Below are positions 1 through 64,000 of a DNA stretch of 64,000 nt, in pieces. The notes below the pieces were generated by a model. It was not told where the DNA came from. It searched no databases and was given only the letters and a program-made list of their open reading frames with translations. The stretch comes from Granulicella sp. dw_53 (lineage in GTDB: Bacteria; Acidobacteriota; Terriglobia; Terriglobales; Acidobacteriaceae), in NCBI RefSeq assembly GCF_018449545.1, contig NZ_JAAVUR010000004.1:62001-126000 (forward strand). The letters run 5' to 3'. How positions within the stretch are numbered: the first letter of the stretch is position 1; each line of letters begins with the position of its first letter. The translations under genes were made by a program, and so were the position numbers.

Positions 1-13
1 TACGCTGGCACTG

Positions 14-373
14 CTAGTGGGCTTTGAGCCAGCGGCGAGCGGAGAACTCGGTGGCGATGCTGGCGGCGAGCAATGCCAGGCTGATCGAAAAGGCGCTGAC
101 GACCCAACTGAGCTCCATACGGCCCTTGAGCATGAACCTGTCGAGCAGGGCCAGGACGAGGACCAGAACCGCCGCCTCTGCAAAGAACGAGGAGCAGCGA
201 TGGGCGGAGATGGCGATGAGATCGACGAGCGGGGAGGACGCCGTCTGAGTGGAGCCGCCACCTCCTGTTGGAACCAGGACGAGACGGGGCGGTTGAGGAA
301 GGAACTGATTCGAATCGTTTGCTGCTGGGGAAAAGCCACTCCGGATGGAGTTTGAGACATTTTTGTGAAACAT
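14..373 (-). CDS. Small two-TM membrane protein, unknown function
   Basis: A 119-residue product that I do not recognise. The first half is polar and rich in Pro, Ser and Gly. The second half holds two hydrophobic stretches, roughly residues 66-84 and 90-108, separated by a short charged loop, so it is probably a small inner-membrane protein with a short basic tail (ARRWLKAH). The ATG at 373 has only a weak AAGG upstream. It is divergent from the HAD phosphatase gene, and the AT-rich gap between them probably holds both promoters. It could be a spurious frame, but the hydrophobic pattern is typical of a real protein. Confidence 0.5.
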   Translation of the reverse strand: MFHKNVSNSIRSGFSPAANDSNQFLPQPPRLVLVPTGGGGSTQTASSPLVDLIAISAHRCSSFFAEAAVLVLVLALLDRFMLKGRMELSWVVSAFSISLALLAASIATEFSARRWLKAH

Positions 374-551
374 ATACGAGCCTTTGTGGTGCCTATAACA
401 AGTTTCACCTCAAAATAGCCTAAAAGTCCAGTCAATTTCCTGTAAATTACTCAAATAAAACAGTTTATGAATATTTATACAAAGCGGTGAGAGAATATCC
501 AAAGAAACACCGAGGGCGAGACGCGTGGGGTCACATGGTTTACCGGTTCGG

Positions 552-1487
552 ATGATCGCGGTGGATATGGACGGCACTCTGCTGGGTTCGGATGGCAAAG
601 TGAGCGCACGGAACCTCGCGGCGATGAAGGCTGCGGAGCAGGCTGGAGTGGAGGTGGTGGTCGCGACCGGGCGGCGGCACTGCTATGCGATGCGTCAGTT
701 GCGGGGTCTGGGTTTGAACGAGGCGAACGCGCTGGTGAGCTCGAACGGCACGGTGACGCGAACGCTGGGGACGGAGCTGATCGAACGGAATCTGCTGGGC
801 AGGGAGACGGCGCTGTGGTTGTGCGGCCATCTTGGGGAGTTTCGCAATGCGCTGGTGGTGACCTTCGACAAGGTGGGTCCTGATGGCGAGGATGCGCGCG
901 GCGCGCTGGTGGTGGAGCGCTTTGAAGAGCTGAATCACAGCATGGAGAAGTGGATGGCGGCGAACGAGCCGTATATCTCGCACGTCAACCCGATCGAGCT
1001 GGCGTTGCCGGGGCCGGAGAGCGGATTGGACGAGGCACCGATCCAGATGATGCTGTGCGGGACGACGGAGCGGATGCGGCGGGCGGAGGCCCGGCTGCTG
1101 GAGCATCCCGGCGTATCCGCGGTAGGCGTGGAGATGCAGGAGCGGTCGGCGGGGAAAGAGGTGGCGCTGCACCGGACGGAGTATCCGGGGCGCGACCTGA
1201 GCATCGTGGATATTCTTCCGGCTGGGTGCAGCAAGGGCTCGGCGCTGGTGCGGCTGGCGGCGAAGCGCGGGGTGAAGATGCAGGAGCTGTTGGCGATTGG
1301 GGATAACTGGAACGACGTTTCGATGCTGGAGGCCGCTGGCCGCGGGGTTTTGATGGCGAACGCTCCGGAGGATCTGAAGGAGCGGGCCGCCGCGATGGGA
1401 TGGACGCTGGGTGGACGGCATGATGAGGACGGGGTGGCGGTGGCGATTGAGGCGGCTCTGGAAGGGGCGCTCTCCAGTACGCGTTAG
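552..1487 (+). CDS. Cof-type HAD-superfamily hydrolase (phosphatase)
   Basis: Predicted cytosolic Mg-dependent phosphatase of the Cof/YbiV subfamily (HAD IIB); the substrate cannot be told from sequence. HAD motif I is at the N terminus (VDMDGTLLG, nucleophile and acid-base aspartates), a motif II-like S-N-G-T follows near residue 80, and motifs III/IV are near the C terminus (KGSAL; GDNWNDVSMLEAAG). The middle is the C2 cap expected for this subfamily. At 311 residues it is slightly longer than the usual 270-290. The start at 552 puts motif I within the first ten residues; an in-frame ATG at 525 would add nine unremarkable residues. Confidence 0.9.
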   Translation: MIAVDMDGTLLGSDGKVSARNLAAMKAAEQAGVEVVVATGRRHCYAMRQLRGLGLNEANALVSSNGTVTRTLGTELIERNLLGRETALWLCGHLGEFRNALVVTFDKVGPDGEDARGALVVERFEELNHSMEKWMAANEPYISHVNPIELALPGPESGLDEAPIQMMLCGTTERMRRAEARLLEHPGVSAVGVEMQERSAGKEVALHRTEYPGRDLSIVDILPAGCSKGSALVRLAAKRGVKMQELLAIGDNWNDVSMLEAAGRGVLMANAPEDLKERAAAMGWTLGGRHDEDGVAVAIEAALEGALSSTR

Positions 1488-1527
1488 TTGCAGGCTTGCA
1501 CTGGTCCGGCGGTGGTAGGCTTTTAGC

Positions 1528-2280
1528 GTGGTCTTAAGATTCAGTTCGATTGGGCGCGGTCTCGCGCTGTTGATGGCTCTATGTGCTGCGTGTCCTCTGG
1601 TCCGTGCGATGGAGCATGTCACGCTGCGGAATGGGTTTGAACTGGATTGTGTTCGCCGGGAGATATCGGGGGACAAGGTACGGCTGTACTTTGCGACGAA
1701 CGCTGCTGGCGGTTCTACTTCTGCCGGGGCTTCCGGTTCTGAGGATATGAACTTTCTTGAAGTGGCGGCGGATTCCGTGGTTCGGGTGGAGCCGATTGCG
1801 GATGTAGCTCCTTTGCCTTCTGCTGCTACGCCTGCAAAGGCGGCGGGTTCCCTGTTTACGGAGCCGACCAAAGCCGAGTTGCAGGAGATGCTGACGCATG
1901 CGGGGGCGGCGCATCATATCGATGCCGACCTGCTGGCCAGCGTGGTGCGGGCCGAGAGTGGCGGGCATGTACGGGCGGTCTCGCGGACCGGCGCTCGGGG
2001 GCTGATGCAGTTGATGCCGGGGACGGCGAGCGATCTTGGAGTGCAGGACTCGTTCCAGGCCGACCAGAATATCGCAGGCGGAACGGCGTATCTTGATGCT
2101 CTGCTGGTGCGGTATCACGACAATATCGCCCTGGCGCTGGCGGCCTATAACGCCGGGCCGAAGGCGGTGGACCGGTATCGTGGGGTGCCTCCGTATGCCG
2201 AGACGCGGGCCTATGTGGCGCGGGTGATACGGGAGTTCAATCGGCGAAAACAGAGCTCGCTGGTGGCGCGGGCGCAGTAA
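1528..2280 (+). CDS. Exported lytic transglycosylase (SLT domain)
   Basis: A 250-residue murein-cleaving enzyme acting in the periplasm. The start is GTG, followed by a basic N region and a hydrophobic core ending near VRA, a signal peptide. A short region with little similarity to known domains follows. The SLT (goose-lysozyme-like) domain lies at about residues 120-235: catalytic Glu in VVRAESGG, then GARGLMQLMPGTA and the AAYNAGP motif, all hallmarks of family 1 transglycosylases. It lies 30 nt upstream of a flippase-like gene that has a strong AGGAG site, so the two may be co-transcribed. It may also trim peptidoglycan for assembly of an envelope machine; no such machine is nearby. Confidence 0.88.
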   Translation: MVLRFSSIGRGLALLMALCAACPLVRAMEHVTLRNGFELDCVRREISGDKVRLYFATNAAGGSTSAGASGSEDMNFLEVAADSVVRVEPIADVAPLPSAATPAKAAGSLFTEPTKAELQEMLTHAGAAHHIDADLLASVVRAESGGHVRAVSRTGARGLMQLMPGTASDLGVQDSFQADQNIAGGTAYLDALLVRYHDNIALALAAYNAGPKAVDRYRGVPPYAETRAYVARVIREFNRRKQSSLVARAQ

Positions 2281-2310
2281 ACCTCTTCGTTGCGAGTACA
2301 TTAGGAGTCG

Positions 2311-3363
2311 ATGAAGAAGCGCGATGGGATTCTCTGGTTCTCGCTGGTGGTGGTGCTGGTTCTGGCTGTGGTGCTGTTCCACGACAAGATCCACTTCGAC
2401 TGGGAGATGTTCTGGAAGCAGTTGAAGCATGCCAGCCCGTGGCATCTTGGCGCGGGGGTAGCGCTGATCTATGGGACGTACTGGCTGCGCGCGGTCCGAT
2501 GGTCGGTATTTGTGTCGCCGACGAAGAAGGTGTCGCCCAGTTCCCTGATTGGATCGCAGTTCATCGGATTTACGGCGGTGGCGCTGTTTGGGCGGCTGGC
2601 GGACCTGACGCGGCCTTACCTGGTGGCCCGGAGAATCGCGTTGCCGCTTAGCTCGCAGGTGGCGGTGTACACGATTGAGCGGATGTTCGACCTGGGGTCG
2701 GCGGCGATTATCTTTTCGAGTGCCCTGGCGTTTACCCCCAAGGATCTGCCGCATCACGATCTGTTCGTTCGGACGGGGCTTTTGAGTCTGGGTGCGACGT
2801 TGGCGCTTGCGGTCTTCGCGGTGGTGGTGCGGGTGGCGGGTGCGGCGGTGGCGGGTTTTTCGCGAGTGACGCTGGGGGTGCTCTCCAAGCCGGTGGCGGA
2901 GAGTATTGCGACGAAGATTCTGGGCTTTCGCGATGGGCTGAATGCACTCTCGTCGATACGGGACTTTGGAGTGGCGGCGTTGTTGTCGCTGGCGATGTGG
3001 GGGATGATCGGCGGGGCGTATCTGCAGACGGTGCACGCGTTCGTCGATACGCCGGAGCTGGCGGGGCTTACCTTTTCGCGCACCATGCTGCTGATGGCGG
3101 CGAGCCTGGGTGGATCTCTACTGCAGCTTCCTATCGTTGGATGGTTCACGCAGATTGCAGTAACGGCGGGCACGATGCACGCGCTGTACGGCGCACCGAT
3201 TGAGGTGGCGACGGCGTGCGGAGCGATGCTGCTGGTGGTGACGATGATCTGCATTATTCCGACGGGACTGGTGTTTGCGCGGGTGGAACATGTGAGCCTC
3301 AAGCAGGTGGCGAAGGAGAGCGAAGCCGCCGCGAGCCAGGATGGGGAAGAGATGCCCCGGTAA
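2311..3363 (+). CDS. Flippase-like integral membrane protein (LPG synthase TM family, UPF0104)
   Basis: A 350-residue polytopic membrane protein with roughly eight hydrophobic segments, including an N-terminal anchor after MKKRDG and a conserved-looking FGRLADLTRPYLVARR stretch. This pattern fits the lysylphosphatidylglycerol synthetase/glycosyltransferase-associated TM family (PF03706). Relatives are proposed to move lipid-linked substrates, but the function of this branch is not settled. The catalytic aminoacyl-transfer domain of MprF is absent, so it is not an LPG synthase. AGGAG lies a few bases before the ATG. The charged C-terminal tail is probably cytoplasmic. It ends 25 nt before nrdR. 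Confidence 0.8.
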   Translation: MKKRDGILWFSLVVVLVLAVVLFHDKIHFDWEMFWKQLKHASPWHLGAGVALIYGTYWLRAVRWSVFVSPTKKVSPSSLIGSQFIGFTAVALFGRLADLTRPYLVARRIALPLSSQVAVYTIERMFDLGSAAIIFSSALAFTPKDLPHHDLFVRTGLLSLGATLALAVFAVVVRVAGAAVAGFSRVTLGVLSKPVAESIATKILGFRDGLNALSSIRDFGVAALLSLAMWGMIGGAYLQTVHAFVDTPELAGLTFSRTMLLMAASLGGSLLQLPIVGWFTQIAVTAGTMHALYGAPIEVATACGAMLLVVTMICIIPTGLVFARVEHVSLKQVAKESEAAASQDGEEMPR

Positions 3364-3388
3364 CCACTGCTAGAATCGTTCTATAACG

Positions 3389-3862
3389 ATGAGATGTCCT
3401 TACTGTGGTTTTGCCCAGGATCGAGTTGTAGATTCCCGCGAGAGTAAAGAGGCCGATTCCATTCGCCGACGGCGCGAGTGTGAGGGCTGCAATAAGCGCT
3501 TTACGACGTACGAGCGGATCGACGAGATTCCGTACATGGTGGTGAAGAAGGATGGACGGCGGGAGAAGTTCGACCGCCAGAAGGTATTGAGCGGGTTACT
3601 GCATGCCTGCGAGAAGCGTCCGGTGTCGGCGAGCAAGCTGGAACAGATCGTCGATGAGACGGAAGCTTATGTGGTGGATTCGCCGGAGCGGGAGCGCTCG
3701 ACCAGCGAGGTCGGCGAGCTGATCATGACGCGATTGAAGGGCATCGACACGGTGGCTTATATCCGTTTTGCGAGCGTGTACCGGGACTTTAAAGACGTTC
3801 GCGAGTTCAAGGAAGAGCTTGAAGAACTGCTGAGCAATAGAGACAACCAAAAACGGCGTTAG
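3389..3862 (+). CDS. nrdR: Transcriptional repressor NrdR
   Basis: A 157-residue ATP/dATP-sensing repressor of ribonucleotide reductase genes. The N terminus is a zinc ribbon with two Cys pairs (MRCPYCGF near the start, CEGCNKRFTTYERI near residue 30). An ATP-cone domain follows from about residue 48 (VVKKDGRREKFDR onward). Length and order are canonical. The C-terminal tail is Lys/Arg-rich. No nrd gene is in this window, so its targets lie elsewhere. It sits 48 nt upstream of isocitrate dehydrogenase, which has its own AGGAGA site. Confidence 0.97.
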   Translation: MRCPYCGFAQDRVVDSRESKEADSIRRRRECEGCNKRFTTYERIDEIPYMVVKKDGRREKFDRQKVLSGLLHACEKRPVSASKLEQIVDETEAYVVDSPERERSTSEVGELIMTRLKGIDTVAYIRFASVYRDFKDVREFKEELEELLSNRDNQKRR

Positions 3863-3910
3863 ACCAAGATTTTTATAAGACAACAAACGTTTCGAGGAGA
3901 AAGCGATTTC

Positions 3911-4972
3911 ATGGCAACTCAACCAGGTACTGCAAAGCGCACGCATACGATTACATTGATTCCCGGCGACGGGATTGGGCCCGAGGTTTCAGGAGCAGTG
4001 GTGGAGATTCTGGAGGCCGCTGGAGCGGCGACCGGAGTCGCGTTCGATTGGCACCGCTTTGCCGCAGGAGCAGAGGCGTTCGAGCAGACGGGCCACTATA
4101 TTCCGCAGGATCTGTACGACTCCATCGAGGAGAACCGGCTGGCGCTGAAGGGGCCGGTGACGACGCCCATCGGCGGAGGTTTCTCGTCGATCAATGTGAC
4201 GCTGCGGCAGAAGTTTGAGCTGTTTGCGAACTTCCGTCCGGTGAAGAACCTGCCCGGGCTGCAGACGCGGTATCCGGGGCTGGATCTGATCATCGTGCGC
4301 GAGAACATGGAGGATCTGTACGCCGGCCTGGAGCATGTGGTGGTGCCGGGTGTGGTGCAGGCGCTGAAGATCATCACGGAGAAGGGCTCTACCCGCATTG
4401 CGAAGTTTGCGTTCGACTACGCACGGAAGCATGACCGGAAGAAGATTCACTCGATCCACAAGGCCAACATCATGAAGCTGTCGGATGGGCTGTTCCTGAG
4501 CTGCTGCCGCAAGGTGCGTGAGGGCTTTCCGGAGATCGAGTACCACGAGCACATCGTGGACAACACCTGCATGCAACTGGTGATGAATCCGTTCCAATAC
4601 GACATTCTGTTGACGGAGAATCTGTACGGCGACATCCTGAGCGATCTTTGCAGCGCGTTTGTGGGTGGGCTTGGGCTGGTTCCGGGAGCGAACCTGGGGA
4701 CGGAGTGCGCGATCTTCGAAGCAGTGCATGGCTCGGCTCCTGATATCGCGGGTAAGGATATGGCCAACCCTACGGCTCTGCTGCAGAGCGCGGTGCTGAT
4801 GCTGCACCACATCAACGAGTCGGAGACGGCGGAGCGAGTACAGACCGGACTGGAACAGGTCTATCGCGAGGGCAAGACGCTGACCAAAGACGTTGGCGGC
4901 AAGGCAGGGACGAAGGCCTTCGCACAGGCGGTGTTGCAGGCGATGGAGTCTCCAGTGGCGGTTCCTGCTTAA
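3911..4972 (+). CDS. icd: Isocitrate dehydrogenase (beta-decarboxylating dehydrogenase family, probably NAD type)
   Basis: Oxidatively decarboxylates isocitrate to 2-oxoglutarate in the TCA cycle. The 353-residue chain is the short form shared with isopropylmalate dehydrogenase. The substrate loop (RENMEDLYAGLEH) carries the E-D-L-Y-A-G signature of isocitrate rather than isopropylmalate enzymes. The N terminus has the GDGIGPEV motif, the metal-binding region DILLTENLYGDILSD is intact, and the late HGSAPDIAGKDMANP motif is typical. The start is supported by CGAGGAGAAAG upstream. The preference for NAD is inferred from length and family type, not from a tested cofactor motif. Homoisocitrate dehydrogenase is the main alternative. 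Confidence 0.88.
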   Translation: MATQPGTAKRTHTITLIPGDGIGPEVSGAVVEILEAAGAATGVAFDWHRFAAGAEAFEQTGHYIPQDLYDSIEENRLALKGPVTTPIGGGFSSINVTLRQKFELFANFRPVKNLPGLQTRYPGLDLIIVRENMEDLYAGLEHVVVPGVVQALKIITEKGSTRIAKFAFDYARKHDRKKIHSIHKANIMKLSDGLFLSCCRKVREGFPEIEYHEHIVDNTCMQLVMNPFQYDILLTENLYGDILSDLCSAFVGGLGLVPGANLGTECAIFEAVHGSAPDIAGKDMANPTALLQSAVLMLHHINESETAERVQTGLEQVYREGKTLTKDVGGKAGTKAFAQAVLQAMESPVAVPA

Positions 4973-5060
4973 TTCGGCTTTGCGCCCGCTGCTTCGACAC
5001 ATCGCGGCCGTTCGTATACCTTTGGGCCCGTGGTTCTGCACGACCGAATACGGAGGCTTT

Positions 5061-5852
5061 ATGAAGCGCATGTACGAGTGGATGGCCGCGGTTGGGCTAT
5101 CCGGCGCGATGGTGTTGGGGCTGGCGGGCTGCAAGCCCAGTGGAGCGATCAAGCAAGGCGCGGTGCTGGGGAACGGGACGAAGGCGGCGGAGGTCCTGGA
5201 TCCCGAGACGCTGGGGAGCCTGAGCGGGAAGGTCCGCTTCGAGGGCAAGCCGCCGGCGCGGGTTCGGATCGATATGAGCCAGGACCCGGCGTGTGTCGGG
5301 ACTGGACAGGAGAACTACTCCGAGCAGTATGTGGTGCACCAGGGGGGATTGGCGAACGTCTACATCTACATGAAGAGTGGACCGGCGGCGGCGTTGGCTG
5401 CTCCTCCCACCACCAACAAACCGGTGGTGATGGACCAGAAGGGCTGCCAGTATGCGCCGCATGTCGTGGCGGTGATGCGGAGCGGGATGGTGGAGTTCCG
5501 CAGCTCGGATGCGACCATGCACAACATCCATACCCTGCCGGAGGGCGACAGCAGGCAGGTGAACGTGACGCAGCGTCCGAAGGGGACGCCGGAGGTTGTG
5601 AGGCTTCAGCAGCCGGAGGTGATGATGCCGGTGCGCTGCGATCTGCATCCGTGGATGACCGGGTTTATCAATGTGTCCGATACGCCGTTTTTCGCGGTGA
5701 CGGACGAGGATGGCCAGTTCGAGATCGAAGGATTGCCGGAGGGGACTTATGTCTTTGGAGCGGTTCATGAGAGATTGGGTGAGCAGACCCTGACCGTCAC
5801 GATCGAACCACACGAGACGGGCAAGGCAGATTTCAGATTTGGAATGAAGTAA
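5061..5852 (+). CDS. Cupredoxin-like lipoprotein with C-terminal carboxypeptidase-regulatory-like domain
   Basis: A 263-residue exported protein. The start at 5061 follows a clean GGAGG and gives a lipoprotein signal (L-A-G-C lipobox near residue 24). A type 1 copper-site arrangement is visible: MHNIH around residues 153-157, then C193, H196 and M199 in RCDLHPWM. A beta-sandwich with the pattern TDEDGQFEIEGLPEGTY follows, matching the CarboxypepD_reg fold. Similar proteins in soil bacteria are labelled methylamine-utilisation-like or plastocyanin-like, without known substrates. It may carry electrons or store copper in the periplasm. The next gene, a tiny membrane protein, starts 28 nt downstream. 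Confidence 0.82.
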   Translation: MKRMYEWMAAVGLSGAMVLGLAGCKPSGAIKQGAVLGNGTKAAEVLDPETLGSLSGKVRFEGKPPARVRIDMSQDPACVGTGQENYSEQYVVHQGGLANVYIYMKSGPAAALAAPPTTNKPVVMDQKGCQYAPHVVAVMRSGMVEFRSSDATMHNIHTLPEGDSRQVNVTQRPKGTPEVVRLQQPEVMMPVRCDLHPWMTGFINVSDTPFFAVTDEDGQFEIEGLPEGTYVFGAVHERLGEQTLTVTIEPHETGKADFRFGMK

Positions 5853-5880
5853 CCCGCGAACTGCGGCATTCGTCTTTGAG

Positions 5881-6174
5881 GTGATCCTGATGTTGATCCA
5901 TACTCTGCCGTTCTGGTTTCTGGTGTTTGCGTTGTTTCTACCGCGTGTCGCCCTTCTGGTGGCGTGGCTGCAGACGACGCTGGTCCCGTTCCACCTGGTA
6001 GGACTGGTGCCGCTGGTCTTCTGGGTGCTGTTGCCAAGGGCGCTGGTGTGCTATCTGATCTACCTGGATCAGGGCCTGAGCACATGGTTTCTCATCCATC
6101 TGATCGTGGCGTTGCTGGTCTGGGGCGGTTCGGGCGGATATCACTCGCGGCGCAGGCGCAGGGACGACTACTAG
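5881..6174 (+). CDS. Small polytopic membrane protein, unknown
   Basis: A 97-residue, very hydrophobic protein with three likely TM helices (about residues 8-28, 37-57 and 66-83) and an Arg-rich cytoplasmic tail (SRRRRRDDY). No family is recognised. It may start at GTG 5881 or ATG 5890; GAGGTG precedes the first. It closely follows the cupredoxin lipoprotein on the same strand, so it may be co-expressed with it, perhaps as an anchor or assembly partner; this is conjecture from spacing alone. Confidence 0.6.
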   Translation: MILMLIHTLPFWFLVFALFLPRVALLVAWLQTTLVPFHLVGLVPLVFWVLLPRALVCYLIYLDQGLSTWFLIHLIVALLVWGGSGGYHSRRRRRDDY

Positions 6175-6231
6175 AGGCGATTTCCGGCCCGATGTGACGG
6201 TTTTATGTAGACCGCGTTATTCTTGAGGGAT

Positions 6232-7341
6232 ATGGAACGGCGCAAGGTAGGCATACTCGGCGCGACCGGCATGGTCGGGCAGCGATTCATTCAGTTACTG
6301 AGCAATCACCCCTGGTTCGAGATTACGTGGCTCGCGGCGAGCGATCGCAGCGCGGGCAAGACGTTCGGCGAGGCGTGCCGGTGGAAGCTGGACACTCCTC
6401 TGCCGCCCAAGATCGCCGCGATGACGGTTCAGCCGAACGTTCCGGAGGGCTGCGTCGGGGAGCTGCCGAAGATTATCTTCGCGGCGCTCGACGCCGATAT
6501 CGCCCGGGAACTGGAGCCGAAGTTTGCCGCGGTGGGCTGCGCGGTGATCTCCAACTCGAGCGCCTTCAGGATGGTGACCGATGTCCCCCTGGTGGTGCCG
6601 GAGGTCAATGCGGATCACCTCGAACTGATCGAGCAGCAGAGCTGGCGCAAGGAGAGTGGGGGCTACATCGTCACCAACCCGAACTGCAGCGCGATTGGGC
6701 TGGTTCTGGCGTTGAAGCCACTCCAGGAGCGCTTCGGGATCGAGAGCCTGTTTGTGAGCACGATGCAGGCGGTAAGCGGCGCGGGCTATCCGGGCGTGCC
6801 TTCGCTGGACATCCTGGGGAACGTCGTCCCGTTCATCAAGAACGAGGAAGAGAAGATGGAAGAGGAGGTCGTCAAGCTGCTGGGCCGGGTAGCAGGCGAT
6901 CACGTTCAGATGCTGGATGCCAAGTTGAGCGCGCACTGCAACCGTGTCGCGGTTGAAGATGGCCATACGGAGTGCGTCAGCATCAAGCTGCGCACCAAGG
7001 CGACCAAGGAGCAGATTCTGGCGGCGTGGAGTGAGTTTACCCCGCTGCGTGGCTTTGCCGGTGGCAAGCCGCTGCCTACGGCTCCCGATCAGCCCATCGA
7101 ATACGAGGAGACGGTGGACCGTCCGCAGCCCCGGCTGGACCGTATGCGCGGAGCGGGCATGGCTGCTACGGTCGGACGTTTGCGCGAGTGCAGCCTGCTG
7201 GATTGGAAGTTTGTCGTACTGTCGCACAACACTATCCGCGGGGCGGCGGGAGCTGCCGTATTGAACGCCGAGGTGCTGGCGCTGCTGGGCAAGCTGGATA
7301 AGCTGGGCGTTCCACCACAGCCGATGGCGGTGTTGGCGTGA
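6232..7341 (+). CDS. asd: Aspartate-semialdehyde dehydrogenase
   Basis: Reduces aspartyl phosphate to aspartate semialdehyde with NADPH, the second step towards lysine/DAP, threonine and methionine. The N terminus has the Rossmann motif GILGATGMVGQRF. The catalytic Cys is C152 in TNPNCSAIG, and the downstream QAVSGAGYPG and SAHCNRVAV segments match the family. At 369 residues it resembles the longer archaeal/fungal-type branch rather than the 340-residue enteric form. ATG 6232 is preferred because GAGGGA sits just upstream. Its stop overlaps the lysC start by four bases, so translation is probably coupled. Confidence 0.95.
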   Translation: MERRKVGILGATGMVGQRFIQLLSNHPWFEITWLAASDRSAGKTFGEACRWKLDTPLPPKIAAMTVQPNVPEGCVGELPKIIFAALDADIARELEPKFAAVGCAVISNSSAFRMVTDVPLVVPEVNADHLELIEQQSWRKESGGYIVTNPNCSAIGLVLALKPLQERFGIESLFVSTMQAVSGAGYPGVPSLDILGNVVPFIKNEEEKMEEEVVKLLGRVAGDHVQMLDAKLSAHCNRVAVEDGHTECVSIKLRTKATKEQILAAWSEFTPLRGFAGGKPLPTAPDQPIEYEETVDRPQPRLDRMRGAGMAATVGRLRECSLLDWKFVVLSHNTIRGAAGAAVLNAEVLALLGKLDKLGVPPQPMAVLA

Positions 7342-8786
7342 GTGGAATGCGGGAATTTATCGTAGTCATGAAGTTTGGCGGTACCTCAGTCGAAGATGCC
7401 AAGGCGATGGAGCGGACAGCGGCGATCGTCGCGGGCCGCAGGAATCGAGGGCTGGGAGCGGTGGTCGTCGTCTCGGCGATGGCCAAGGTTACGGATCAGT
7501 TGCTTTCGGCTGCGGTTGCGGCTGGGCGCGGCGACCGGGCGGGCGCACTGGCGGTCTCGTCGCGGCTGCGCAACCGGCACATCGATACTGCCGCCGACCT
7601 GCTGGATGCGGAGCGGCTGCTGAAGCTGCGGGTGACGCTGGATCTGGAGTTCGACGCGCTGGACGATCTGTTGCGCGGCATCGCGGCGGTCGGTGAGCTG
7701 ACGCCGCGCACAAACGATCTGGTGGTGAGCTTCGGCGAACGGCTTTCGAGCCGCATGGTCGCTGAGGCCTTTGCACAGCGAGGCTTGAACGGCGCGCACG
7801 TCGATGCGCGGACCTGCATCATCACCGACACGCACTATGGCAAGGCAGTTCCGCAGGAGGCTGCCATCGAGCAGAAGCTGCTGGCGCTGGTGCTTCCCCT
7901 GATCGAGGCCGGTCAGACGCCGGTGATGGGCGGATTTATCGGCTCTACAGCGGAAGGTATTACGACGACGCTGGGACGCGGCGGAAGCGACTACACGGCT
8001 GCGCTGGTGGGCGGCGGACTGCACGCCGGAGCCATCGAAATCTGGACGGACGTGAATGGCATCATGACCACCGATCCGCGCATCTGTCCGGACGCGCTGC
8101 GGGTGAAGGCCATCAGCTTCGAGGAGGCGGCGGAGCTGGCCTACTTCGGAGCGAAGGTGCTGCATCCGGCGACGATTCTGCCAGCGGTGCAGAAGAGTAT
8201 TCCGGTGTGGGTGCTGAACTCGCGCAACGCGGAGAACGAAGGGACGAAGATTACGGCGGTGGCTCCGAAGTGTGCGAGCCCCTTCAAGAGCATCGCGGCG
8301 AAGAAGCGGCTGACGATCATCGATATCGTCGCGAGCCGGATGTTGATGTCGCACGGTTATCTCAAAGCCGTCTTCGATGTCTTCGACAAGTTTGAGTGTG
8401 CGATCGACATGGTCTCGACCAGCGAAGTCAGCATCTCACTGACGGTTGACTCCAACCAGCGGCTTCCGGAGATCTGTGCGGAGCTGGCCAAGATCGCCGA
8501 TGTAAAGATGGAAGGCCACAAGGCGCTGATCTGCCTGGTGGGAGAGGATATTCGCGGACACAACGGCATCGCGGGGCGCGTCTTCACTGCTGTAAGCCAT
8601 GTAAATGTCCGAATGATCTCGCAGGGGGCGAGCGAGATCAACATGAGCTTCATGATCGAGGAAGAAGATGTGGAGGAGGCGATTCGCAGCCTTCATGCGG
8701 TCTTCTTCGCCGATCCGGATGCAACGGTCTTCGACGTCGCTGCACGGGATGTAGCGGCTGCAGTTCAGGTGGCGAGCAAGGTTTGA
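7338..8786 (+). CDS. lysC: Aspartate kinase (monofunctional)
   Basis: Phosphorylates aspartate, the committed step of the aspartate family pathway. The N terminus has KFGGTSV, the nucleotide-binding signature of aspartokinases. The middle shows GFIGST and GRGGSDYTAA, involved in substrate binding. The last 170 or so residues form two ACT domains that normally bind the allosteric inhibitor lysine and/or threonine. At 482 residues with no homoserine dehydrogenase domain it is monofunctional. The GTG at 7338 lies inside the end of asd; ATG 7347 is an alternative. dapB follows 17 nt downstream, so asd-lysC-dapB reads as one operon. Confidence 0.95.
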   Translation: MSGMREFIVVMKFGGTSVEDAKAMERTAAIVAGRRNRGLGAVVVVSAMAKVTDQLLSAAVAAGRGDRAGALAVSSRLRNRHIDTAADLLDAERLLKLRVTLDLEFDALDDLLRGIAAVGELTPRTNDLVVSFGERLSSRMVAEAFAQRGLNGAHVDARTCIITDTHYGKAVPQEAAIEQKLLALVLPLIEAGQTPVMGGFIGSTAEGITTTLGRGGSDYTAALVGGGLHAGAIEIWTDVNGIMTTDPRICPDALRVKAISFEEAAELAYFGAKVLHPATILPAVQKSIPVWVLNSRNAENEGTKITAVAPKCASPFKSIAAKKRLTIIDIVASRMLMSHGYLKAVFDVFDKFECAIDMVSTSEVSISLTVDSNQRLPEICAELAKIADVKMEGHKALICLVGEDIRGHNGIAGRVFTAVSHVNVRMISQGASEINMSFMIEEEDVEEAIRSLHAVFFADPDATVFDVAARDVAAAVQVASKV

Positions 8787-8803
8787 GATTAGGAAGGAAG
8801 ACA

Positions 8804-9490
8804 ATGCGGATTCTGGTTCTGGGACACGGCAAGACGGGCAAGCTGGTGGCACAGGTTGCAGCCGAGCGGAGCCACAGCGTGCATGTACTGGACGCAAAGG
8901 AGAATCCCGATGCGATGGCGTTGACACCGCCGTTCGTGGCAGGCTTCGACGTGGTCATCGACTTTACCGCGCCCGAGGCGGTCGTGCAGAACATGCGCGC
9001 ATGCCTCGCGACCGGCGCGAAGATGGTCGTCGGCACCACCGGCTGGTATGAGAAGCTGCCGGATATGCGAGGTCTGGCGGAGCGCAAGCAGGCCGGGCTA
9101 CTGTACGGGACGAACTTTTCCATCGGCGTGCAGGTGATGCTGCAACTGGCGACCAAGATGGGTGAGCTGCTGAAGGATGCTGGCTATGCCTTCACCATCG
9201 ACGAGACCCATCACGTCAGCAAGGTTGACTCGCCCAGCGGCACTGCGCTGACGCTGGCCCAGGCAGTGAAGTCCGGGGGCGGGATCGGCGATGTTCCGAT
9301 CACCTCGCACCGCGAAGGCGATGCCACTGGAACGCACGTCCTGGCGGCGAAGAGCGAGGCGGATCGCCTGGTGCTGACGCATGAGTCCTACTCGCGGCGC
9401 GGCTTTGCAGAGGGTGCGGTCCGGGCGGCGGAGTGGCTTTCGACGCGCACCGGATGCTACGACTTCCAGGATGTGTACACCAAGATCTAG
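8804..9490 (+). CDS. dapB: 4-hydroxy-tetrahydrodipicolinate reductase
   Basis: Reduces the DapA product to tetrahydrodipicolinate in DAP/lysine synthesis. The N-terminal dinucleotide motif is LGHGKTGK, a variant of the usual GxxGxxG. The middle has VIDFTAPEAV and GTTGW, and the catalytic region reads DETHHVSKVDSPSGTA, with the K-x-D-x-P-S-G-T signature. The 228 residues are somewhat short for the family (about 240-270). The start is fixed by AGGAAGG seven bases before ATG 8804. The M29 peptidase gene begins 14 nt after the stop. Confidence 0.93.
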   Translation: MRILVLGHGKTGKLVAQVAAERSHSVHVLDAKENPDAMALTPPFVAGFDVVIDFTAPEAVVQNMRACLATGAKMVVGTTGWYEKLPDMRGLAERKQAGLLYGTNFSIGVQVMLQLATKMGELLKDAGYAFTIDETHHVSKVDSPSGTALTLAQAVKSGGGIGDVPITSHREGDATGTHVLAAKSEADRLVLTHESYSRRGFAEGAVRAAEWLSTRTGCYDFQDVYTKI

Positions 9491-9504
9491 CAGGGGCTGA
9501 ACCG

Positions 9505-10779
9505 ATGAGCGTGGCAGAGGCAATGATTTCGACGAAGTTTTCCGCACTGACCTTCGACCAGAAGCTGGACCGTCTGGCCGAGGTTGCAGTGAAGATTGGG
9601 CTGGGTCTGCGTGCCGGGCAGGAGCTGGTGATGTCGGCTCCCATCGAGGCGTTGCCGCTGGTGCGGCGCATTACGGAGCATGCCTACAAGGTGGGCGCGC
9701 TGCTGGTGACGACCTTCTACAGCGACGATCCTTCCGTGCTCTCTCGATTCCAGTACGGCCCCGACGGGAGCTTCGACTATGCACCGGTCTGGCTGCAGGA
9801 GGCGATTGCCACGGCGTTCAGGAATGGCGCGGCGCGGCTCGCCATCTCCGGCACCAATCCGGCACTTCTCGCCGGACAGGATCCGACCAAGGTAGCGCGG
9901 GCGAATGTGGCCATCTCCAAGGCTTCAAAGCCAGCCATGGAGCTGATTACGCGGCACGAGATCAACTGGACGATCGTGGCCTGCGCGACGTCCGAGTGGG
10001 CGAAGCTGGTCTTTCCTGGAGAGCTCGAAGACGTCGCGGTGGCGAAGCTTTGGGAGGCGATCTTCGTCGCCTCGCGCATCGCCGTCGATGATCCGGTCGC
10101 CGAGTGGCAGCAGCATGGAGCGCGTCTGAAGCAGCGCGTCGACCTGCTGAATGCGAAGCGCTTCTCTGCCCTGCACTTCAAGTCCGAGGATGGCGGGACC
10201 GACCTGACCGTCGGCCTGGCGGACGATCATCTGTGGGCAGGAGGCGGCACGACGGCGGGCAATGGCATCTACTGCCAGCCGAATATCCCGACGGAGGAGT
10301 GCTTTACGACTCCGCACAAGGACCGCGTGGATGGAGTCGTGAAGGCCTCGAAGCCGCTCTCTCACCAGGGAACGTTGATCGAGAACATCGCGGTGCGGTT
10401 CGAGGGTGGAAGGATCGTGGAAGCGACGGCGACAGCGGGCGAGGACGTTCTGAACCGGCTGATCTCGACCGACGATGGAGCGCGGCGGCTGGGCGAGGTG
10501 GCGCTGGTGCCGCACTCTTCTCCGATTGCGCAGAGCGGCGTGCTGTTCTGGAATACGCTCTTCGATGAAAATGCAGCGAGCCATATCGCGCTGGGACAGG
10601 CCTATTCGACCTGCCTGATCGGCGGGGACAAGATGGATGCGGCCCAGCTTGCCAAGCTGGGCGCGAACTCCAGCCTGATTCATGTGGACTGGATGATCGG
10701 CTCGGGAGAGATGAACGTGGACGGCGTTGCGGCCGATGGCACACACGAGCCGCTGATGCGCCGCGGTGAGTGGGTCTAG
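9505..10779 (+). CDS. M29-family metallo-aminopeptidase
   Basis: A 424-residue cytosolic aminopeptidase of the thermophilic AmpS/AmpT/PepS type, removing N-terminal residues with two bound metal ions. Signature regions are present: NIPTEECFTTPHKDRVDG (first metal-ligand Glu and active-site region), GEVALVPHSS, FWNTLFDENAASHIALG (the F-N-T-L-x-D-E-N-A-x-x-H motif), and HVDWMIGS near the C terminus. It lies 14 nt after dapB in an otherwise biosynthetic operon. It could simply recycle peptides, or process a DAP-pathway or wall-peptide intermediate; the second idea is inference from position only. The ATG is preceded by AGGGGCTGA. Confidence 0.9.
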   Translation: MSVAEAMISTKFSALTFDQKLDRLAEVAVKIGLGLRAGQELVMSAPIEALPLVRRITEHAYKVGALLVTTFYSDDPSVLSRFQYGPDGSFDYAPVWLQEAIATAFRNGAARLAISGTNPALLAGQDPTKVARANVAISKASKPAMELITRHEINWTIVACATSEWAKLVFPGELEDVAVAKLWEAIFVASRIAVDDPVAEWQQHGARLKQRVDLLNAKRFSALHFKSEDGGTDLTVGLADDHLWAGGGTTAGNGIYCQPNIPTEECFTTPHKDRVDGVVKASKPLSHQGTLIENIAVRFEGGRIVEATATAGEDVLNRLISTDDGARRLGEVALVPHSSPIAQSGVLFWNTLFDENAASHIALGQAYSTCLIGGDKMDAAQLAKLGANSSLIHVDWMIGSGEMNVDGVAADGTHEPLMRRGEWV

Positions 10780-10840
10780 CTCCGATTCTGCAAGCTGATT
10801 CTGGAGATTCCCAGGCTGCGTTTGCCGCCGAAGTGGCGTG

Positions 10841-10874
10841 AAACGCCCGTTTGGGCTTTCTGGAACGGGCGTTT
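10841..10874 (+). terminator. Perfect 11-bp stem-loop after the asd-lysC-dapB-peptidase operon
   Basis: The arm AAACGCCCGTT (10841-10851) is exactly complementary to AACGGGCGTTT (10864-10874), with a 12-base loop. There is no long T run after it, so termination may be weak or factor-assisted. It sits in a 345-bp gene-free gap (10780-11124) whose remainder is AT-richer and presumably carries the promoter of the Tat-exported aminotransferase. Confidence 0.6.
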
Positions 10875-11124
10875 AGGCGATTTCGACAAAAATTCCCTAA
10901 ATTCTTCGGCATTAATAAGAAAATGCGGTAAATTGAATCTCATAGACAGTGCAGATTCGTCTGTAGTGTGTTGCCCCCCAAATTTTCAAGTCGCTGACAG
11001 CCACGTCGCTGAGCAGGGAATCGATGTATCCGGTCCGTAGTTGGTACCTGTCTTCGAGCCGAAGGCACTCGTACCTCTGTCGTACAAAGTCATATTCCCA
11101 TCATCGAAGGCACAGGAGACTTAA

Positions 11125-12408
11125 ATGAATTCCGATCTCAAAAATGGTGTATCGCGCAGAAACTTCATGCGCATTCTTGGAGCAGCCTCGGCAGCGACCA
11201 CGCTTCCGGCCTTTGCCTCGCAGGCACCTGCCGCAGGGGCAGCCTCCCGACGTGGCGCAGGCGGTATGTCCGACATGGGCGACATGCGTGCGATGCGCAA
11301 TCCCGACACGGTCATCATCAGCTCGAACGAGAATCCCCTCGGGCCGGCGAAGTCCGCGCTCGATGCCATCTGTACGACCGCTGCCCTGGGTGGACGTTAT
11401 CACCAGGAGCAGAGCATGGAGACCATCAAGGCCTTCAACCAGATCTTTGCCCTGCCGATGCCCGCGATGGGCAAGCCCGGCTACTCCGCGCTCTTCCCCG
11501 GATCGGGTGGACCGCTGGATCTCGCGCTGATGTCGAACATCGGCCCGGACAAGCCGCTCGTCTACGGCGATCCCAGCTACGAGCAGGGCTTCCGCGCCGC
11601 CGATGCCATGAAGGCACCGAAGTTCCCCGTTCCGCTGACCAAGACCTACGCGCACGACGTGAAGGCGATGCTCGCGGCCCATCCTTCGCCCGGCGCCTAC
11701 TACATCGTGAACCCCAACAACCCGACCGGCACGATGACTCCGAAGGCCGATATCGAGTGGCTGCTGGCCAACAAGCCCGCGGGTTCGGTGATTATCGTCG
11801 ATGAGGCGTATCACCACTTCTCGAACGACGAGTCCTGCATCGACCTGGTTGCAAAGGACAAAGACATCATCGTTCTGCGCACCTTCTCGAAGATCTACGG
11901 CATGGCCGGCATTCGCGCTGGCTTTGCGGTGGCTCGTCCTGACCTGCTGCAGAAGTTCCAGACCGTCTCTCCTGCTGGCCGTAGCCTGGCAAGCATCTCC
12001 ATCACCAGCGCGGCTGCCGCTCGCGCCAGCCTGCAGGATAAGGATCTGGTGCCGCTGCGCCGCAAGATCAATGCGGATATCCGTTCGGAGACGCTGGAGT
12101 TCCTGGCGAAGAAGAACTATACGGTTCTGCCGGGCTCGCAGGCCAACTTCTTCATGGTGGACGTAAAGCGTCCGGGCCGCGACTTCGGCGCTGCCATGAT
12201 GAAGGAGAATATTGCGATCGGCCGCAGCTGGCCCGCGATGCCGAACTACGTTCGCGTCACCGTCGGCACCAAGGATGAGATGACGAAGTTCCAGACGGCG
12301 TTCGTAAAGTGCATGGACCAGACTCCGGGAGTCGTCTCCGCCGGTGCGGAGCTGCATCTGCCTGAGTACAACGCACCCTCCGAGCTGTACCGCGGAATGT
12401 ACGCTTAA
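11125..12408 (+). CDS. Tat-exported PLP-dependent aminotransferase (class I/II, HisC-like)
   Basis: A 427-residue fold-type I aminotransferase. The N terminus is a twin-arginine signal (SRRNFMR at residues 10-16, then an Ala-rich hydrophobic stretch ending near AFASQ), so the folded, cofactor-loaded enzyme is probably sent to the periplasm. The catalytic core has NPNNPTG (cofactor phosphate region), IIVDEAYHHF and TFSKIYGMAGIRAGF, where K256 should bind PLP. The closest named relatives are histidinol-phosphate aminotransferases. It lies between dapB/peptidase and dapA, but export makes a DapC role in cytosolic DAP synthesis unlikely. AGGAGA precedes the ATG. The true amino donor and acceptor are unknown. 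Confidence 0.88.
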   Translation: MNSDLKNGVSRRNFMRILGAASAATTLPAFASQAPAAGAASRRGAGGMSDMGDMRAMRNPDTVIISSNENPLGPAKSALDAICTTAALGGRYHQEQSMETIKAFNQIFALPMPAMGKPGYSALFPGSGGPLDLALMSNIGPDKPLVYGDPSYEQGFRAADAMKAPKFPVPLTKTYAHDVKAMLAAHPSPGAYYIVNPNNPTGTMTPKADIEWLLANKPAGSVIIVDEAYHHFSNDESCIDLVAKDKDIIVLRTFSKIYGMAGIRAGFAVARPDLLQKFQTVSPAGRSLASISITSAAAARASLQDKDLVPLRRKINADIRSETLEFLAKKNYTVLPGSQANFFMVDVKRPGRDFGAAMMKENIAIGRSWPAMPNYVRVTVGTKDEMTKFQTAFVKCMDQTPGVVSAGAELHLPEYNAPSELYRGMYA

Positions 12409-12433
12409 CTCTGTCTTCCACTTGAACCGAAGG

Positions 12434-12460
12434 CCCCGGCGGGCGACTGCCGGGGTTTTT
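12434..12460 (+). terminator. Rho-independent terminator after the aminotransferase gene
   Basis: The CCCCGGC arm (12434-12440) pairs with GCCGGGG (12449-12455) around an 8-base loop and is followed directly by five T residues and then CTTTG. It separates the aminotransferase from dapA, so dapA probably has its own promoter. Confidence 0.9.
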
Positions 12461-12544
12461 CTTTGTCTCACCAAAGCTTTCTCGCTGCCGATGGCGCGGG
12501 GAACGATATTTGCCCTCGCCAAACGCGATAGACTTACAGGAATT

Positions 12545-13465
12545 ATGGAACTGATGGGTTGTGGAACGGCACTGGTAACTCCCTTTCGCAGGGACGGCAG
12601 TGTGGACGAGCCGGCGCTGCATGCGCTGGTGAACTGGCAGATCGAAAGCGGCATCTCCTTCCTGATCCCCTGCGGGACGACAGGTGAGGCGTCGACTCTT
12701 AGCGAGACCGAATGGCTGCGGACCGTGGAGCTGGTGGTAGGGACGGCCGCTGGGCGGATTCCGGTCTTTGCGGGCTGTACTCACAACGCAACTCACGAGG
12801 TCGTGGCGAGGGCGCGCAAGCTGTCGCGGGTGCACGGACTCGATGGCATTCTGACCGCGAATCCGTACTACAACCGGCCCGGGCAGGAGGGACAGTACCA
12901 GCACTTCCGCGCCATTGCAGAGGCGGCGGAGCTTCCGGTGCTGCTGTACAACATCCCTGGGCGCACGGGAGTGAACCTGGAGCCGGCGACGGTGCTGCGG
13001 CTGGCCGAGATCGACAACATCATCGGCATCAAGGAGTCGAGTGGGAACATCGCTCAGATTACGGAGCTGATCACGAGCGTTCCGCGCAACTTCAAGGTCT
13101 TCGCAGGTGACGACAGCGTGGCGTTGCCGGTGATCGCGCTGGGCGGAGCAGGACTGATCTCGGTGGCGTCGAACGCCATTCCGGCGCAGATGGCGGCGAT
13201 GGTCGACTCGGCGCTCGAAGAGGACTGGACCGAGGCGAGGCGGATCAACCGGCGATTCTTCCGGCTGATGCAGGCGCACTTCTGGGAGGCGAGTCCAGGA
13301 CCGATCAAGGCAGTCCTGGAGCTGTTGGGACGCTGCGAGAACGTGCTGCGTCTGCCGATGGTGCCAGTTTCGTCCAGCACGCGGCGCAAGCTGGAGACCA
13401 TGGTGGGCGAACTGGGATTGCTGGCGACTGCGCCTTCCAACGGCGAAGATCTGCGGATGTTTTAG
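12545..13465 (+). CDS. dapA: 4-hydroxy-tetrahydrodipicolinate synthase
   Basis: Condenses pyruvate and aspartate semialdehyde, the first lysine/DAP-specific step. A 306-residue TIM barrel of class I aldolase type: GCGTALVTPF at the N terminus, PCGTTGEASTL (substrate-binding Thr pair), YNIPGRTG (catalytic Tyr Y135) and GIKESSGN with the Schiff-base Lys K163. The start at 12545 gives the expected N terminus; the long in-frame extension upstream crosses a strong terminator and was rejected. dapD follows after 38 nt. Confidence 0.95.
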   Translation: MELMGCGTALVTPFRRDGSVDEPALHALVNWQIESGISFLIPCGTTGEASTLSETEWLRTVELVVGTAAGRIPVFAGCTHNATHEVVARARKLSRVHGLDGILTANPYYNRPGQEGQYQHFRAIAEAAELPVLLYNIPGRTGVNLEPATVLRLAEIDNIIGIKESSGNIAQITELITSVPRNFKVFAGDDSVALPVIALGGAGLISVASNAIPAQMAAMVDSALEEDWTEARRINRRFFRLMQAHFWEASPGPIKAVLELLGRCENVLRLPMVPVSSSTRRKLETMVGELGLLATAPSNGEDLRMF

Positions 13466-13503
13466 CCCGCGAACAAACCATCTAGAAGAACAGGAAGAGA
13501 CTT

Positions 13504-14352
13504 TTGAGCGACAACTTGCAGGAAAAGATTGAGCATTGGTTTGCCCAGGGGGCAGCCGCGATTGGGAACGCAGAGGCAGAGGCGGCGTTTCATGAGCTCC
13601 GCAACGGGCTGGAGGCTGGTACGCTCCGCTCGGCAGAGCCGGACGATTCCCTCGCCCTCGGCTGGCGGGTGAATGCGTGGGTGAAGCGGGGAATCCTTCT
13701 TGGCTTCCGTCTCGGGTCGATGGTCGAGATGGGAGGGTCCGAAGGACTCTCGTTCGTGGATAAGGCGACCTATCCCGCACGGCGCTTTGCCATCACCGAC
13801 GGAGTGCGAGTCGTTCCCGGAGGCTCGAGCGTCCGTAGCGGTGCGTACGTCTCCAAGGGCGTGGTGGTGATGCCACCTGCTTACGTCAACGTCGGCGCTT
13901 ACGTCGACGAGGGAACGATGGTCGACTCGCACGCGCTGGTTGGGAGCTGCGCGCAGATCGGCAAGCGTGTCCATCTCTCCGCCTCGGCGCAGATCGGCGG
14001 CGTGCTGGAGCCGGTGAACGCCTCGCCAGTGATCATCGAAGATGATGCGCTGATCGGCGGCAATACCGGCGTCTACGAAGGCACAATCGTGCGCCGACGC
14101 GCTGTGCTGGCGGCGGGAACGATCCTGACCCGCGGCACTCCGGTCTATGACCTGGTGCGCGGCGAGATCTACAAGGCGACGGCGGAGACTCCCTTGATCA
14201 TCCCGGAGGGCGCGGTCGTGGTTCCCGGCTCGCGCGCGGTCACCTCCGGCAAAGGCGCGGAGTGGGGACTTTCGGTCGCGACTCCGGTGATCGTCAAGTA
14301 CCGCGACGAGAAGACCGAGCTTTCTCTCGCGCTCGAAGACCTGCTCCGCTAG
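13504..14352 (+). CDS. dapD: 2,3,4,5-tetrahydropyridine-2,6-dicarboxylate N-succinyltransferase
   Basis: Transfers succinyl from succinyl-CoA to tetrahydrodipicolinate, committing the cell to the succinylase branch of DAP synthesis. The 282-residue product has an N-terminal helical region and then a left-handed beta-helix of hexapeptide repeats (from about residue 100, e.g. GAYVSKGVVVMPPAYVNVGA). The family motif ASAQIGGVLEP and the late IPEGAVVVPGSRA loop are present. The start codon is TTG, supported by GGAAGAGA just upstream. The later succinylase steps, DapC and DapE, are not in the window. Confidence 0.95.
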   Translation: MSDNLQEKIEHWFAQGAAAIGNAEAEAAFHELRNGLEAGTLRSAEPDDSLALGWRVNAWVKRGILLGFRLGSMVEMGGSEGLSFVDKATYPARRFAITDGVRVVPGGSSVRSGAYVSKGVVVMPPAYVNVGAYVDEGTMVDSHALVGSCAQIGKRVHLSASAQIGGVLEPVNASPVIIEDDALIGGNTGVYEGTIVRRRAVLAAGTILTRGTPVYDLVRGEIYKATAETPLIIPEGAVVVPGSRAVTSGKGAEWGLSVATPVIVKYRDEKTELSLALEDLLR

Positions 14353-14368
14353 AGCAATGCGGCCGTGC

Positions 14369-15784
14369 TCAATGCGCGTCCGCCTGCTTCGCCGGGATCG
14401 ACGGCGTCGCGGAGAAGAGTGTCACCAAGCCTTCGGCTATTGTCGGATGGGTGACGATGAGCGACCGAATCGCCGTATAGGGTAGTCCGTTGACCATCGC
14501 CAGTTGGATGGTCGGAAGTAGTTCTCCCATTCCTGTCCCGAAGGCCGTGAAGCCGAGGATCGCGTCGCTCTCTTTCGCGATGAGCGCTTTCATAAAGCCG
14601 CGCGTCTCGGAGAGGGTGCGTGCGCGGAGGATCGCCAGCGTGGGGATCTTCACCAGGCGATAGGCGATTCCCTGCTGGGCTGCTTCGGTCTCCGTGAGGC
14701 CGACGTGAGCCAGTTCCGGGTCGGTGAAGGTGCAGGAGGGCACCTGTCGGCCAGCGGTGGTGCGATTGCCTCCAGCGAGGTTGTCGCGAACGACGCGGAA
14801 GTCGTCGAAGGAGATGTGGGTGAAGTGCGGCGAGCCCGCGCAGTCTCCCATGGCCCAGACGTTGGGCGCGGAGGTCTCCAGCCGATCGTTCACCTGGATG
14901 TGGCCGCTTGATGTGGTCTTCACTCCCACGAGGTCGAGTCCGATGCCTTGGGTGTTGGGCGTTCGGCCTGTCGCGACGAGCAGATGCGAACCTTCCAGAA
15001 CCGAATCTCCGGTTGCGTGCGTCAGGTGCAGCGAGACCTTGGTCCCGGAGAGGCCTTCGACTCGGCTGATCCTGGCGCTGGTCACGATGTCGATGCCTTC
15101 GTCGTAAAAGAGCTGCTGCAATGCCTCGGAGACGTCGAGATCTTCGCGGTGAACGAGGCGGGGGTTCCGCTCGACGATGGTGACGCGAGCGCCGAAGCGA
15201 CGCATCGCCTGGGCGAACTCGAGGCCGACGAATCCGCCGCCGAGGATGATCAGGTGCTCCGGCAGAACGTCCAGTCTCAGCGCTTCGACGTGGGTGAGCG
15301 GCTTTGCCTCCGCGAGGCCGGGGATAGGGTCGATGGTGGCGCGGGAGCCAGTGTCGACGAAGATCTTGTCGGCGGTCAGCGTTCGGGTTCCTCCGGCGTG
15401 CAAGTCCACTTCGATGGTACGTTCGGCGACGAAGCGGCCAAATCCCATCACGATCTCGGTCTTGCTCTTGGTGAAGTTTCCAAGATGGACCTGATGGAGG
15501 TCGTCGACCATCTTCTGGCGGCGAGCGTCGACGCCCGCCATCTCGACGTGCCAATCTCCGTGCGCTATCCCGAACTCCTTGCCGCGCTGGAAGTAGGAGG
15601 CGACCTTGGCGCTGTGGATGACGTTCTTCGTCGGCAGACAGGCGACGTTGGGACAAGCTCCGCCGATGTCGTCCTTCTCGATTGCGGCGACGCGCTGGCC
15701 CTGGCCGCCGAGGTGCCAGGACAGATACTTGCCGGCCTCTCCAGTGCCTAGAATGATCGCGTCGAAGTGTTCTGTGTTCGCCAT
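14369..15784 (-). CDS. FAD-dependent pyridine nucleotide-disulfide oxidoreductase (class I, MerA/Lpd-like)
   Basis: A 471-residue flavoprotein of the dihydrolipoamide dehydrogenase/mercuric reductase family. The N terminus has the FAD-binding motif ILGTGEAGK and the redox disulfide CPNVAC within GGACPNVACLPTKN. A second Rossmann motif (ILGGGFVGLEFA) binds NAD(P)H. The C-terminal dimer domain keeps the His base in VTHPTIAEG. There is no N-terminal HMA domain and no CC tail, so mercury reduction is doubtful; a general disulfide or quinone reductase role is as likely. It converges on dapD with a 16-nt gap and diverges from the RNase J leader. Confidence 0.85.
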   Translation of the reverse strand: MANTEHFDAIILGTGEAGKYLSWHLGGQGQRVAAIEKDDIGGACPNVACLPTKNVIHSAKVASYFQRGKEFGIAHGDWHVEMAGVDARRQKMVDDLHQVHLGNFTKSKTEIVMGFGRFVAERTIEVDLHAGGTRTLTADKIFVDTGSRATIDPIPGLAEAKPLTHVEALRLDVLPEHLIILGGGFVGLEFAQAMRRFGARVTIVERNPRLVHREDLDVSEALQQLFYDEGIDIVTSARISRVEGLSGTKVSLHLTHATGDSVLEGSHLLVATGRTPNTQGIGLDLVGVKTTSSGHIQVNDRLETSAPNVWAMGDCAGSPHFTHISFDDFRVVRDNLAGGNRTTAGRQVPSCTFTDPELAHVGLTETEAAQQGIAYRLVKIPTLAILRARTLSETRGFMKALIAKESDAILGFTAFGTGMGELLPTIQLAMVNGLPYTAIRSLIVTHPTIAEGLVTLFSATPSIPAKQADAH

Positions 15785-15844
15785 TGTTGCCTCTCTGCTG
15801 GGCAGGTTCCATCTCTCGCAGACGTCCTTTTGGAGGTCCCAACC

Positions 15845-15964
15845 ATGAGATATTACGTCACGCTTAGGCTGGTTTTAGCAAACGGGAACGGCGAGCGCTT
15901 TGAGCGGCTCGGATTCGCACTTTCTAAAGGACATTTCGTTGCCAGTGCTAAGATTGAGCATTGA
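15845..15964 (+). CDS. 39-codon leader ORF overlapping the RNase J start
   Basis: A short reading frame, MRYYVTLRLVL and onward, ending in KIEH. It has a near-perfect ribosome site (TGGAGG, eight bases before the ATG). Its TGA (15962-15964) overlaps the RNase J ATG (15964) as TGATG. RNase J has no clear ribosome site of its own, so its translation is probably coupled to this ORF. The peptide matches nothing I know. It may be only a translational enhancer or attenuation device, not a stable protein. Confidence 0.5.
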   Translation: MRYYVTLRLVLANGNGERFERLGFALSKGHFVASAKIEH

Positions 15965-17628
15965 TGGCTAACGATAAGTTGAAGATGATACCGCTGGGGG
16001 GCCTCGGCGAGTTCGGTATGAACTGCATGGCTCTCCGCTGGCAAGATGACATTATTGTCATCGATGCCGGTCTGATGTTTCCTGAAGAAGAGTTGCTGGG
16101 TGTTGACATTGTTGTCCCGGACATCAGCTACCTGACTGAAAACCGGAGTAAAGTCCGCGCAATCCTGTTGACCCACGGGCACGAAGACCACATCGGTGGC
16201 CTGCCCTGGATACTCTCTGAACTTAACGTTCCCGTCTACGGGACCGAGTTCACCCTCGCCTACGTCGAGGGCAAGCTCGAAGAGCACCGGCTGCTCGATG
16301 ACGCCGACCTGATCGAGATGCTGCCCGGCAAGCGCTTTACGCTGGGGCCGTTCTCCATCATGCCCATCCGGGTGACGCACTCGCTGGTGGACTGCGTCGC
16401 TTTGGCGATCCATACGCCTGTGGGCGTCATTCTCCACACGGGCGACTTTAAGATCGATCTTTCACCGCCGGACGGCAAGGCCTTCGATCTTCACGCCTTT
16501 GCGGAGCTGGGCAAGCAGGGCGTTCTGGCGCTGCTGCAGGACTCCACCAACGTCGACCGTCCCGGCTACACGCCGAGCGAGCGGGCGGTTCGTCCTCGGC
16601 TGGACGAGATCTTTACCCAGGCCAAGAAGAAGCTGTTCTTTAGCTGCTTCTCCTCCTCGATCCACCGCATTCGGGTGGCGATGGAGCTGGCTCACCAGCA
16701 TGGCCGCAAGGTCGCGGTGATCGGGCGCTCGCTGGATAACTCGACCGAGATCGCGCAGGACCTTGGCTATCTGGATCTTCCTGCGGGGTTGATCATCAAT
16801 CCGGGGCAGATCAAGGAGATGCCGGCGAACAAGGTTTGCGTCCTGATCAGCGGAACGCAGGGCGAGCCGATGAGCGCGTTGAGCCGCGCCGCGGTGAACA
16901 ACCACAAGTTCGCCCGCATCGACGCCGGCGACACCGTGCTGCTTAGCTCGCGCGTGATTCCGGGCAACGAGAAGTCCATCTACCGGATGATCGACCACCT
17001 GGAGCGCCGCGACGCCAAGGTGATCCACGACGATGGTACGCAGGGCCTGATCCACGTCAGCGGACATGGCAGCCAGGAAGAGCTGCGACTGATGATTAAT
17101 CTCGTCCGTCCCAAGTTCTTCATTCCGGTGCACGGCGACTACCGTCACCTGAAGCGTCACGCGGAGCTGGCCGCCGGCATGGGCATCGTCGAGAAGGCGA
17201 TCATGCTGGAGGACGGTGAGGTCCTGGAGTTCGACAAGACGACTGCCACCAAGACTGGCAAGGTCACGGTGGGACGCGTCTGTATCGACTCCGGCGGCAC
17301 GTCCACCGATGTGGTGGAAGATGTCGTCATCCGCGACCGCAAGCATCTGAGCGAGGATGGCATTGTGCTGCCGATCATCGCGATCAACCGTCGAACGGGC
17401 AAGCTGGAGAATACGCCTGAGATCGTGATCCGCGGCATGGCCATCGACGACGAGAAGATGATCGCCGAGGCACGACAGATCGTGCAGCGGACGCTCGACT
17501 CTTCGGGTCCTGAAGAGAAGGCCGACTATGGCGTGATCAAGGAAAAGATTCGCAACGACCTGAAGCGCTACATCCAGAAGAGCACCAGCCGCCGGCCTTT
17601 GATCATGCCGGTGATTCTGGAGCTTTGA
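15964..17628 (+). CDS. rnj: Ribonuclease J
   Basis: A metallo-beta-lactamase/beta-CASP nuclease with 5'-3' exonuclease and endonuclease activity in mRNA decay and rRNA maturation. The 554-residue chain opens with IPLGGLGEFGMNCMA. The zinc-binding signature THGHEDHIGG has H71, H73, D75 and H76. It continues with HTGDFKID, DSTNVDRPG, the beta-CASP region and VHGDYRHL. The length matches RNase J1/J2. ATG 15964 is preferred to the TTG at 15961. A hairpin at 17655-17681 follows the stop. Confidence 0.95.
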   Translation: MANDKLKMIPLGGLGEFGMNCMALRWQDDIIVIDAGLMFPEEELLGVDIVVPDISYLTENRSKVRAILLTHGHEDHIGGLPWILSELNVPVYGTEFTLAYVEGKLEEHRLLDDADLIEMLPGKRFTLGPFSIMPIRVTHSLVDCVALAIHTPVGVILHTGDFKIDLSPPDGKAFDLHAFAELGKQGVLALLQDSTNVDRPGYTPSERAVRPRLDEIFTQAKKKLFFSCFSSSIHRIRVAMELAHQHGRKVAVIGRSLDNSTEIAQDLGYLDLPAGLIINPGQIKEMPANKVCVLISGTQGEPMSALSRAAVNNHKFARIDAGDTVLLSSRVIPGNEKSIYRMIDHLERRDAKVIHDDGTQGLIHVSGHGSQEELRLMINLVRPKFFIPVHGDYRHLKRHAELAAGMGIVEKAIMLEDGEVLEFDKTTATKTGKVTVGRVCIDSGGTSTDVVEDVVIRDRKHLSEDGIVLPIIAINRRTGKLENTPEIVIRGMAIDDEKMIAEARQIVQRTLDSSGPEEKADYGVIKEKIRNDLKRYIQKSTSRRPLIMPVILEL

Positions 17629-17654
17629 TCGGGTTTGCCGTCAACGCTTGTCTA

Positions 17655-17681
17655 GAAGAGCGCTCCTTTGGGGCGCTCTTC
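17655..17681 (+). terminator. Stem-loop downstream of RNase J
   Basis: GAAGAGCGC (17655-17663) pairs perfectly with GCGCTCTTC (17673-17681), with a nine-base loop. The run after it is CTGCTTAAAC, so only weakly T-rich. Its position 27 nt after the rnj stop supports a terminator. Confidence 0.75.
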
Positions 17682-17698
17682 CTGCTTAAACTTCAGTT

Positions 17699-18003
17699 CG
17701 CTCCGGTCCGGGGGGTGCCCCCCCCTTGCCTAGGCGTAAACGGAGCTATGGCAACGAGATACGCGGGGCGACCCGCGGCAAGTTCTTCCAAATAAAAGGC
17801 TTGCGGCCAAATATGTGCAATCACTTGGGTTAAGGTACTGAACTGTTTTAAAGAGCGAAACCCCGGTTGGCCGGGGTTTTGTTTTTCTGCTGCTGTTTCT
17901 ATTTTATCGAGTGGCGCATAACTAACATGCCACTTTGTTTTATTTATTATCTGGTTTGTTTTTATGGGCTTAGAGGATTTTACCGGCTTTTGAGGGCTTG
18001 ACA
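17699..18003. repeat. Orphan copy of a dispersed ~300-bp intergenic module (copy A)
   Basis: This non-coding stretch shares, in the same order and orientation, at least five blocks with the leader of the CRHIKTNG gene at 53226-53503: (1) GCTCCG...TCCGGGGGGTG plus a C-run and CTTGCCT (17699-17731); (2) GTGCAATCACTTGGGTT (17815-17831); (3) GCGAAA plus a GC hairpin (17855-17879); (4) TTCTATTTTAT through ACTAA to TGCCACTT (17897-17935); (5) GGGCTTGACA (17994-18003). It spans most of the 468-bp gap between rnj and the dehydratase gene (17629-18096). No open frame for the associated protein is present here, so it is an orphan leader or a stand-alone repeat. Confidence 0.75.
17858..17887 (+). terminator. 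Rho-independent terminator-like hairpin inside repeat copy A
   Basis: AAACCCCGG (17858-17866) pairs with CCGGGGTTT (17871-17879) around a TTGG tetraloop, followed by TGTTTTT on the plus strand. The A-rich left flank means it could also act leftward. Its counterpart in copy B (53378-53407) is a related GC hairpin, so the structure is conserved in position. Confidence 0.75.
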
Positions 18004-18096
18004 GCGTTTTTCGATCTTCCCAAGGCGGATGTGTTGCATTGCCTGGTAATTTTCTTGTTTCGCGGTGACTGCCTTGGAAAGAGATAATGGAGCGAT

Positions 18097-19134
18097 ATGA
18101 GCGAGTTCGTTACGTTGGACGAGATACGCGCGGCAGAGAAGCGCATTGCGGGAGTGGCGGTTCGAACCCCATTATACAGGGTGGAGCGGGCGCGGCTGCG
18201 GATGACGAAGTTTGCAGAGCCGGTCTTCGATCTCTACATCAAAGCGGAGAGTGAGCAGCCTATTGGCAGCTTCAAGCTGCGAGGCGCGTACAACATGGTG
18301 GCGCAGTTGGCTCCGGAGGTTTTGAAGCGCGGGGTGATCACCTACTCCAGCGGCAACCATGCGCAGGGCGTGGCATACGCAGCGCGAGCGCTGGGGACCA
18401 AGGCCGTGATCGTGATGCCGGATAACGCCCCGGAGGTGAAGAAGGTGGCCACGGAGGCGCTGGGCGCGGAGATTGTGCTGGTGGGGCCGGCTTCGTCGGA
18501 GCGCAGGATCAAGGCGGAGGAGCTGGCGGAGGAGTTCGGCTATGCGATGATTCCGCCGTACGATCATCCACACATCATCGCGGGGCAGGCGACGTGCGGG
18601 CTGGAGATCGTCGAGCAACTTCCGGATGTCGATGTGATTCTGTCGCCGGTGAGCGGCGGCGGGTTGTTGAGTGGGACTGCCACGGCGGTGAAGTTGGCGG
18701 CTGAGGCAGGACTGGCGAAGCCCGGCGTGAAGGTGTGGGGCGCGGAGCCCGCGCTGGCGGCGGATGCGAAGGAGAGCTTCGAGACGAAGAGGCTGGTGGA
18801 GTGGCCTGCGGCGATGACGACACGCACTATTGGCGACGGTCTGCGCACGCAGAGCCTGGGCGCGCTGAACTTCGAGCATGTGCTGCGCTACGTCGATGGG
18901 ATTTGCACGGTGAGCGAGGACGAGATCTTTGCAGCGATGCGGCTGATGCTGACGATCACGAAGCTGGTGCCGGAGCCGAGCGGCGCGGTTACGCTGGCGG
19001 CAGCGCTCTTCCACGCGGAGGAGATCGGTCTGGACAAGGTTCGCAAGGTCGCAGTTATTCTGAGCGGAGGCAATCTGGAGCCAGCGTTGAAGGACCGGCT
19101 GGAGCGGGAGCTGGCGGCTGCGCAGGCCAGTTGA
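18097..19134 (+). CDS. Threonine/serine dehydratase (PLP-dependent, no ACT domain)
   Basis: Deaminates threonine (and probably serine) to the 2-oxo acid; threonine gives 2-oxobutyrate for isoleucine synthesis or catabolism. The 345-residue fold-type II enzyme has the PLP Lys K60 in SFKLRGAYN, SSGNHAQG, the glycine-rich phosphate loop VSGGGLLSG, and SGGNLEP near the end. The C-terminal regulatory ACT-like domain of biosynthetic IlvA is missing, so it resembles TdcB or serine racemase and should lack isoleucine feedback. It starts 93 nt after repeat copy A. Confidence 0.9.
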   Translation: MSEFVTLDEIRAAEKRIAGVAVRTPLYRVERARLRMTKFAEPVFDLYIKAESEQPIGSFKLRGAYNMVAQLAPEVLKRGVITYSSGNHAQGVAYAARALGTKAVIVMPDNAPEVKKVATEALGAEIVLVGPASSERRIKAEELAEEFGYAMIPPYDHPHIIAGQATCGLEIVEQLPDVDVILSPVSGGGLLSGTATAVKLAAEAGLAKPGVKVWGAEPALAADAKESFETKRLVEWPAAMTTRTIGDGLRTQSLGALNFEHVLRYVDGICTVSEDEIFAAMRLMLTITKLVPEPSGAVTLAAALFHAEEIGLDKVRKVAVILSGGNLEPALKDRLERELAAAQAS

Positions 19135-19217
19135 GCGGCCGGCGCTGTGCACTTTCTCCAAAGCTAGAAGAAGCGTCTAATGAAGCAGCTCCAACCCCCT
19201 GCTCCTTCGAGGTTCTG

Positions 19218-20252
19218 ATGTTTATGCGTGAACGCCATTTGAGACGATCTGCCTGCTGTGCTGCCTTGCTTGCGGTTGCGTGCTTTTCTTCCACCTCGCC
19301 TGCGCAGAAGAAGAAGGATAATCGCTCCGGCTATGACCGCTCGGCGCGGGCGACGCTGCTGCATGAGGCGATCGTGTATGTCGCCGCGGACCCAGAGAGC
19401 CAGAGGGTCTCGCTGGTGACGCCGGGCCACGAGGTGGTGATCGTGGATCACAGCGGACCGTGGGTGAAGGTCTTTGCCAATACGGATGTGGAAGAGGATC
19501 CGGATGAGGACTCGAAGCCGATCTTTGGGGATGAGGACAATGTGACGCCGGCCTCGGGCTGGATTCGCGATAAGGGCGTCGTGACTCCGACGACGCCTGG
19601 AGGCGATGCGATTCTGTTTGGCGCGGCGGCGAACCTGGAGGAGCTGGCGTCGCAGCCTCATGCTCCCAAGGGTGCGGCTGGGGCGGCGCATATGCTCTAC
19701 CGACGGGCGGCGGACTACTTTCCGGACTCGCCGCTGGCGGCGGAGGCGGCGTGGCGGTCGGCGGATGTGCGGTGGCAGATCGAGCGTCTGGATACGCGGT
19801 CGCTGCCCTCTGCGAAGGAGCAGGAGGCGTATCTTCGGCCGCAGATCTACGACACCGATATGAAGCGGATTATCAAGGCCTATCCGGGCAGCAAGTACGC
19901 CGCGCAGGCCGCGTTCGAGATGTTGGATAACAAGCTCTGCGGGGATTGGCAGGGGTTGCCGAAGTGTCCGGAGATGGAGACCGGGCTGTATGAGAAGTAT
20001 GCGCAGCAGTTTCCCGATGGGCCGAAGACGGCGGAGGCGCTATACAACGCGGCCTACCGGCAGGGCGTTGTGGTGACGATGTATACCGTCGAAGAGAACA
20101 AGAAGAAGGCCGATGCGGCGAATGCTCATCTTCAATCGATCGCACAGCAGATGAAGGCAAAGTTTCCCCAGTCGGATTACTCAGCTCGAGCGGCTAGCAT
20201 TGCTTATCGGGTGCAGCAGGGGATTCCAATCTATGGGACTGATCGCGACTAA
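19218..20252 (+). CDS. Exported protein with SH3-like and TPR-like regions
   Basis: A 344-residue protein with a signal peptide (RRSACCAALLAVACFSS... ending near SPAQ) after a CGAGG site. Residues 40-110 look like a small SH3-type beta domain (GHEVVIVDHSGPWVKVFA). From about residue 135 there are helix pairs with A-A-D-Y-F-P-D-S-P and A-Y-P-G-S-K-Y-A spacing, like the tetratricopeptide repeats of BamD/YbgF-type periplasmic proteins. I cannot name a family. It overlaps the next gene by one base (TAATG), so the two are co-translated. A scaffold role at the envelope is inference. Confidence 0.7.
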   Translation: MFMRERHLRRSACCAALLAVACFSSTSPAQKKKDNRSGYDRSARATLLHEAIVYVAADPESQRVSLVTPGHEVVIVDHSGPWVKVFANTDVEEDPDEDSKPIFGDEDNVTPASGWIRDKGVVTPTTPGGDAILFGAAANLEELASQPHAPKGAAGAAHMLYRRAADYFPDSPLAAEAAWRSADVRWQIERLDTRSLPSAKEQEAYLRPQIYDTDMKRIIKAYPGSKYAAQAAFEMLDNKLCGDWQGLPKCPEMETGLYEKYAQQFPDGPKTAEALYNAAYRQGVVVTMYTVEENKKKADAANAHLQSIAQQMKAKFPQSDYSARAASIAYRVQQGIPIYGTDRD

Positions 20253-20722
20253 TGACTGATCTGAACCAAGAGCTGACGGCTGCTGCGCAGGTGCTGGTTC
20301 GGCGGGTGACGGTGGAGGATGCGGAGGCGGTGGCTGCGTTGAGCGTGCAGCTTGGGTATGAGGCTTCGGGGGTGGAGCTGCGCGAGCGGATCGAGAGGCT
20401 GGCGAGCTGCCAGGAGAGCCAGGCGGTCTTTGTGGCTTGTATGGAGGCTCGGCTGGTGGGCTGGATCGAGGTGGCCATTACTTACCATCTGCAGTCCGCG
20501 CCGTTTGTGCTGATCGGCGGGCTGGTAGTGCAGGAGGGGCTGCGCGGCGCGGGGATTGGCAGACGGCTGTGCGAGGAGGCTGAGGCGTGGACTCGTGCGC
20601 GGGGCATCAAGGTTTTGCGGGTTACTTCGCGGAGTACACGCTTCGATACGCATCGTTTCTACCTGCGGGATGGCTTCACGGAGGTGAAGACGTCGAAGGT
20701 ATTCGAGAAGCTTCTCGACTGA
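20252..20722 (+). CDS. GNAT-family N-acetyltransferase
   Basis: A 156-residue acetyl-CoA-dependent transferase. It has the GNAT pattern RRVTVEDAEAVAALS near the N terminus, then a central GGLVVQEGLRGAGIGRRLCEEAE stretch that includes the acetyl-CoA pyrophosphate loop (R-G-A-G-I-G), and ends with TRFDTHRFYLRDGFTE, typical of the family's last strands. The acceptor is unknown. Its ATG overlaps the stop of the upstream exported protein, so expression is coupled, although any functional link is unclear. Confidence 0.85.
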   Translation: MTDLNQELTAAAQVLVRRVTVEDAEAVAALSVQLGYEASGVELRERIERLASCQESQAVFVACMEARLVGWIEVAITYHLQSAPFVLIGGLVVQEGLRGAGIGRRLCEEAEAWTRARGIKVLRVTSRSTRFDTHRFYLRDGFTEVKTSKVFEKLLD

Positions 20723-20775
20723 TTGATTCATCTTCGTTCATCTTCCTCTCTGTGCCGTCCGTTTAGGATAGGAGG

Positions 20776-21681
20776 ATGTCGATCTTTCATGTAATTGTCC
20801 TGGCTGTCGTGCAGGGCCTGGCTGAACTTCTGCCGGTCTCCAGCTCTGCACATGTGGTCGTCGCGGAGAAGCTGATGGGGCTGGACCCCTCCTCGCCGCA
20901 GATGACGTTGTTGCTTGTCATGCTGCATACCGGCACGATGTTCGCTGTCATCGTCTACTTTTGGAACCAGTGGAAGAGGGCTTACTTCTCGAGCTCCGAT
21001 GCGTTCCAGCGATTTGCGGTGCGGGTGATCTGGGCTACGGCGCTGACTGGGGTTCTTGGGGAGCTGATCAAGAAGGTGATTGAGAAGACTCTGTTCAAAG
21101 GAGCCGAGAAGGCAGAGATCGAACAACTGTTTGGGCGGCTGGATCTGATTGCCCCGGCGCTGCTGGCTGCGGGGATTCTGATCCTGATCGCTGGATTGCT
21201 GGAGAAGCGGCAGATGCTGGGAGCGGCTCCGAAGATCAACAGCACGCTGGGGCTGGGTGAGGGCAGCGTCACGATGCGGCAGGCGGGATGGATGGGAGCC
21301 GTGCAAGGGCTGGCACTTCCCTTCCGTGGGTTTTCGCGTTCGGGCTCGACGATCTCGGCTGGAATGCTGGTGGGGGCGTCGAAGGAGCGGGCGGAGCGGT
21401 TCAGCTTTGCGCTGGCTGTGGTATTGACTCCCGCGGTTGTGGGGCTAGAGGCGCTGCGGCTGGTGAAGGCGTCGCATGAGGCTACGGCTTCGGGCGTTCC
21501 GATCGATCTGCATGCCAGCCTTGTGACGAGTCTGCTGGGGATGGTGTTTTCATTCTTTGCCGGACTGGTGGCGCTGAGGTGGCTGAGCAGCTGGCTGGAG
21601 CAGGGCCGCTGGTATCTGTTTGGGATCTACTGCATTGTGGCTTCGTTCGTGGTGTTCTATCTGCACCATGTAGGCTACTGA
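20776..21681 (+). CDS. uppP: Undecaprenyl-diphosphatase
   Basis: An inner-membrane phosphatase (BacA family) that recycles the C55-PP lipid carrier for wall synthesis and gives bacitracin tolerance. The 301-residue polytopic protein carries both catalytic motifs: GLAELLPVSSSAH near residue 15 (E/QGLxExLPVSSS box) and GFSRSGSTIS near residue 190 (the PGxSRSG-like box). Unusually, the AGGAGG site abuts the annotated ATG with no spacer. The N-terminal sequence nevertheless matches the family start, so initiation may depend on other features. It overlaps the convergent DoxX gene by seven bases. Confidence 0.94.
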   Translation: MSIFHVIVLAVVQGLAELLPVSSSAHVVVAEKLMGLDPSSPQMTLLLVMLHTGTMFAVIVYFWNQWKRAYFSSSDAFQRFAVRVIWATALTGVLGELIKKVIEKTLFKGAEKAEIEQLFGRLDLIAPALLAAGILILIAGLLEKRQMLGAAPKINSTLGLGEGSVTMRQAGWMGAVQGLALPFRGFSRSGSTISAGMLVGASKERAERFSFALAVVLTPAVVGLEALRLVKASHEATASGVPIDLHASLVTSLLGMVFSFFAGLVALRWLSSWLEQGRWYLFGIYCIVASFVVFYLHHVGY

Positions 21682-22112
21682 AGATGTCTCGCCAGAGGGT
21701 GCGGGCTGCGGGTGTAGAGCCATGCCCAGAGGATCATGGGGATCTGCAGTGGCACACGCAGCCACTGCGCCCAGCTCTGGCCTAAGACACCAGGGAAATT
21801 CAGGTGGGCCATTGCCATGTACACGTTGGCGGGCCAGACGGCGATGAGGAGCGCTACCAATCCCCACGCGGCTGCTCGGCGGGTGGAGTCGACGAGCAGG
21901 CCGATTCCGCCCAGAAGTTCCGCGATGCCGCTTATCTGAACCAGCAGGAGCGGTTGAGGGAGCTGGGGCGGCATGATCTTCATGTAGGCGTCAGAGACGG
22001 CGAAGTGCAGGACTCCGCTTCCGATGAAGACAATCGACAGAAAGATTCTTCCGAGCCCCGCACTCTCGCTTGCGCGATCTTCGAGAATGACGCCCAATCG
22101 CGTTCCTTCCAT
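21675..22112 (-). CDS. DoxX-family membrane protein
   Basis: A 145-residue, four-TM protein of the DoxX/MauE-like family. Hydrophobic stretches fall near residues 22-40, 58-75, 84-102 and 122-138. The first helix contains GSGVLHFA and the second AELLGGIGLL, as in the family. Some relatives take part in quinone or thiol redox chemistry, but most are uncharacterised. The CDS is convergent with uppP and shares its last seven bases with it. A GC hairpin lies just upstream (22123-22148). Confidence 0.8.
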   Translation of the reverse strand: MEGTRLGVILEDRASESAGLGRIFLSIVFIGSGVLHFAVSDAYMKIMPPQLPQPLLLVQISGIAELLGGIGLLVDSTRRAAAWGLVALLIAVWPANVYMAMAHLNFPGVLGQSWAQWLRVPLQIPMILWAWLYTRSPHPLARHLQ

Positions 22113-22122
22113 AAGAACTGAC

Positions 22123-22148
22123 GGGCCGGCAGTGGATTCTGCCGGCCC
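22123..22148 (-). terminator. GC-rich stem-loop between the ferritin-like gene and doxX
   Basis: GGGCCGGCAG (22123-22132) pairs perfectly with CTGCCGGCCC (22139-22148), with a six-base loop. There is no T tract on either side. It lies 3' of the leftward gene at 22211-22675 and just 5' of doxX, so it may terminate the first or act as a 5' structure of the second. Confidence 0.45.
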
Positions 22149-22210
22149 AATCGTAGACTTCCGCCCTAAATCTTACAGATGTAAACGCTGAATTTGCTAC
22201 TTAGTATTTG

Positions 22211-22675
22211 CTACTTCGCGACTAACGCATCGCGGTGATTTTTTACGTAGTCGTGGGAGGTGAGGACGTGCGCCTGCTGCTCGGCCAGTAGCTGGCGGAT
22301 GGGCAAGGGCAGATCCTGCTTTAGAGCGTCTTCGTACTCTTTCTTAGCGACGTCTTCGCCCTGTTCGGCTGTTTCGAGGAGGCCATGATCGCCGCCGCCG
22401 AGTTTGGCCTTGAGGTCGCCCCAGACGCGGTGGAGGGTGCCGGAGGTGGTGCCGGTCTCATGCACGTCGTGAACGCCGGCGCGGTGCAGCTCGTTTTCGA
22501 GCTCCGCACGGAAGTTGGCGCGCTTGAGGGACTCTGCGAGGAAGTAGCGCTTCAGGGTGTCGTCTTTGAGGTGCTCCCCGATGTCGGCGAAGCCTTTCTG
22601 ACTGTCCTGCAGGGTGTTGATGACGGACTTCAAAACACGTTGCATCTCTTGCTGTTTGCTCTCGTCTGTCGCCAT
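22211..22675 (-). CDS. PA2169-type four-helix-bundle protein (DUF2383)
   Basis: A 154-residue, all-helical, ferritin-like protein. Recognisable elements are VLKSVINTLQDSQKGFADIGEHL, KRYFLAESLKRANFRAELE, and a long final helix with VLTSHDYVKNHRDAL. The family is common in stress regulons of soil and aquatic bacteria; its molecular function is unproven. Spaced acidic and His residues could bind metal, but the canonical ferritin E-x-x-H pairs are not clear to me. The gene faces away from ftsK across a 392-bp gap (22676-23067) in which I see no gene and which must hold both promoters. Confidence 0.85.
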   Translation of the reverse strand: MATDESKQQEMQRVLKSVINTLQDSQKGFADIGEHLKDDTLKRYFLAESLKRANFRAELENELHRAGVHDVHETGTTSGTLHRVWGDLKAKLGGGDHGLLETAEQGEDVAKKEYEDALKQDLPLPIRQLLAEQQAHVLTSHDYVKNHRDALVAK

Positions 22676-23067
22676 GATGTCCTCGGATACGTACTGAATT
22701 CGTGTGCGTGCGTTACGGCTGGAGCAGGGTCCGCCGGCTGAGTGCGATTCTCCTTCACCGGCGGCAAGCAGAAGAAATCGCGAAAATCCCGCTCCCCTGC
22801 CAGCCGTTTACTAAGGTCCGCCGGGAATAAAATCCGGCGGCGAATGTATGCTTTCGCGTACTGAAGACTATAGATGCAAGGTTTCGCCATGGGTTTGCAT
22901 CCAGATACCCCAAACGCCGGATGGCCCTTTTGGCGGTGCCGCTCTGGGATAATCAAAGTTGCTCTGGTGGTTTACGGCCTTATCGAAGTTCGCCCGATCG
23001 TCCCGGCCGGAAGACGTGCCGCCGGGTACGGGAGAGGCCACGCGCACCTCCAGGAAGGCACCCCCAA

Positions 23068-25785
23068 ATGAAGAGTCTTCGCCTCGTTACCACTCCGACG
23101 CGCAACCGGCGCTTGAATGAGATCCTCGGGCTGACGGTACTGGTCGCTGCCGGCCTACTGCTGTTGGCGATGGCGACCTACACGCCGACCGATCCCTCCT
23201 TCAGCACGGTGGGCGGATATGCCACAGGACGTCCGGCGCACAACTGGACGGGGATGGTGGGAGCTTACTTCTCCGACGCCATTCTGCAGATGATCGGCGT
23301 CGCGGCATTCTTTCTTCCGCTGGTCGCTGGACGGCTGGGACTTTGCTGGATGCGGTCGCGCCCGGCGGGCTCGCCGAAGGCCAAGCTTCTGGGGCTTGGG
23401 CTGTGGGTGATCTTTGCGCCTGCGGCGATTGCGCTGCTTCCCTATCATTTACACTGGCGCCATGCGCTGCCGGTGGAAGGGACTACGGGACGTCTGCTCT
23501 CCGATGCGATGGTGCACTACCTGAACCTTCCGGGTGCGAGCATCGTTCTCACGCTGATGGTTGCGCTTTCGCTGTATCTTGCCACGACGTTTACCTTCAA
23601 CACGGCGGGGGAGTGGGCCTATATGCGGTTCGGCTTCCTGCATTCCATCTGGGCCCGGTGGACGAACTTCCGCAACCGCCGCGCGAACGCGAGGCTGCAG
23701 GAGCTGCCCGATGCGTTCGAGGCGCAGCAGGAGGAGTTCCGCAGCAAGCGGGAGCAGATGGAAGAGAAGGCTCGGCGCGCACGCGAGCTTGCAGAGGCCA
23801 AGGCAGAGAGCAAGACAGAAGAGAGCACCACGCTGCTGGGCAGCCTCTTTGGCTGGCTGGGACGCAGGAAGCGGCGTACGGAGCCGCTCATGGTTCCACC
23901 TGAGGACGACGGCGGAGAAGTCGCCTCGCCTGCGGGTTCGATGTGGCAGGCTATGCCGCGCACGCTGGTCGATGCTCCTCCGGTGACTGCGCTGGGCACG
24001 GCTGCCGCGGCGGTAGCGCCGTTTGCGGATGCACTGGCGAAGGCGGCTGCTCCGATCCATGCGGTGGACGACGTCTCCAACTTCGATAGTCCGCGCGGCT
24101 TCGACTTTGGGGAAGGACGGGTGGAGACTCCTGAGCTACGGCCTGCACGCACTCCGACTCCTATTCGCCCTCCGAATCCTCCTGTTGCAGCGCCGGTGCG
24201 GTCGGTTCCGATTGCTCCGTTTGCAGCGATGCCTTTGCCTGCGGCTGCCGATGAGTCCATCTCCTTCGGGAAGCGTGCGGATGCGGATATCAAGCCGGTC
24301 ACCATCGTTCCGAAGAGCATCCGAGGCTACAAGCTGCCGCCGTCGTCGTTGTTGTACCGTAGCGATGAGCAGACGGTGGTTCGCGAGGAGACGCTGCGTG
24401 AGGAGGCCCGCATCCTGGTGGAGAAGTGCGCCGAGTTCGACGTCAACGGGCAGGTCACGCACATCAACCCCGGGCCGGTGGTCACGACCTTCGAGTTCCG
24501 TCCCGATGCAGGGGTTAAGGTGGCGCGCATCACCGGGCTCGCCGATGATCTGTGTCTTGCGATGGCGGCCGAGTCGATCCTGATCGAGCGCATGGCGGGG
24601 AAGAGCACGGTCGGCATCCAGGTGCCCAACAGCGAGCGCGAGACGATCTGGCTGCGGGATGTGGTCGAGTGCGAGAGCTTCGCGCAGTCGAAGTCCAAGC
24701 TGGCCATCGCGCTGGGCAAGGACATCAACGGACGGATCGTTACCGCCGATCTTGCCAGCATGCCGCATGTGCTGATCGCGGGCTCGACTGGTTCGGGTAA
24801 GTCAGTGGCCATCAATGCCATGATCATGAGCGTCCTGTTCAAGAGCACGCCGGAGCAGGTTCGCATGATCCTGGTCGACCCGAAGCGGGTTGAGCTTGGC
24901 ATGTACGAGGGCATTCCGCATCTCTTTACTCCGATCATCACGGAGGCCAAGCTGGCGGCCAACGCGCTCCGCAATGCGGTACGTGAGATGGAGCGCAGGC
25001 TGAAGCTGCTTGCCGCGAATCATGTTCGCAACATCGACCAGTTCAACAAGCTCTTCGATCATGGCAGCGAGTATCTCTTTGAAGATCAGAACCAGGAGCC
25101 GTTGCCCTACATCATCATCATCATCGATGAGCTGGCCGACCTGATGATGCTGGACCGCTCGAATGTTGAGGAGTCCATCACTCGGCTGGCGCAGATGGCG
25201 CGTGCCGTTGGCATTCACCTAGTGCTTGCGACGCAGCGGCCCAGCGTGGACGTCATCACCGGCTTGATCAAGGCCAACGTTCCAACGCGTATGAGCTTCC
25301 GGCTCGCGACGAAGGTGGACTCGCGAACTATCATCGACTCGAACGGCGCTGAGAGCCTGCTGGGCCGAGGCGACATGCTTTACCTTCCTCCAGGCACCAG
25401 CCGTGTGCAGCGTGTCCATGCTCCGTTCGTGACCGAGAAGGAGATCTCCGCGGTTACGGCCTTCTGGAAGGCGCAAGGCGAGGCGGAGTATGTTCATGGC
25501 TTCCTCGAAGGACCCAAGGAAGAGAATGGCAAGGATGGAGATGGCGGCTCGGATGGCGAGACCGACGATCCGATGTACGACGATGCGGTGCGGCTGGTCT
25601 TCGAGTTCGGCAAGGCGAGCACTTCGTTGCTGCAGCGCCGTCTGCGCGTCGGGTATGGCCGTGCGGCTCACCTGATCGACATGATGTACAACGATGGCCT
25701 GGTAGGTCCGGCGGATGGATCGAAGCCACGCGAGATTCTGAAGTCACCGAGCTGGATCAGCGAAGTAGACGCGGCGATTCGTTAG
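23068..25785 (+). CDS. ftsK: DNA translocase FtsK
   Basis: A septal DNA pump that clears chromosome ends and activates XerCD recombination at dif. The 905-residue chain has four N-terminal TM helices (within residues 12-180), then a charged coiled-coil stretch (about residues 205-255) and a Pro/Ala-rich linker. The motor follows: Walker A GSTGSGKS near residue 572 and Walker B IIIIIDELADL near residue 681, with LATQRPSVDVITG between subdomains. The C-terminal gamma winged helix (SLLQRRLRVGYGRAA) reads KOPS sites. The start is set by AGGAAGG before ATG 23068. The stop codon lies inside the first unit of a tandem repeat. Confidence 0.97.
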   Translation: MKSLRLVTTPTRNRRLNEILGLTVLVAAGLLLLAMATYTPTDPSFSTVGGYATGRPAHNWTGMVGAYFSDAILQMIGVAAFFLPLVAGRLGLCWMRSRPAGSPKAKLLGLGLWVIFAPAAIALLPYHLHWRHALPVEGTTGRLLSDAMVHYLNLPGASIVLTLMVALSLYLATTFTFNTAGEWAYMRFGFLHSIWARWTNFRNRRANARLQELPDAFEAQQEEFRSKREQMEEKARRARELAEAKAESKTEESTTLLGSLFGWLGRRKRRTEPLMVPPEDDGGEVASPAGSMWQAMPRTLVDAPPVTALGTAAAAVAPFADALAKAAAPIHAVDDVSNFDSPRGFDFGEGRVETPELRPARTPTPIRPPNPPVAAPVRSVPIAPFAAMPLPAAADESISFGKRADADIKPVTIVPKSIRGYKLPPSSLLYRSDEQTVVREETLREEARILVEKCAEFDVNGQVTHINPGPVVTTFEFRPDAGVKVARITGLADDLCLAMAAESILIERMAGKSTVGIQVPNSERETIWLRDVVECESFAQSKSKLAIALGKDINGRIVTADLASMPHVLIAGSTGSGKSVAINAMIMSVLFKSTPEQVRMILVDPKRVELGMYEGIPHLFTPIITEAKLAANALRNAVREMERRLKLLAANHVRNIDQFNKLFDHGSEYLFEDQNQEPLPYIIIIIDELADLMMLDRSNVEESITRLAQMARAVGIHLVLATQRPSVDVITGLIKANVPTRMSFRLATKVDSRTIIDSNGAESLLGRGDMLYLPPGTSRVQRVHAPFVTEKEISAVTAFWKAQGEAEYVHGFLEGPKEENGKDGDGGSDGETDDPMYDDAVRLVFEFGKASTSLLQRRLRVGYGRAAHLIDMMYNDGLVGPADGSKPREILKSPSWISEVDAAIR

Positions 25786-25854
25786 TTCTGTTGTCTTTTT
25801 TATCCTAGTTCTATTGTCTTTTTTATCCTAAGTTCTGTTGTCTTTTTTTATCTT
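25784..25854. repeat. Three tandem 23-24-bp repeats across the ftsK/DUF3999 convergent junction
   Basis: The unit AGTTCTGTTGTCTTTTTTAT plus CCT(A) starts at 25784, 25807 and 25831 with only a few differences (CTATTG in unit 2, an extra T in unit 3). The array fills the whole gap between the two convergent genes and contributes both stop codons: ftsK TAG at 25783-25785 and the leftward TAA at 25848-25850. Each unit has a T6-T7 run that could act as part of a weak terminator for ftsK. Confidence 0.85.
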
Positions 25855-27122
25855 GGAAGCGCCCGGGAGGACCGCAGCGCGACCACGGCGAGGACGCAGA
25901 CGACGATCATCAGCACGATCCAGATGAGGTCGGGATGCCGCTCCGCCGCGGAGCGCGTGTCGGGCCGCGCATGGTAGCCGACGTTTCTCTGCTCCGGGCC
26001 GAGCTGCGCCTGGATGAGATGGGCGGAGGGCGAGAACAACCGCGCAAAGTCGTACTGCGGCGTGGGCAGTGCGGCGTCGCCGTAGAAGAGCTCCGGCTTA
26101 GGGGCTACGGACGCGTCGAAGCAGAGCTGGCGCTGGCGCATCTCCAGCAGGACTTCGGTGATGGGAAGCGGGGCGTCGTCTCCGTTCTCGACCGCTACCT
26201 CCAACTGCGCACTCTCTTGAAGGTTCGACCCCAGCACAGCGGGGATGCTTAGTTGTTGTTGCCGAATCTCGCGGCCGGTCTGGTTGAGGTGCACGCGCAG
26301 GATGGCGCCGCTTATGCGCTCCACCTCCGTCTGATGGGCTGCATGCACGGACAGCATAACGTCGCGGCTGAAGTTTCCTTTGTACTCGGGAGCCAGCAGG
26401 AACGAGACGCGCTCGATCGGCAGCCTTGCGGGCAGGGAGGCCTTTGCGACGGTCTGATGGCCGCGTTGCTGGATGTCGCGGAGGGCGATGGCGGTGGTGT
26501 AGAGGGTCTGGGCCTCGCGGCTGGGTGGGACGGTCGCGCCTTGCACCATCTGCGGGGAGGCTGTAAACCCTACGGTGCCGGGTGCGGGAGAGGCAGTGAG
26601 GACGACGTGCAGGAAGCGGAGGTTCGACTCCTGCAGATGCAGGGTGGTGGTGTGGGAGAGATGCTGCGAGGTGAGATCGAAGAGGGTAAACTCTCCCAAC
26701 TTCGTGGGCGTAGTGTCGGGCGAGTCGCCGCCTGTGACCGAGGCTGTGGCTAGATAGTCTTTGCCTGTGAGATCGAGCACGACGTCGGTATAGGAACGCG
26801 AGGGCATCTCGAGGTCGAAGACGATGCTTGCTCCGCGCATGCCGAGGTTGAGGACACGCGCGGAGTCGCTGTCGAGCTGCTCGGGTTCGCTTAGGGTTAC
26901 GGCGTAGGGGATCTCGCGGCCGTCCTGGTAGAGGCGCAGATCCTTCAGCGAAGGCGCGGCGTTGGGGAAGATGCCGGGGTCGATGACGGAGCAGGCCTCG
27001 CCTCTTCCCTGCACCGCCATGACGCTGCGGTGATAGCGAAAGTACTGCTGCGGCTGCGTGGCTGGAGGTTGAGGGGCACCTTGAAGCCAGGCGGCGAGCA
27101 GAAGGACGGGCGCGAGGCTCAT
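25848..27122 (-). CDS. DUF3999-like exported/membrane-anchored protein
   Basis: A 424-residue product with a signal peptide (MSLAPVLLLAAWLQG) and a single C-terminal TM helix (LIWIVLMIVVCVLAVVAL) followed by a short basic tail, so the bulk is periplasmic. It begins RYHRSVMAVQG and has repeated beta-strand-like segments, as in DUF3999 proteins, which are typically encoded next to DUF2339 proteins as here. Its ATG overlaps the stop of the DUF2339 gene (ATGA), which means tight translational coupling and probably a complex. The function of both families is unknown. Confidence 0.75.
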   Translation of the reverse strand: MSLAPVLLLAAWLQGAPQPPATQPQQYFRYHRSVMAVQGRGEACSVIDPGIFPNAAPSLKDLRLYQDGREIPYAVTLSEPEQLDSDSARVLNLGMRGASIVFDLEMPSRSYTDVVLDLTGKDYLATASVTGGDSPDTTPTKLGEFTLFDLTSQHLSHTTTLHLQESNLRFLHVVLTASPAPGTVGFTASPQMVQGATVPPSREAQTLYTTAIALRDIQQRGHQTVAKASLPARLPIERVSFLLAPEYKGNFSRDVMLSVHAAHQTEVERISGAILRVHLNQTGREIRQQQLSIPAVLGSNLQESAQLEVAVENGDDAPLPITEVLLEMRQRQLCFDASVAPKPELFYGDAALPTPQYDFARLFSPSAHLIQAQLGPEQRNVGYHARPDTRSAAERHPDLIWIVLMIVVCVLAVVALRSSRALPR

Positions 27123-29044
27123 GGACGATCCTCTGTCGGAACCTCGGCTGGGATGCTGTCCTTCAATGCCAGCCAGTCCTTCTGATAGGCGAAGCTGACG
27201 GCCAGCAGCAGGGCGCCGAGAGCCATGAAGCTGGCTACGCGGTATCCCTGGCTGAGGTTGCGCATGTCGTAGAGGAAGGTCTTCGCGATGGTGTACACGA
27301 TCAACAGTAGCGCCTGCCAGCGGATGAAGGCGGTTCGCTTCCAGAAGCCAACGGCGAGCAGAGCCGCTCCGTAGAGCATGAGGAAGGCCGAGATGGCCAG
27401 CGCCTGCTGGAGGGTGCCTTCGGAGTTCGCCGGGGTGCCGTTCCAGAGCGCGACGATCTCGTGCACGGTGGCGAAGATTGCGATCAGATTGATCGCGATG
27501 ATGGAGCCTCCGGCGATGCGCGACCATACCGTAGGCAGCGCCGCCGGGCTAGAGGGGGGCTCGCTTTGCCTTACGTGGAGAGCGATCCAGCAGGCGATGG
27601 AGAAGGCCGCGATCCCGACCAGCGCCGTTGCAAAGCGGCGATTGAGGAACGCCACTTCGGAGAGATCGAAGCCGTATGCGGGGAGGAGGAGGCCAGCGAG
27701 TCCGAGGAGAAGCGCGACGATGGATAAGGCTCGCAGCACACGATAGGCGTCCGCTGGGGAGTCGTCCCGCGTTGAACGGGCGGAGGCGAGGCGCGCCGCG
27801 ACCCACAGCAGCGCCGCTCCTTCCACCAGCCAGGAGACGGTGATCCAGCGGCCGCTGATCTTGAGAGGAATTGCGATGGTGAGAAAGACGATCGCAAGGG
27901 ACAGGTGAACGGCAGAGGCCGCGGTGCTTTGCGGCAATCGCATGATGGCGAGATAGGCCGCGGAGAATAACAGCACCATCCATGGAAGCCAGCCATGATA
28001 ACCGGAGCTCTGCAGCACGGCGTAGAACGCCAGCGAGGCGAAGACCGCGTTCGCCAACGGCAGCAGGATCTCGGTAATGATGCTGGGGTGTGGGGAGGTT
28101 GGGCTCTGACTTTGAGGCTTCCGTGATGCCAGGAGCGGGACACCGGCGAAGCTGAGGAAGAAGAGAGCGATGAAGACGGAGGTGAGGCCGAGTTGGTCCG
28201 CCGAGTAGAACTGCACGTACCATCCGATGAAGTAAGCCACGGTGGCTGGGAAGACGCCGATCAAGAGACGAGGCCAGGGTCTGAGGCGGACGAGGACGAT
28301 GGCGGCGACGTCCATCGCGAGGAGATAGGTGAAGAGGAAGCTCTCGTGGTTGCCGCCGGTTGAGAGCAGCAACGGAGTGGCGCAGCCTCCGATGAGCGCG
28401 TAGGCGGCGAGTAGTTGGGCGTTCTGGGCCCACGCCATATAGGCGTTCCATGCGGTGACCAAGAGCATGGCCGCTAAGGCGACGCTCTCGGGGAGCAGAT
28501 GGTAGATCTGAAACGCCGCCCACAGGGAGAGGTAGAGGACTCCACTGCCTACAGCTTTCAAGGAGTAGGAGAAGGCGGAGAACCCCCGGTTGCGAAAGCG
28601 CTCGGACCAGACCACCAGCCCGGCTCCCGCGATCAGGCCGGCCAAGATTCGCCCGGTGGGTCCGATCCACTGATTATCGATCGCCAGCTTCATAAACCAG
28701 GTCACACCAATGAGCAGAGCTACGATGCCGACACGGCTGAAGATCTGTGAGCCTAGGCGATCTTCCAAGGATCTGGGGTTGGCTGGGGCTGCGGCGGAGT
28801 GTGCAAATATCTGCGCAGCGGCACTTGTTGTAGGCTTCGGAGGTGGAGGCGCAACTTCGGCTGCTTCAGCGGGATACTGCTGGTTGGTTACGCTCTCGCC
28901 TTGTGGGGAGAGCGTTGCACGAAGGGTGGCCACCTGCTGCTCGAGTGCAGTCACTCTGGCAGCGAGGGCCGCGAACTCCTCGGACTTAGCCGATCCACTT
29001 AGTGCTTGTTGATGCTCTGAATCGAACTCGAAATCACGGCCCAT
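27119..29044 (-). CDS. DUF2339 polytopic membrane protein
   Basis: A 641-residue protein with a soluble N terminus containing a short coiled coil (EFAALAARVTALEQQVATL) and a Pro-rich linker, followed by about 18-20 hydrophobic helices filling the rest. Typical family stretches are RLGSQIFSRVGIVALLIGVTWF and KTFLYDMRNLSQGYR. DUF2339 proteins are very hydrophobic, of unknown role, and paired with DUF3999 partners. I prefer ATG 29044; a GTG at 29101 would add 19 residues but would abut the divergent regulator start at 29105. The pair faces away from a two-component output gene. Confidence 0.85.
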   Translation of the reverse strand: MGRDFEFDSEHQQALSGSAKSEEFAALAARVTALEQQVATLRATLSPQGESVTNQQYPAEAAEVAPPPPKPTTSAAAQIFAHSAAAPANPRSLEDRLGSQIFSRVGIVALLIGVTWFMKLAIDNQWIGPTGRILAGLIAGAGLVVWSERFRNRGFSAFSYSLKAVGSGVLYLSLWAAFQIYHLLPESVALAAMLLVTAWNAYMAWAQNAQLLAAYALIGGCATPLLLSTGGNHESFLFTYLLAMDVAAIVLVRLRPWPRLLIGVFPATVAYFIGWYVQFYSADQLGLTSVFIALFFLSFAGVPLLASRKPQSQSPTSPHPSIITEILLPLANAVFASLAFYAVLQSSGYHGWLPWMVLLFSAAYLAIMRLPQSTAASAVHLSLAIVFLTIAIPLKISGRWITVSWLVEGAALLWVAARLASARSTRDDSPADAYRVLRALSIVALLLGLAGLLLPAYGFDLSEVAFLNRRFATALVGIAAFSIACWIALHVRQSEPPSSPAALPTVWSRIAGGSIIAINLIAIFATVHEIVALWNGTPANSEGTLQQALAISAFLMLYGAALLAVGFWKRTAFIRWQALLLIVYTIAKTFLYDMRNLSQGYRVASFMALGALLLAVSFAYQKDWLALKDSIPAEVPTEDRP

Positions 29045-29104
29045 AAAAACTACTCTAACGCCATCCTTACCATCAAAGCTTGCTGTAAGTTCCCTTTTCA
29101 CCCG

Positions 29105-29896
29105 ATGAATACTGGCAACAGACCAATTCGCCTTCTACTGATCGAGGATGATGAACTGACCCGCGAGGTTTTGACGCTTCAGATCGAAGCCGAGGGGTAT
29201 GTTCTCGAGACCGCCGACTCCGGGGATGCGGCTTTGCGCCAGTTGAAGGAGACAGCGCAGCTTCCCGAGACTGTACTGACGGATTTGCAGATGCCTGGCG
29301 TCTCGGGCCTGGAGCTGGCGCGGGAGCTTCGCTCGCTGGCGAGCGCTGCAGGGGTTGAGGGGATGGTCTTGCTGGCGATGAGTGCGAGCCATCCTGGCAG
29401 AGAGCTTCTCGCTGCTTATGATGGCTTTCTTGCGAAGCCTTTCACGATGGAGCAGCTTGCTGTGGCGCTTGCCGGCGAGGGCGGCCGAGCTTTAGAGAGC
29501 CAGCAAGGGGACTCAGGCGAGGAGTTAGCAGCAGATGTCCCTAGTCTGGACGAGACCATCTATCTGGACGAAACCACCTATGGACGGCTGAAGACATCTC
29601 TTCCAGCCGCCCAGTTACAGGAGCTTTATGCGCTCTGCATTAGCGACGCCCAGACACGGATCGAACGCATGCGTGTTGCAGGCGCCTCTGGAGACGATGC
29701 TACCTTCCATGCGGAGGCGCATGCCATCAAAGGCAGCTCGAGCATGGTGGGGGCGATCGAACTGCAGCGGCTTGCCGCCGCGGCGGAGACATTTGGCATC
29801 CAACATGCTAATTATGTAGTTTCACTCGATGAAATGCTGAAAGCGTGCGAACGGCTGCGGAGTATGCTGGTCGCACACGAACACCGGGCGATCTAA
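29105..29896 (+). CDS. Response-regulator receiver fused to a histidine phosphotransfer domain (REC-HPt)
   Basis: A 263-residue phosphorelay protein. Residues 9-125 are a receiver with acidic pocket EDDE, phospho-acceptor D60 in VLTDLQMPG and Lys in FLAKPF. Residues 155-255 are a helical HPt domain whose phosphorylatable His is H206 in AEAHAIKGSSSMVG. There is no kinase or DNA-binding domain, so it should relay phosphate between an unlinked hybrid kinase and another receiver. The NarL-type regulator 150 nt downstream is the obvious candidate target; that is inference from adjacency. Confidence 0.9.
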   Translation: MNTGNRPIRLLLIEDDELTREVLTLQIEAEGYVLETADSGDAALRQLKETAQLPETVLTDLQMPGVSGLELARELRSLASAAGVEGMVLLAMSASHPGRELLAAYDGFLAKPFTMEQLAVALAGEGGRALESQQGDSGEELAADVPSLDETIYLDETTYGRLKTSLPAAQLQELYALCISDAQTRIERMRVAGASGDDATFHAEAHAIKGSSSMVGAIELQRLAAAAETFGIQHANYVVSLDEMLKACERLRSMLVAHEHRAI

Positions 29897-30006
29897 AGCA
29901 ATTCTCCTGTTGCTGTGGAGTGGATGAAGTTGAGAAGTGCCGTTTTTCTTGATAAAAAACGGCCATAGATTCGAAGCCTCTCCTATAGACCCACAGGAGA
30001 ATTGCT
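29897..30006. promoter_or_regulatory. Inverted-repeat-bounded intergenic segment with inner hairpin
   Basis: AGCAATTCTCCTGT (29897-29910) and its exact complement ACAGGAGAATTGCT (29993-30006) flank the gap between the REC-HPt gene and the NarL-type regulator. Inside is a second hairpin, GCCGTTTTT (29939-29947) with AAAAACGGC (29955-29963). On RNA the outer arms could pair over about 110 nt and enclose the inner stem. It could be a terminator or attenuator between the genes, or an operator pair. Confidence 0.5.
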
Positions 30007-30045
30007 AGAGCAAGCATGGACACAGGACGTCAGGAGAAGGCACGT

Positions 30046-30753
30046 ATGAATCAAGCGGTCAAGAAGTCCAACGAAGCTCCACTCGGCTTGGCGTCCATTC
30101 GAATCGTAGTGGCTGACGACCACCCTGTCGTGCGCTTCGGGGTGAAGAACATGCTCATGAGCGAGCCTGGCTTTGAGGTGGTGGGCGAGGCTGAGGATGG
30201 CGACGTCGCCATCACCCAGACGCTGGAGCTGGAACCTGACATTCTTTTGCTTGATCTCGCGATGCCGCGCCTGCCGGGGCTGGAGGCGATGCGCGCCATC
30301 ATGAGCCGCTCGCCGCGGGTAAAGATCATTCTGCTTACCGGCACGATTTCAACGCAACAGATCATCGAGGCGCTGCAGATCGGCGCTCGCGGCATCATCC
30401 TGAAGGACTCGGTCGCAGGCGATCTGTCGCAGGCGCTGCGTGCGGTGCTCTCGGGCGACTATTGGATCGGCGGCGAACGCGTCGTCAACCTGCTGCGCGC
30501 GCTCCGCGAACTGATGGAGAAGGCTGCAGCTATCCCCGAGCGTAAGACGTATGGACTGACGCCGCGTGAGCTCGAGGTCACGACTTGCATCGTCGAAGGA
30601 TGTAGCAATAAGGATATTGCGAGGCAGTTCACGATTAGCGAGGAGACGGTGAAGCGTCATTTGTCGAACGTCTTCGACAAGACGGGCGTCTCCACACGCC
30701 TGGAGCTGGCGTTGTTTGCCATCGCACATAAGCTGGTCGCGCTCGACAGCTAA
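30046..30753 (+). CDS. NarL/FixJ-family response regulator
   Basis: A 235-residue DNA-binding regulator: receiver domain at residues 17-135 (pocket ADDHPVV, phospho-acceptor D70 in LLLDLAMP, Lys in ILKDS) and a C-terminal LuxR-type helix-turn-helix (LTPRELEVTTCIVEGCSNKD...ISEETVKRHLSNVFDK). ATG 30046 is favoured over 30016 because AGGAGAAGG sits at the right distance. No histidine kinase is adjacent. The upstream REC-HPt protein could deliver phosphate to it. Targets are unknown. Confidence 0.92.
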   Translation: MNQAVKKSNEAPLGLASIRIVVADDHPVVRFGVKNMLMSEPGFEVVGEAEDGDVAITQTLELEPDILLLDLAMPRLPGLEAMRAIMSRSPRVKIILLTGTISTQQIIEALQIGARGIILKDSVAGDLSQALRAVLSGDYWIGGERVVNLLRALRELMEKAAAIPERKTYGLTPRELEVTTCIVEGCSNKDIARQFTISEETVKRHLSNVFDKTGVSTRLELALFAIAHKLVALDS

Positions 30754-30821
30754 TGCTCTTGGCTAATGCGCTCGGAAGGGCCTTCGCGAGGGTGCGTGGG
30801 CCGCTTCGGTAAAATGGGTGT

Positions 30822-31865
30822 ATGACCGACGGCGTAACTTCAGACTTATCCAACATTGCAGATCTTCTGGTCATCGGAGCCGGGCCTACGGGGCTGGCAT
30901 GCGCCATCGCGGCACAACGTGCGGGCTTCTCCGCCGTACTGGTGGATAAGGGCTGCCTGTGCAACTCGCTCTTTCACTACCCCTCGAACATGACGTTCTT
31001 CACCACGCCGGAGCTTCTGGAGATCGGGGATATGCCCTTCTCCAGCCCCAACCAGAAGCCCAACCGTAACGAGGCGCTGGAGTACTACCGCAAGGTGGCG
31101 GAGCACTATCGCCTCGAGGTTCGACAGTATGAGACGGTGAACTCGGTCAGCGGAAGCGATGGCGACTTCACCGTGCATACCACCGACCGCTTTGGACGCA
31201 TCTCGCAGCACCGCGCCCGCAAGCTGGTCGTCGCCACGGGCTACTACGATCTGCCCAACTACCTCGGTATTCCTGGCGAGGATCTGCCCAAGGTGATGCA
31301 CTACTATCATGAGCCGCATCCGTTCTATGGACTCGACGTGGTGGTGATCGGAGGCAAGAACTCCGCCGCCATCGCGGCGCTCGATCTCTGGAGGCACGGC
31401 GCGCGCGTCACGCTGGTGCATCGAGGCGCGGAGATGCATCGCCACGTCAAATACTGGATCCTGCCGGACATCAACAACCGCGTCGCCAACGGCGAGGTCA
31501 CTGCGCACTTCAGCAGCTCGGTCACGAAGATCTCAGAGGATGATGTGACCATCGCTACGCCTCAAGGGGAGCTTACTCTTCCGAATCACTTTGTCTTTGC
31601 CCTGACGGGATATCATCCGGACTTCAGCTTCATCGAAGGGCTGGGCGTAAAGCTGGACGCGGAGAACGACCGCTGCCCCGTCTGCGATCCGGCGACGCTG
31701 GAGAGCAACGTCCCGGGGATCTACCTCGCGGGCGTCATCGTGGCGGGAGAGCGCACCAACGAGATCTTTATCGAGAACGGGCGCTTCCATGGCAAGCTTA
31801 TCGCGGACCATCTCTCCTCCAGCGTGCTGGACCACAACGCGCAGGATCAGAGGCAGCCGGTCTAG
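30822..31865 (+). CDS. YpdA-family FAD/NAD(P)H oxidoreductase (putative bacillithiol disulfide reductase)
   Basis: A 347-residue thioredoxin-reductase-like flavoprotein without the CxxC redox pair. The N-terminal FAD motif is VIGAGPTGLACAI; diagnostic YpdA stretches follow: NMTFFTTPELLEIGD, ATGYYDLPN, VIGGKNSAAIAAL, GYHPDYF-like GYHPDFSF, and IFIENGRFHG near the end. In Firmicutes YpdA reduces bacillithiol disulfide with NADPH. The Cys found in the first glycine loop of the S. aureus enzyme is Thr (T23) here, with a Cys at 27 instead. The last four bases overlap the convergent ABC permease gene. Confidence 0.85.
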   Translation: MTDGVTSDLSNIADLLVIGAGPTGLACAIAAQRAGFSAVLVDKGCLCNSLFHYPSNMTFFTTPELLEIGDMPFSSPNQKPNRNEALEYYRKVAEHYRLEVRQYETVNSVSGSDGDFTVHTTDRFGRISQHRARKLVVATGYYDLPNYLGIPGEDLPKVMHYYHEPHPFYGLDVVVIGGKNSAAIAALDLWRHGARVTLVHRGAEMHRHVKYWILPDINNRVANGEVTAHFSSSVTKISEDDVTIATPQGELTLPNHFVFALTGYHPDFSFIEGLGVKLDAENDRCPVCDPATLESNVPGIYLAGVIVAGERTNEIFIENGRFHGKLIADHLSSSVLDHNAQDQRQPV

Positions 31866-32728
31866 CCGATTACGCGGCGCATGAATCCGCGGATGCCAAG
31901 CCAGCTCAGCAGGGCCAGGAAGACGCAGAGCATCCCAACGATCAGCGCCTGTGGCATATGAGGAAGCACGGGAGTCAAGGCGGCGCGCAGTCCTTCGCTC
32001 ATGTAGACGATGGGATTGATCAGGACCCCGATCTGCAGCCAGCGGATGTGATTCAAGGCGGCCCAGGGATAGTAGACGCAGCCTAGAAATGTAATTGGCA
32101 TCACTACTACGCCGAAGATCAGTCCGATCTGTTGCGGCTTTACGCTGGTGCCGATGGTGAGGCCGAGCGCACCCGAGGTCAGGCTGGCAAGCACCAGCAC
32201 CGCGAGCAGAAAGGGCCAGCTCGTGACATGGGCCGCCACCGGCGTCGAAGGGATGTAGTACGCCAGCGGAAAGACCACCGCTGCCGCGATCATGCTCTGC
32301 AACGCTGAGAAGCACATCTTCTCGATTGCAACCGCGGCCACCGGCAGCGGACACATCACACGGTCGTCGATCTCGCGGGTTACTCCGAACTCCTGAGCCA
32401 GCGGCAAGGCTACCGCGGCGATTCCACTGAACATGATCGCGACCGCCATCAGCCCGGGCAGCAGCACTGTGCCGAAGTTGGCTCCGGCCATGGAAGCGGT
32501 CGGGTTCATCGCCGCGCCGCCGCTCATGTGCGGCATGATGAAGGTAAAGACGAAGAGAAACAGCAGCGGATTCATGCAGACGCGAATGATGAAGGGGAAG
32601 AGCTCGCGCCGCAGAACGTACAGGTCGCGCAGGAAGAGTCCCGCAAACGCACGCGTGTACTGTACGGACCGGGAGGCCTCTTTGTTGGGGCTTACCTTCG
32701 ATTCCAATGCAACTTCGGTCATGCTCAT
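31862..32728 (-). CDS. ABC-2 type transporter permease
   Basis: A 288-residue inner-membrane exporter subunit with six hydrophobic helices after a cytosolic N terminus. The family pattern is visible in RRELFPFIIRVCMNPLLFLFVF, FGVTREIDDRVMCPLP and INPIVYMSEGLR. It partners the ATPase encoded just upstream (22-nt gap). GGGAGG precedes the ATG. This is the last gene of the leftward RND/ABC efflux operon. The substrate is unknown; DrrB-like drug exporters and polysaccharide exporters share the fold. Confidence 0.9.
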   Translation of the reverse strand: MSMTEVALESKVSPNKEASRSVQYTRAFAGLFLRDLYVLRRELFPFIIRVCMNPLLFLFVFTFIMPHMSGGAAMNPTASMAGANFGTVLLPGLMAVAIMFSGIAAVALPLAQEFGVTREIDDRVMCPLPVAAVAIEKMCFSALQSMIAAAVVFPLAYYIPSTPVAAHVTSWPFLLAVLVLASLTSGALGLTIGTSVKPQQIGLIFGVVVMPITFLGCVYYPWAALNHIRWLQIGVLINPIVYMSEGLRAALTPVLPHMPQALIVGMLCVFLALLSWLGIRGFMRRVIG

Positions 32729-32750
32729 GGTTCGCCTCCCGCTGCCTGGG

Positions 32751-33719
32751 CTACTCGCGCAGATCTCTGCCGGTCAATCGGATAAATACGGTCTCGAGGC
32801 TGGTTTCATTGATGGTCAGGTCGCGCAGGCCGTATAGATTCGCCTCCTGCACGATCTCGGAGAGCAGGCCTTCCGCGCCTTCGGCGAAGATGCGGACGCC
32901 CTGATCGGTCGCCTCCACGCTGGTCACGCCGTTCAGCGTATTCAGCCGCGCCGTCAGCGCCTGGATTCCCTTCCGGTCCTTCAGGTCCAGCATATACACA
33001 CGCTGCGCGCCGATGGAAGCCTTCAGCGCAGCGGGGGTGTCCTCTACCAGAATTTTACCGTGGTCGATGATTGCCACGCGGTCGCACAGCTCGTCGGCCT
33101 CTTCCATGTAGTGGGTGGTCAATACGACCGTGATGCCCTCCTGGCGCAGTCCGCGGACTGCGTCCCACATGGCGATACGGCTCTGCGGATCCAGGCCCGC
33201 GCTGGGCTCGTCGAGAAAGAGCACCTTGGGCCGGTGCGCGATGGCGCGCGCGATCTGCACCCGCTGGGCCAGGCCGCCGGAGAGCTGCGAGGGATAGGCC
33301 GTGGACCGCTCGGTCAGGTGGAACTGCTCCAGCAACTGCTCCGTCCGGGCCCTGGCCTCTGGGCGTGAGAAGCCGAAGTACAGGCAATGAAAGTGGATGT
33401 TTTCAAAGATGGTGCAGGCGCGGTCCAAGGTGTTGTACTGCGGGACGACCCCGATGCCCTTGCGGGCGATGGCCGGAGCCGAGACGACGTCGATTCCCGC
33501 GATCCTTACCTTGCCGTGGGTTGGCAGAGCACGCGTCGTGCAGATGCTGATGGTGGTGGTCTTCCCCGCGCCGTTCGGGCCGAGTAGACCGTACAGTTCG
33601 CCCTCCCGGACGTTCAGGTCGATCCCATTGACGGCGACTACCCTTTGTTTGCCCTCATATATCTTTTGAAGCCCTTCAATCTCGACAATCAACGCAGACC
33701 ATCTCCCCGCCGCCGGCAT
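32751..33719 (-). CDS. ABC transporter ATP-binding protein (DrrA-like)
   Basis: A 322-residue ATPase energising the adjacent permease. Walker A is GPNGAGKTTT, the signature is LSGGLAQRVQIARAI, Walker B is VLFLDEPSAGLDP and the H-loop is TTHYM. The extra C-terminal domain of about 100 residues is typical of DrrA/ABC-2 exporters. The start is uncertain: ATG 33719 has its ribosome site directly abutting, while TTG 33692 follows GGGGAGATGG and would give the family-like N terminus MIVEIEGL. The gene lies 50-80 nt downstream of the RND adaptor and was probably transcribed with it. Confidence 0.92.
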   Translation of the reverse strand: MPAAGRWSALIVEIEGLQKIYEGKQRVVAVNGIDLNVREGELYGLLGPNGAGKTTTISICTTRALPTHGKVRIAGIDVVSAPAIARKGIGVVPQYNTLDRACTIFENIHFHCLYFGFSRPEARARTEQLLEQFHLTERSTAYPSQLSGGLAQRVQIARAIAHRPKVLFLDEPSAGLDPQSRIAMWDAVRGLRQEGITVVLTTHYMEEADELCDRVAIIDHGKILVEDTPAALKASIGAQRVYMLDLKDRKGIQALTARLNTLNGVTSVEATDQGVRIFAEGAEGLLSEIVQEANLYGLRDLTINETSLETVFIRLTGRDLRE

Positions 33720-33772
33720 TCCTGGACAGCCCGGTCTTCCCTAAACGTTAGGCCTTCCGATTATAAGCAACC

Positions 33773-34990
33773 CTACCGTTGGACGTTGGGCCGTACCTTT
33801 ATGCCGTCCACAACCGTGTCCCCCGGACTCAACACCACCAAATCACCGTCTTTTAGACCGCTGATCACCTCGATCGCCACCCCGAGATCCCGGCCCAGGA
33901 CGATCGACCGGAAGTGGGCGGTGTTGTCCGAGTCGACCACCACGGCTTGCGGACCGGCCGTACGGACCATCAGGGCGTTTGCAGGCAGCAACACCGGCAA
34001 TGTCCCTCCGTGAGGGATATCTACGATCACATTGGCATACATTCCCGGTAGGATGCGTCCATCGTTCTTCAGGTCCACCTCGATCAGCAACGTGCGTGTG
34101 CCTGGATCGATGCTGCTGCTGGTGCGGGCGACGATTCCGGTATAGGTCTGTCCGGCCAGCTCTCGAACGGCGACCTTGGCCACCTGACCCTCGCGCAGCC
34201 CGACGGCGTTCGTCTGGGGAACGTTAGCGAAGACACGCACCGTATCGGCCTGACCGATGGTGAACATCTGCGTCACGCCGGTCTGACTGCCGGAGCTGAT
34301 CAGCGAACCGTTATCGATGGAGCGGGATAGAACGATCCCCGAGAAGGGGGCGATCACCCGCGCGAAGGAGGCTTGCTCGGAGAGGTTGCGTACGTTGGCC
34401 TCGCTGGCGGCTACATTCGCCTGGGCTGCGATGACGCTGGCGGCGTCCGCTCCGAACTGGGCACGCTTCTGGTCCGCATCCTGCTGCGCCACGACTCCTT
34501 CGCCTTGCAGGCTCTGCCAGCGTTGGTTGGTGGTCTTGGAGAGATCCGCGTTCGCCTGGGCCTGGGCTACCTGCGCCTTGGACTGCGCCAGCGAGGCCTT
34601 GGCCTGCAGCAGCGCCTGCTCGGTCTGCGGATCGTCGATCACCGCCAGCAACTGTCCCTTCTTCACGCGGTCGCCGATATCGACGTACCGCGCCTTTACA
34701 TAGCCGGAGGTGCGGGCGTAGATCGGCGTCTGCGCGAACGCCTCGATGCTCGCGGGCATCTCGAGGTGGCCGCCCGCTTCGCCCGCCTTCAGCCGCGTTG
34801 CCAACACGATCGGAGGTCCGGAGGCCGCCTCTGCCTCCACCTTCAGCGAATCGCGATGGCGCAACTTGGGCAACAGGGCGATGACGCCGACGACGACCAG
34901 GAGGGCGAAGAACGCCATCGCCGACAGATAGGGAGTACGGTTGCTGCGTTCCGGAGCTGCGGGTGTAGTCAGAGTCATTGGGTCTCTCAT
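33773..34990 (-). CDS. RND efflux periplasmic adaptor (HlyD/MFP family)
   Basis: A 405-residue membrane-fusion protein linking the inner-membrane pump to an outer-membrane channel. After a single N-terminal TM helix (YLSAMAFFALLVVVGVIALL) come the lipoyl half-motif (IYARTSGYVKARYVDIGDRVKKGQLL), a long alpha-helical hairpin rich in Ala/Gln (about residues 110-190), the second lipoyl half (APFSGIVLSRSIDNGSLI) and beta-barrel domains. The start could also be ATG 34978. The RND pump gene ends 57 nt upstream. No TolC-like channel gene is in the window. Confidence 0.92.
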   Translation of the reverse strand: MRDPMTLTTPAAPERSNRTPYLSAMAFFALLVVVGVIALLPKLRHRDSLKVEAEAASGPPIVLATRLKAGEAGGHLEMPASIEAFAQTPIYARTSGYVKARYVDIGDRVKKGQLLAVIDDPQTEQALLQAKASLAQSKAQVAQAQANADLSKTTNQRWQSLQGEGVVAQQDADQKRAQFGADAASVIAAQANVAASEANVRNLSEQASFARVIAPFSGIVLSRSIDNGSLISSGSQTGVTQMFTIGQADTVRVFANVPQTNAVGLREGQVAKVAVRELAGQTYTGIVARTSSSIDPGTRTLLIEVDLKNDGRILPGMYANVIVDIPHGGTLPVLLPANALMVRTAGPQAVVVDSDNTAHFRSIVLGRDLGVAIEVISGLKDGDLVVLSPGDTVVDGIKVRPNVQR

Positions 34991-35047
34991 AATCAAAAGT
35001 CTGCGTGCGGGAAGCCGTTCCAGGACGGAGGCTTTCGCCTCCGCCCC

Positions 35048-38000
35048 TTACTCCGGCACCTCTTCCATCTGCAAGGCGGAGCTCTCGCCCTTGCGCAGAC
35101 GGCTGTAGATCAAAGGAACAACCAACAAGGTAGTAAAGGTGGCGACGAGCAGGCCGCCGATCACGGCACGGCCCAGCGGAGCATTCTGCTCTCCGCCCTC
35201 GCCCATGCCCAGCGACATCGGAAGCATTCCGATGATCATCGCCAATGCCGTCATGAGCACCGGACGCAGACGCGTGGCGCCTGCGGACTCCGCGGCTTCG
35301 AGGGACGTCATTCCGGCGGCCCGCTGATCGTTTGCGAACGTCACCATCAGGATGGAGTTGGCGGTCGCCACTCCCACGGTCATGATCGCGCCCATCAACG
35401 ACGGCACGTTGAAGGTTGTGCCGCTGAGGAAGAGCATCCACAGAATGCCGCACGCAGCGCCGGGAAGGGCGGTGAGGATGATGAAGGGATCGAGCCAGCT
35501 CTGGAAGTTCACCACCATCAGCATGTAGACCAGCAGCACGGCAAAGATCATTCCCAAGCCGAGGCCCAGGAACGACTCGTGCATGCTCGTGACCTGTCCG
35601 CGCACGGTGAGCTGCGCTCCGGGGGGCAGATGTTTGCGATAGCCTTCCAGAATCTTGTCGATGTCGTTGGAGACGCCGCCGAGGTCGCGGCCCTGGGTGT
35701 TCACAAAGACGTCGAAGACCGGCTGCACGTTGTAGTGGTTGGTGATCGCCGGGCTGGTAGCGTGGCGCACCTGGGCGAGATTGCTGAGCACCTGCGGGTT
35801 CTGCGGCTGGCCGTTGGGGCCTAGCGGAGACGATCCGTCGCCGGAGGTAATCGGAATGCTCTTCAACTGATCGACGGTGGAGATCTTGTACTGCGGCGTC
35901 TGCACGACGACCTGGTAATTGACCCCGTTCTGCGGGTTCAGCCAGTAGTTCGGCGACGCTTGTCCACTGCCGGAAAGCGCGAACAACATACTGTTCGCGA
36001 CGTTCGACTCGGTCAGCCCGATCGTCTGGGCGCGGCTTCGGTCCACATCGACGCGCAGCTCCGGGGCGTAGACCACCTGGTTCAGGTGGACGTCCACGGC
36101 TCCGGGGACGGCGGCGACGTCCCGCCGGATCTTCTCCGCGATATCGAGATTCGCCTGGAACTGCCGTCCGCTGATCTGGATGTCGATCGGTGCGGGCAGG
36201 CCGAAGTTCAGAATCTGATTCACGATGTCCGAGGCCTGGAAGTAAAAGATCACATCCGGGAAGCGCTCATGCAGCACCTTTCGCAGGCGCTCCCGGTACG
36301 CGGCAGTCGGGTGGTGCTTCTCGTCCAGCGAGACCAGGATCTCTCCGTCCTGCACGTCGGTGAGGCTTCCATCGCCGAAGGCCAGGTTGAAGCTTCCGTT
36401 GGGGATGCCGATGTCGTCCAGTACGATCGCCAGCTCGTTCGCTGGGATGACCTCGCGGATCGTGGACTCCACGCGGGTAAAGAGCTGCTCTACCTCTTCG
36501 ATTCGCGTTCCTGGCGCGGCGCGGACGTGCAGCCGGAAGGTGCCCGCGTCCACCGTGGGGAAGAAGTCCTGGCCGATAAAGGGCACCAGCAGAGAGGTGA
36601 GCAACGCGAAGAACGCAAAACATCCCAGGGTGAAGCGGGCGTGTCCTAGAACCCAGACGAGGACGGCCTGATAGCGTAGCCGCAGCCGCTCGAATCCAGC
36701 GTTGAAGCGATGGTGGATCCGCCAGATCGGTCCGCCACTGGCCGAGGCCGCTTCGTGGCCCTGCTCGTGGTCCTGGTACATCTCGACTTCACCGGCGAGG
36801 AGAAACTTCACCATCGTCGGGACCAGGGTTCTGGATAGCAGGTAAGAGGCCAGCATCGCGAAGACCACAGCCATCGCCAAGGGCGTGAACAGGCTCTTCG
36901 CAGCGCCCGAGAGGAAGACCACCGGAACGAAGACGATACAGATCGCCAGCGTCGAGACGAAGGCCGGGACAGCGATCTGCGCCGCTCCATCGAGAATCGC
37001 GGGCTCCAGCTCCTTGCCCTCGCCGAGATTGCGGTGGATGTTCTCGATCTCTACGGTCGCGTCGTCCACCAGGATGCCTACGGCCAGCCCCAGACCGCCG
37101 AGGGTCATCGTATTCAGCGTCTGGCCGAAGAGCTTCAGGATGATGATCGAGGTCAGGATCGACAACGGAATCGAGATGGCCACGATGACCGTGCTGCGCC
37201 AGCTTCCCAGGAAGAGCAGAATCATCAGAGCCGTCAACGTGGCGGCGATGGCGGCTTCTTTCACCACCCCCTGCAGAGCCGCGCGCACGAACAGCGACTG
37301 GTCGAAGAGCAGCGTCGTCTTCAGCTCTGGAGGCAGTCCGGCGGTGATGCGGGGCAGCGCGATCTTTACCTTCTTCACGATGTCCAAGGTGGAGGCGGAG
37401 CCTGCTTTCAGAATCGTCAGCAGCGCGGCCCGCTGGCCGTTGACCCGCACGATGTTCTGCTGGATGGCGAAGCCTTCGTGCACCTGCGCTACGTCCCGCA
37501 TGTACACCACGGCTCCGTTCGAGCTCTTCACCGGCAGATCGTTCAACTGCTCCAGCACGGTGGGGCTTCCGTTGGTGCGGACGATGTAGTCCATCGTTCC
37601 GACCTTCGCCGTTCCTGCGGGCAGGATCAAATTCTGCGCGGTGAGGGCGTTCACCACATCCGTGGGCGACAGTCCCTTGGAGTACAGCGCACCCAGATCC
37701 AGGTCCACCGTCACATTCCTGGCCTTGCCTCCGTAGGGCTGCGGAACCTGCGCGCCTTGCACCGTCGCCAGCTGGGTTCGCACGAAGTTCGATCCCAAGT
37801 CGAAGAGGTCCGACTCGGAGAGCTTGTCGCTGGAGAGCACGGCCTGCAGGATCGGCACATTCGAAGCGCTGAACTGCAGCACGAAGGGCGAGGTACTGCC
37901 GGGCGGGAGGATGCGCAGAATCGTCTGATTCACCGACGTCACCTGCGCCACAGCCGCCTCGATCTTGGCTCCCGGCTGGAAGAAGATCTTGATAATCGAG

Positions 38001-38266
38001 ATGCCGCTGACCGACTGCGACTCAATGTGCTCGATGTCGTTGACCGTGGTCGTCATGGCGCGCTCGCTGACGGTCGTGAAGCGCTTCTCCATCTCGTCGG
38101 GACTGGTGCCGCTATAGGTCCAGATCACCGTGACCACCGGAATATCGATGGTCGGAAAGATGTCCGTACTCATGGTCAGAATGCTGACGATACCCATTAC
38201 TAGGATCAGCAGCGACATCACCACAAAGGTGTAAGGCCGTCGCAGCGCAAGTCGAACAATCCACAT
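35048..38266 (-). CDS. RND-family efflux pump permease (AcrB/HAE1-like)
   Basis: A 1072-residue proton-driven inner-membrane transporter. It has the usual repeat: TM1 at residues 10-30, a large periplasmic porter region, six TM helices, a second porter region and five more TM helices. The proton-relay Asp pair is visible in GILVDDATVEIENIHRN around residue 407. The C-terminal half has the matching TM block near 900-1050 (GVATANSILMVTFANDQR). A drug or lipid substrate is likely, and metal export (CusA type) is less so because Met-rich motifs are lacking. AGGGGAA precedes the ATG. This is the first gene of the leftward operon; its promoter must lie in 38267-38645. Confidence 0.94.
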   Translation of the reverse strand: MWIVRLALRRPYTFVVMSLLILVMGIVSILTMSTDIFPTIDIPVVTVIWTYSGTSPDEMEKRFTTVSERAMTTTVNDIEHIESQSVSGISIIKIFFQPGAKIEAAVAQVTSVNQTILRILPPGSTSPFVLQFSASNVPILQAVLSSDKLSESDLFDLGSNFVRTQLATVQGAQVPQPYGGKARNVTVDLDLGALYSKGLSPTDVVNALTAQNLILPAGTAKVGTMDYIVRTNGSPTVLEQLNDLPVKSSNGAVVYMRDVAQVHEGFAIQQNIVRVNGQRAALLTILKAGSASTLDIVKKVKIALPRITAGLPPELKTTLLFDQSLFVRAALQGVVKEAAIAATLTALMILLFLGSWRSTVIVAISIPLSILTSIIILKLFGQTLNTMTLGGLGLAVGILVDDATVEIENIHRNLGEGKELEPAILDGAAQIAVPAFVSTLAICIVFVPVVFLSGAAKSLFTPLAMAVVFAMLASYLLSRTLVPTMVKFLLAGEVEMYQDHEQGHEAASASGGPIWRIHHRFNAGFERLRLRYQAVLVWVLGHARFTLGCFAFFALLTSLLVPFIGQDFFPTVDAGTFRLHVRAAPGTRIEEVEQLFTRVESTIREVIPANELAIVLDDIGIPNGSFNLAFGDGSLTDVQDGEILVSLDEKHHPTAAYRERLRKVLHERFPDVIFYFQASDIVNQILNFGLPAPIDIQISGRQFQANLDIAEKIRRDVAAVPGAVDVHLNQVVYAPELRVDVDRSRAQTIGLTESNVANSMLFALSGSGQASPNYWLNPQNGVNYQVVVQTPQYKISTVDQLKSIPITSGDGSSPLGPNGQPQNPQVLSNLAQVRHATSPAITNHYNVQPVFDVFVNTQGRDLGGVSNDIDKILEGYRKHLPPGAQLTVRGQVTSMHESFLGLGLGMIFAVLLVYMLMVVNFQSWLDPFIILTALPGAACGILWMLFLSGTTFNVPSLMGAIMTVGVATANSILMVTFANDQRAAGMTSLEAAESAGATRLRPVLMTALAMIIGMLPMSLGMGEGGEQNAPLGRAVIGGLLVATFTTLLVVPLIYSRLRKGESSALQMEEVPE

Positions 38267-38637
38267 CTCAGTTCCCCTTCTTTCGCGCCAGGCGGAAGAG
38301 TGTCGGTCCGATACAAGCTACATTGATTGCCGGTGTAACCATTGTTGCATCGAGAGATGGTTCCGTCAGCCCCTTTGCGCAGCCGTCCATCTCCGACTCC
38401 CTATTGTGCCGATGCATCTGGTGACCTGCCTAGTAGAACCGTCGTACGACGGTAAAGATTTGGTCGATTACCGAACCAAGTGTGCGCTACACGGCCTCCA
38501 CAAGGTGGGCACGAGGAACACACATCCGCGAATCGCGGAAAACTGCCAGTTTTAGGGTTCTCTTTAAGGACGTTGGCCCACCCGATTCTGTTGCAAAAAA
38601 CCTTTGGACTCCCGTTCATTTGCAGGGAGGAGTTAGA
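38267..38637. other. Gene-free gap between the RND operon and a small ORF
   Basis: About 370 bp with no convincing gene on either strand. It must contain the leftward promoter for the RND/ABC operon. The right edge holds GGAGG at 38626-38630. No adjacent regulator gene or clear operator palindrome was found. Confidence 0.6.
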
Positions 38638-38645
38638 ATGAACCC

Positions 38646-38906
38646 ATGTCCAAAGGCTGGGAGAGCAAGTCCATCGAAGAACAGCAAGCCGAGAGGCTGA
38701 CCCAGGCTGCAGCGCCAAAACAGGCCGTTCCCACCGGCCGCGTGGAGGAGGCGGAGAAGAAACGCAAGCTCCAGGCACTGCAGTTGCAGCGCGAACGCAT
38801 CCTCTCCGAGCGCACCTCGAGCCCTCACCGCCGCACCGCCCTCACCAACGCCCTCGCGGACATCGAAGAGAAACTGGCCGAGCTCGGCTGGACCATCCAC
38901 CTCTAA
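38646..38906 (+). CDS. Small coiled-coil protein (MSKGWESKS type), unknown function
   Basis: An 86-residue, highly charged, Gln/Glu/Arg-rich protein predicted to form one or two long helices (residues 30-80). The N terminus MSKGWESKSIEEQQ resembles short hypothetical proteins I associate with Acidobacteriaceae, a memory-based link. The best ribosome site (GGAGG, 38626-38630) is ideally spaced for a different ATG at 38638, which opens a 20-codon frame overlapping this one; the distance to 38646 is 15 nt. Initiation may therefore be indirect. It converges on the SDR gene. Confidence 0.65.
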   Translation: MSKGWESKSIEEQQAERLTQAAAPKQAVPTGRVEEAEKKRKLQALQLQRERILSERTSSPHRRTALTNALADIEEKLAELGWTIHL

Positions 38907-38924
38907 ACAGAAGCTTCCGGCCCT

Positions 38925-39698
38925 CTATCCGCGCCGATGGAAGGTCACTGCGTTCCCCTGATCGATCGTGGTCATCACGATGGTATGGATATTTACGTGT
39001 GCAGGCCGACCAGCGGCCCAAACGATGGCATCCGCGATATCCTCCGGCTGCAAGGGCGTGATGTTCTGGTAGACCTTCGCGGCACGGCCTTCGTCGCCGC
39101 GAAACCGCACCTTGCTGAAGTCCGTCTCCACCATCCCCGGATCGACTGATGTTACTCGCACCGCCGTTCCCATCAGGTCCAGCTTCAAACCCTCGCTGAT
39201 CGACTTCTCCGCCGCCTTGGTCGCGCAGTACACCGCTCCGTCCGCATAGGTGATGTAGGCAGCCGTCGAACCCAGGCTGATGACATGCCCGCGGTTCCGC
39301 GCCACCATCCCCGGCACCACCTGCCGCGTGACATAGAGGAGTCCCTTGATGTTGGTGTCGATCATCTCTTCCCAGTTCTGCGGATCGTCCTCGTAGACCT
39401 TCGCCAGACCGCGGCTCAGCCCCGCATTGTTGACCAGGACATCGATCTCGGTCCATCCCTCCGGCAGCGTCGAAAGCGTGGAATTCACCGCTCCCCGATC
39501 GGTCACGTCCAATGCAAATCGATGGACGCCTGCCGCGCCCGCCCTAAGAAGCTCCTGCTCCAGCTCCTCCAGACGCTCCACCCGCCGCGCGCAGATCAGC
39601 AGTTTGCAGCCCTCTTGCGCAAATGCCAACGCCGTTGCTCGACCGATGCCCGAGCTTGCCCCCGTCACCAGTACCGTACTTCCGCTAAGTTTGCTCAT
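38925..39698 (-). CDS. SDR-family NAD(P)-dependent oxidoreductase (YdfG-like)
   Basis: A 257-residue classical short-chain dehydrogenase. Motifs: nucleotide-binding TGASSGIG near residue 13, NNAG near residue 95, and the catalytic Ser plus YCATK (Tyr-x3-Lys) near 155-160. The closest named relatives are YdfG-like enzymes that oxidise 3-hydroxy acids or serine/allo-threonine with NADP, but the substrate is a guess. AGAAGG sits before ATG 39698, and the long in-frame extension upstream is rejected because it crosses a strong terminator. Confidence 0.88.
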   Translation of the reverse strand: MSKLSGSTVLVTGASSGIGRATALAFAQEGCKLLICARRVERLEELEQELLRAGAAGVHRFALDVTDRGAVNSTLSTLPEGWTEIDVLVNNAGLSRGLAKVYEDDPQNWEEMIDTNIKGLLYVTRQVVPGMVARNRGHVISLGSTAAYITYADGAVYCATKAAEKSISEGLKLDLMGTAVRVTSVDPGMVETDFSKVRFRGDEGRAAKVYQNITPLQPEDIADAIVWAAGRPAHVNIHTIVMTTIDQGNAVTFHRRG

Positions 39699-39710
39699 GC
39701 CTTCTCTTAT

Positions 39711-39749
39711 AAACAAAAAAAGGAGAGGCCGCATAGGGCGGCCTCTCCT
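39711..39749 (-). terminator. Strong leftward rho-independent terminator after the OmpA-family gene
   Basis: On the plus strand AGGAGAGGCCGC (39721-39732) pairs with GCGGCCTCTCCT (39738-39749), a perfect 12-bp stem with a five-base loop. On the minus strand it is followed by TTTTTTGTTT. It lies 20 nt past the leftward OmpA-family stop and upstream of the SDR start, so the two are separate transcripts. Confidence 0.95.
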
Positions 39750-39768
39750 TCTCCCCTCTCGCGAGGTC

Positions 39769-41334
39769 TTACTGCGGAGTCGTCCCAGCCTCAGGACCGC
39801 TCTGCTGGATACCAATCGCATCGCCCGAAACGACCAGCTGAACGCGCCGATTCTGCGCACGCCCCGTAGCCGAACCGTTGTCCGCAACCGGGTTGTTCTT
39901 GCCGTAACCGGCAGCCGAAATATTATTCATCTGCACACCCTGAGAGACCAGGAAGTCACGCACTGCAGAAGCCCGATTCTCCGAGAGCTTCTGGTTGTAG
40001 TCATCGCCGCCGACGCTATCCGTATAGCCTTCGACCTGCAGCTTCAGCCCCGGATACGCCTGCAGAATACCGGCGACCTTGGCCAGGCTGACCTTGGTCT
40101 CGGTCTTCAACGTGTACTTACCGGTGTCGAAGAGCACATCGGACATGTTCACAATCAAACCGCGGGCCGTCTCGCTGGTAGCCAGAACGCTGTTCAACTG
40201 CGCACGCAGCTTCTCACGAATCGAATTGGCGTTGTCTGCACTCTTATTCGCCTCGGCAGCCCGCGCTCTGGCGTCTGCTGCTGCAGCTTCGGCGCGTGCA
40301 CGATCCGCATCCGCCTGGGCCTTGGCAGCCTGCGCCTGAGCCGCATCCATCTGCGATTGCTGGGCCTGAGCCTGTGCATCCCGCTTGGCGAGCTCTGCGT
40401 TCAACTGACGCTCGGCCGCCTGCTTGCGCAAAGTCACTAACCGCGCATCCTCAGCCCGCTGTACCGCCTGCCGCGCAAAGGTGATCTCCATCTTGCGATC
40501 GCCCTTCTTGTTGCTGTCGATGTCGGCTGCGTTCTTCAGGTCTTCCTGTGCCTCACGCATAATGTCGGCGGCATACTTATCCGCGCCTGCATTCTGCGCG
40601 ATCCGTACGGCGTTGTTGGCTTGGTAGAACTCCAACGGAGACCGCTCATCGCGCGTAATCGGGTTCCTTACACTCTTGGAGCCGTCCGTATCCGCATAGG
40701 TGCCACGCGGAAGCAGGGCATAGTGTGCATTCACCTTCTCGAGAACGCCCGAGGTCTTGTCGTTTTGAATCACGTTTTGCAGAACGACCACATCGCTCGG
40801 TTGCGAGACGGAGAAGTAAGGCTCCGCCGTCACGATCATGCCGAAGGATTGCAGTGCAGTCGTCACATGAATGGTGTTCTTATTGCCCGACGGAAGGATC
40901 TCGCCAAGATTCGCTGGCCGACCATCCGCACTGATTCCCCAAAGGACATAGGTCAGATACTCCGGACCGAATCCGTTCGCAGGGGTGAGCCCTTCGAACT
41001 TCGCGTCGACCGTGATTCCGCCGCGCTCGCTCTCAACCTTTGCTTCGCCCTTGGCCATCGGCAGAAGCGTCGTGCCTTTGAAGCCGATGGTCGTGGAACC
41101 ACTGCGGTGCAGATAGTTCACTGCATCCAGGTCACGCTGTACAACCTTCACACGATAGAGATAGATCCCATCCTGCTCTTTGATGCCGTTCCGCTCCGGC
41201 TTTTCCTGACCGGGCATCGTAGCGGTGGGATTTGGTTCCTGCGCATTCAAAGTGATGCTGCTTAGACCAAGTGAACTTCCAATAAAAAGAGCCAGTGTAA
41301 TCCGGCCTGTCAAAGTTCCTGTCGTGCGTTCCAT
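39769..41334 (-). CDS. OmpA-family outer-membrane/peptidoglycan-binding protein
   Basis: A 521-residue exported protein with a signal peptide (ITLALFIGSSLGLSSITLNAQ). Residues 50-270 form a beta-rich domain (GSTTIGFKGTTLLPMAKGEA) that I cannot name. Residues 275-385 are an Ala/Gln-rich coiled coil. The last 115 or so residues are a classical OmpA C-terminal domain: LFDTGKYTLK, VEGYTDSVGGDDYNQKLSENRA and AQNRRVQL, which bind peptidoglycan. AGGAGAA precedes ATG 41334. It resembles structural tethers rather than porins, since no N-terminal beta barrel of OmpA type is evident. Confidence 0.88.
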   Translation of the reverse strand: MERTTGTLTGRITLALFIGSSLGLSSITLNAQEPNPTATMPGQEKPERNGIKEQDGIYLYRVKVVQRDLDAVNYLHRSGSTTIGFKGTTLLPMAKGEAKVESERGGITVDAKFEGLTPANGFGPEYLTYVLWGISADGRPANLGEILPSGNKNTIHVTTALQSFGMIVTAEPYFSVSQPSDVVVLQNVIQNDKTSGVLEKVNAHYALLPRGTYADTDGSKSVRNPITRDERSPLEFYQANNAVRIAQNAGADKYAADIMREAQEDLKNAADIDSNKKGDRKMEITFARQAVQRAEDARLVTLRKQAAERQLNAELAKRDAQAQAQQSQMDAAQAQAAKAQADADRARAEAAAADARARAAEANKSADNANSIREKLRAQLNSVLATSETARGLIVNMSDVLFDTGKYTLKTETKVSLAKVAGILQAYPGLKLQVEGYTDSVGGDDYNQKLSENRASAVRDFLVSQGVQMNNISAAGYGKNNPVADNGSATGRAQNRRVQLVVSGDAIGIQQSGPEAGTTPQ

Positions 41335-41461
41335 CGCTCGTTCTCCTTGCCGTATCGGCGTTAGCCGTGAACACAAGGGATTCGAGGCGAATCACGGCTA
41401 CATCATGCGATGCCAATACAGAAACAAAGGTAGTCCGGCTAAAAGATTCCATATAAAGAAA

Positions 41462-41507
41462 GAGCCCGCTCTTCCTCCGTCGAAATGACCGGAAAAGAAG
41501 CGGGCTC
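41462..41507 (-). terminator. Probable leftward terminator after the GvpL/F gene
   Basis: GAGCCCGCT (41462-41470) pairs with AGCGGGCTC (41499-41507). On the minus strand the stem is followed by TTTCTTTATAT. It lies in the 208-bp gap between the GvpL/F stop and the OmpA-family start, which also must hold the OmpA promoter. Confidence 0.6.
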
Positions 41508-41542
41508 GAAGTCAAAAATTAATGAAGTTTATAAACGTGCGC

Positions 41543-42286
41543 CTAAGCGTGCGAAGGATGCGCGCCAGACCGGTGAACGAAGTGATACGGAGGCCAAGGG
41601 CCGGAGAGCTGCATGCTGCATTCCTTCAGCTCTTGTGTCGCTGACGAGTACTTATTCTGGTATCGCTCGACCGTCTTGTTGTCGATCAGGTGCGCGATAT
41701 CTAGCAGCATCTTGCCGGAGTCCATGCGTTTGCAGGTGATCTCCTCCGCGAGCGGAAGGAACATGCGGTGCATCTGGATGGACAACGCGCGCGCCTTGGA
41801 CTGGCGCTCCCGCTGCCGGCTCGCGCTCTCGCGCAGGCTGGTCAGATACTCCTGTCCCACGGTCATATTGCGGGCCGAGTTGCCAGGGCAGGTATCGTCG
41901 ACGAGCACCTTGAGATGCATCTCCGCCTTGCCGCGCAGACGCTCTACATTGGCCTGGAAGTGACGTTGGTTGGAACGGACCGACCGCCGGAGCGAGTCGT
42001 CATCCTGAAACGTGGTACCGAAACGGAACGGCAGTACTGTGGAGTGCTTGAAGCATTCTGCAATAACGCGGGCGTGATCTTTGGCGGGTTGTTGACCGGA
42101 CTCCTGGATGCGGGCGTTGTCCTCGGGGCTGTGTTCAGAGACGATGACTGCGAGATCGCTGGCAGGAAACAGGAACGTTTGGTTCCCAAACAGACCCGAG
42201 ACTCCCGTAAGGGGCATCGGGCGACGGTGGCGGCAGAGCTCAGGAAATGCCTGTCGTTCGGCAATACAGTAGGCGTACCATGCCAT
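41543..42286 (-). CDS. Orphan GvpL/GvpF-family protein
   Basis: A 247-residue protein of the gas-vesicle GvpL/F family. The N-terminal half has the ferredoxin-like pattern (MAWYAYCIAER, LAVIVSEH, FKHSTVLPFRFGTTF with the conserved L-P-x-R-F-G-T). The C-terminal half is helical and ends in LSGPWPPYHF, the family hallmark. No gvpA, gvpN or other gas-vesicle gene lies nearby, so it is unlikely to build vesicles here. Orphan relatives occur in non-vesicle bacteria with unknown roles. It is transcribed alone, between two hairpin-bounded genes. Confidence 0.85.
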   Translation of the reverse strand: MAWYAYCIAERQAFPELCRHRRPMPLTGVSGLFGNQTFLFPASDLAVIVSEHSPEDNARIQESGQQPAKDHARVIAECFKHSTVLPFRFGTTFQDDDSLRRSVRSNQRHFQANVERLRGKAEMHLKVLVDDTCPGNSARNMTVGQEYLTSLRESASRQRERQSKARALSIQMHRMFLPLAEEITCKRMDSGKMLLDIAHLIDNKTVERYQNKYSSATQELKECSMQLSGPWPPYHFVHRSGAHPSHA

Positions 42287-42642
42287 GGTTTTGTACCTTC
42301 CTCAATACGCTGAGGGGTCTTACTGCCCCGTCAGGAAGTGGTAGTGATCTCAATCCAGATTTGGTCGGAGATTGCTCATTTAAAAACGCTTACACTGGCC
42401 GTGACCCGGAGGAAAACGTCTGATAAAACGCTTTCGATCCGAGCCGAAACGGATACTATGCCTCTTTATGGATGATTGGCAATATCAATCTCGCATTTGT
42501 GACAGCAACAGTTCGGCACTTTCCGGAAATGCAGAATTCCCCAGCAAATTGACGATTTAGGCCCTTCCGCCCAAGCCAAAACAAGTCCGTCCGCTGCCAT
42601 TTAAGCCGCCCGGCGCCCCACCGCCGAAGCGCATCTTCCAAT
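42287..42642. other. 356-bp gap without a supported gene
   Basis: Contains the promoter region of the GvpL/F gene at its left end. A leftward frame at 42456-42794 exists but is Arg/Trp-rich, has no ribosome site and overlaps the better-supported small gene at 42643-42810, so I do not accept it. No repeat or strong hairpin seen. Confidence 0.5.
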
Positions 42643-42810
42643 TTATTCCCGTTTCGTATTCGAATCCGAGGCCACCACGGCAGACTTTTCCGCCTCTTTG
42701 CGCCACGACGGCGGACCATCGGAGGCCTCCCGTTTCGCCAGTGCATCCTCGGGGCTCGATATTCCAACCAGACGCAAAACCTTTCCAAGCGCACGAACGA
42801 CAGGGTGCAT
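42643..42810 (-). CDS. Small 55-residue protein, unknown
   Basis: Starts MHPVVRALGKVLRLVG and ends SDSNTKRE. An excellent AAGGAGA sits seven bases before the ATG, which is the main support. The N-terminal third is an amphipathic basic helix (VVRALGKVLRLVGI) and the rest is polar and acidic/basic mixed. It diverges from the DUF481 gene, with only 41 bp between the two starts, so their promoters overlap. No family is recognised; it may be a membrane-associated or regulatory micro-protein. Confidence 0.6.
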   Translation of the reverse strand: MHPVVRALGKVLRLVGISSPEDALAKREASDGPPSWRKEAEKSAVVASDSNTKRE

Positions 42811-42851
42811 GAGTTGTCTCCTTATCAGGTAGCCTAAGCTAAATTAACCAG

Positions 42852-44054
42852 ATGAGCAGATTTCAGCCCTTCCCCCCCCGAGGCTCCGTCCTCGCGAGCG
42901 GTCTCTTCGCCTTTTCTCTGGCAGCCGGCGTTCTGATGTTCCAACCTGCCACCGCAGCGGCTCAGACACCCCCGGCTCCTGCCCCTGCGCCCAAGCCCGC
43001 GCCAGACGTCCTTATCTTCACCAACGGCGATCAGCTCACGGGCACTCTCGAACGCGGGGTCGGCGATTCCATCGTCTTTAAGAGCGATATGGCCGGCGAG
43101 ATCACCGTTCCCCTGGATAAGGTGAAGGAGCTGCGCTCGAACTCCAACTTCGCCGTCCTGCGCAAGGACGTCCCCCTTACCCGCAAGGCTGTCGAGGCTG
43201 GAACCATTAAGCTCGACGACGGTAACATCACCGTCTCCAGCTCCAGCTCCAGCCGAACCATCGAGACCATCCCCGTCAAGCAGCTCGCCTTCATCATCGA
43301 CTCCCCCACCTACACCAATGAGCTCGAAGGGCATAAGAAGCCCTGGCAGGGCTGGAACGGATCGATCACCGCTGGCGCTACCATCGTCCGCTCTACCCAG
43401 ACCGGATCCAACTTCAATGCCAGCGTCACCGCCATCCGCGCCATCCCGACCGTTCCTTACCTTCCCAAGCGCAGCCGCAGCATCTTCAACCTCTCCGAGA
43501 CCTATGGGAAGCTGACCCAGCCGGCGGTCCCCCAAAGCAACATCATCGCCTCCGTCACCAAGACCAACATCTTCCACACCGACTTCGAGCAGGACCAATA
43601 CTTCAGCGCCCGCTTGTACGCACTAGGAACCACCTCTCTGGATCACAACTTCTCCCAGGGCCTCGACCTGCAGCAGGTCTACGGCGCAGGAATCGGCTGG
43701 ACTCCCGTTCAGAACGCGAAGCAGCAGCTCGACCTTACCGTCAACATCCACTACGAAAAGCAGACCTTCGAGCTGGACGCCAGCAACCAGAACCTGATCG
43801 GCGCCACCATCGCCGAGAACTACATGCGCAACCTCCCGGGCAAACTGGTCTTCACCGAGTCGCTCAACGCCCTGCCCGCCTTCAATAACTCCAACGCCTA
43901 CTCCGCCAACGCCACCGCCGGCCTGGCCCTGCCCGTCTACCATCGCCTCAGCGTCAGCTTCAACACCACCGACAACTTCCTCAACAACCCCTCACCCGGA
44001 TTCAAGAAGAACAGCTACCAGTTTGTTACGGGCCTTACCTATACCCTCCACTAG
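42852..44054 (+). CDS. DUF481 outer-membrane beta-barrel protein
   Basis: A 400-residue exported protein: signal peptide (FAFSLAAGVLMFQPATAAAQ), a Pro/Ala linker, an N-terminal small domain (residues 48-135; FTNGDQLTGTLERGVGDSIVFKSD, typical of proteins that precede DUF481), then alternating amphipathic strands with aromatic ends. It finishes in the characteristic C-terminal strand F-V-T-G-L-T-Y-T-L-H, as outer-membrane barrels do. These barrels are often salt- or stress-induced and of unknown cargo. A GAAA-capped terminator lies 113 nt downstream. Confidence 0.85.
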   Translation: MSRFQPFPPRGSVLASGLFAFSLAAGVLMFQPATAAAQTPPAPAPAPKPAPDVLIFTNGDQLTGTLERGVGDSIVFKSDMAGEITVPLDKVKELRSNSNFAVLRKDVPLTRKAVEAGTIKLDDGNITVSSSSSSRTIETIPVKQLAFIIDSPTYTNELEGHKKPWQGWNGSITAGATIVRSTQTGSNFNASVTAIRAIPTVPYLPKRSRSIFNLSETYGKLTQPAVPQSNIIASVTKTNIFHTDFEQDQYFSARLYALGTTSLDHNFSQGLDLQQVYGAGIGWTPVQNAKQQLDLTVNIHYEKQTFELDASNQNLIGATIAENYMRNLPGKLVFTESLNALPAFNNSNAYSANATAGLALPVYHRLSVSFNTTDNFLNNPSPGFKKNSYQFVTGLTYTLH

Positions 44055-44166
44055 AGCGTTGTTGGCGGCTTGGTTGCCGATTGTTAGTTGGTTGCGGATG
44101 CTGTCGTTGTTACTTGCCGTGGTACGTTTACGCCGTCATCCTTAACACCCTGAATTATGGAAGACC

Positions 44167-44212
44167 AAATAACAACGGTCGTGCCGAGAAATCGGCACGA
44201 CCGTTGTTATTT
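44167..44212. terminator. Bidirectional 21-bp terminator with a GAAA tetraloop
   Basis: The arm at 44167-44187 (AAATAACAACGG...GCCGA) is exactly complementary to 44192-44212, capped by GAAA (44188-44191). A-rich left and T-rich right edges let it work in both directions. It separates the convergent DUF481 and cytochrome c genes. Confidence 0.95.
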
Positions 44213-44222
44213 AACCAGAACG

Positions 44223-44774
44223 CTACTTACCAGGCCCATTAAGAATCTCCGCAACCGGCATCGGCAGTTCCTTATCCGCATTCTTCAGCAACAAACTCAC
44301 CTGCCACATCTGGGTATCCGAGAGCACCTTGCTGTACGACGGCATCCCCGTCAGGCGAATCCCGTTGGCGACCTTCCAGTAGGTCTCCCCGGTCTCGTCG
44401 TCGCTGACTCCTACCACCTCTCCGCGCGGATGCTTCTTCCACAACTGTGGCGCCGCCGGATACATGAACCTCGCATACGGCACATCGTGGCCCGGCGTCC
44501 CATGACAGCTCGCGCACTCCTTCCGGTACACCTTCGCTCCCCCCTCGAAGACGTCCTCACTGATTCCAAACGGAGCTTCTTTCTTCTCCCGGTCGATCCG
44601 TTCCTGCATTGGAACCTTCACAATCTGGGCCTCAAGCGGAAAAGCCTTGTCCGCGACCGCTACCGGCAGGGCTCCAAACCTCAGATCCAGGAAAACCACC
44701 GCGGCGACCGCCACAATACCCAGCACAAAGCCCAAAAGCACCTTGCCCAGGCCGCCGCCACTCTTTTTCGCCAT
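44223..44774 (-). CDS. Membrane-anchored mono-haem c-type cytochrome
   Basis: A 183-residue periplasmic electron carrier. AGGAG precedes ATG 44774. An N-terminal TM anchor (GKVLLGFVLGIVAVAAVVFLDL) is followed by about 60 linker residues and one class I cytochrome c domain: haem site CASCH near residue 95, then a likely axial Met in TGMPSYS near residue 145. Such proteins feed oxidases or nitrogen-oxide reductases; none is nearby. It is divergent from an outer-membrane protein across a region of phased TGCAG repeats. Confidence 0.88.
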   Translation of the reverse strand: MAKKSGGGLGKVLLGFVLGIVAVAAVVFLDLRFGALPVAVADKAFPLEAQIVKVPMQERIDREKKEAPFGISEDVFEGGAKVYRKECASCHGTPGHDVPYARFMYPAAPQLWKKHPRGEVVGVSDDETGETYWKVANGIRLTGMPSYSKVLSDTQMWQVSLLLKNADKELPMPVAEILNGPGK

Positions 44775-44855
44775 CTCATGCACTCCTTGCAGGTTCGTGC
44801 GCCCCGCGAAGGGTCGCAAATGTTCTAATAAGACAGGACTGCAATCAAGTCTGGA

Positions 44856-44939
44856 TGCAGTCCGCAAATTGCACAAGAGCAAACAAAGGCATCTGCAGGA
44901 GCAATCCCAGCATTTGCAGTACGATCAAAGCTTTTGCAG
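44856..44939. promoter_or_regulatory. Helically phased TGCAG repeats in a divergent promoter region
   Basis: TGCAG occurs at 44856, 44894, 44915 and 44935; the last three lie in the longer context GC(A/T)(T/C)(T/C)TGCAG at 20-21-base spacing, and the first is two such steps (38 bases) away. TTGCAC at 44869-44874 sits between. Such two-turn phasing suits a dimeric regulator binding one DNA face, between the cytochrome c and outer-membrane protein genes. No binding protein is identified. Confidence 0.35.
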
Positions 44940-44951
44940 GAGTAAGAATAG

Positions 44952-45668
44952 ATGTCTGGTTTCAGATCGAGCACCAAGCGGCAGAGCCTCCTCTCTCGCG
45001 TCGCGGCCCTCACCATCGCAGCTCTCGCCGTCGCAACGATGATGGTTGCAACTCCTTCCGCTCACGCCCAACTCCGCCGTAATCGCCGCGAGTCCAACGC
45101 CAACCGCAAGGCCCGCATCGCCCGCACCACCCAAGAGACCTACAACCACCGCTACGAGTTCTTCGGCGGCGGCGGCTATCTCCGCTTCCGCTCTGGGGAC
45201 AACCTGCAGCGCAATAACGAGATCACCTGGGCCACCAGCGCCACCTATTTCCTGAATCCCAAGGTCGGTATCATCGCCGATGTGCGCGGCTCCTACGGCA
45301 ACGCCAAGGTCGGCAACACCATCTTCAACATCCGTAACCCGCTCATCACCGAGTACACCTTCATGGGCGGCCCCACCTACCGCTTCTACGCCAAGCAGAA
45401 GATGGCAGCCAGCGTCCACGTCCTCGGCGGCTATTCGCTGGGCAACTTCGACGGCGGCACCAAGGGTATCCCTGCCACGCTCCTCGGCATGTGGCCCACC
45501 TCGAACAAGGCCGTCTTCTCCGCCGGCTTCAACCTGGACTACAACTTCTACCCCAACTTCGCCTTCCGCCTGACCCCCACCTACGTGGGAACCACCTTCG
45601 GCGGCGAAGTTCAAAACAACATCGGGGTCAACGCCGGAATCGTCTACCGCTTCGGCAAGATCAAGTAA
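44952..45668 (+). CDS. Outer-membrane beta-barrel protein (OmpA-like porin fold)
   Basis: A 238-residue exported protein: signal peptide (LTIAALAVATMMVATPSAHAQ), a short Arg-rich segment, then an eight-strand-like barrel with aromatic-rich strands (YEFFGGGGYLRFRS, EYTFMGGPTYRFYAK, FNLDYNFYPNFAFRLTP) and a final Phe-rich strand (GIVYRFGKIK). It resembles the OMP_b-brl family of small adhesion or structural barrels. TGCAGGAG, the last of the phased repeats, doubles as its ribosome site. Confidence 0.8.
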   Translation: MSGFRSSTKRQSLLSRVAALTIAALAVATMMVATPSAHAQLRRNRRESNANRKARIARTTQETYNHRYEFFGGGGYLRFRSGDNLQRNNEITWATSATYFLNPKVGIIADVRGSYGNAKVGNTIFNIRNPLITEYTFMGGPTYRFYAKQKMAASVHVLGGYSLGNFDGGTKGIPATLLGMWPTSNKAVFSAGFNLDYNFYPNFAFRLTPTYVGTTFGGEVQNNIGVNAGIVYRFGKIK

Positions 45669-45715
45669 CGAACCTCGCTAAGCGTATGCGTTCGTTGCTT
45701 CGCCGCGGGGGGAGG

Positions 45716-46981
<1,266 letters not shown>

Positions 46982-47179
46982 CAGGTCTTCCTTCTTCTCC
47001 GTTGCTGGTATCAGCGATTCTCTGGTCTTCATACGCATCCCCCACGAGAGGAGCATACGCCTCGCGGAAGGACCTCAAGAACCCTGCGGAGTATAGACTC
47101 ACCCTCCCGTCCCCGGCAAACCTCCTCGCGAGGGGGCGGAAGTGCCTTCGGATTCGCCACAATTTATGATGGAAAGAAC

Positions 47180-48697
47180 ATGTCTCAAGCGCGCAATAAC
47201 GTTCTTCCGTCCGTCGCCGACTTCCTCAAGCTCAGCCGCAAGCACTCACTGGTTCCGGTCTATCGAACCGTCACAGCAGACCTTGAGACGCCAGTCTCGG
47301 CCTTCCTCCGGATCGCCGCCGAAGAGCCCGAAGCCTTCCTCTTCGAATCCGTCGAAGGCGGAAAGTACGTTGGCCGCTACACCTTCATCGGCATCAAGCC
47401 CTACAAGAAGCTGGTCTCGCGCGGCAAGAACATCACCTCGCACGAAGGCCGCAAGCAGCGCTCCTTCACCGGAGACATCTTCGAGGAGCTCAAGAAGGCC
47501 CTCAGCGGACACACGCCCGCTCGCCTTCCCGGTCTGCCTCCCTTCACCGCAGGCGCAGTAGGTTTCTTCGCCTACGATGTCGTTCGCCAGATCGAGCGTC
47601 TGCCCTCGACCGCGGCCGATGAGCTTGGCGTCCCTGACTCCTGCCTGATGTTCTTCGATCAGGTCCTGGCCTTCGATCACGTCAAGAAGGAGATTCACCT
47701 GATTGCGACCGCCGATCTCGAGCGCGAGCCCCGCGAAGGCGCATACGAGCGGTCCATCCGCAGGCTGAACGCGATGGAGCGCCGTCTGGCGCAGGCCCTT
47801 CCCATCGTCCGGAAGAAGAAGCCTCAAGGCCCCCTCAAGCTGACGGCGCGAACCTCCAAGGCTACGTTCCTGAAGTCGGTGAACAAGGTCAAAGAGTACG
47901 TCGCGTCGGGAGACGTCTTCCAGTGCGTCCTCTCGCAGCGCTTCGACTGCGTCCCCAACGTCGACGCCTTCGATATCTATCGTGCGCTGCGCATCGTCAA
48001 TCCTTCGCCGTACATGTACTTCCTGCGCTTCGGCCTGGAAGCGGCCTCGCCCGAGGCTGCGAGCAGCGTCGCTCACATCGTCGGCTCGTCGCCGGAGCTG
48101 CTCGTCCGAGTCCACGGAAAGACGGTCGAATACAGGCCGATCGCCGGAACCCGGCCCAGAAGCGCCGACGAGGTCGAAGATCTGGCCCTGGAAGCCGACC
48201 TTCGCGCCGATGCCAAAGAGGTCGCCGAACACGTCATGCTGGTCGATCTGGGCCGCAACGACGTTGGCAGAGTGAGCGAGTTCGGCACCGTCCGCGTGAA
48301 AGACCTCATGTTCGTCGAACGCTACAGCCACGTCATGCACCTGGTCAGCTCCCTTGAGGGCAGCCTGCGCGCCAACCTCGCGCCCATCGACGCCTTCAAG
48401 GCCTGCTTCCCTGCGGGAACTCTCAGCGGCGCGCCCAAGATCCGCGCCATGGAGATCATCGAAGAGCTTGAGCCTGCACGACGCGGCGTCTACGGCGGAA
48501 GCATCCTGTACGCGGACTTCAACGGCAATCTGGACTCCTGCATCGCCATCCGAACCCTCTTCATGAACGGCGAAAAGGGCTACATCCAGGCCGGAGCAGG
48601 CATCGTCGCCGACTCGGTTCCCGAAAAGGAGTTCGAGGAGTGCGGAAACAAGGCTCGCGCAGTGGTTCGGGCCATAGAACGGGCGAGGGGAATCTGA
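47180..48697 (+). CDS. trpE: Anthranilate synthase component I
   Basis: Converts chorismate to anthranilate using ammonia delivered by TrpG, the first step of tryptophan synthesis. The 505-residue protein has an N-terminal regulatory half with LFESVEGGKYVGRYTFIG, including the L-x-E-S Trp-binding motif, and a chorismate-binding half with FQCVLSQRF, YRPIAGTRPR, RYSHVMHLVSSLEG and PAGTLSGAPK. The presence of the Ser in ESVEGG suggests feedback inhibition is kept. The start at 47180 follows GGAAAG; the much longer in-frame extension reaching into gdhA is rejected. trpG follows 33 nt later. Confidence 0.96.
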   Translation: MSQARNNVLPSVADFLKLSRKHSLVPVYRTVTADLETPVSAFLRIAAEEPEAFLFESVEGGKYVGRYTFIGIKPYKKLVSRGKNITSHEGRKQRSFTGDIFEELKKALSGHTPARLPGLPPFTAGAVGFFAYDVVRQIERLPSTAADELGVPDSCLMFFDQVLAFDHVKKEIHLIATADLEREPREGAYERSIRRLNAMERRLAQALPIVRKKKPQGPLKLTARTSKATFLKSVNKVKEYVASGDVFQCVLSQRFDCVPNVDAFDIYRALRIVNPSPYMYFLRFGLEAASPEAASSVAHIVGSSPELLVRVHGKTVEYRPIAGTRPRSADEVEDLALEADLRADAKEVAEHVMLVDLGRNDVGRVSEFGTVRVKDLMFVERYSHVMHLVSSLEGSLRANLAPIDAFKACFPAGTLSGAPKIRAMEIIEELEPARRGVYGGSILYADFNGNLDSCIAIRTLFMNGEKGYIQAGAGIVADSVPEKEFEECGNKARAVVRAIERARGI

Positions 48698-48730
48698 CCC
48701 TCAGACCCGCGTAGAATGAAGGAAGCAGCT

Positions 48731-49312
<582 letters not shown>

Positions 49313-49331
49313 GAACGAAGGTAGAACGAAG

Positions 49332-50354
49332 ATGGTTCGGATGCTTGTATTGCAACTCGTCCAGATCGGACTCTTCTCCGCGGTGGCGATGGGACAGCAG
49401 CAAGCGCTGGGGAACGTCGGCGTTCAGGATGCGACCGTTACCGGTGCTCTGCAGATCGAGAACGGACGAGCCATGCTAGTTGGCAACACCACCGTCACGG
49501 CGAAGGACCATACCGCCGAGATCGCCTTGGACCGCGGCGGCAAGGTTCTGGTCTGCGCCACCAGCGGACTGCATCTGAGCCCTGGCAAGAGCCTGCCCGG
49601 CGTTCAGCCGCTGATGCTGTCGCTCGACCGCGGTGCGATCGAGGTGCAGATGGCTGCGACCGCCAACGACGCCGTGCTGACTCCGGATCTGCGCTTCGTG
49701 ATTCAGGGCGCAGGGCCGCTTGACCTGAGGCTCCGTGTAAGCAGAAGCGGCGACACCTGCGTCGAGAATCGGGGCAGCAACGCGCCGATCCTCCACATCT
49801 CCGACACCTTCGGCGACGCGAGCTACGATCTTCACAGCGGGCAACACGTCCTCTTCGAACACGCCAGCCTGAAGGAGGTCGTCGATCACGAGAGCTCTCC
49901 CTGCGGATGTCCTCCGCAACCTGTGGTCTCCGTCGCGGATGCGGGTGCCAGTTCCTCCACGCTGGCGCTTCCTGGAAGCGCGGCTGCGGCGCAGCAGGCC
50001 GCACAAGAGCATCCCTTTCCTGCGGCGGTCAGCCAAGGTCTAGCGCCCGGACCGCCAGTTCCAGCTGCTCCTCCGGGAGCGGTCCACACGCAGGTGGCAG
50101 CGACCTTGAGCTTCGACGCCGCGGCTCCAGCGGGCAACGGAGCAGGCGCTGGAACGACTCCTGACAGCACCTCCGTTCCGGCTGGAAGTAGCCCTGCGCC
50201 AGCGGCTCCCAATGTCGTGGCGATTCCGGCTGCGCCAGCCAATCCGCCGGCTGACGTCCGTGCCGAGGCTCCTCCGCCGCCAGCGGCGCCTTCCGGGACG
50301 GATCTGGTTCATCGCATCGGACACTTCTTCAAGCGGTTGTTTGGCCAGGGCTGA
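49332..50354 (+). CDS. Exported protein with Pro/Ala-rich tail, unknown
   Basis: A 340-residue protein with a signal-like N terminus (MLVLQLVQIGLFSAVAMG). Residues 20-190 are beta-rich (NTTVTAKDHTAEIALDRGGKV) and reminiscent of FecR-like or cupin-like repeats, but I cannot assign a family. A CGCPP motif follows near residue 195. Residues 200-320 are low-complexity Ala/Pro/Gly, like a wall-spanning linker, and the protein ends in an amphipathic basic helix (LVHRIGHFFKRLFGQG). It begins 19 nt after trpG, yet its role is probably unrelated. Confidence 0.6.
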   Translation: MVRMLVLQLVQIGLFSAVAMGQQQALGNVGVQDATVTGALQIENGRAMLVGNTTVTAKDHTAEIALDRGGKVLVCATSGLHLSPGKSLPGVQPLMLSLDRGAIEVQMAATANDAVLTPDLRFVIQGAGPLDLRLRVSRSGDTCVENRGSNAPILHISDTFGDASYDLHSGQHVLFEHASLKEVVDHESSPCGCPPQPVVSVADAGASSSTLALPGSAAAAQQAAQEHPFPAAVSQGLAPGPPVPAAPPGAVHTQVAATLSFDAAAPAGNGAGAGTTPDSTSVPAGSSPAPAAPNVVAIPAAPANPPADVRAEAPPPPAAPSGTDLVHRIGHFFKRLFGQG

Positions 50355-50490
50355 AGGGCTCGATCTGCGCCCGCTGCGCTACAATCGAAGGGTTGTAGTC
50401 CAGTCGGTCGAGCAGCGAGCGCCTTCTGTCGATGACAGCGCAGCTTAGCAACTAAAGTGAAGTACAGCACAGATCAGGGGTTCTCTTTCT

Positions 50491-51048
50491 ATGTCGATTC
50501 CCGCAACGCAGATGCGCCCGGGCATGATTATCAAGCACAACAACGACCTTCACCTGGTCTTCTCGGTGGAGCATCGCACTCCGGGCAACCTTCGTGCCTT
50601 CATCCAGGCCAAGCTGCGGAATGTTCGCACTGGCGCGATGTTCATCGAGCGTTTCCGCTCGCCTGATCCGATCGACCGCGTCATCGTCGATGAGATCAAG
50701 ATGGAGTTCCTCTACAACGACGGCGACGACTACTACTTCATGGACGAGGCCTTCGAGCAGACCATGCTGAAGCGTGAGACGTTGGGCGATGCGGTCGAGT
50801 TCCTGATTCCGAACCTGAGCATCAGCGTCAGCTACTACGACGGCAAAGCGGTTGGCATCGAGCTTCCTGGCGTCGTGGAGATGACGGTGATGGAGACGGA
50901 ACCTGGCATCAAGTCGGCGACTGCGTCTTCGGTGACGAAGCCTGCCAAAATGGAGACTGGTCTGGTCGTTGCGGTTCCTCCGTTCATCAACGAGGGCGAG
51001 AAGATTCGCGTCGATACCGCTGAAGGCGCTTACATCAGCAGGGCGTAA
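50491..51048 (+). CDS. efp: Elongation factor P
   Basis: Relieves ribosome stalling at polyproline. The 185-residue protein has the three beta-barrel domains of EF-P: KOW-like N terminus (MRPGMIIKHNNDLHLV), OB domain (RFRSPDPIDRVIVDE) and the C-terminal GDAVEFL... and INEGEKIRVDTAEGAYISRA block. The domain I loop that inserts into the ribosome reads HRTPGNLRAF: the tip residue aligning with the modified Lys34 of E. coli is Asn33, so beta-lysylation (EpmA) or rhamnosylation (EarP) would not apply. AcyP starts eight bases downstream. Confidence 0.96.
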   Translation: MSIPATQMRPGMIIKHNNDLHLVFSVEHRTPGNLRAFIQAKLRNVRTGAMFIERFRSPDPIDRVIVDEIKMEFLYNDGDDYYFMDEAFEQTMLKRETLGDAVEFLIPNLSISVSYYDGKAVGIELPGVVEMTVMETEPGIKSATASSVTKPAKMETGLVVAVPPFINEGEKIRVDTAEGAYISRA

Positions 51049-51055
51049 GCGAGCC

Positions 51056-51337
51056 ATGGTGCTGCATTTCCTCGTCAAAGGCCGAGTTCAGGGAGTTGGC
51101 TTTCGCTGGTTTGTGCAGCGGGAGGCGGCTGAGCTTGGTCTGCGCGGCTGGGTGCGGAACACCGATCGAGGACACGTTGAGATTGTGGCCGCTGGCGAAG
51201 CCGATCTGCTGGCTGAGCTGAAGGCCGCGCTGCGCAAAGGATCGCGTGGAAGCCGCGTCGATGCTGTACTGGAAGACGAATTGCTCGAGAGCGAAGGCGC
51301 GCAGCTTGGAGCATTTGAGATTGAAGGAGCCTGGTGA
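51056..51337 (+). CDS. acyP: Acylphosphatase
   Basis: A 93-residue enzyme hydrolysing carboxyl-phosphate bonds. The signature GRVQGVGFRWF contains the phosphate-binding Arg (R17), and GWVRNTDRGHVEI contains the catalytic Asn (N35). Length and fold pattern are standard. The ATG at 51056 starts eight bases after the efp stop, and apt follows three bases after the acyP stop, so efp-acyP-apt form an operon. Confidence 0.93.
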   Translation: MVLHFLVKGRVQGVGFRWFVQREAAELGLRGWVRNTDRGHVEIVAAGEADLLAELKAALRKGSRGSRVDAVLEDELLESEGAQLGAFEIEGAW

Positions 51338-51340
51338 CCC

Positions 51341-51880
51341 ATGACGATTCCAATTAATTGTGAGCCTTTGAAAGAGCTCATTCGCACGGTACCTGACTTC
51401 CCCAAGCCGGGGATTCTGTTCTACGACATTACGACCCTGCTGAAGGACAAGAACGGCTTCGCTCAGTTGATCGATGCGTTCGCCGCGTACTACATCGGTA
51501 AGGACATCGACCTGGTGCTGGGCATCGAGGCGCGAGGCTTCATCTTCGGGCCTGCGCTGGCGTACCGGTTGAACGCGGGCTTCGTTCCGATTCGCAAGCC
51601 GAAGAAGCTGCCGGCTCCGACGGCCCGGGTGAACTACGACCTGGAGTACGGTACTGACTCGCTCGAGATTCACCTCGATGCGGTTCAGCCGGGACAGCGT
51701 GTGATCATCGTGGACGATCTGCTGGCCACGGGTGGAACCATGCAGGCGACGGTGCAGCTAGTGCGTCAGCTTGGTGGCGATATTGCCGGACTCGGCTTCG
51801 CGGTCGAGCTGGACTTCCTGAAGGGCCGGGCGAAGTTCCCGGAGTATGACGTCTTCAGTCTGCTGCATTACGACGAATAA
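51341..51880 (+). CDS. apt: Adenine phosphoribosyltransferase
   Basis: Salvages adenine to AMP with PRPP. The 179-residue enzyme has [20 protein letters not shown] (the classical Apt N terminus), [14 protein letters not shown], the PRPP loop [14 protein letters not shown] and the flexible-loop region [10 protein letters not shown]. It is the last gene of the efp-acyP-apt group. A strong bidirectional terminator follows 26 nt after the stop. Confidence 0.95.
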
Positions 51881-51906
51881 GAGCACGACTCAAAACACAA
51901 CCTGTT

Positions 51907-51948
51907 AAACAACGCATCCCCGAGCTGAAGCTCGGGGATGCGTTGTTT
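51907..51948. terminator. Bidirectional 18-bp rho-independent terminator
   Basis: The arm at 51907-51924 (AAACAACGCATCCCCGAG) is exactly complementary to 51931-51948, with loop CTGAAG and a flanking TTTT run. It ends transcription of apt and, leftward, of the convergent gene at 51960. Confidence 0.95.
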
Positions 51949-51959
51949 TGGTCGACCTC

Positions 51960-52484
51960 TTAGGGTCGCGTCAGGTTCTCGGGAGCCTGATGGGACTCGG
52001 GGTAGATGGTCGCCTTGTCGTTGACGCTGGGTTCCGCGGTGCCGAAGTAGGCGGCGGAGCCTGGGTCTCCGGGGAGCTGGCCGAGGAACCTCTCGGGCTT
52101 CATGTCGTCGGAGATGACGGGCAGGCTGGGGAGCTTGTCCGTGCTGCCTGCCTCGCGGACGACGGCGTCGGCGTGCTCCAGGACCTCGTCGACGGTCATG
52201 GTGTACATCTCGCGGCCGTTGTCGTAGCCGGACTCGATGGCGGTCTTCAGGTAGCGGCCAGCGGTCTGGGCGGCGAGGTAGTCGGTGATGACGAAGCCGG
52301 TGCGGCGCTTCTGCTCGACCCAGGCCGTATTGGGCATGGCGATCCAGACGGGACGGCCGTTGACGGCGAAGCGAATGTCGGTGGCGTCGGCGTGGCGGGT
52401 CGCGATGGCGACGACGGTGCCCTTCCAGGTGCAGTGAAGGGGCTCGGCTGTCCAGCGGTCGGTTACTGTGAAGTCTTCATACAT
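51960..52484 (-). CDS. Hypothetical soluble protein
   Basis: A 174-residue product beginning MYEDFTVTDRWTAEPL, with AAGGA before the ATG at 52484. No signal peptide or TM helix is seen. The first half is beta-rich (WKGTVVAIATRHADATDIRFAVNGRPVWIAMPN) and the middle is helical. The pattern of short strands plus a charged middle resembles no family I can name. It stands alone between a terminator and the pyrimidine-rich edge of the accessory element, on the same strand as the CRHIKTNG gene. Confidence 0.7.
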   Translation of the reverse strand: MYEDFTVTDRWTAEPLHCTWKGTVVAIATRHADATDIRFAVNGRPVWIAMPNTAWVEQKRRTGFVITDYLAAQTAGRYLKTAIESGYDNGREMYTMTVDEVLEHADAVVREAGSTDKLPSLPVISDDMKPERFLGQLPGDPGSAAYFGTAEPSVNDKATIYPESHQAPENLTRP

Positions 52485-52779
52485 GGCTGTCCTTAGAGTA
52501 GAGCAGGGTGGTGGGTTGGGCAAGGACCCTTGGATCACGGCCAAGGCGTAACGGTGACTCGAGGGATAACTGCTGATAAAAGCGGGATAACGGCTTAACA
52601 CCGATTTTCACCGATTGCACCGATCTTTGTTTTGGGTCTGCTTGTTCTGTTCTCTTGCCTGTGCTCATTTCTCTTACCTTTCTTTCTTCTTTACCTTTAC
52701 CTTTCCTGCCTTCTTTCGCTTCTTTGTTTTCCTTGCTAGTGCTTTCTTTTTATGGGCTTCGCTGTGCTTTTTTGATTTG
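52485..52779. other. Gap with left inverted repeat and a polypyrimidine tract
   Basis: The 52594-52625 segment is the left arm of an inverted repeat (see the element entry). From about 52650 to 52780 the plus strand is strikingly T/C-rich (e.g. TTTCTTTCTTCTTTACC), that is, purine-rich on the minus strand downstream of the CRHIKTNG gene. A rightward hydrophobic frame here is a composition artefact. No gene is supported. Confidence 0.6.
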
Positions 52780-53220
52780 TTAGTTGGTTGGGTTTTCTTC
52801 TTCTTCCTCTTCTAGGATTTCTTTGATTGCTGGGTCTGCCAGGTCCAGGCCTTCTGGGGAGGGGGTTGAGGTTTGGACTATGGTGGGGGCGTAGGGTTGG
52901 GTGTTGAGGCGGGCGGAGTTCATGCTGGCTAGCTGGAGGCCGTAGAGGATGGCTGTGCCTCGTTTGGTCTCGAGTTGGCCGGTGGCCAGGGCGTTGACGA
53001 CGACGGAGAGGGCTATCTGGACAGATTCGCGGTCTTCGAGGGCGGTGAGCTCTACGTGCTGGCCGGGGACGAGGTAGCTGCGAGTGGCCTGGGTGTGGCG
53101 GAAGCCGCTGTGGCGCTGGTGGAGGCTCTGGTGGAAGTAGCAGTAGATTCCCGTGCGGAGGGATGGAGCCTGGCAGCGGGTTCCGTTGGTCTTGATGTGA
53201 CGGCAGAGTGCGTATTGCAT
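52780..53220 (-). CDS. Small Cys/His-motif protein (CRHIKTNG family), unknown
   Basis: A 146-residue protein starting MQYALCRHIKTNGTRCQ, with GGAG eight bases before the ATG at 53220. The N terminus is a compact zinc-site candidate: C-x-H near residues 6-8, Cys16, then YCYFH with Cys and His at about 27 and 30. A short beta segment (YLVPGQHVELTALEDRESVQIALSVVVNALATG) and a helix follow, then a Pro-rich stretch, and the chain ends in a run of Glu (EILEEEEEENPTN). I recall multi-copy relatives in Acidobacteriaceae, from memory only. Its leader is the repeated module at 53226-53503. Function unknown; a nucleic-acid-binding role is conjecture. Confidence 0.7.
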   Translation of the reverse strand: MQYALCRHIKTNGTRCQAPSLRTGIYCYFHQSLHQRHSGFRHTQATRSYLVPGQHVELTALEDRESVQIALSVVVNALATGQLETKRGTAILYGLQLASMNSARLNTQPYAPTIVQTSTPSPEGLDLADPAIKEILEEEEEENPTN

Positions 53221-53225
53221 GTTAT

Positions 53226-53503
53226 GTGCTCCGTTTTCCGGGGGGTGTCCCCCCCCCTTGCCTGCGTGTAAGCGCAATGGTTGCTTGCAGCTAGCGGAGG
53301 CTTGCTCCGCTAAATCGGTGCAACCATTGGGGTTGCGTCCAAATTCGTGTCAGCTTTGGACTTAGCTGGTTAAATGCGAAAGCCCCGGCGTGTTTGCCGA
53401 GGCTTTCTTAATGTCTAGTTCTATTTTATGGAATGGACCGAAACTAAAGTGCCACTTGTAAGTTGATGTGGTTGAGTGGGTTAGGTGGTTTTGGGGCTTG
53501 ACA
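53226..53503. repeat. Dispersed intergenic module, copy B (leader of the CRHIKTNG gene)
   Basis: Shares ordered blocks with copy A (17699-18003): GCTCCG through TCCGGGGGGTG, a C-run and CTTGCCT (53229-53263); GTGCAACCATTGGGGTT (53318-53334); a GCGAAA-led GC hairpin (53378-53389 with 53396-53407); TTCTATTTTAT through AACTAA to TGCCACTT (53419-53457); GGGCTTGACA (53494-53503). The CGGAGC complementary to block 1's left edge is the ribosome site of the leftward gene, so the module is that gene's 5' region. On the minus strand block 4 reads TGGCAC with TT eleven bases on and then CATAAAAT, promoter-like. Confidence 0.75.
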
Positions 53504-53748
53504 TGCGATTTTGCTGGGGTTTTGCGGGATTTTTAATTTGGGCGTGGCTGGTGGATGGATGACAAACAAAAACGGTCCGAAGCGGGAGGACAAACAAAGA
53601 ATGACAGACAGATCAAATTGGTGTGATCGGTGAAGATCGGCGTTAAGTTTTTGTCTTGCTCCTATCAGCCTTTATCCCTTGGACCACCGTTACGCCTTTG
53701 ATGCCGGGGTGTGGGAGAATGTGTGTGTCTCCGGGTTTCGCTTCGACG

Positions 53749-54426
53749 ATGAATCTGCCCAACTCCATTACGATGAGCCGCATTGCCAGCGTGCCTCTGC
53801 TGATTTGGTTTCTGAGCCCTCATTCTCCCTTCAAGGGGAATAACGGGGAGCAGGAGCTGGCGGCTTCGGCGCTGTTTATTGTGGCGAGCATTACGGATGG
53901 GCTGGATGGCTATCTGGCGAGGAAGCGGCAACAGATTACAACCATCGGGATGCTGCTGGATCCGCTGGCCGACAAGCTGATGGTGACGGCGGCGTACATC
54001 ATCCTGGTGGCGTATAACCCGCGGATCGTTCCGGCGTGGATTGCGGTGCTGATTATCGGGCGGGAGTTCCTGGTGAGTGGATTGCGGTCGATTGCGGCGT
54101 CTGAGGGCTTCACCATCGATGCGAGCGAGATTGGGAAGCTGAAGACGGTGATCCAGATTGTGAGCGTGGTGGCGGCGATTCTGGCGCATCGCTGGGACTA
54201 CTGGCTGTGGTTCGGTGGGCACTTTGTGGTGGCGGTCCATCTGATCGCGGTGACGGCGATCTATTGGATGACGGCGGTGTCGATTATCTCGGCGGTGGAT
54301 TACTTTGTGGGGTTCTGGAAGAAGATCGACCATGCCAGCGAGCGGGCGAGGACGAGGCGGACGAGTGTGCTGAGCCGGAAGGCAAAGGCTGCACCGCCTG
54401 CAGAGCATCCTTCGCGGATTTTGTAG
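53749..54426 (+). CDS. pgsA: CDP-diacylglycerol-glycerol-3-phosphate 3-phosphatidyltransferase
   Basis: Makes phosphatidylglycerol phosphate, the route to anionic phospholipids. The 225-residue membrane enzyme opens with MNLPNSITMSRI, typical of PgsA, and carries the CDP-alcohol phosphotransferase motif DGLDGYLARKRQQITTIGML plus LDPLADK, i.e. D-G-x2-A-R-x8-G-x3-D-x3-D as in the family. Several TM helices follow. The tail is long and basic (ERARTRRTSVLSRKAKA). Phosphatidylcholine or cardiolipin-type relatives share the motif, but the N terminus favours PgsA. It lies about 100 nt beyond the right arm of the candidate element. Confidence 0.93.
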   Translation: MNLPNSITMSRIASVPLLIWFLSPHSPFKGNNGEQELAASALFIVASITDGLDGYLARKRQQITTIGMLLDPLADKLMVTAAYIILVAYNPRIVPAWIAVLIIGREFLVSGLRSIAASEGFTIDASEIGKLKTVIQIVSVVAAILAHRWDYWLWFGGHFVVAVHLIAVTAIYWMTAVSIISAVDYFVGFWKKIDHASERARTRRTSVLSRKAKAAPPAEHPSRIL

Positions 54427-54427
54427 T

Positions 54428-54454
54428 CTAGCCTGGGGCCCTGCCCCAGGCTAG
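54428..54454 (+). terminator. Stem-loop after pgsA
   Basis: CTAGCCTGGGG (54428-54438) pairs perfectly with CCCCAGGCTAG (54444-54454), loop CCCTG. A smaller GGGCC-TTT-GGCCC hairpin follows at 54463-54475. There is no T-run, but position and stem strength support termination. Confidence 0.7.
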
Positions 54455-54684
54455 TATAGAGCGGGCCTTTGGCCCTTGGTTTATCGCATCCCCTTATCCT
54501 TGGCGTCCTCCAGATGCTGATATCGAGCGGACCTTCGACCCTACATCCATGCGCTCTTTGTCCCGTCAGGAAATTTGCTTTGGAGCCGAGCAGAGCGTCT
54601 CGCAAAAGTCGATTGAAAAATTGAGCCGGAGAGAGCACGGATTTACTGGTTTGTCTGCGGAAACTGCTGTATGCTCCATCAAAA

Positions 54685-55266
54685 ATGGAATCACGAGCCT
54701 ACCGCGACGATCTGTTGAAGTCCATGATCTCGCACGCGACCGAGTCGTATAAAGAGATGGTTCGGGTGATGGCGGTGATCGAGGATAAGGCGCAAAAGGT
54801 TGCAGCTTTGTCGGGTGTGTTTCTGGCGGCGGGCTTCGGTTTTATCAAGCAGGAGAATCTTCGAGCGGACTCGCCACTGGGCGGATTTTGGACGCTTCTG
54901 CTGCTGGCGTGCGCGATCTTTATTTTGACCGTTGCGGTTGGGCTGTGTCTGTGGGTGTTATGGGTACGCGAGCAGGTGGCTCCGATGGAGGTCTTTCGGA
55001 GGATGGAGTCCAGTATCCTGAAGCGTCCCGTGACGTCGATGACGGACGAGCTGCAGGAGGGTTCCAGAGTTTCGTCCGACCGTCTGTGGGACAAGATGTT
55101 GGACCGCCAGCAGAAGATGAATCAAAAGAAGGCTTCGATTCTGCGGTGGGCACAGACACTTTTAACTGTGGCGATGGGGCTGGTTGCGACCGCTCTGCTG
55201 TTGGTGCTGGTGGAGAACCTTTGTGTACGGGTGATTGCGAGTGTCGTGGGTTTGTTTGCGAGGTGA
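54685..55266 (+). CDS. Membrane protein with three TM helices, unknown (first gene of a two-gene module)
   Basis: A 193-residue protein: an N-terminal polar helix (DDLLKSMISHATESYKEMVRVMAV), a helix KAQKVAALSGVFLAAGFGF that may be the first TM segment, a clear TM at about residues 68-92 (FWTLLLLACAIFILTVAVG...), a charged cytosolic stretch of 55 or so residues, and a final TM at about 156-180. I do not recognise it. The layout loosely recalls TM effectors of nucleotide-signal defence systems, but nothing diagnostic is seen. No ribosome site precedes ATG 54685; ATG 54724 is an alternative. A 58-codon Cys-motif gene starts four bases after its stop. Confidence 0.65.
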   Translation: MESRAYRDDLLKSMISHATESYKEMVRVMAVIEDKAQKVAALSGVFLAAGFGFIKQENLRADSPLGGFWTLLLLACAIFILTVAVGLCLWVLWVREQVAPMEVFRRMESSILKRPVTSMTDELQEGSRVSSDRLWDKMLDRQQKMNQKKASILRWAQTLLTVAMGLVATALLLVLVENLCVRVIASVVGLFAR

Positions 55267-55269
55267 AGT

Positions 55270-55446
55270 ATGCAATGTCTTGAATGCGAGCGAGAAGCAG
55301 TCGATGGCGGTTTGTATTGCTCGATCCACCCGGATATGAAGGGAACGAGCTATCTCCACTCGGACTTTGTGGAGCGGCCGGACAGTGTCAGGGACGACTC
55401 GGAGCCTGGAGGTTGGGATGAGGACAAGGGCTCACAGGTCGAGTGA
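55270..55446 (+). CDS. 58-residue Cys-motif (zinc-ribbon-like) protein
   Basis: Starts MQCLECEREAVDGGLYCSIH: two Cys pairs in the pattern C-x2-C-x9-C-x2-H, a likely single zinc site. The rest is acidic and Trp/Asp-rich. GAGGTGA lies a few bases before the ATG, overlapping the end of the membrane-protein gene, so the two are surely co-translated. The last codons overlap the left arm of a strong terminator. It could regulate or modify its membrane partner; that is inference. The zinc motif resembles that of the CRHIKTNG protein. Confidence 0.6.
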   Translation: MQCLECEREAVDGGLYCSIHPDMKGTSYLHSDFVERPDSVRDDSEPGGWDEDKGSQVE

Positions 55447-55455
55447 GCCCTTGTC
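55423..55455. terminator. 13-bp terminator stem overlapping the end of the Cys-motif gene
   Basis: GACAAGGGCTCAC (55423-55435) pairs perfectly with GTGAGCCCTTGTC (55443-55455), loop AGGTCGA, then TTTCC. It starts inside the last codons of the rightward gene and lies just past the leftward fumarase stop, so it may serve both. Confidence 0.85.
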
Positions 55456-55463
55456 TTTCCTGG

Positions 55464-57014
55464 TTATTGGCCGAGGATTGGAACTCCCGCGATGGCCTGG
55501 CTGGCGGCGATGCGGTGGGACCATTCGGCAGGGCCGGTGGTGTGGACGCTGGTGCCTTTGGAGTCGACAGCTACGGTGACGGGCATGTCCTTGACGTCGA
55601 ACTCGTAGATAGCCTCCATGCCCAGGTCTTCGAAGGCGAGGACGCGGCTACTCTTGATGGCCTTGGAGACGAGGTAGGCGGCTCCGCCGACGGCCATGAG
55701 GTAGACGGCCTGGTTGTCGCGGATGGCGTCGATGGCAGCGGGGCCGCGCTCGGCCTTGCCGACCATGCCGAGGAGGCCGGTCTGTTCGAGCATCTGGCGG
55801 GTGAACTTGTCCATGCGGGTGGCGGTGGTGGGTCCGGCGGGGCCGACGGCTTCGTCGCGTACGGCGTCGACGGGGCCGACGTAGTAGATGAAGCGGCCGG
55901 TGAAGTCGACGGGAAGTTTTTCGCCGCGGGAGAGCATATCGGTCATGCGCTTGTGGGCGGCGTCGCGTCCGGTGAGGAGTTTGCCGGAGAGGAGCACGAC
56001 TTCGCCGGGCTTCCAGGTGAGGACGTCGGCGCGGGTGACGGTGTTGAGGTCGACGCGTCGCGCGGAGCTGACGTCGTAGGTGAGCTGGGGCCAGGAGTCG
56101 AGCGAGGGTGGGTCGAGCATGACGGGGCCGCCGCCGTCGAGGTGGAAGTGGGCGTGGCGGGTGGCGGCGCAGTTGGGGATCATGGCGACGGGAAGGTTGG
56201 CGGCGTGGGTGGGGTAGTCGAGGATCTTGATGTCGAGGACGGTGGTGAGGCCGCCGAGTCCCTGGGCTCCAATGCCGAGGTTGTTGACCTTGTCGTAGAG
56301 CTCGATGCGGAGGGCTTCGAGGTTGTTCTGGGGTCCGCGCTGCTTGAGCTCCTGCATGTCGATGGGGTCCATGAGGGACTGCTTGGCGAGGAGCATGGCC
56401 TTCTCGGCGGTGCCGCCGATGCCGATGCCGAGCATGCCGGGGGGGCACCAGCCGGCGCCCATGGTGGGGACGGTCTTGAGAACCCAGTCGACGATGGAGT
56501 CGGAAGGGTTGAGCATGACGAACTTGGATTTGGCCTCGGAGCCACCACCCTTGGCTGCGACGATGACGTCTACCTCGCCGCCGCTGACGAGGGAGACCTC
56601 GACGACGCAGGGGGTGTTGTCGACGGTGTTTTTGCGGGAGAAGGCGGGGTCGGCGAGGATGGAGCCGCGGAGCTTGTTGTCGGGGTCGAGGTAGGCCTGA
56701 CGGACGCCGGCGTCGCAGATCTGCTGGAGGGTGAGGGTGGCGGGGCCGCCGTTGGGGCCTTGCCAGACGACCTCCATGCCGACTTTGAGGAAGATGGTGA
56801 CGATGCCGGTGTCCTGGCAGATGGGGCGGTGACCCTCGGCGCACATGCGCGAGTTGATGAGGATCTGGGCCATGGCGTCCTTGGCGGCGGGGGATTCTTC
56901 CAGCTCGTAGGCGCGGGCGAGGTTGGTGATGTAGTCGAGCGGGTGGTAGTAGCTGATGTACTGGAGCGCGTCGGCTATGGATTGGATTAGGTCGGTTTGT
57001 TTGATGATTGCCAT
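55464..57014 (-). CDS. Class I fumarate hydratase (iron-sulfur)
   Basis: Hydrates fumarate to malate in the TCA cycle using a [4Fe-4S] cluster. The 516-residue chain is the fused form: an N-terminal catalytic half with cluster Cys candidates in RPICQDTG, PNCAATRHAHF and WCPPGMLGIGIGG, and a C-terminal half with GRDAAHKRMTDML and FIYYVGPVDA. This matches FumA/FumB rather than split archaeal enzymes. Being oxygen-sensitive, it is often paired with a class II enzyme; a class II superfamily member lies beyond the next two genes. L(+)-tartrate dehydratase is an alternative reading of the family. Confidence 0.9.
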   Translation of the reverse strand: MAIIKQTDLIQSIADALQYISYYHPLDYITNLARAYELEESPAAKDAMAQILINSRMCAEGHRPICQDTGIVTIFLKVGMEVVWQGPNGGPATLTLQQICDAGVRQAYLDPDNKLRGSILADPAFSRKNTVDNTPCVVEVSLVSGGEVDVIVAAKGGGSEAKSKFVMLNPSDSIVDWVLKTVPTMGAGWCPPGMLGIGIGGTAEKAMLLAKQSLMDPIDMQELKQRGPQNNLEALRIELYDKVNNLGIGAQGLGGLTTVLDIKILDYPTHAANLPVAMIPNCAATRHAHFHLDGGGPVMLDPPSLDSWPQLTYDVSSARRVDLNTVTRADVLTWKPGEVVLLSGKLLTGRDAAHKRMTDMLSRGEKLPVDFTGRFIYYVGPVDAVRDEAVGPAGPTTATRMDKFTRQMLEQTGLLGMVGKAERGPAAIDAIRDNQAVYLMAVGGAAYLVSKAIKSSRVLAFEDLGMEAIYEFDVKDMPVTVAVDSKGTSVHTTGPAEWSHRIAASQAIAGVPILGQ

Positions 57015-57019
57015 GATGC

Positions 57020-57607
57020 TTACTCCAGATCTTTTTGAGGGACTCGAAATACTCCCTTGATGACATCAGGATTACAGATTGCTATCTGGATGTGCGTTTT
57101 TTCTCGAAAACCAGAGTTCGGGTAGATGGGAGCGCCTTCGATGAAGACTCCACGCACGGTATCGAATGCTGGTTGGATGCTTCGCGAGCGGATGTCGTGA
57201 AGGTGTCCCAGGACTGCGCAATCGAGTCGGCGTGAGAGCAGGTCTTCACCGCCGGAGTTTCGCGGAAGCGGACGGTTTGACATCTGTAGATGATAGGCAA
57301 AGTCTTCGTGGGCTGCTTTGACCGCGGCCAGGCCATTGGAAGAGAGCAGGTCGAGGCAAAAGCCGAGATCGATTGCCGCCCCAACGACGAAGGGTTCCGA
57401 GAGGCCTTCCGGGTATTTTCTTTGGTGGGAGAGAGCGGCCCACTCCATTGCGCGGCGCGGATTGGATTCCCAGAAGTAGATTCCAGGACCGAGCCAGTCG
57501 TAGTCGTTCTCACTGGGGACGAAGGGTTCTCCAGCGAGAAGCTTTTCGCCTGTCTGGCGCTGGCAGCCGTGGTATCCGAGGACAAAGGAGGAGGAGAGTC
57601 GATGCAC
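57020..57607 (-). CDS. GYHG-motif protein, candidate toxin of a two-gene module
   Basis: A 195-residue protein from a GTG start: the N terminus reads VLGYHGCQRQTGEKLL, then SENDYDWLGPGIYFWES and RRAMEWA. The G-Y-H-G opening and D-W-L-G-x-G-I-Y-F pattern resemble predicted ADP-ribosyltransferase-like or DUF3990-like toxins, a resemblance from memory. The last third (FREKTHIQIAICNPDVIKG) is strand-rich. It follows a 48-codon gene on the same strand by 13 bases, the usual order antitoxin-toxin. It ends five bases before fumarase starts. Toxicity is inference. Confidence 0.65.
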   Translation of the reverse strand: MHRLSSSFVLGYHGCQRQTGEKLLAGEPFVPSENDYDWLGPGIYFWESNPRRAMEWAALSHQRKYPEGLSEPFVVGAAIDLGFCLDLLSSNGLAAVKAAHEDFAYHLQMSNRPLPRNSGGEDLLSRRLDCAVLGHLHDIRSRSIQPAFDTVRGVFIEGAPIYPNSGFREKTHIQIAICNPDVIKGVFRVPQKDLE

Positions 57608-57620
57608 GATTGTCTAGAGA

Positions 57621-57767
57621 TCAGCGATAGAGCTCGGCGACTTCTCCGTTTTGATCGAGGTAGCCCTCTTCGATGAGAACGGCGCGAGCGCCTTCGGGGG
57701 TTGAGGCGCGTTCTTCACGAAGACGCTTCATGTTTGCGATGAATTCAGCAAGGTCTTCGTCGCTCAT
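57621..57767 (-). CDS. 48-residue protein, candidate antitoxin partner of the GYHG protein
   Basis: Starts MSDEDLAEFIANMKRLREER and ends EGYLDQNGEVAELYR. It is acidic-helical, with a T-P-E-G-A-R-A-V-L-I-E-E-G-Y-L pattern that I associate with small proteins next to GYHG-type genes. GGGAG sits seven bases before the ATG at 57767. Its stop lies 13 bases before the GTG of the larger gene. There is no DNA-binding motif, so regulation of the pair by this protein is unproven. Confidence 0.6.
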   Translation of the reverse strand: MSDEDLAEFIANMKRLREERASTPEGARAVLIEEGYLDQNGEVAELYR

Positions 57768-57859
57768 CCGAAATCTCCCTTTTCTTCTGCACCTCTTGAA
57801 TCGTGGGTATCCACCGAGGTCAAGAACCGAATCCTATGATACCAAGAGAGGGTCTTATT

Positions 57860-59251
57860 ATGCCTGCTACAAGAGTAGAGAAGGATTCGCTGGGAGAGGT
57901 CGAAGTTCCAGGAGAAGCGCTGTATGGGGCGCAGACGACGCGGGCTGTGGCGAACTTTCCTATTAGCGGGTTGCGGGCTAGTGGGTTTTTGATTCGTGCG
58001 TTGGGGATGGTGAAGCGGGCGGCGGCGGAGGCGAATCGGGAGCTGGGATTGATTACGCCGGAGCAAGGTGGGGCGATTGTGGCGGCGGCGCAGGAGGTGA
58101 TCGAGGGAAGGCTGGATGGGGAGTTTGTGGTGGATGTGTTTCAGGCGGGAGCGGGGGTGAGCCTGCATATGAACGCCAATGAGGTGATTGCGAATCGGGC
58201 GAATCAGATGCTGGGTGTGGGGTTGGGGACGTATGCGAAGGTGCATCCGAACGACCATGTGAACTATGGGCAGTCGACGAACGATGTGTTTCCGACGGCG
58301 ATGCGGGTGAGTGCGCTGCTGGCGTTGAATGAGCTTTATCCGGTGCTGATCGGGCTGGCGGGTGGGTTCGATCAGAAGGCGGAGGAGTTTGCCGATGTGT
58401 TGAAGGCGGGGCGCACGCATATGCAGGATGCGGTGCCGATCACGCTGGGGCAGGAGTTTGCGGCGTATGCGGTGGCGATGCGGAAGGCGCTGGCTTCGCT
58501 GGCGAGGGCGGCGGAGGGGCTGCGGGATTTGGGGTTGGGCGGGTCGGCGGTGGGGACGGGGTTGAATACGCATCGCGCTTACAGGGTGAAGGCGGTGGCG
58601 AATCTGGCGCGGATCGCGGGGGTGGAGCTGCGTCCGGCGGAGGATCTGCGGTGGGCGATGCAGTCGTGCGCTTGCATGGCGGAGGTGTCGGGGACGTTGC
58701 GCGGGCTGGCGCTGGAGCTGGTGCGGATCTCGAACGATCTGAGGCTGCTGTCGTCGGGGCCGAATACGGGGTTCAATGAGATTCATCTGCCGAGCCTGCA
58801 GCCGGGGTCGAGCATCATGCCGGGGAAGGTGAATCCGGTGCTGGCGGAGTTGACAGCGATGGTGGCGTTCCAGGTGATTGGGAACGATGCGGCGGTGGCG
58901 ATGGCGGTGCAGGCGGGGCAGTTGGAGTTGAATGTGATGATGCCGGCGATGGCGCACAATACGCTGCAGTCGATCACGATTCTGACGAATACGCTACGGG
59001 AACTGGATCGGCGTTGCGTGCGGGGGATTACGGTGAATCGGGAGCGGTGCGATTTCTATGCGGGCAGCACGATTGCGCTGGCTACGGCGTTGAATCCGTA
59101 TATCGGGTACCAGAAGGCGGCGGGGCTGGTGAAGGAGTCGGTGGCGTCGGGGCGGAGCATCGTGGAGCTGGCACGGGAGCAGGGGTTGATGAGCGAAGAG
59201 CAGATTCGCGAGGTGCTCGATCCGAAGAGGATGACGGAGCCGCATGCGTAG
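57860..59251 (+). CDS. Aspartate ammonia-lyase / class II fumarase superfamily enzyme
   Basis: A 463-residue fumarase/aspartase superfamily member. The signature GSSIMPGKVNPVLAE is present. Several features lean towards aspartase: VDVFQAGAGVS early on and CVRGITVNRERC late, instead of the fumarase patterns (WQTGSGT, CVVGIQAN). Yet DVFPTAM matches fumarase. I favour aspartate ammonia-lyase (aspartate to fumarate plus ammonia), not certain. AGAGGG precedes ATG 57860. With class I fumarase and gdhA nearby it would link amino-acid nitrogen to the TCA cycle. Confidence 0.8.
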   Translation: MPATRVEKDSLGEVEVPGEALYGAQTTRAVANFPISGLRASGFLIRALGMVKRAAAEANRELGLITPEQGGAIVAAAQEVIEGRLDGEFVVDVFQAGAGVSLHMNANEVIANRANQMLGVGLGTYAKVHPNDHVNYGQSTNDVFPTAMRVSALLALNELYPVLIGLAGGFDQKAEEFADVLKAGRTHMQDAVPITLGQEFAAYAVAMRKALASLARAAEGLRDLGLGGSAVGTGLNTHRAYRVKAVANLARIAGVELRPAEDLRWAMQSCACMAEVSGTLRGLALELVRISNDLRLLSSGPNTGFNEIHLPSLQPGSSIMPGKVNPVLAELTAMVAFQVIGNDAAVAMAVQAGQLELNVMMPAMAHNTLQSITILTNTLRELDRRCVRGITVNRERCDFYAGSTIALATALNPYIGYQKAAGLVKESVASGRSIVELAREQGLMSEEQIREVLDPKRMTEPHA

Positions 59252-59585
59252 CTATGGTTGCTACGTGTGGGCTGGGTCCGTCTGGATGTAGCCCGGGGCT
59301 ATGGGCGCTAAATATCTGCAAGGATTGGGTGGGTCCAAGTTCTTGTCGGGTATGCATTAACTCATGCCGTGTGTCTTCCTGATTAGTTATGTTTTATGGG
59401 TGGTGGTGGGGGATTTGTATGTATGCGTAATTTTCGGCAGGTGCGACTAAGTCTTTCGTCCTATCTTTTATTAGCTCTTGTGAGTGGTCTGTTCTCCTTC
59501 TTCTAAGACCTAGGAATAGTACGGAGGGAGACGTGTTTCTCAATATTAGTTAGTTAAAAGACTAAGGTGAAGGAGATCAACGCCA
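59252..59585. other. 334-bp gap, no gene seen
   Basis: AT-richer than its surroundings. A promoter for the GNAT gene must lie here; AAGGAGA near 59567-59573 is its ribosome site. No repeat or hairpin of note was found. Confidence 0.6.
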
Positions 59586-60089
59586 TTGAAAGCCGAATTG
59601 TATTTAGTTGATAGGCTATCCACTCGAGTGGCTACCTATGAAGACCTGGATGTCCTGGTAACGTTCGTCAATCATGGGTTTGCCGAAGATAACTATCCTT
59701 TTAGAGATAGCGACTTCACTCATCGTGAGGAGATAGCGAGGCTTCTCGAGACTGGCTGCTTTCTTTTGACTGAAGTAGAAGGAAAGACGGAGATAGCCGC
59801 AGCAATTTATGTCGAACTTCGCGATAAGCACCGCGGTTATTTAGCGATGCTGACGATAAATCCCAATGTGCACCCCAGCGTGGGCAAGAAGATGATCCGT
59901 GCGGGGGAAGCGTTCTGCTGCGAGCATGGTTGCCGCATCGTGGAGGGCGTGGTTCTGGCCTCCAAGACTGAGCTGACTGTTGCGTATCTGCGTTGTGGTT
60001 TTCAAATTGTCAGAGAGGTGGCGTATCGAAGGTCTGAGATTCTTGTGCAGCCCTCGTCCATCTTTCTTTTAGAGAAGTCTTTGGTTTGA
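59586..60089 (+). CDS. GNAT-family acetyltransferase
   Basis: A 167-residue acetyl-CoA-dependent transferase. RVATYEDLDVLVTFVNHGF opens the domain. LAMLTINPNVHPSVGKKMIRAGEAFCCEHGC is the core strand plus loop, in which V-G-K-K-M replaces the usual Q/R-G-x-G-x-G/A, and AYLRCGFQIVRE ends it. The non-canonical acetyl-CoA loop is a mild oddity. The TTG start at 59586 is supported by AAGGAGA. It is AT-richer than neighbours, which may point to acquisition. The substrate is unknown. Confidence 0.75.
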   Translation: MKAELYLVDRLSTRVATYEDLDVLVTFVNHGFAEDNYPFRDSDFTHREEIARLLETGCFLLTEVEGKTEIAAAIYVELRDKHRGYLAMLTINPNVHPSVGKKMIRAGEAFCCEHGCRIVEGVVLASKTELTVAYLRCGFQIVREVAYRRSEILVQPSSIFLLEKSLV

Positions 60090-60346
60090 TCTGATCTTGG
60101 GATAACTCGGTTGGGAAGACGTAGTGGACGCAGGTTGATTTCCTGTTATGAAAATCACTTCCCCGATTTTTAACTCTAGCCTCTGGGTTTCTTCTTACTC
60201 CTACCAATTTCTTTTTTTGTATATCCATTCGCTGAGAGTGCGGTAAGTCTGCGCGCCGTTGATAGAGTGAGGCTACGATTACGTTCGCCGTTATGTCTGG
60301 ATGAATATCTCCAGTTATGCATTGGGCAATATCTGCTTGCTATGCG

Positions 60347-60380
60347 ACTTACCCCGGAGAACTAAATCTCCGGGGTAAGT
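60347..60380. terminator. 14-bp stem-loop in the gap between the GNAT and beta-helix genes
   Basis: ACTTACCCCGGAGA (60347-60360) pairs perfectly with TCTCCGGGGTAAGT (60367-60380), loop ACTAAA. It sits 67 nt past the leftward beta-helix gene's stop, in a 358-bp gap (60090-60447) otherwise without a visible gene. There is no T-run on the minus side. Confidence 0.6.
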
Positions 60381-60447
60381 TTCGTGCGATCGGTGGGATC
60401 TTCGGCCCTGCATTATGCAGCGTTTCTATACCATCAGAGAATTTGCT

Positions 60448-62055
60448 CTAGAAGCAGGCGTAGCCGACCAGGAATGCGGTGGCCGGATTGAGAGGGATCT
60501 GTCCACTGGCCAGTACAAAGCCTGTTGCGGTGGGCTGCGGGATGAAGAGGCTTTTGAGTGCTGCTGCTGTCGATGTATTGAGTGCTGAGGCGATACAGAC
60601 GTTTGGCGGTTGAGCCAGGGGGGTTGCAAAGGTGATCGTCGCTACCGTGGCACCGGCGGCTGGGGAAGAACCTGTCTTGAAGACGATCGTTCCGGAGACG
60701 TTGGTACTGCCGGGAGCGAGGGTTACGTTCTCCGGTTGTATGCCTGCAGCGGGTCCCGCGGAGATGAGGGGGCTAGGGGAGTTGCCGACGAACTGCGATC
60801 CGGTGAAGGTGCCGGCGGTGACGCCAGCGGAGGCGTCGGAGATTACTCCATTTCCGACACAGAGTGTCGCAGCGCCGAAGACGCAGGGAGACAAGCCGAC
60901 GTAGTTCGCGGCGGTGGTGGGTCCGGTGGACCAGCCCAGGACGTACGAGCCACCGAGCCTCATGTTGTTCGAGAAGATCGCTACCGCAGGAGTGCTGGCG
61001 AAGCGCATCAGGATGCTGTTGTCGCTGCTCCAACCGAAGTTGAAGGTCGATTGGTTGATCTCGGTCGTCCCGTTCCAGGTGAGTACCGCGCCGGGGGCGA
61101 TGATGTTTGTCATGGTACTGCCCAGACCGTTCATGAAGCCGTTCGCTACGAATTGAGCGGCGGCCCCGAGGTTGAGCAAGGTCGATCCGCTGCAGGGCCC
61201 GGAGGTGTTGACGCACTCTCCGCGCAGGAAGACGACATCGTCGCCGGAGTTACCTCCGACTTTGCCGGTTCCAGTTACAGACATAGCCGTGCCGGTGGGG
61301 TCCGAGGTCTCCATGATGGCATCGATGAAGCTGTGATACAGAAAGGTTCCGGTCTCTACGGAGATGCCGATTTGATTGGTTCTGACCTGTGCACGGAAGC
61401 CGCGAATGGATGCGTATCCGAAGCTCTGGGTGAGCACGCCTCCGGCGGTGTTGGTGAAGCGCATCCCGATGGAGTTGTTGTTCGAGGCGATATCGTTGAG
61501 AGCCATGCCCTCGGTGAAGGAGACGGTGTTATCGAACCAGTAGCCTGCCGATGTGGGCGTTCCGTTGAAGTTGTTCACGGCGACATTGGAGATGTGGATC
61601 TGAGAGATATCGCCGGCGTGGATGGCGCTGGTGGCTGTCGGCGATACGTTATAGAACGAACAGTTCTGTACGGAGGGACCTTGATTCGGCTGGGTCTGGG
61701 CGAGCCCTGTGATCTGTGCGCTGGGCAGGATGCGAACGGCGTCGCCAGCTCCCATAAATGTGAGGATGGTGCCGGGCTCGCAACGCAAATTAACAAACGG
61801 AGAGGCGATGAGAATCGTTGTGGTCTGCGCGTAGTTGCCTACGGGAATATTTACTGTTCCTTGCGCCCATGTTTGTCCATTCTGAGTTACGGTTGGGAGC
61901 AGAGCGATCTCGTCGTTGACCTCAGCTCCGATGTCTCTGAACTGTGCACCGGCGTACATGCTATTTGGCAGAGCGCCCGAGGGGCTTCCTGAGATGCGTG
62001 CCTGAGCCTCGCCAACAAGTATTAAAGATAGGGAAAAAAGAATGAATTTTTTCAT
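60448..62055 (-). CDS. Secreted right-handed beta-helix-like protein (pectate-lyase-like fold)
   Basis: A 535-residue protein with a signal peptide (MKKFILFSLSLILVGEAQA). The N-terminal part (GAQFRDIGAEVNDEIALLP) resembles the start of pectate-lyase-superfamily and phage tail-spike helices, and the middle is Asn/Thr/Ser-rich with regularly spaced short strands (IHISNVAVNNFNGTPTSAGY). The last 100 or so residues (GTIVFKTGSSPAAGATVATI..., ending LVGYACF) are like a C-terminal cap found on tail-spike or secreted proteins in related bacteria, a memory-based match. Whether it is an enzyme or an adhesin is unknown; catalytic residues were not identified. Confidence 0.7.
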   Translation of the reverse strand: MKKFILFSLSLILVGEAQARISGSPSGALPNSMYAGAQFRDIGAEVNDEIALLPTVTQNGQTWAQGTVNIPVGNYAQTTTILIASPFVNLRCEPGTILTFMGAGDAVRILPSAQITGLAQTQPNQGPSVQNCSFYNVSPTATSAIHAGDISQIHISNVAVNNFNGTPTSAGYWFDNTVSFTEGMALNDIASNNNSIGMRFTNTAGGVLTQSFGYASIRGFRAQVRTNQIGISVETGTFLYHSFIDAIMETSDPTGTAMSVTGTGKVGGNSGDDVVFLRGECVNTSGPCSGSTLLNLGAAAQFVANGFMNGLGSTMTNIIAPGAVLTWNGTTEINQSTFNFGWSSDNSILMRFASTPAVAIFSNNMRLGGSYVLGWSTGPTTAANYVGLSPCVFGAATLCVGNGVISDASAGVTAGTFTGSQFVGNSPSPLISAGPAAGIQPENVTLAPGSTNVSGTIVFKTGSSPAAGATVATITFATPLAQPPNVCIASALNTSTAAALKSLFIPQPTATGFVLASGQIPLNPATAFLVGYACF

Positions 62056-62537
62056 CGCAATCACTTTCTGCCCGAATTCGTATGAGGAATCAAGGCTGTG
62101 CGTAAATGGAATGGGTTATGAGGCAAGAAGGAATGACAAAGAGAAATGTTAAAAGGATTTTGCGAACGTCGAGCACTCACCAAATCCTCGTGCCGGTTCA
62201 TCTCAATGAAGTGAATCTCGTCATCCGGCCCATCAAATAAAACTCACAGTTGCGGCAGCCGAACTATTCGGTGGTCGCTTCCTGTGGCCTTGTGATCTGG
62301 ACTTGATTATCTGTAGCGCGTTCGTTCTCTTGGCGTACAAGACAGGATGACGATGCTTATTACACTTTCCTTGTTGCAGGGTATGTTTCAAATGGCAGCA
62401 AGACAAGAGGAGGTTCGGCCCGGTAAGCCTATCTCCCCATCCGCTTCGGGATGGCAGCGTTTGCTGGTGGCCTTTGCGGCTGGACTTGAGGTGGAGATTT
62501 GAGTTGAGTGGCAGGCCAGGTCGCCGGCAAGATTATT
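62056..62537. other. 482-bp gap upstream of the HigBA module
   Basis: I find no supported gene. Leftward frames here (including one antisense to higB) lack ribosome sites and are shadows. The stretch looks like degenerate sequence, with no clear IS end or repeat. Confidence 0.5.
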
Positions 62538-62565
62538 TCGTATAGTGTGCAGTTTCGGTATACGA
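62538..62565. promoter_or_regulatory. Candidate HigA operator
   Basis: TCGTATA (62538-62544) and its exact complement TATACGA (62559-62565) are spaced by 14 bases and end nine bases before the higB ATG. HigA antitoxins typically repress their own promoter by binding such palindromes. TATAGTG within it could be a -10 box. Confidence 0.6.
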
Positions 62566-62574
62566 TATCTCTGA

Positions 62575-62853
62575 ATGATTAAGAGCTTTCGGCATAAGGG
62601 CGTTGAGCGGTATTTCCGAACCGGGTCGAAGGCGGGGATACAACCGAAACAAGCCGTAAAGCTCACATTGCAGCTTACTTTGCTGAATATCGTAAAGAAA
62701 GCGGAAGAGATGAACATTCCGGGCTGGCAATGGCACCCTTTGCGCGGCGAGCTGGAGGGTCATTGGGCGGTAAGCGTGAATGGAAATTGGAGATTGACCT
62801 TTACATTCGATGGTGAGGACGCGATTCTGGTCGACTATCAGGATTATCACTAA
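62575..62853 (+). CDS. higB: HigB-family toxin (RelE/ParE superfamily mRNA interferase)
   Basis: A 92-residue toxin that would cleave translated mRNA. MIKSFRHKGVERYF, a helix with LTLLNIVKKAEEMNIPGWQWHPL, and the HWAVSVNGNWRLTFTF plus VDYQDYH ending match HigB. The gene precedes its antitoxin, the reversed order typical of hig loci. Its ATG lacks a strong ribosome site and lies just past the palindrome, so translation may be weak. Confidence 0.93.
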   Translation: MIKSFRHKGVERYFRTGSKAGIQPKQAVKLTLQLTLLNIVKKAEEMNIPGWQWHPLRGELEGHWAVSVNGNWRLTFTFDGEDAILVDYQDYH

Positions 62854-62863
62854 GGAGAAGACC

Positions 62864-63148
62864 ATGCAGATGCACAATCCGGCGCATCCGGGAAAACTGC
62901 TGGCGGAGTTTATGGGAGAGCGAAGTGTGACCGAGGTCGCCAAGCATCTTGGCGTGACGCGGGCTGCGCTTTCCCGTGTGCTGAACAGCAAGGCGGGGGT
63001 CTCGGCGGAGATGGCTTTGAAGCTGTCCGAAGCTTTTGGGCTGGATGCAGAGGTGTGGTTACGGATGCAGGTGCAACGGGACTTGTGGGTGGCTTCGCGG
63101 AAGAAGCGGGTGAAGGTGCGGCGATTGGTGCTGGAGACAGCGACGTAA
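62864..63148 (+). CDS. higA: HigA-family antitoxin (XRE-type HTH)
   Basis: A 94-residue DNA-binding antitoxin. HPAHPGKLLAEFM... opens the fold (NPAHPG is the family hallmark), the helix-turn-helix is TEVAKHLGVTRAALSRVLN, and the end is DLWVASRKKRVKVRRL. AAGGAG seven bases before ATG 62864 is stronger than the higB site, consistent with excess antitoxin. It probably binds the palindrome at 62538-62565. Eight intervening bases separate the two genes. Confidence 0.94.
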   Translation: MQMHNPAHPGKLLAEFMGERSVTEVAKHLGVTRAALSRVLNSKAGVSAEMALKLSEAFGLDAEVWLRMQVQRDLWVASRKKRVKVRRLVLETAT

Positions 63149-63186
63149 TTTTCGGGAGAGATTATTGAGGGTGTCGAGGAGAGCGG

Positions 63187-63243
63187 TCGTGCTTTCGCAC
63201 GATACCCCATCCTATTTGCGATGAAGCTGCAAAAAGGATGGGG
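63187..63243. repeat. Double hairpin (REP-like) after higBA
   Basis: TCGTGC-TTTC-GCACGA (63187-63202) is followed by CCCCATCCT (63205-63213) pairing with AGGATGGGG (63235-63243), reinforced by inner TTTGC/GCAAA arms. A T5 run follows at 63250. It could terminate higBA. The layout resembles dispersed GC hairpins common in this bacterial group, an impression from memory. Confidence 0.55.
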
Positions 63244-63263
63244 CACCCGTTTTTGTGGCTTGG

Positions 63264-64000
63264 CTAGATGCCTAGTTCGGTGCGGATGGCGTTGGCGATG
63301 GTGTCGGCGTGGAGGCGCATGAGGGGCTCGGATTCGGCTTCGATCATGACGCGGGCGAGGGCTTCGGTGCCGGAGTAGCGGATGACGACGCGGCCGGAGT
63401 CGGCGAGGGCCTGCTCGGCGGCGAGGATGGCGGCGGCTACGGCGGGGATGGATTCGAGGGGCTTTTTTTCGCGGACCTTGACGTTGACGATGACCTGGGG
63501 GAAGACCTTGAGGTCGGCGAGGAGCTCGGCCAAGGATTTTCCGGAGCGGTGGATGATGTCGAGGACGAGGAGAGCGGTGAGGAGACCATCGCCGGTGGTG
63601 CTGCGTCCGGAGAAGATGATGTGGCCGGACTGTTCACCGCCGAGGGCCGCGCCGGTGGCGAGCATCTGCTCGAGGACGTACTTGTCGCCGACGGGGGCGC
63701 GGAGCATGGCGATGCCGGAGCGTTTGAGGGCGGCTTCGAGGCCCATGTTGGACATGGTGGTGGCGACGATGGTGGGGTTCTGCAGGAGACCGCGGGTCTG
63801 GAGGTCGCGTGCGGCGAGGAGAAGGACGGCGTCGCCGTTGACTACGTTGCCGTGCTCGTCGGCGAAGAGGGCGCGGTCGGCGTCGCCGTCGAAGGTGATG
63901 CCGATGGAGGCCTTTTGTGCGACGACTTCGGCGGCGACGATGGCGGGGTAGAGGGCTCCGCAGTCCTGGTTGATGTTGCGGCCGTTGGGACTGGCGTGGG
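63264..64000 (-). CDS. glmM: Phosphoglucosamine mutase, 3' portion (runs off the window)
   Basis: Isomerises glucosamine-6-phosphate to glucosamine-1-phosphate for UDP-GlcNAc, a peptidoglycan and LPS precursor. The frame is open from the window edge (64000) to the stop at 63264, about 245 codons of an expected 450. The metal-binding loop FDGDADR is near the cut end, preceded by NGRNIN and QDCG. GGEQSGH and the phosphate-binding loop VIRYSGTEALARVM lie further on. The N-terminal active Ser lies outside the window. No frameshift is seen. Confidence 0.92.
   Translation of the reverse strand, partial: HASPNGRNINQDCGALYPAIVAAEVVAQKASIGITFDGDADRALFADEHGNVVNGDAVLLLAARDLQTRGLLQNPTIVATTMSNMGLEAALKRSGIAMLRAPVGDKYVLEQMLATGAALGGEQSGHIIFSGRSTTGDGLLTALLVLDIIHRSGKSLAELLADLKVFPQVIVNVKVREKKPLESIPAVAAAILAAEQALADSGRVVIRYSGTEALARVMIEAESEPLMRLHADTIANAIRTELGI

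Follow-up and report, generated by a model that had tools for sequence, protein, structure and literature searches.

The window, a 64,000-nucleotide stretch of DNA from Granulicella sp. dw_53, contains two copies of a noncoding module of ~300 bp, both reading along its + strand, which we call W. An earlier, sequence-only reading had placed copy A at 17699-18003 and copy B at 53226-53503 and had reported five short blocks shared in the same order and orientation. All five are present in both copies (17700-18003 and 53226-53503), but the right-hand limits fell short: the conserved core extends to about 18013 and 53520, respectively. In W order, the module starts with a G/C-rich end, of which CCCCTCCCCC and GGGGGTACCCCC are the types; a 114-bp block and a GC hairpin follow, and after them a core of ~110 bp, whose motifs run TCTAGTTCTATTTTA .. 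ACTAAAGTGCCACTT .. GGGTTAGG .. GGGGCTTGACATG .. TTTTGCTGG (Table 1).

Table 1. Parts of the two module copies and the adjoining CRHIKTNG gene in the window
Feature	Position	Strand	Basis or remark
Copy A left end, G/C block GGGGGGTGCCCCCCCC	17710..17725	+	Sequence; automatic block finder
Copy A 114-bp block, near-constant length, conserved short motifs	17726..17839	+	Alignment; leave-out profile E 6.2e-18 (17726-17834)
Copy A terminator-like hairpin AAGAGCGAAACCCCGG-TTGG-CCGGGGTTTTGTTTTT	17851..17886	+	RNA fold -23.9 kcal/mol, z -5.1
Copy A core, longer-spaced class: TTCTATTTTA, AACTAACATGCCACTT, GGGCTTGACA	17893..18013	+	R1 51.6 bits; leave-out profile E 3.2e-11 (17893-18009)
CRHIKTNG gene, 146 aa, zinc-finger-like N terminus	52780..53220	-	ATG at 53220; two family members in genome
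Copy B left end, G/C block adjoining gene start	53238..53257	+	Sequence; automatic block finder
Copy B 114-bp block	53258..53371	+	Leave-out profile E 2.1e-21 (53258-53367)
Copy B terminator-like hairpin GAAAGCCCCGGC/GCCGAGGCTTTC	53378..53407	+	z -5.0 on +, -7.3 on -
Copy B core	53414..53520	+	R1 101.4 bits; leave-out profile E 1.7e-30

Copy B lies directly 5' of the CRHIKTNG gene (hereafter CRH), and copy A has no such gene beside it, both as the sequence-only reading had it: copy A sits between the gene for RNase J, which ends at 17628, and that for a PLP-dependent enzyme, which starts at 18097. The neighboring genes named below are ones that we take to be ilvA, pgsA, rnJ, and gltX, names assigned by eye; the Pfam domains are PALP (ilvA), CDP-OH_P_transf (pgsA), RNase_J (rnJ), and tRNA-synt_1c (gltX). 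Just downstream of pgsA, at 54432-54476 of the window, is a match to the Acido-Lenti-1 RNA (RF01687; 39.1 bits).

The 114-bp block of copy B contains an imperfect inverted repeat (30-nt pair, 53270-53299/53305-53334), and copy B also has two short inverted pairs of 9-10 nt, ~190 nt apart. These repeats are internal and do not pair the two ends; neither copy has terminal inverted repeats. The resemblance of the copies is not due to chance, because profiles built without them (the core from 29 other copies, the left block from 25 others) recovered both parts of both; the two best matches to the core profile were copies B and A, and the next had an E of 7.8. Chance similarity is ruled out by these profiles and by the copy number in the genome (see below). 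Copy A belongs to a lower-scoring, longer-spaced class, and its nearest relative among the 96 other copies compared from the source genome (L128) is 81% identical. A C/G-rich block left of the core was detected automatically in 86 of 97 such copies; the finder is home-made, and some blocks in the 11 copies without a detected one are visible by eye.

Copy number and distribution

R1, a sequence-only model of the core trained on 31 copies from the source genome, found at least 145 copies at E ≤ 0.1 in that 6.15-Mb genome (150 of 832 candidates scored), and copy B as a DNA query gave 47 matches at E ≤ 10. The family is thus not limited to the two window copies, the outcome that the sequence-only reading had named as one against it. 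Set against at least 145 modules, there are only two CRH-type genes in the genome, each beside a module copy in the same geometry, and the earlier description of the module as orphaned from the gene stands.

With its high copy number, its intergenic spread, and the skew-linked facing described below, the module behaves as a dispersed genomic repeat rather than as the control region of one gene. It is a large family of ~300-bp repeats that lie between genes of soil acidobacteria and whose facing nearly always follows the local strand bias; CRH, the gene family to which it is linked, is small and unstudied. We found no description of this repeat family in the literature searched.

R1 matched the module in 34 of 61 genomes, namely, in 34 of the 37 of the genus and in none of the 24 of other families, with 0 to at least 63 matches per genome (63 being the number scored). 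Counts in other genomes are lower bounds, since R1 was trained on the 31 source-genome copies only, and absences among relatives partly reflect its sensitivity because it can miss diverged modules. A CRH profile found the gene in 33 of the same 61 genomes, all in the genus. Both module and gene occur in 32 of the 37 genus genomes and neither in two (G012 and G013); two genomes have a module match without a CRH match (G008 and G022), and one has a CRH match without a module match (G016). Across the bacterial family, the CRH profile matched 92 of 200 genomes and 38 of 79 genera; named relatives that encode a CRH protein include Edaphobacter sp. RYN_3 and Granulicella sp. GL140_4. Some genomes (G009, G011, G200, and others) have up to 11-13 CRH-type matches, some in frames of 300-766 aa.

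Placement and orientation

We examined the gene context of 97 of the 145 copies, a set made up of the best-scoring ones and a number of weaker ones rather than a random sample; our home-made gene finder called no neighbor for 3 of them, leaving 94 with genes on both sides. The gaps that hold these modules are convergent in 39 cases, tandem in 42, and divergent in 13, versus 9, 33, and 31, respectively, among 73 control gaps of ≥300 bp without a module on one contig (C33); convergent gaps are enriched and divergent gaps depleted (Fisher P, 3e-5 and 4e-5). Convergent or tandem gaps, the placement typical of REP repeats, thus account for 81 of 94 copies and 42 of 73 controls. Between the C-rich end and the stop codon of + strand left neighbors (n = 56) there is a median of 23 bp, left neighbors on the − strand (n = 30) are a median of 72 bp away, and the core lies a median of 220-246 bp from the right-hand genes. 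Neighbors are diverse, and 63 of 96 left ones point into the module. The module prefers gene 3' ends; REP repeats likewise sit next to gene 3' ends (PMC3733652).

The likeness to REP, BIME, and REPIN repeats with their RAYT genes goes further: they too are high-copy, extragenic, and hairpin bearing, are found at gene 3' ends and in convergent gaps, and vary in copy number by species, with few companion genes per genome beside the repeat. However, the module is ~300 bp long, versus 20-40 bp for REP units, shows no enrichment of GTAG/CGTC tags, and lies beside none of the three Y1 genes of its own genome; its companion CRH is zinc-finger-like, has no recognized catalytic domain, and has the module on its 5' side. 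Mobilization of a REPIN-like element by the cell's Y1 (RAYT) transposase is suggested by the REP-like placement beside gene 3' ends (PMC3733652), by the three Y1 transposase matches in the source genome, and by the lagging-strand insertion known for this enzyme class (PMC6006769). This RAYT-driven reading is weakened by two observations: none of the three Y1 loci has an R1 match within the fetched 1.5-kb flanks, and the hairpin zone has the tags in fewer copies than its shuffles do (GTAG, 4 versus 20; CGTC, 9 versus 22 of 97 copies). We consider it unlikely.

Module orientation is fixed to local GC skew. In the source genome, 88 of 97 copies have flanks with positive skew along W (mean, 0.148; standard error, 0.011); whatever the directions of the neighboring genes, each side is positive on average. 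Six relatives gave positive skew at all 60 best-scoring copies (G025 and G032, 15 each; G014 and G023, 8 each; G031 and G033, 7 each), these being the best 30 of 115 and the best 30 of 165 matches. CRH genes have positive skew around them in 26 of 30 cases on the left and in 26 of 30 on the right, with one record counted twice. With local GC skew as a proxy for the replication strand (88 of 97 and 60 of 60), the copies show the fixed orientation expected of an element that spreads through single-stranded DNA (ssDNA) at replication forks.

Gene direction as the cause of this orientation is ruled out: of 271 genes, 135 have positive skew on the coding strand, and of 73 gaps oriented by their left gene, 38 are positive. 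Neither is the orientation tied to one chromosome arm, because skew flips sign every 10-100 kb on contig C33, where its sign in 2-kb windows agrees with 11 of 11 modules (three within 0.03 of zero). Neighboring modules on a contig have like orientation in 65 of 120 cases, no more often than by chance (P = 0.34). The window itself has skew domains of tens of kilobases that are independent of gene strand, with genes at 42-46 kb reaching −0.29 and those at 51-62 kb reaching +0.38. In complete relatives, adjacent modules of opposite orientation are each skew positive on their own W strand, which suggests similar domains there.

Orientation locked to skew is not special to this family, since a second, palindromic repeat (CCCACCCTTCGC .. 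GCGAAGGATGGGGCACCC), found near several modules (right flanks, for example at L002, L008, L013, and L098), behaves alike: it follows local skew in 28 of 29 cases, mostly at loci fetched around modules, and in 4 of 4 on C33. The simplest account would be that such repeats enter in one fork orientation and that later inversions carry skew and repeats together.

KOPS and AIMS are oriented chromosome motifs, and the module shares with them an orientation tied to a replication-like strand bias, but it is far longer and rarer, its placement differs from lineage to lineage, and it follows local skew domains rather than a whole arm. The copies might be read as binding sites for the CRH protein, autoregulated via the copy at its own gene, that organize or mark the chromosome directionally in the manner of KOPS. 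The tie to local GC skew, the evenly spaced conserved motif blocks without an RNA fold, the constraint in situ (see below), and the joint occurrence of module and gene in 32 of 37 genus genomes, with neither in 2, are in keeping with this reading. Copies are, however, placed differently between lineages and group by genome, module and gene occur apart in G008, G022, and G016, the GCGAAGGATGGGGCACCC repeat shares the same orientation, and module orientation follows no single chromosome arm; directional chromosome sites seem doubtful to us.

Conservation, hairpin, and RNA structure

Sister species have kept the module more alike than the DNA outside it. Across 11 ortholog pairs, the core is 88.1% identical, the hairpin 89.0%, and the left block 85.1%, versus 74.6, 71.1, and 69.3% for windows placed one after another right of the module; the pairs were found via the core, which favors conserved cores, while the left block played no part in finding them. 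Gaps number 41 per 1046, 14 per 491, and 87 per 1673 aligned columns inside the module and 285 per 1072 outside it (30-130 bp). Farther out, where the flanks of these pairs are mostly genes, identity is 93% on the left and 85% on the right.

The conserved hairpin described in the sequence-only reading is real and terminator-like, with fold z scores of −5.1 in copy A and −5.0 in copy B on W and −3.4 and −7.3, respectively, on the other strand. With a simple finder, 47 of 93 copies have a hairpin that passes the 95% level of their shuffles, and 46 do not; the stems are of 91 distinct sequences. The 8 nt after the stem contain on average 3.5 T's when read on W and 2.4 on the opposite strand. A standard terminator scan of copy B gave one site, versus a shuffle mean of 1.1.

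Compensatory changes, proposed earlier as support for a structured module, proved scarce. Across the 11 ortholog pairs, the 75 nt left of the core hold 245 predicted pairs, of which 187 are unchanged, 16 have one-sided changes, and only 3 have double changes, versus 39 that are broken, 12 of these from one locus; we thus find no evidence of covariation. The 114-bp block yielded 0 pairs in a consensus RNA fold and only scattered column pairs in a covariation search, and it looks like an array of spaced, putative protein-binding motifs. No Rfam family reached its gathering score in the module, either in the window copies or at 12 loci searched, and a known Rfam RNA was rejected; one weak match, to BSnc120, scored 19 bits, versus 114 required. 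A multicopy family of small-RNA genes could explain the near-constant length, the hairpin with its T-rich tail, and the constraint in situ, but it is at odds with the 0 predicted pairs in the 114-bp block, the lack of an Rfam match at gathering score, and the failure to find a promoter at copy B, and we regard it as highly improbable.

A cis-acting leader is another way to read these parts, in which a promoter, a hairpin of the attenuator type, and a region for ribosome binding would together control CRH and some other genes. At CRH genes the layout is indeed kept. A core match (R1, E ≤ 0.01) is present at 23 of 34 CRH loci (21 of 32 without two duplicate records), and all 23 lie upstream of the gene and antiparallel to it; by eye, the region upstream of the gene has the same order of parts as the module, followed by a purine-rich ribosome-binding site, and contains TACAAT-like boxes, a hairpin, and AAGGAG-like sites. 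Against this explanation stand the left neighbors that run into the module (63 of 96), the 114-bp block without a consensus fold, and a σ70 scan that found no site around copy B, which gives no support to the promoter-like reading of GGGCTTGACA. A riboswitch would be expected 5' of a consistent gene set; the neighbors are diverse, and the left ones mostly point inwards. A leader or riboswitch common to all copies is thus ruled out by left-neighbor direction and the missing consensus fold, and the earlier suggestion of a structured leader, which also has no Rfam family behind it, fits gene-linked copies at most. We judge control of CRH and some other genes by such a leader to be improbable as the explanation of the family.

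The CRH family, possible mobility, and proposed mode of spread

Six aligned members of the CRH family share invariant C6, H8, C16, C27, and H30. The first 37 residues resemble both DUF5763 (PF19067) and the primase zinc finger PF09329, but with scores below threshold (20.6 bits versus a gathering cutoff of 26.3 and 18.5 bits versus a curated cutoff of 28.8, respectively); the literature searched yielded no account of DUF5763. The protein has no solved structural relative at E ≤ 1 and no PHROG family, although one relative has a weak match (E 0.32), and its predicted structure has a mean pLDDT of 47. The neighbors of the window's CRH gene are rarely kept: pgsA is adjacent here only, and the gene on the other side is also adjacent in three other genomes (L140, L146, and L149).

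CRH genes, with their upstream regions, recur as similar units within two genomes. In G011, three unrelated loci hold units of CRH gene plus upstream region that share 95-99% identity over 0.88-0.99 kb, and five further CRH genes are 89-95% identical over 750-909 bp, including 0.15-0.25 kb upstream; three CRH genes of G031 are 83-87% identical over ~1 kb. By eye, the likeness of the G011 triplet ends at the CRH stop codon in two units and inside the gene in the third.

Module copies also mostly group by genome. In a tree of the 97 source-genome copies and 60 copies from six relatives (157 tips, closest relatives absent), the nearest neighbor of every source-genome copy came from the same genome, and there was 1 change of own/other label, versus 48 when labels were shuffled. 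Adding 8 copies from five more genomes, including the closest relatives G007 and G021 (165 tips), gave same-genome nearest neighbors for 95 of 97 and 7 label changes, versus 52 shuffled, which argues that part of the spread predates the split from the closest relatives.

Two orthologous sites differ in the presence of the module. R1 found the core upstream of gltX at 1 of 30 genus loci, that of the source genome; by eye, the site in G007 holds a related, G-rich remnant, and that in G021 has promoter-proximal sequence that runs on without a module. The genes rnJ and ilvA stand side by side at 4 of 30 genus loci, and R1 found a module at 1 of the 4, again in the source genome. G007 has a diverged module (L185, 26.5 bits) directly upstream of ilvA and oriented as beside CRH genes; given this position and orientation, it may serve there as the 5' region of ilvA.

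Over a shorter time span the copies appear stable. In the sister pair G025/G032, 14 of 15 G025 copies are shared (11 by alignment and 3 by flank position), so no recent move is shown for the copies compared. Set beside the site differences among relatives, this sharing suggests that copies are gained over longer times and then stay; they seem to be added in this way. We saw no target-site duplication in a one-sided comparison at gltX, and no exact two-sided empty site between G025 and G032, where the copies traced were shared. The earlier term "mobile module" therefore has indirect support, from at least 145 copies, the grouping by genome, presence and absence at two orthologous sites, and the near-identical units of G011.

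MITEs are non-autonomous transposon derivatives, and the family resembles them in having a small, gene-less, dispersed element alongside a larger, gene-bearing form; it differs in that both window copies are without terminal inverted repeats and in that target duplication was not seen at gltX (one-sided comparison). The gene-less module is probably a derivative of the unit that carries the CRH gene.

Taken together, we lean toward a REP-like dispersed extragenic family with a companion gene other than RAYT, which would have spread via ssDNA and been kept as transcription punctuation, and we hold this to be somewhat probable. In this proposal, the CRH-gene unit and its gene-less derivatives would be copied within lineages, through the action in trans of the CRH protein or of some enzyme; copying via ssDNA at replication forks would give the fixed orientation. 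Copies would land near gene ends in that strand orientation and be kept where they are harmless, mainly because the hairpin might stop transcription between neighboring genes.

More tentative, though conceivable, is a specific part for the zinc-finger-like CRH protein as the trans partner: it might bind the 114-bp block and help ssDNA copying, always in one fork orientation, while the host keeps the oriented terminator-like elements. If this were so, CRH and the module would form a partnership like that of REPIN and RAYT but built from an unrelated protein, a new kind of interspersed element.

REP and REPIN populations with their RAYT enzymes are the best-known long-lived repeats of bacterial genomes. 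The repeat family described here, in Acidobacteriaceae, has a similar habit, but it is larger, lacks REP-tag enrichment, has no Y1 enzyme nearby in this genome, and often lies beside a different gene family, that of CRH. Its agreement with skew may preserve the direction in which copies were inserted and the inversions that came later, and it makes entry at replication forks testable. One further copy (L127) has a short exact tandem duplication (CACATAGGGTTACCGGACT) on W, within 100 bp left of the core.
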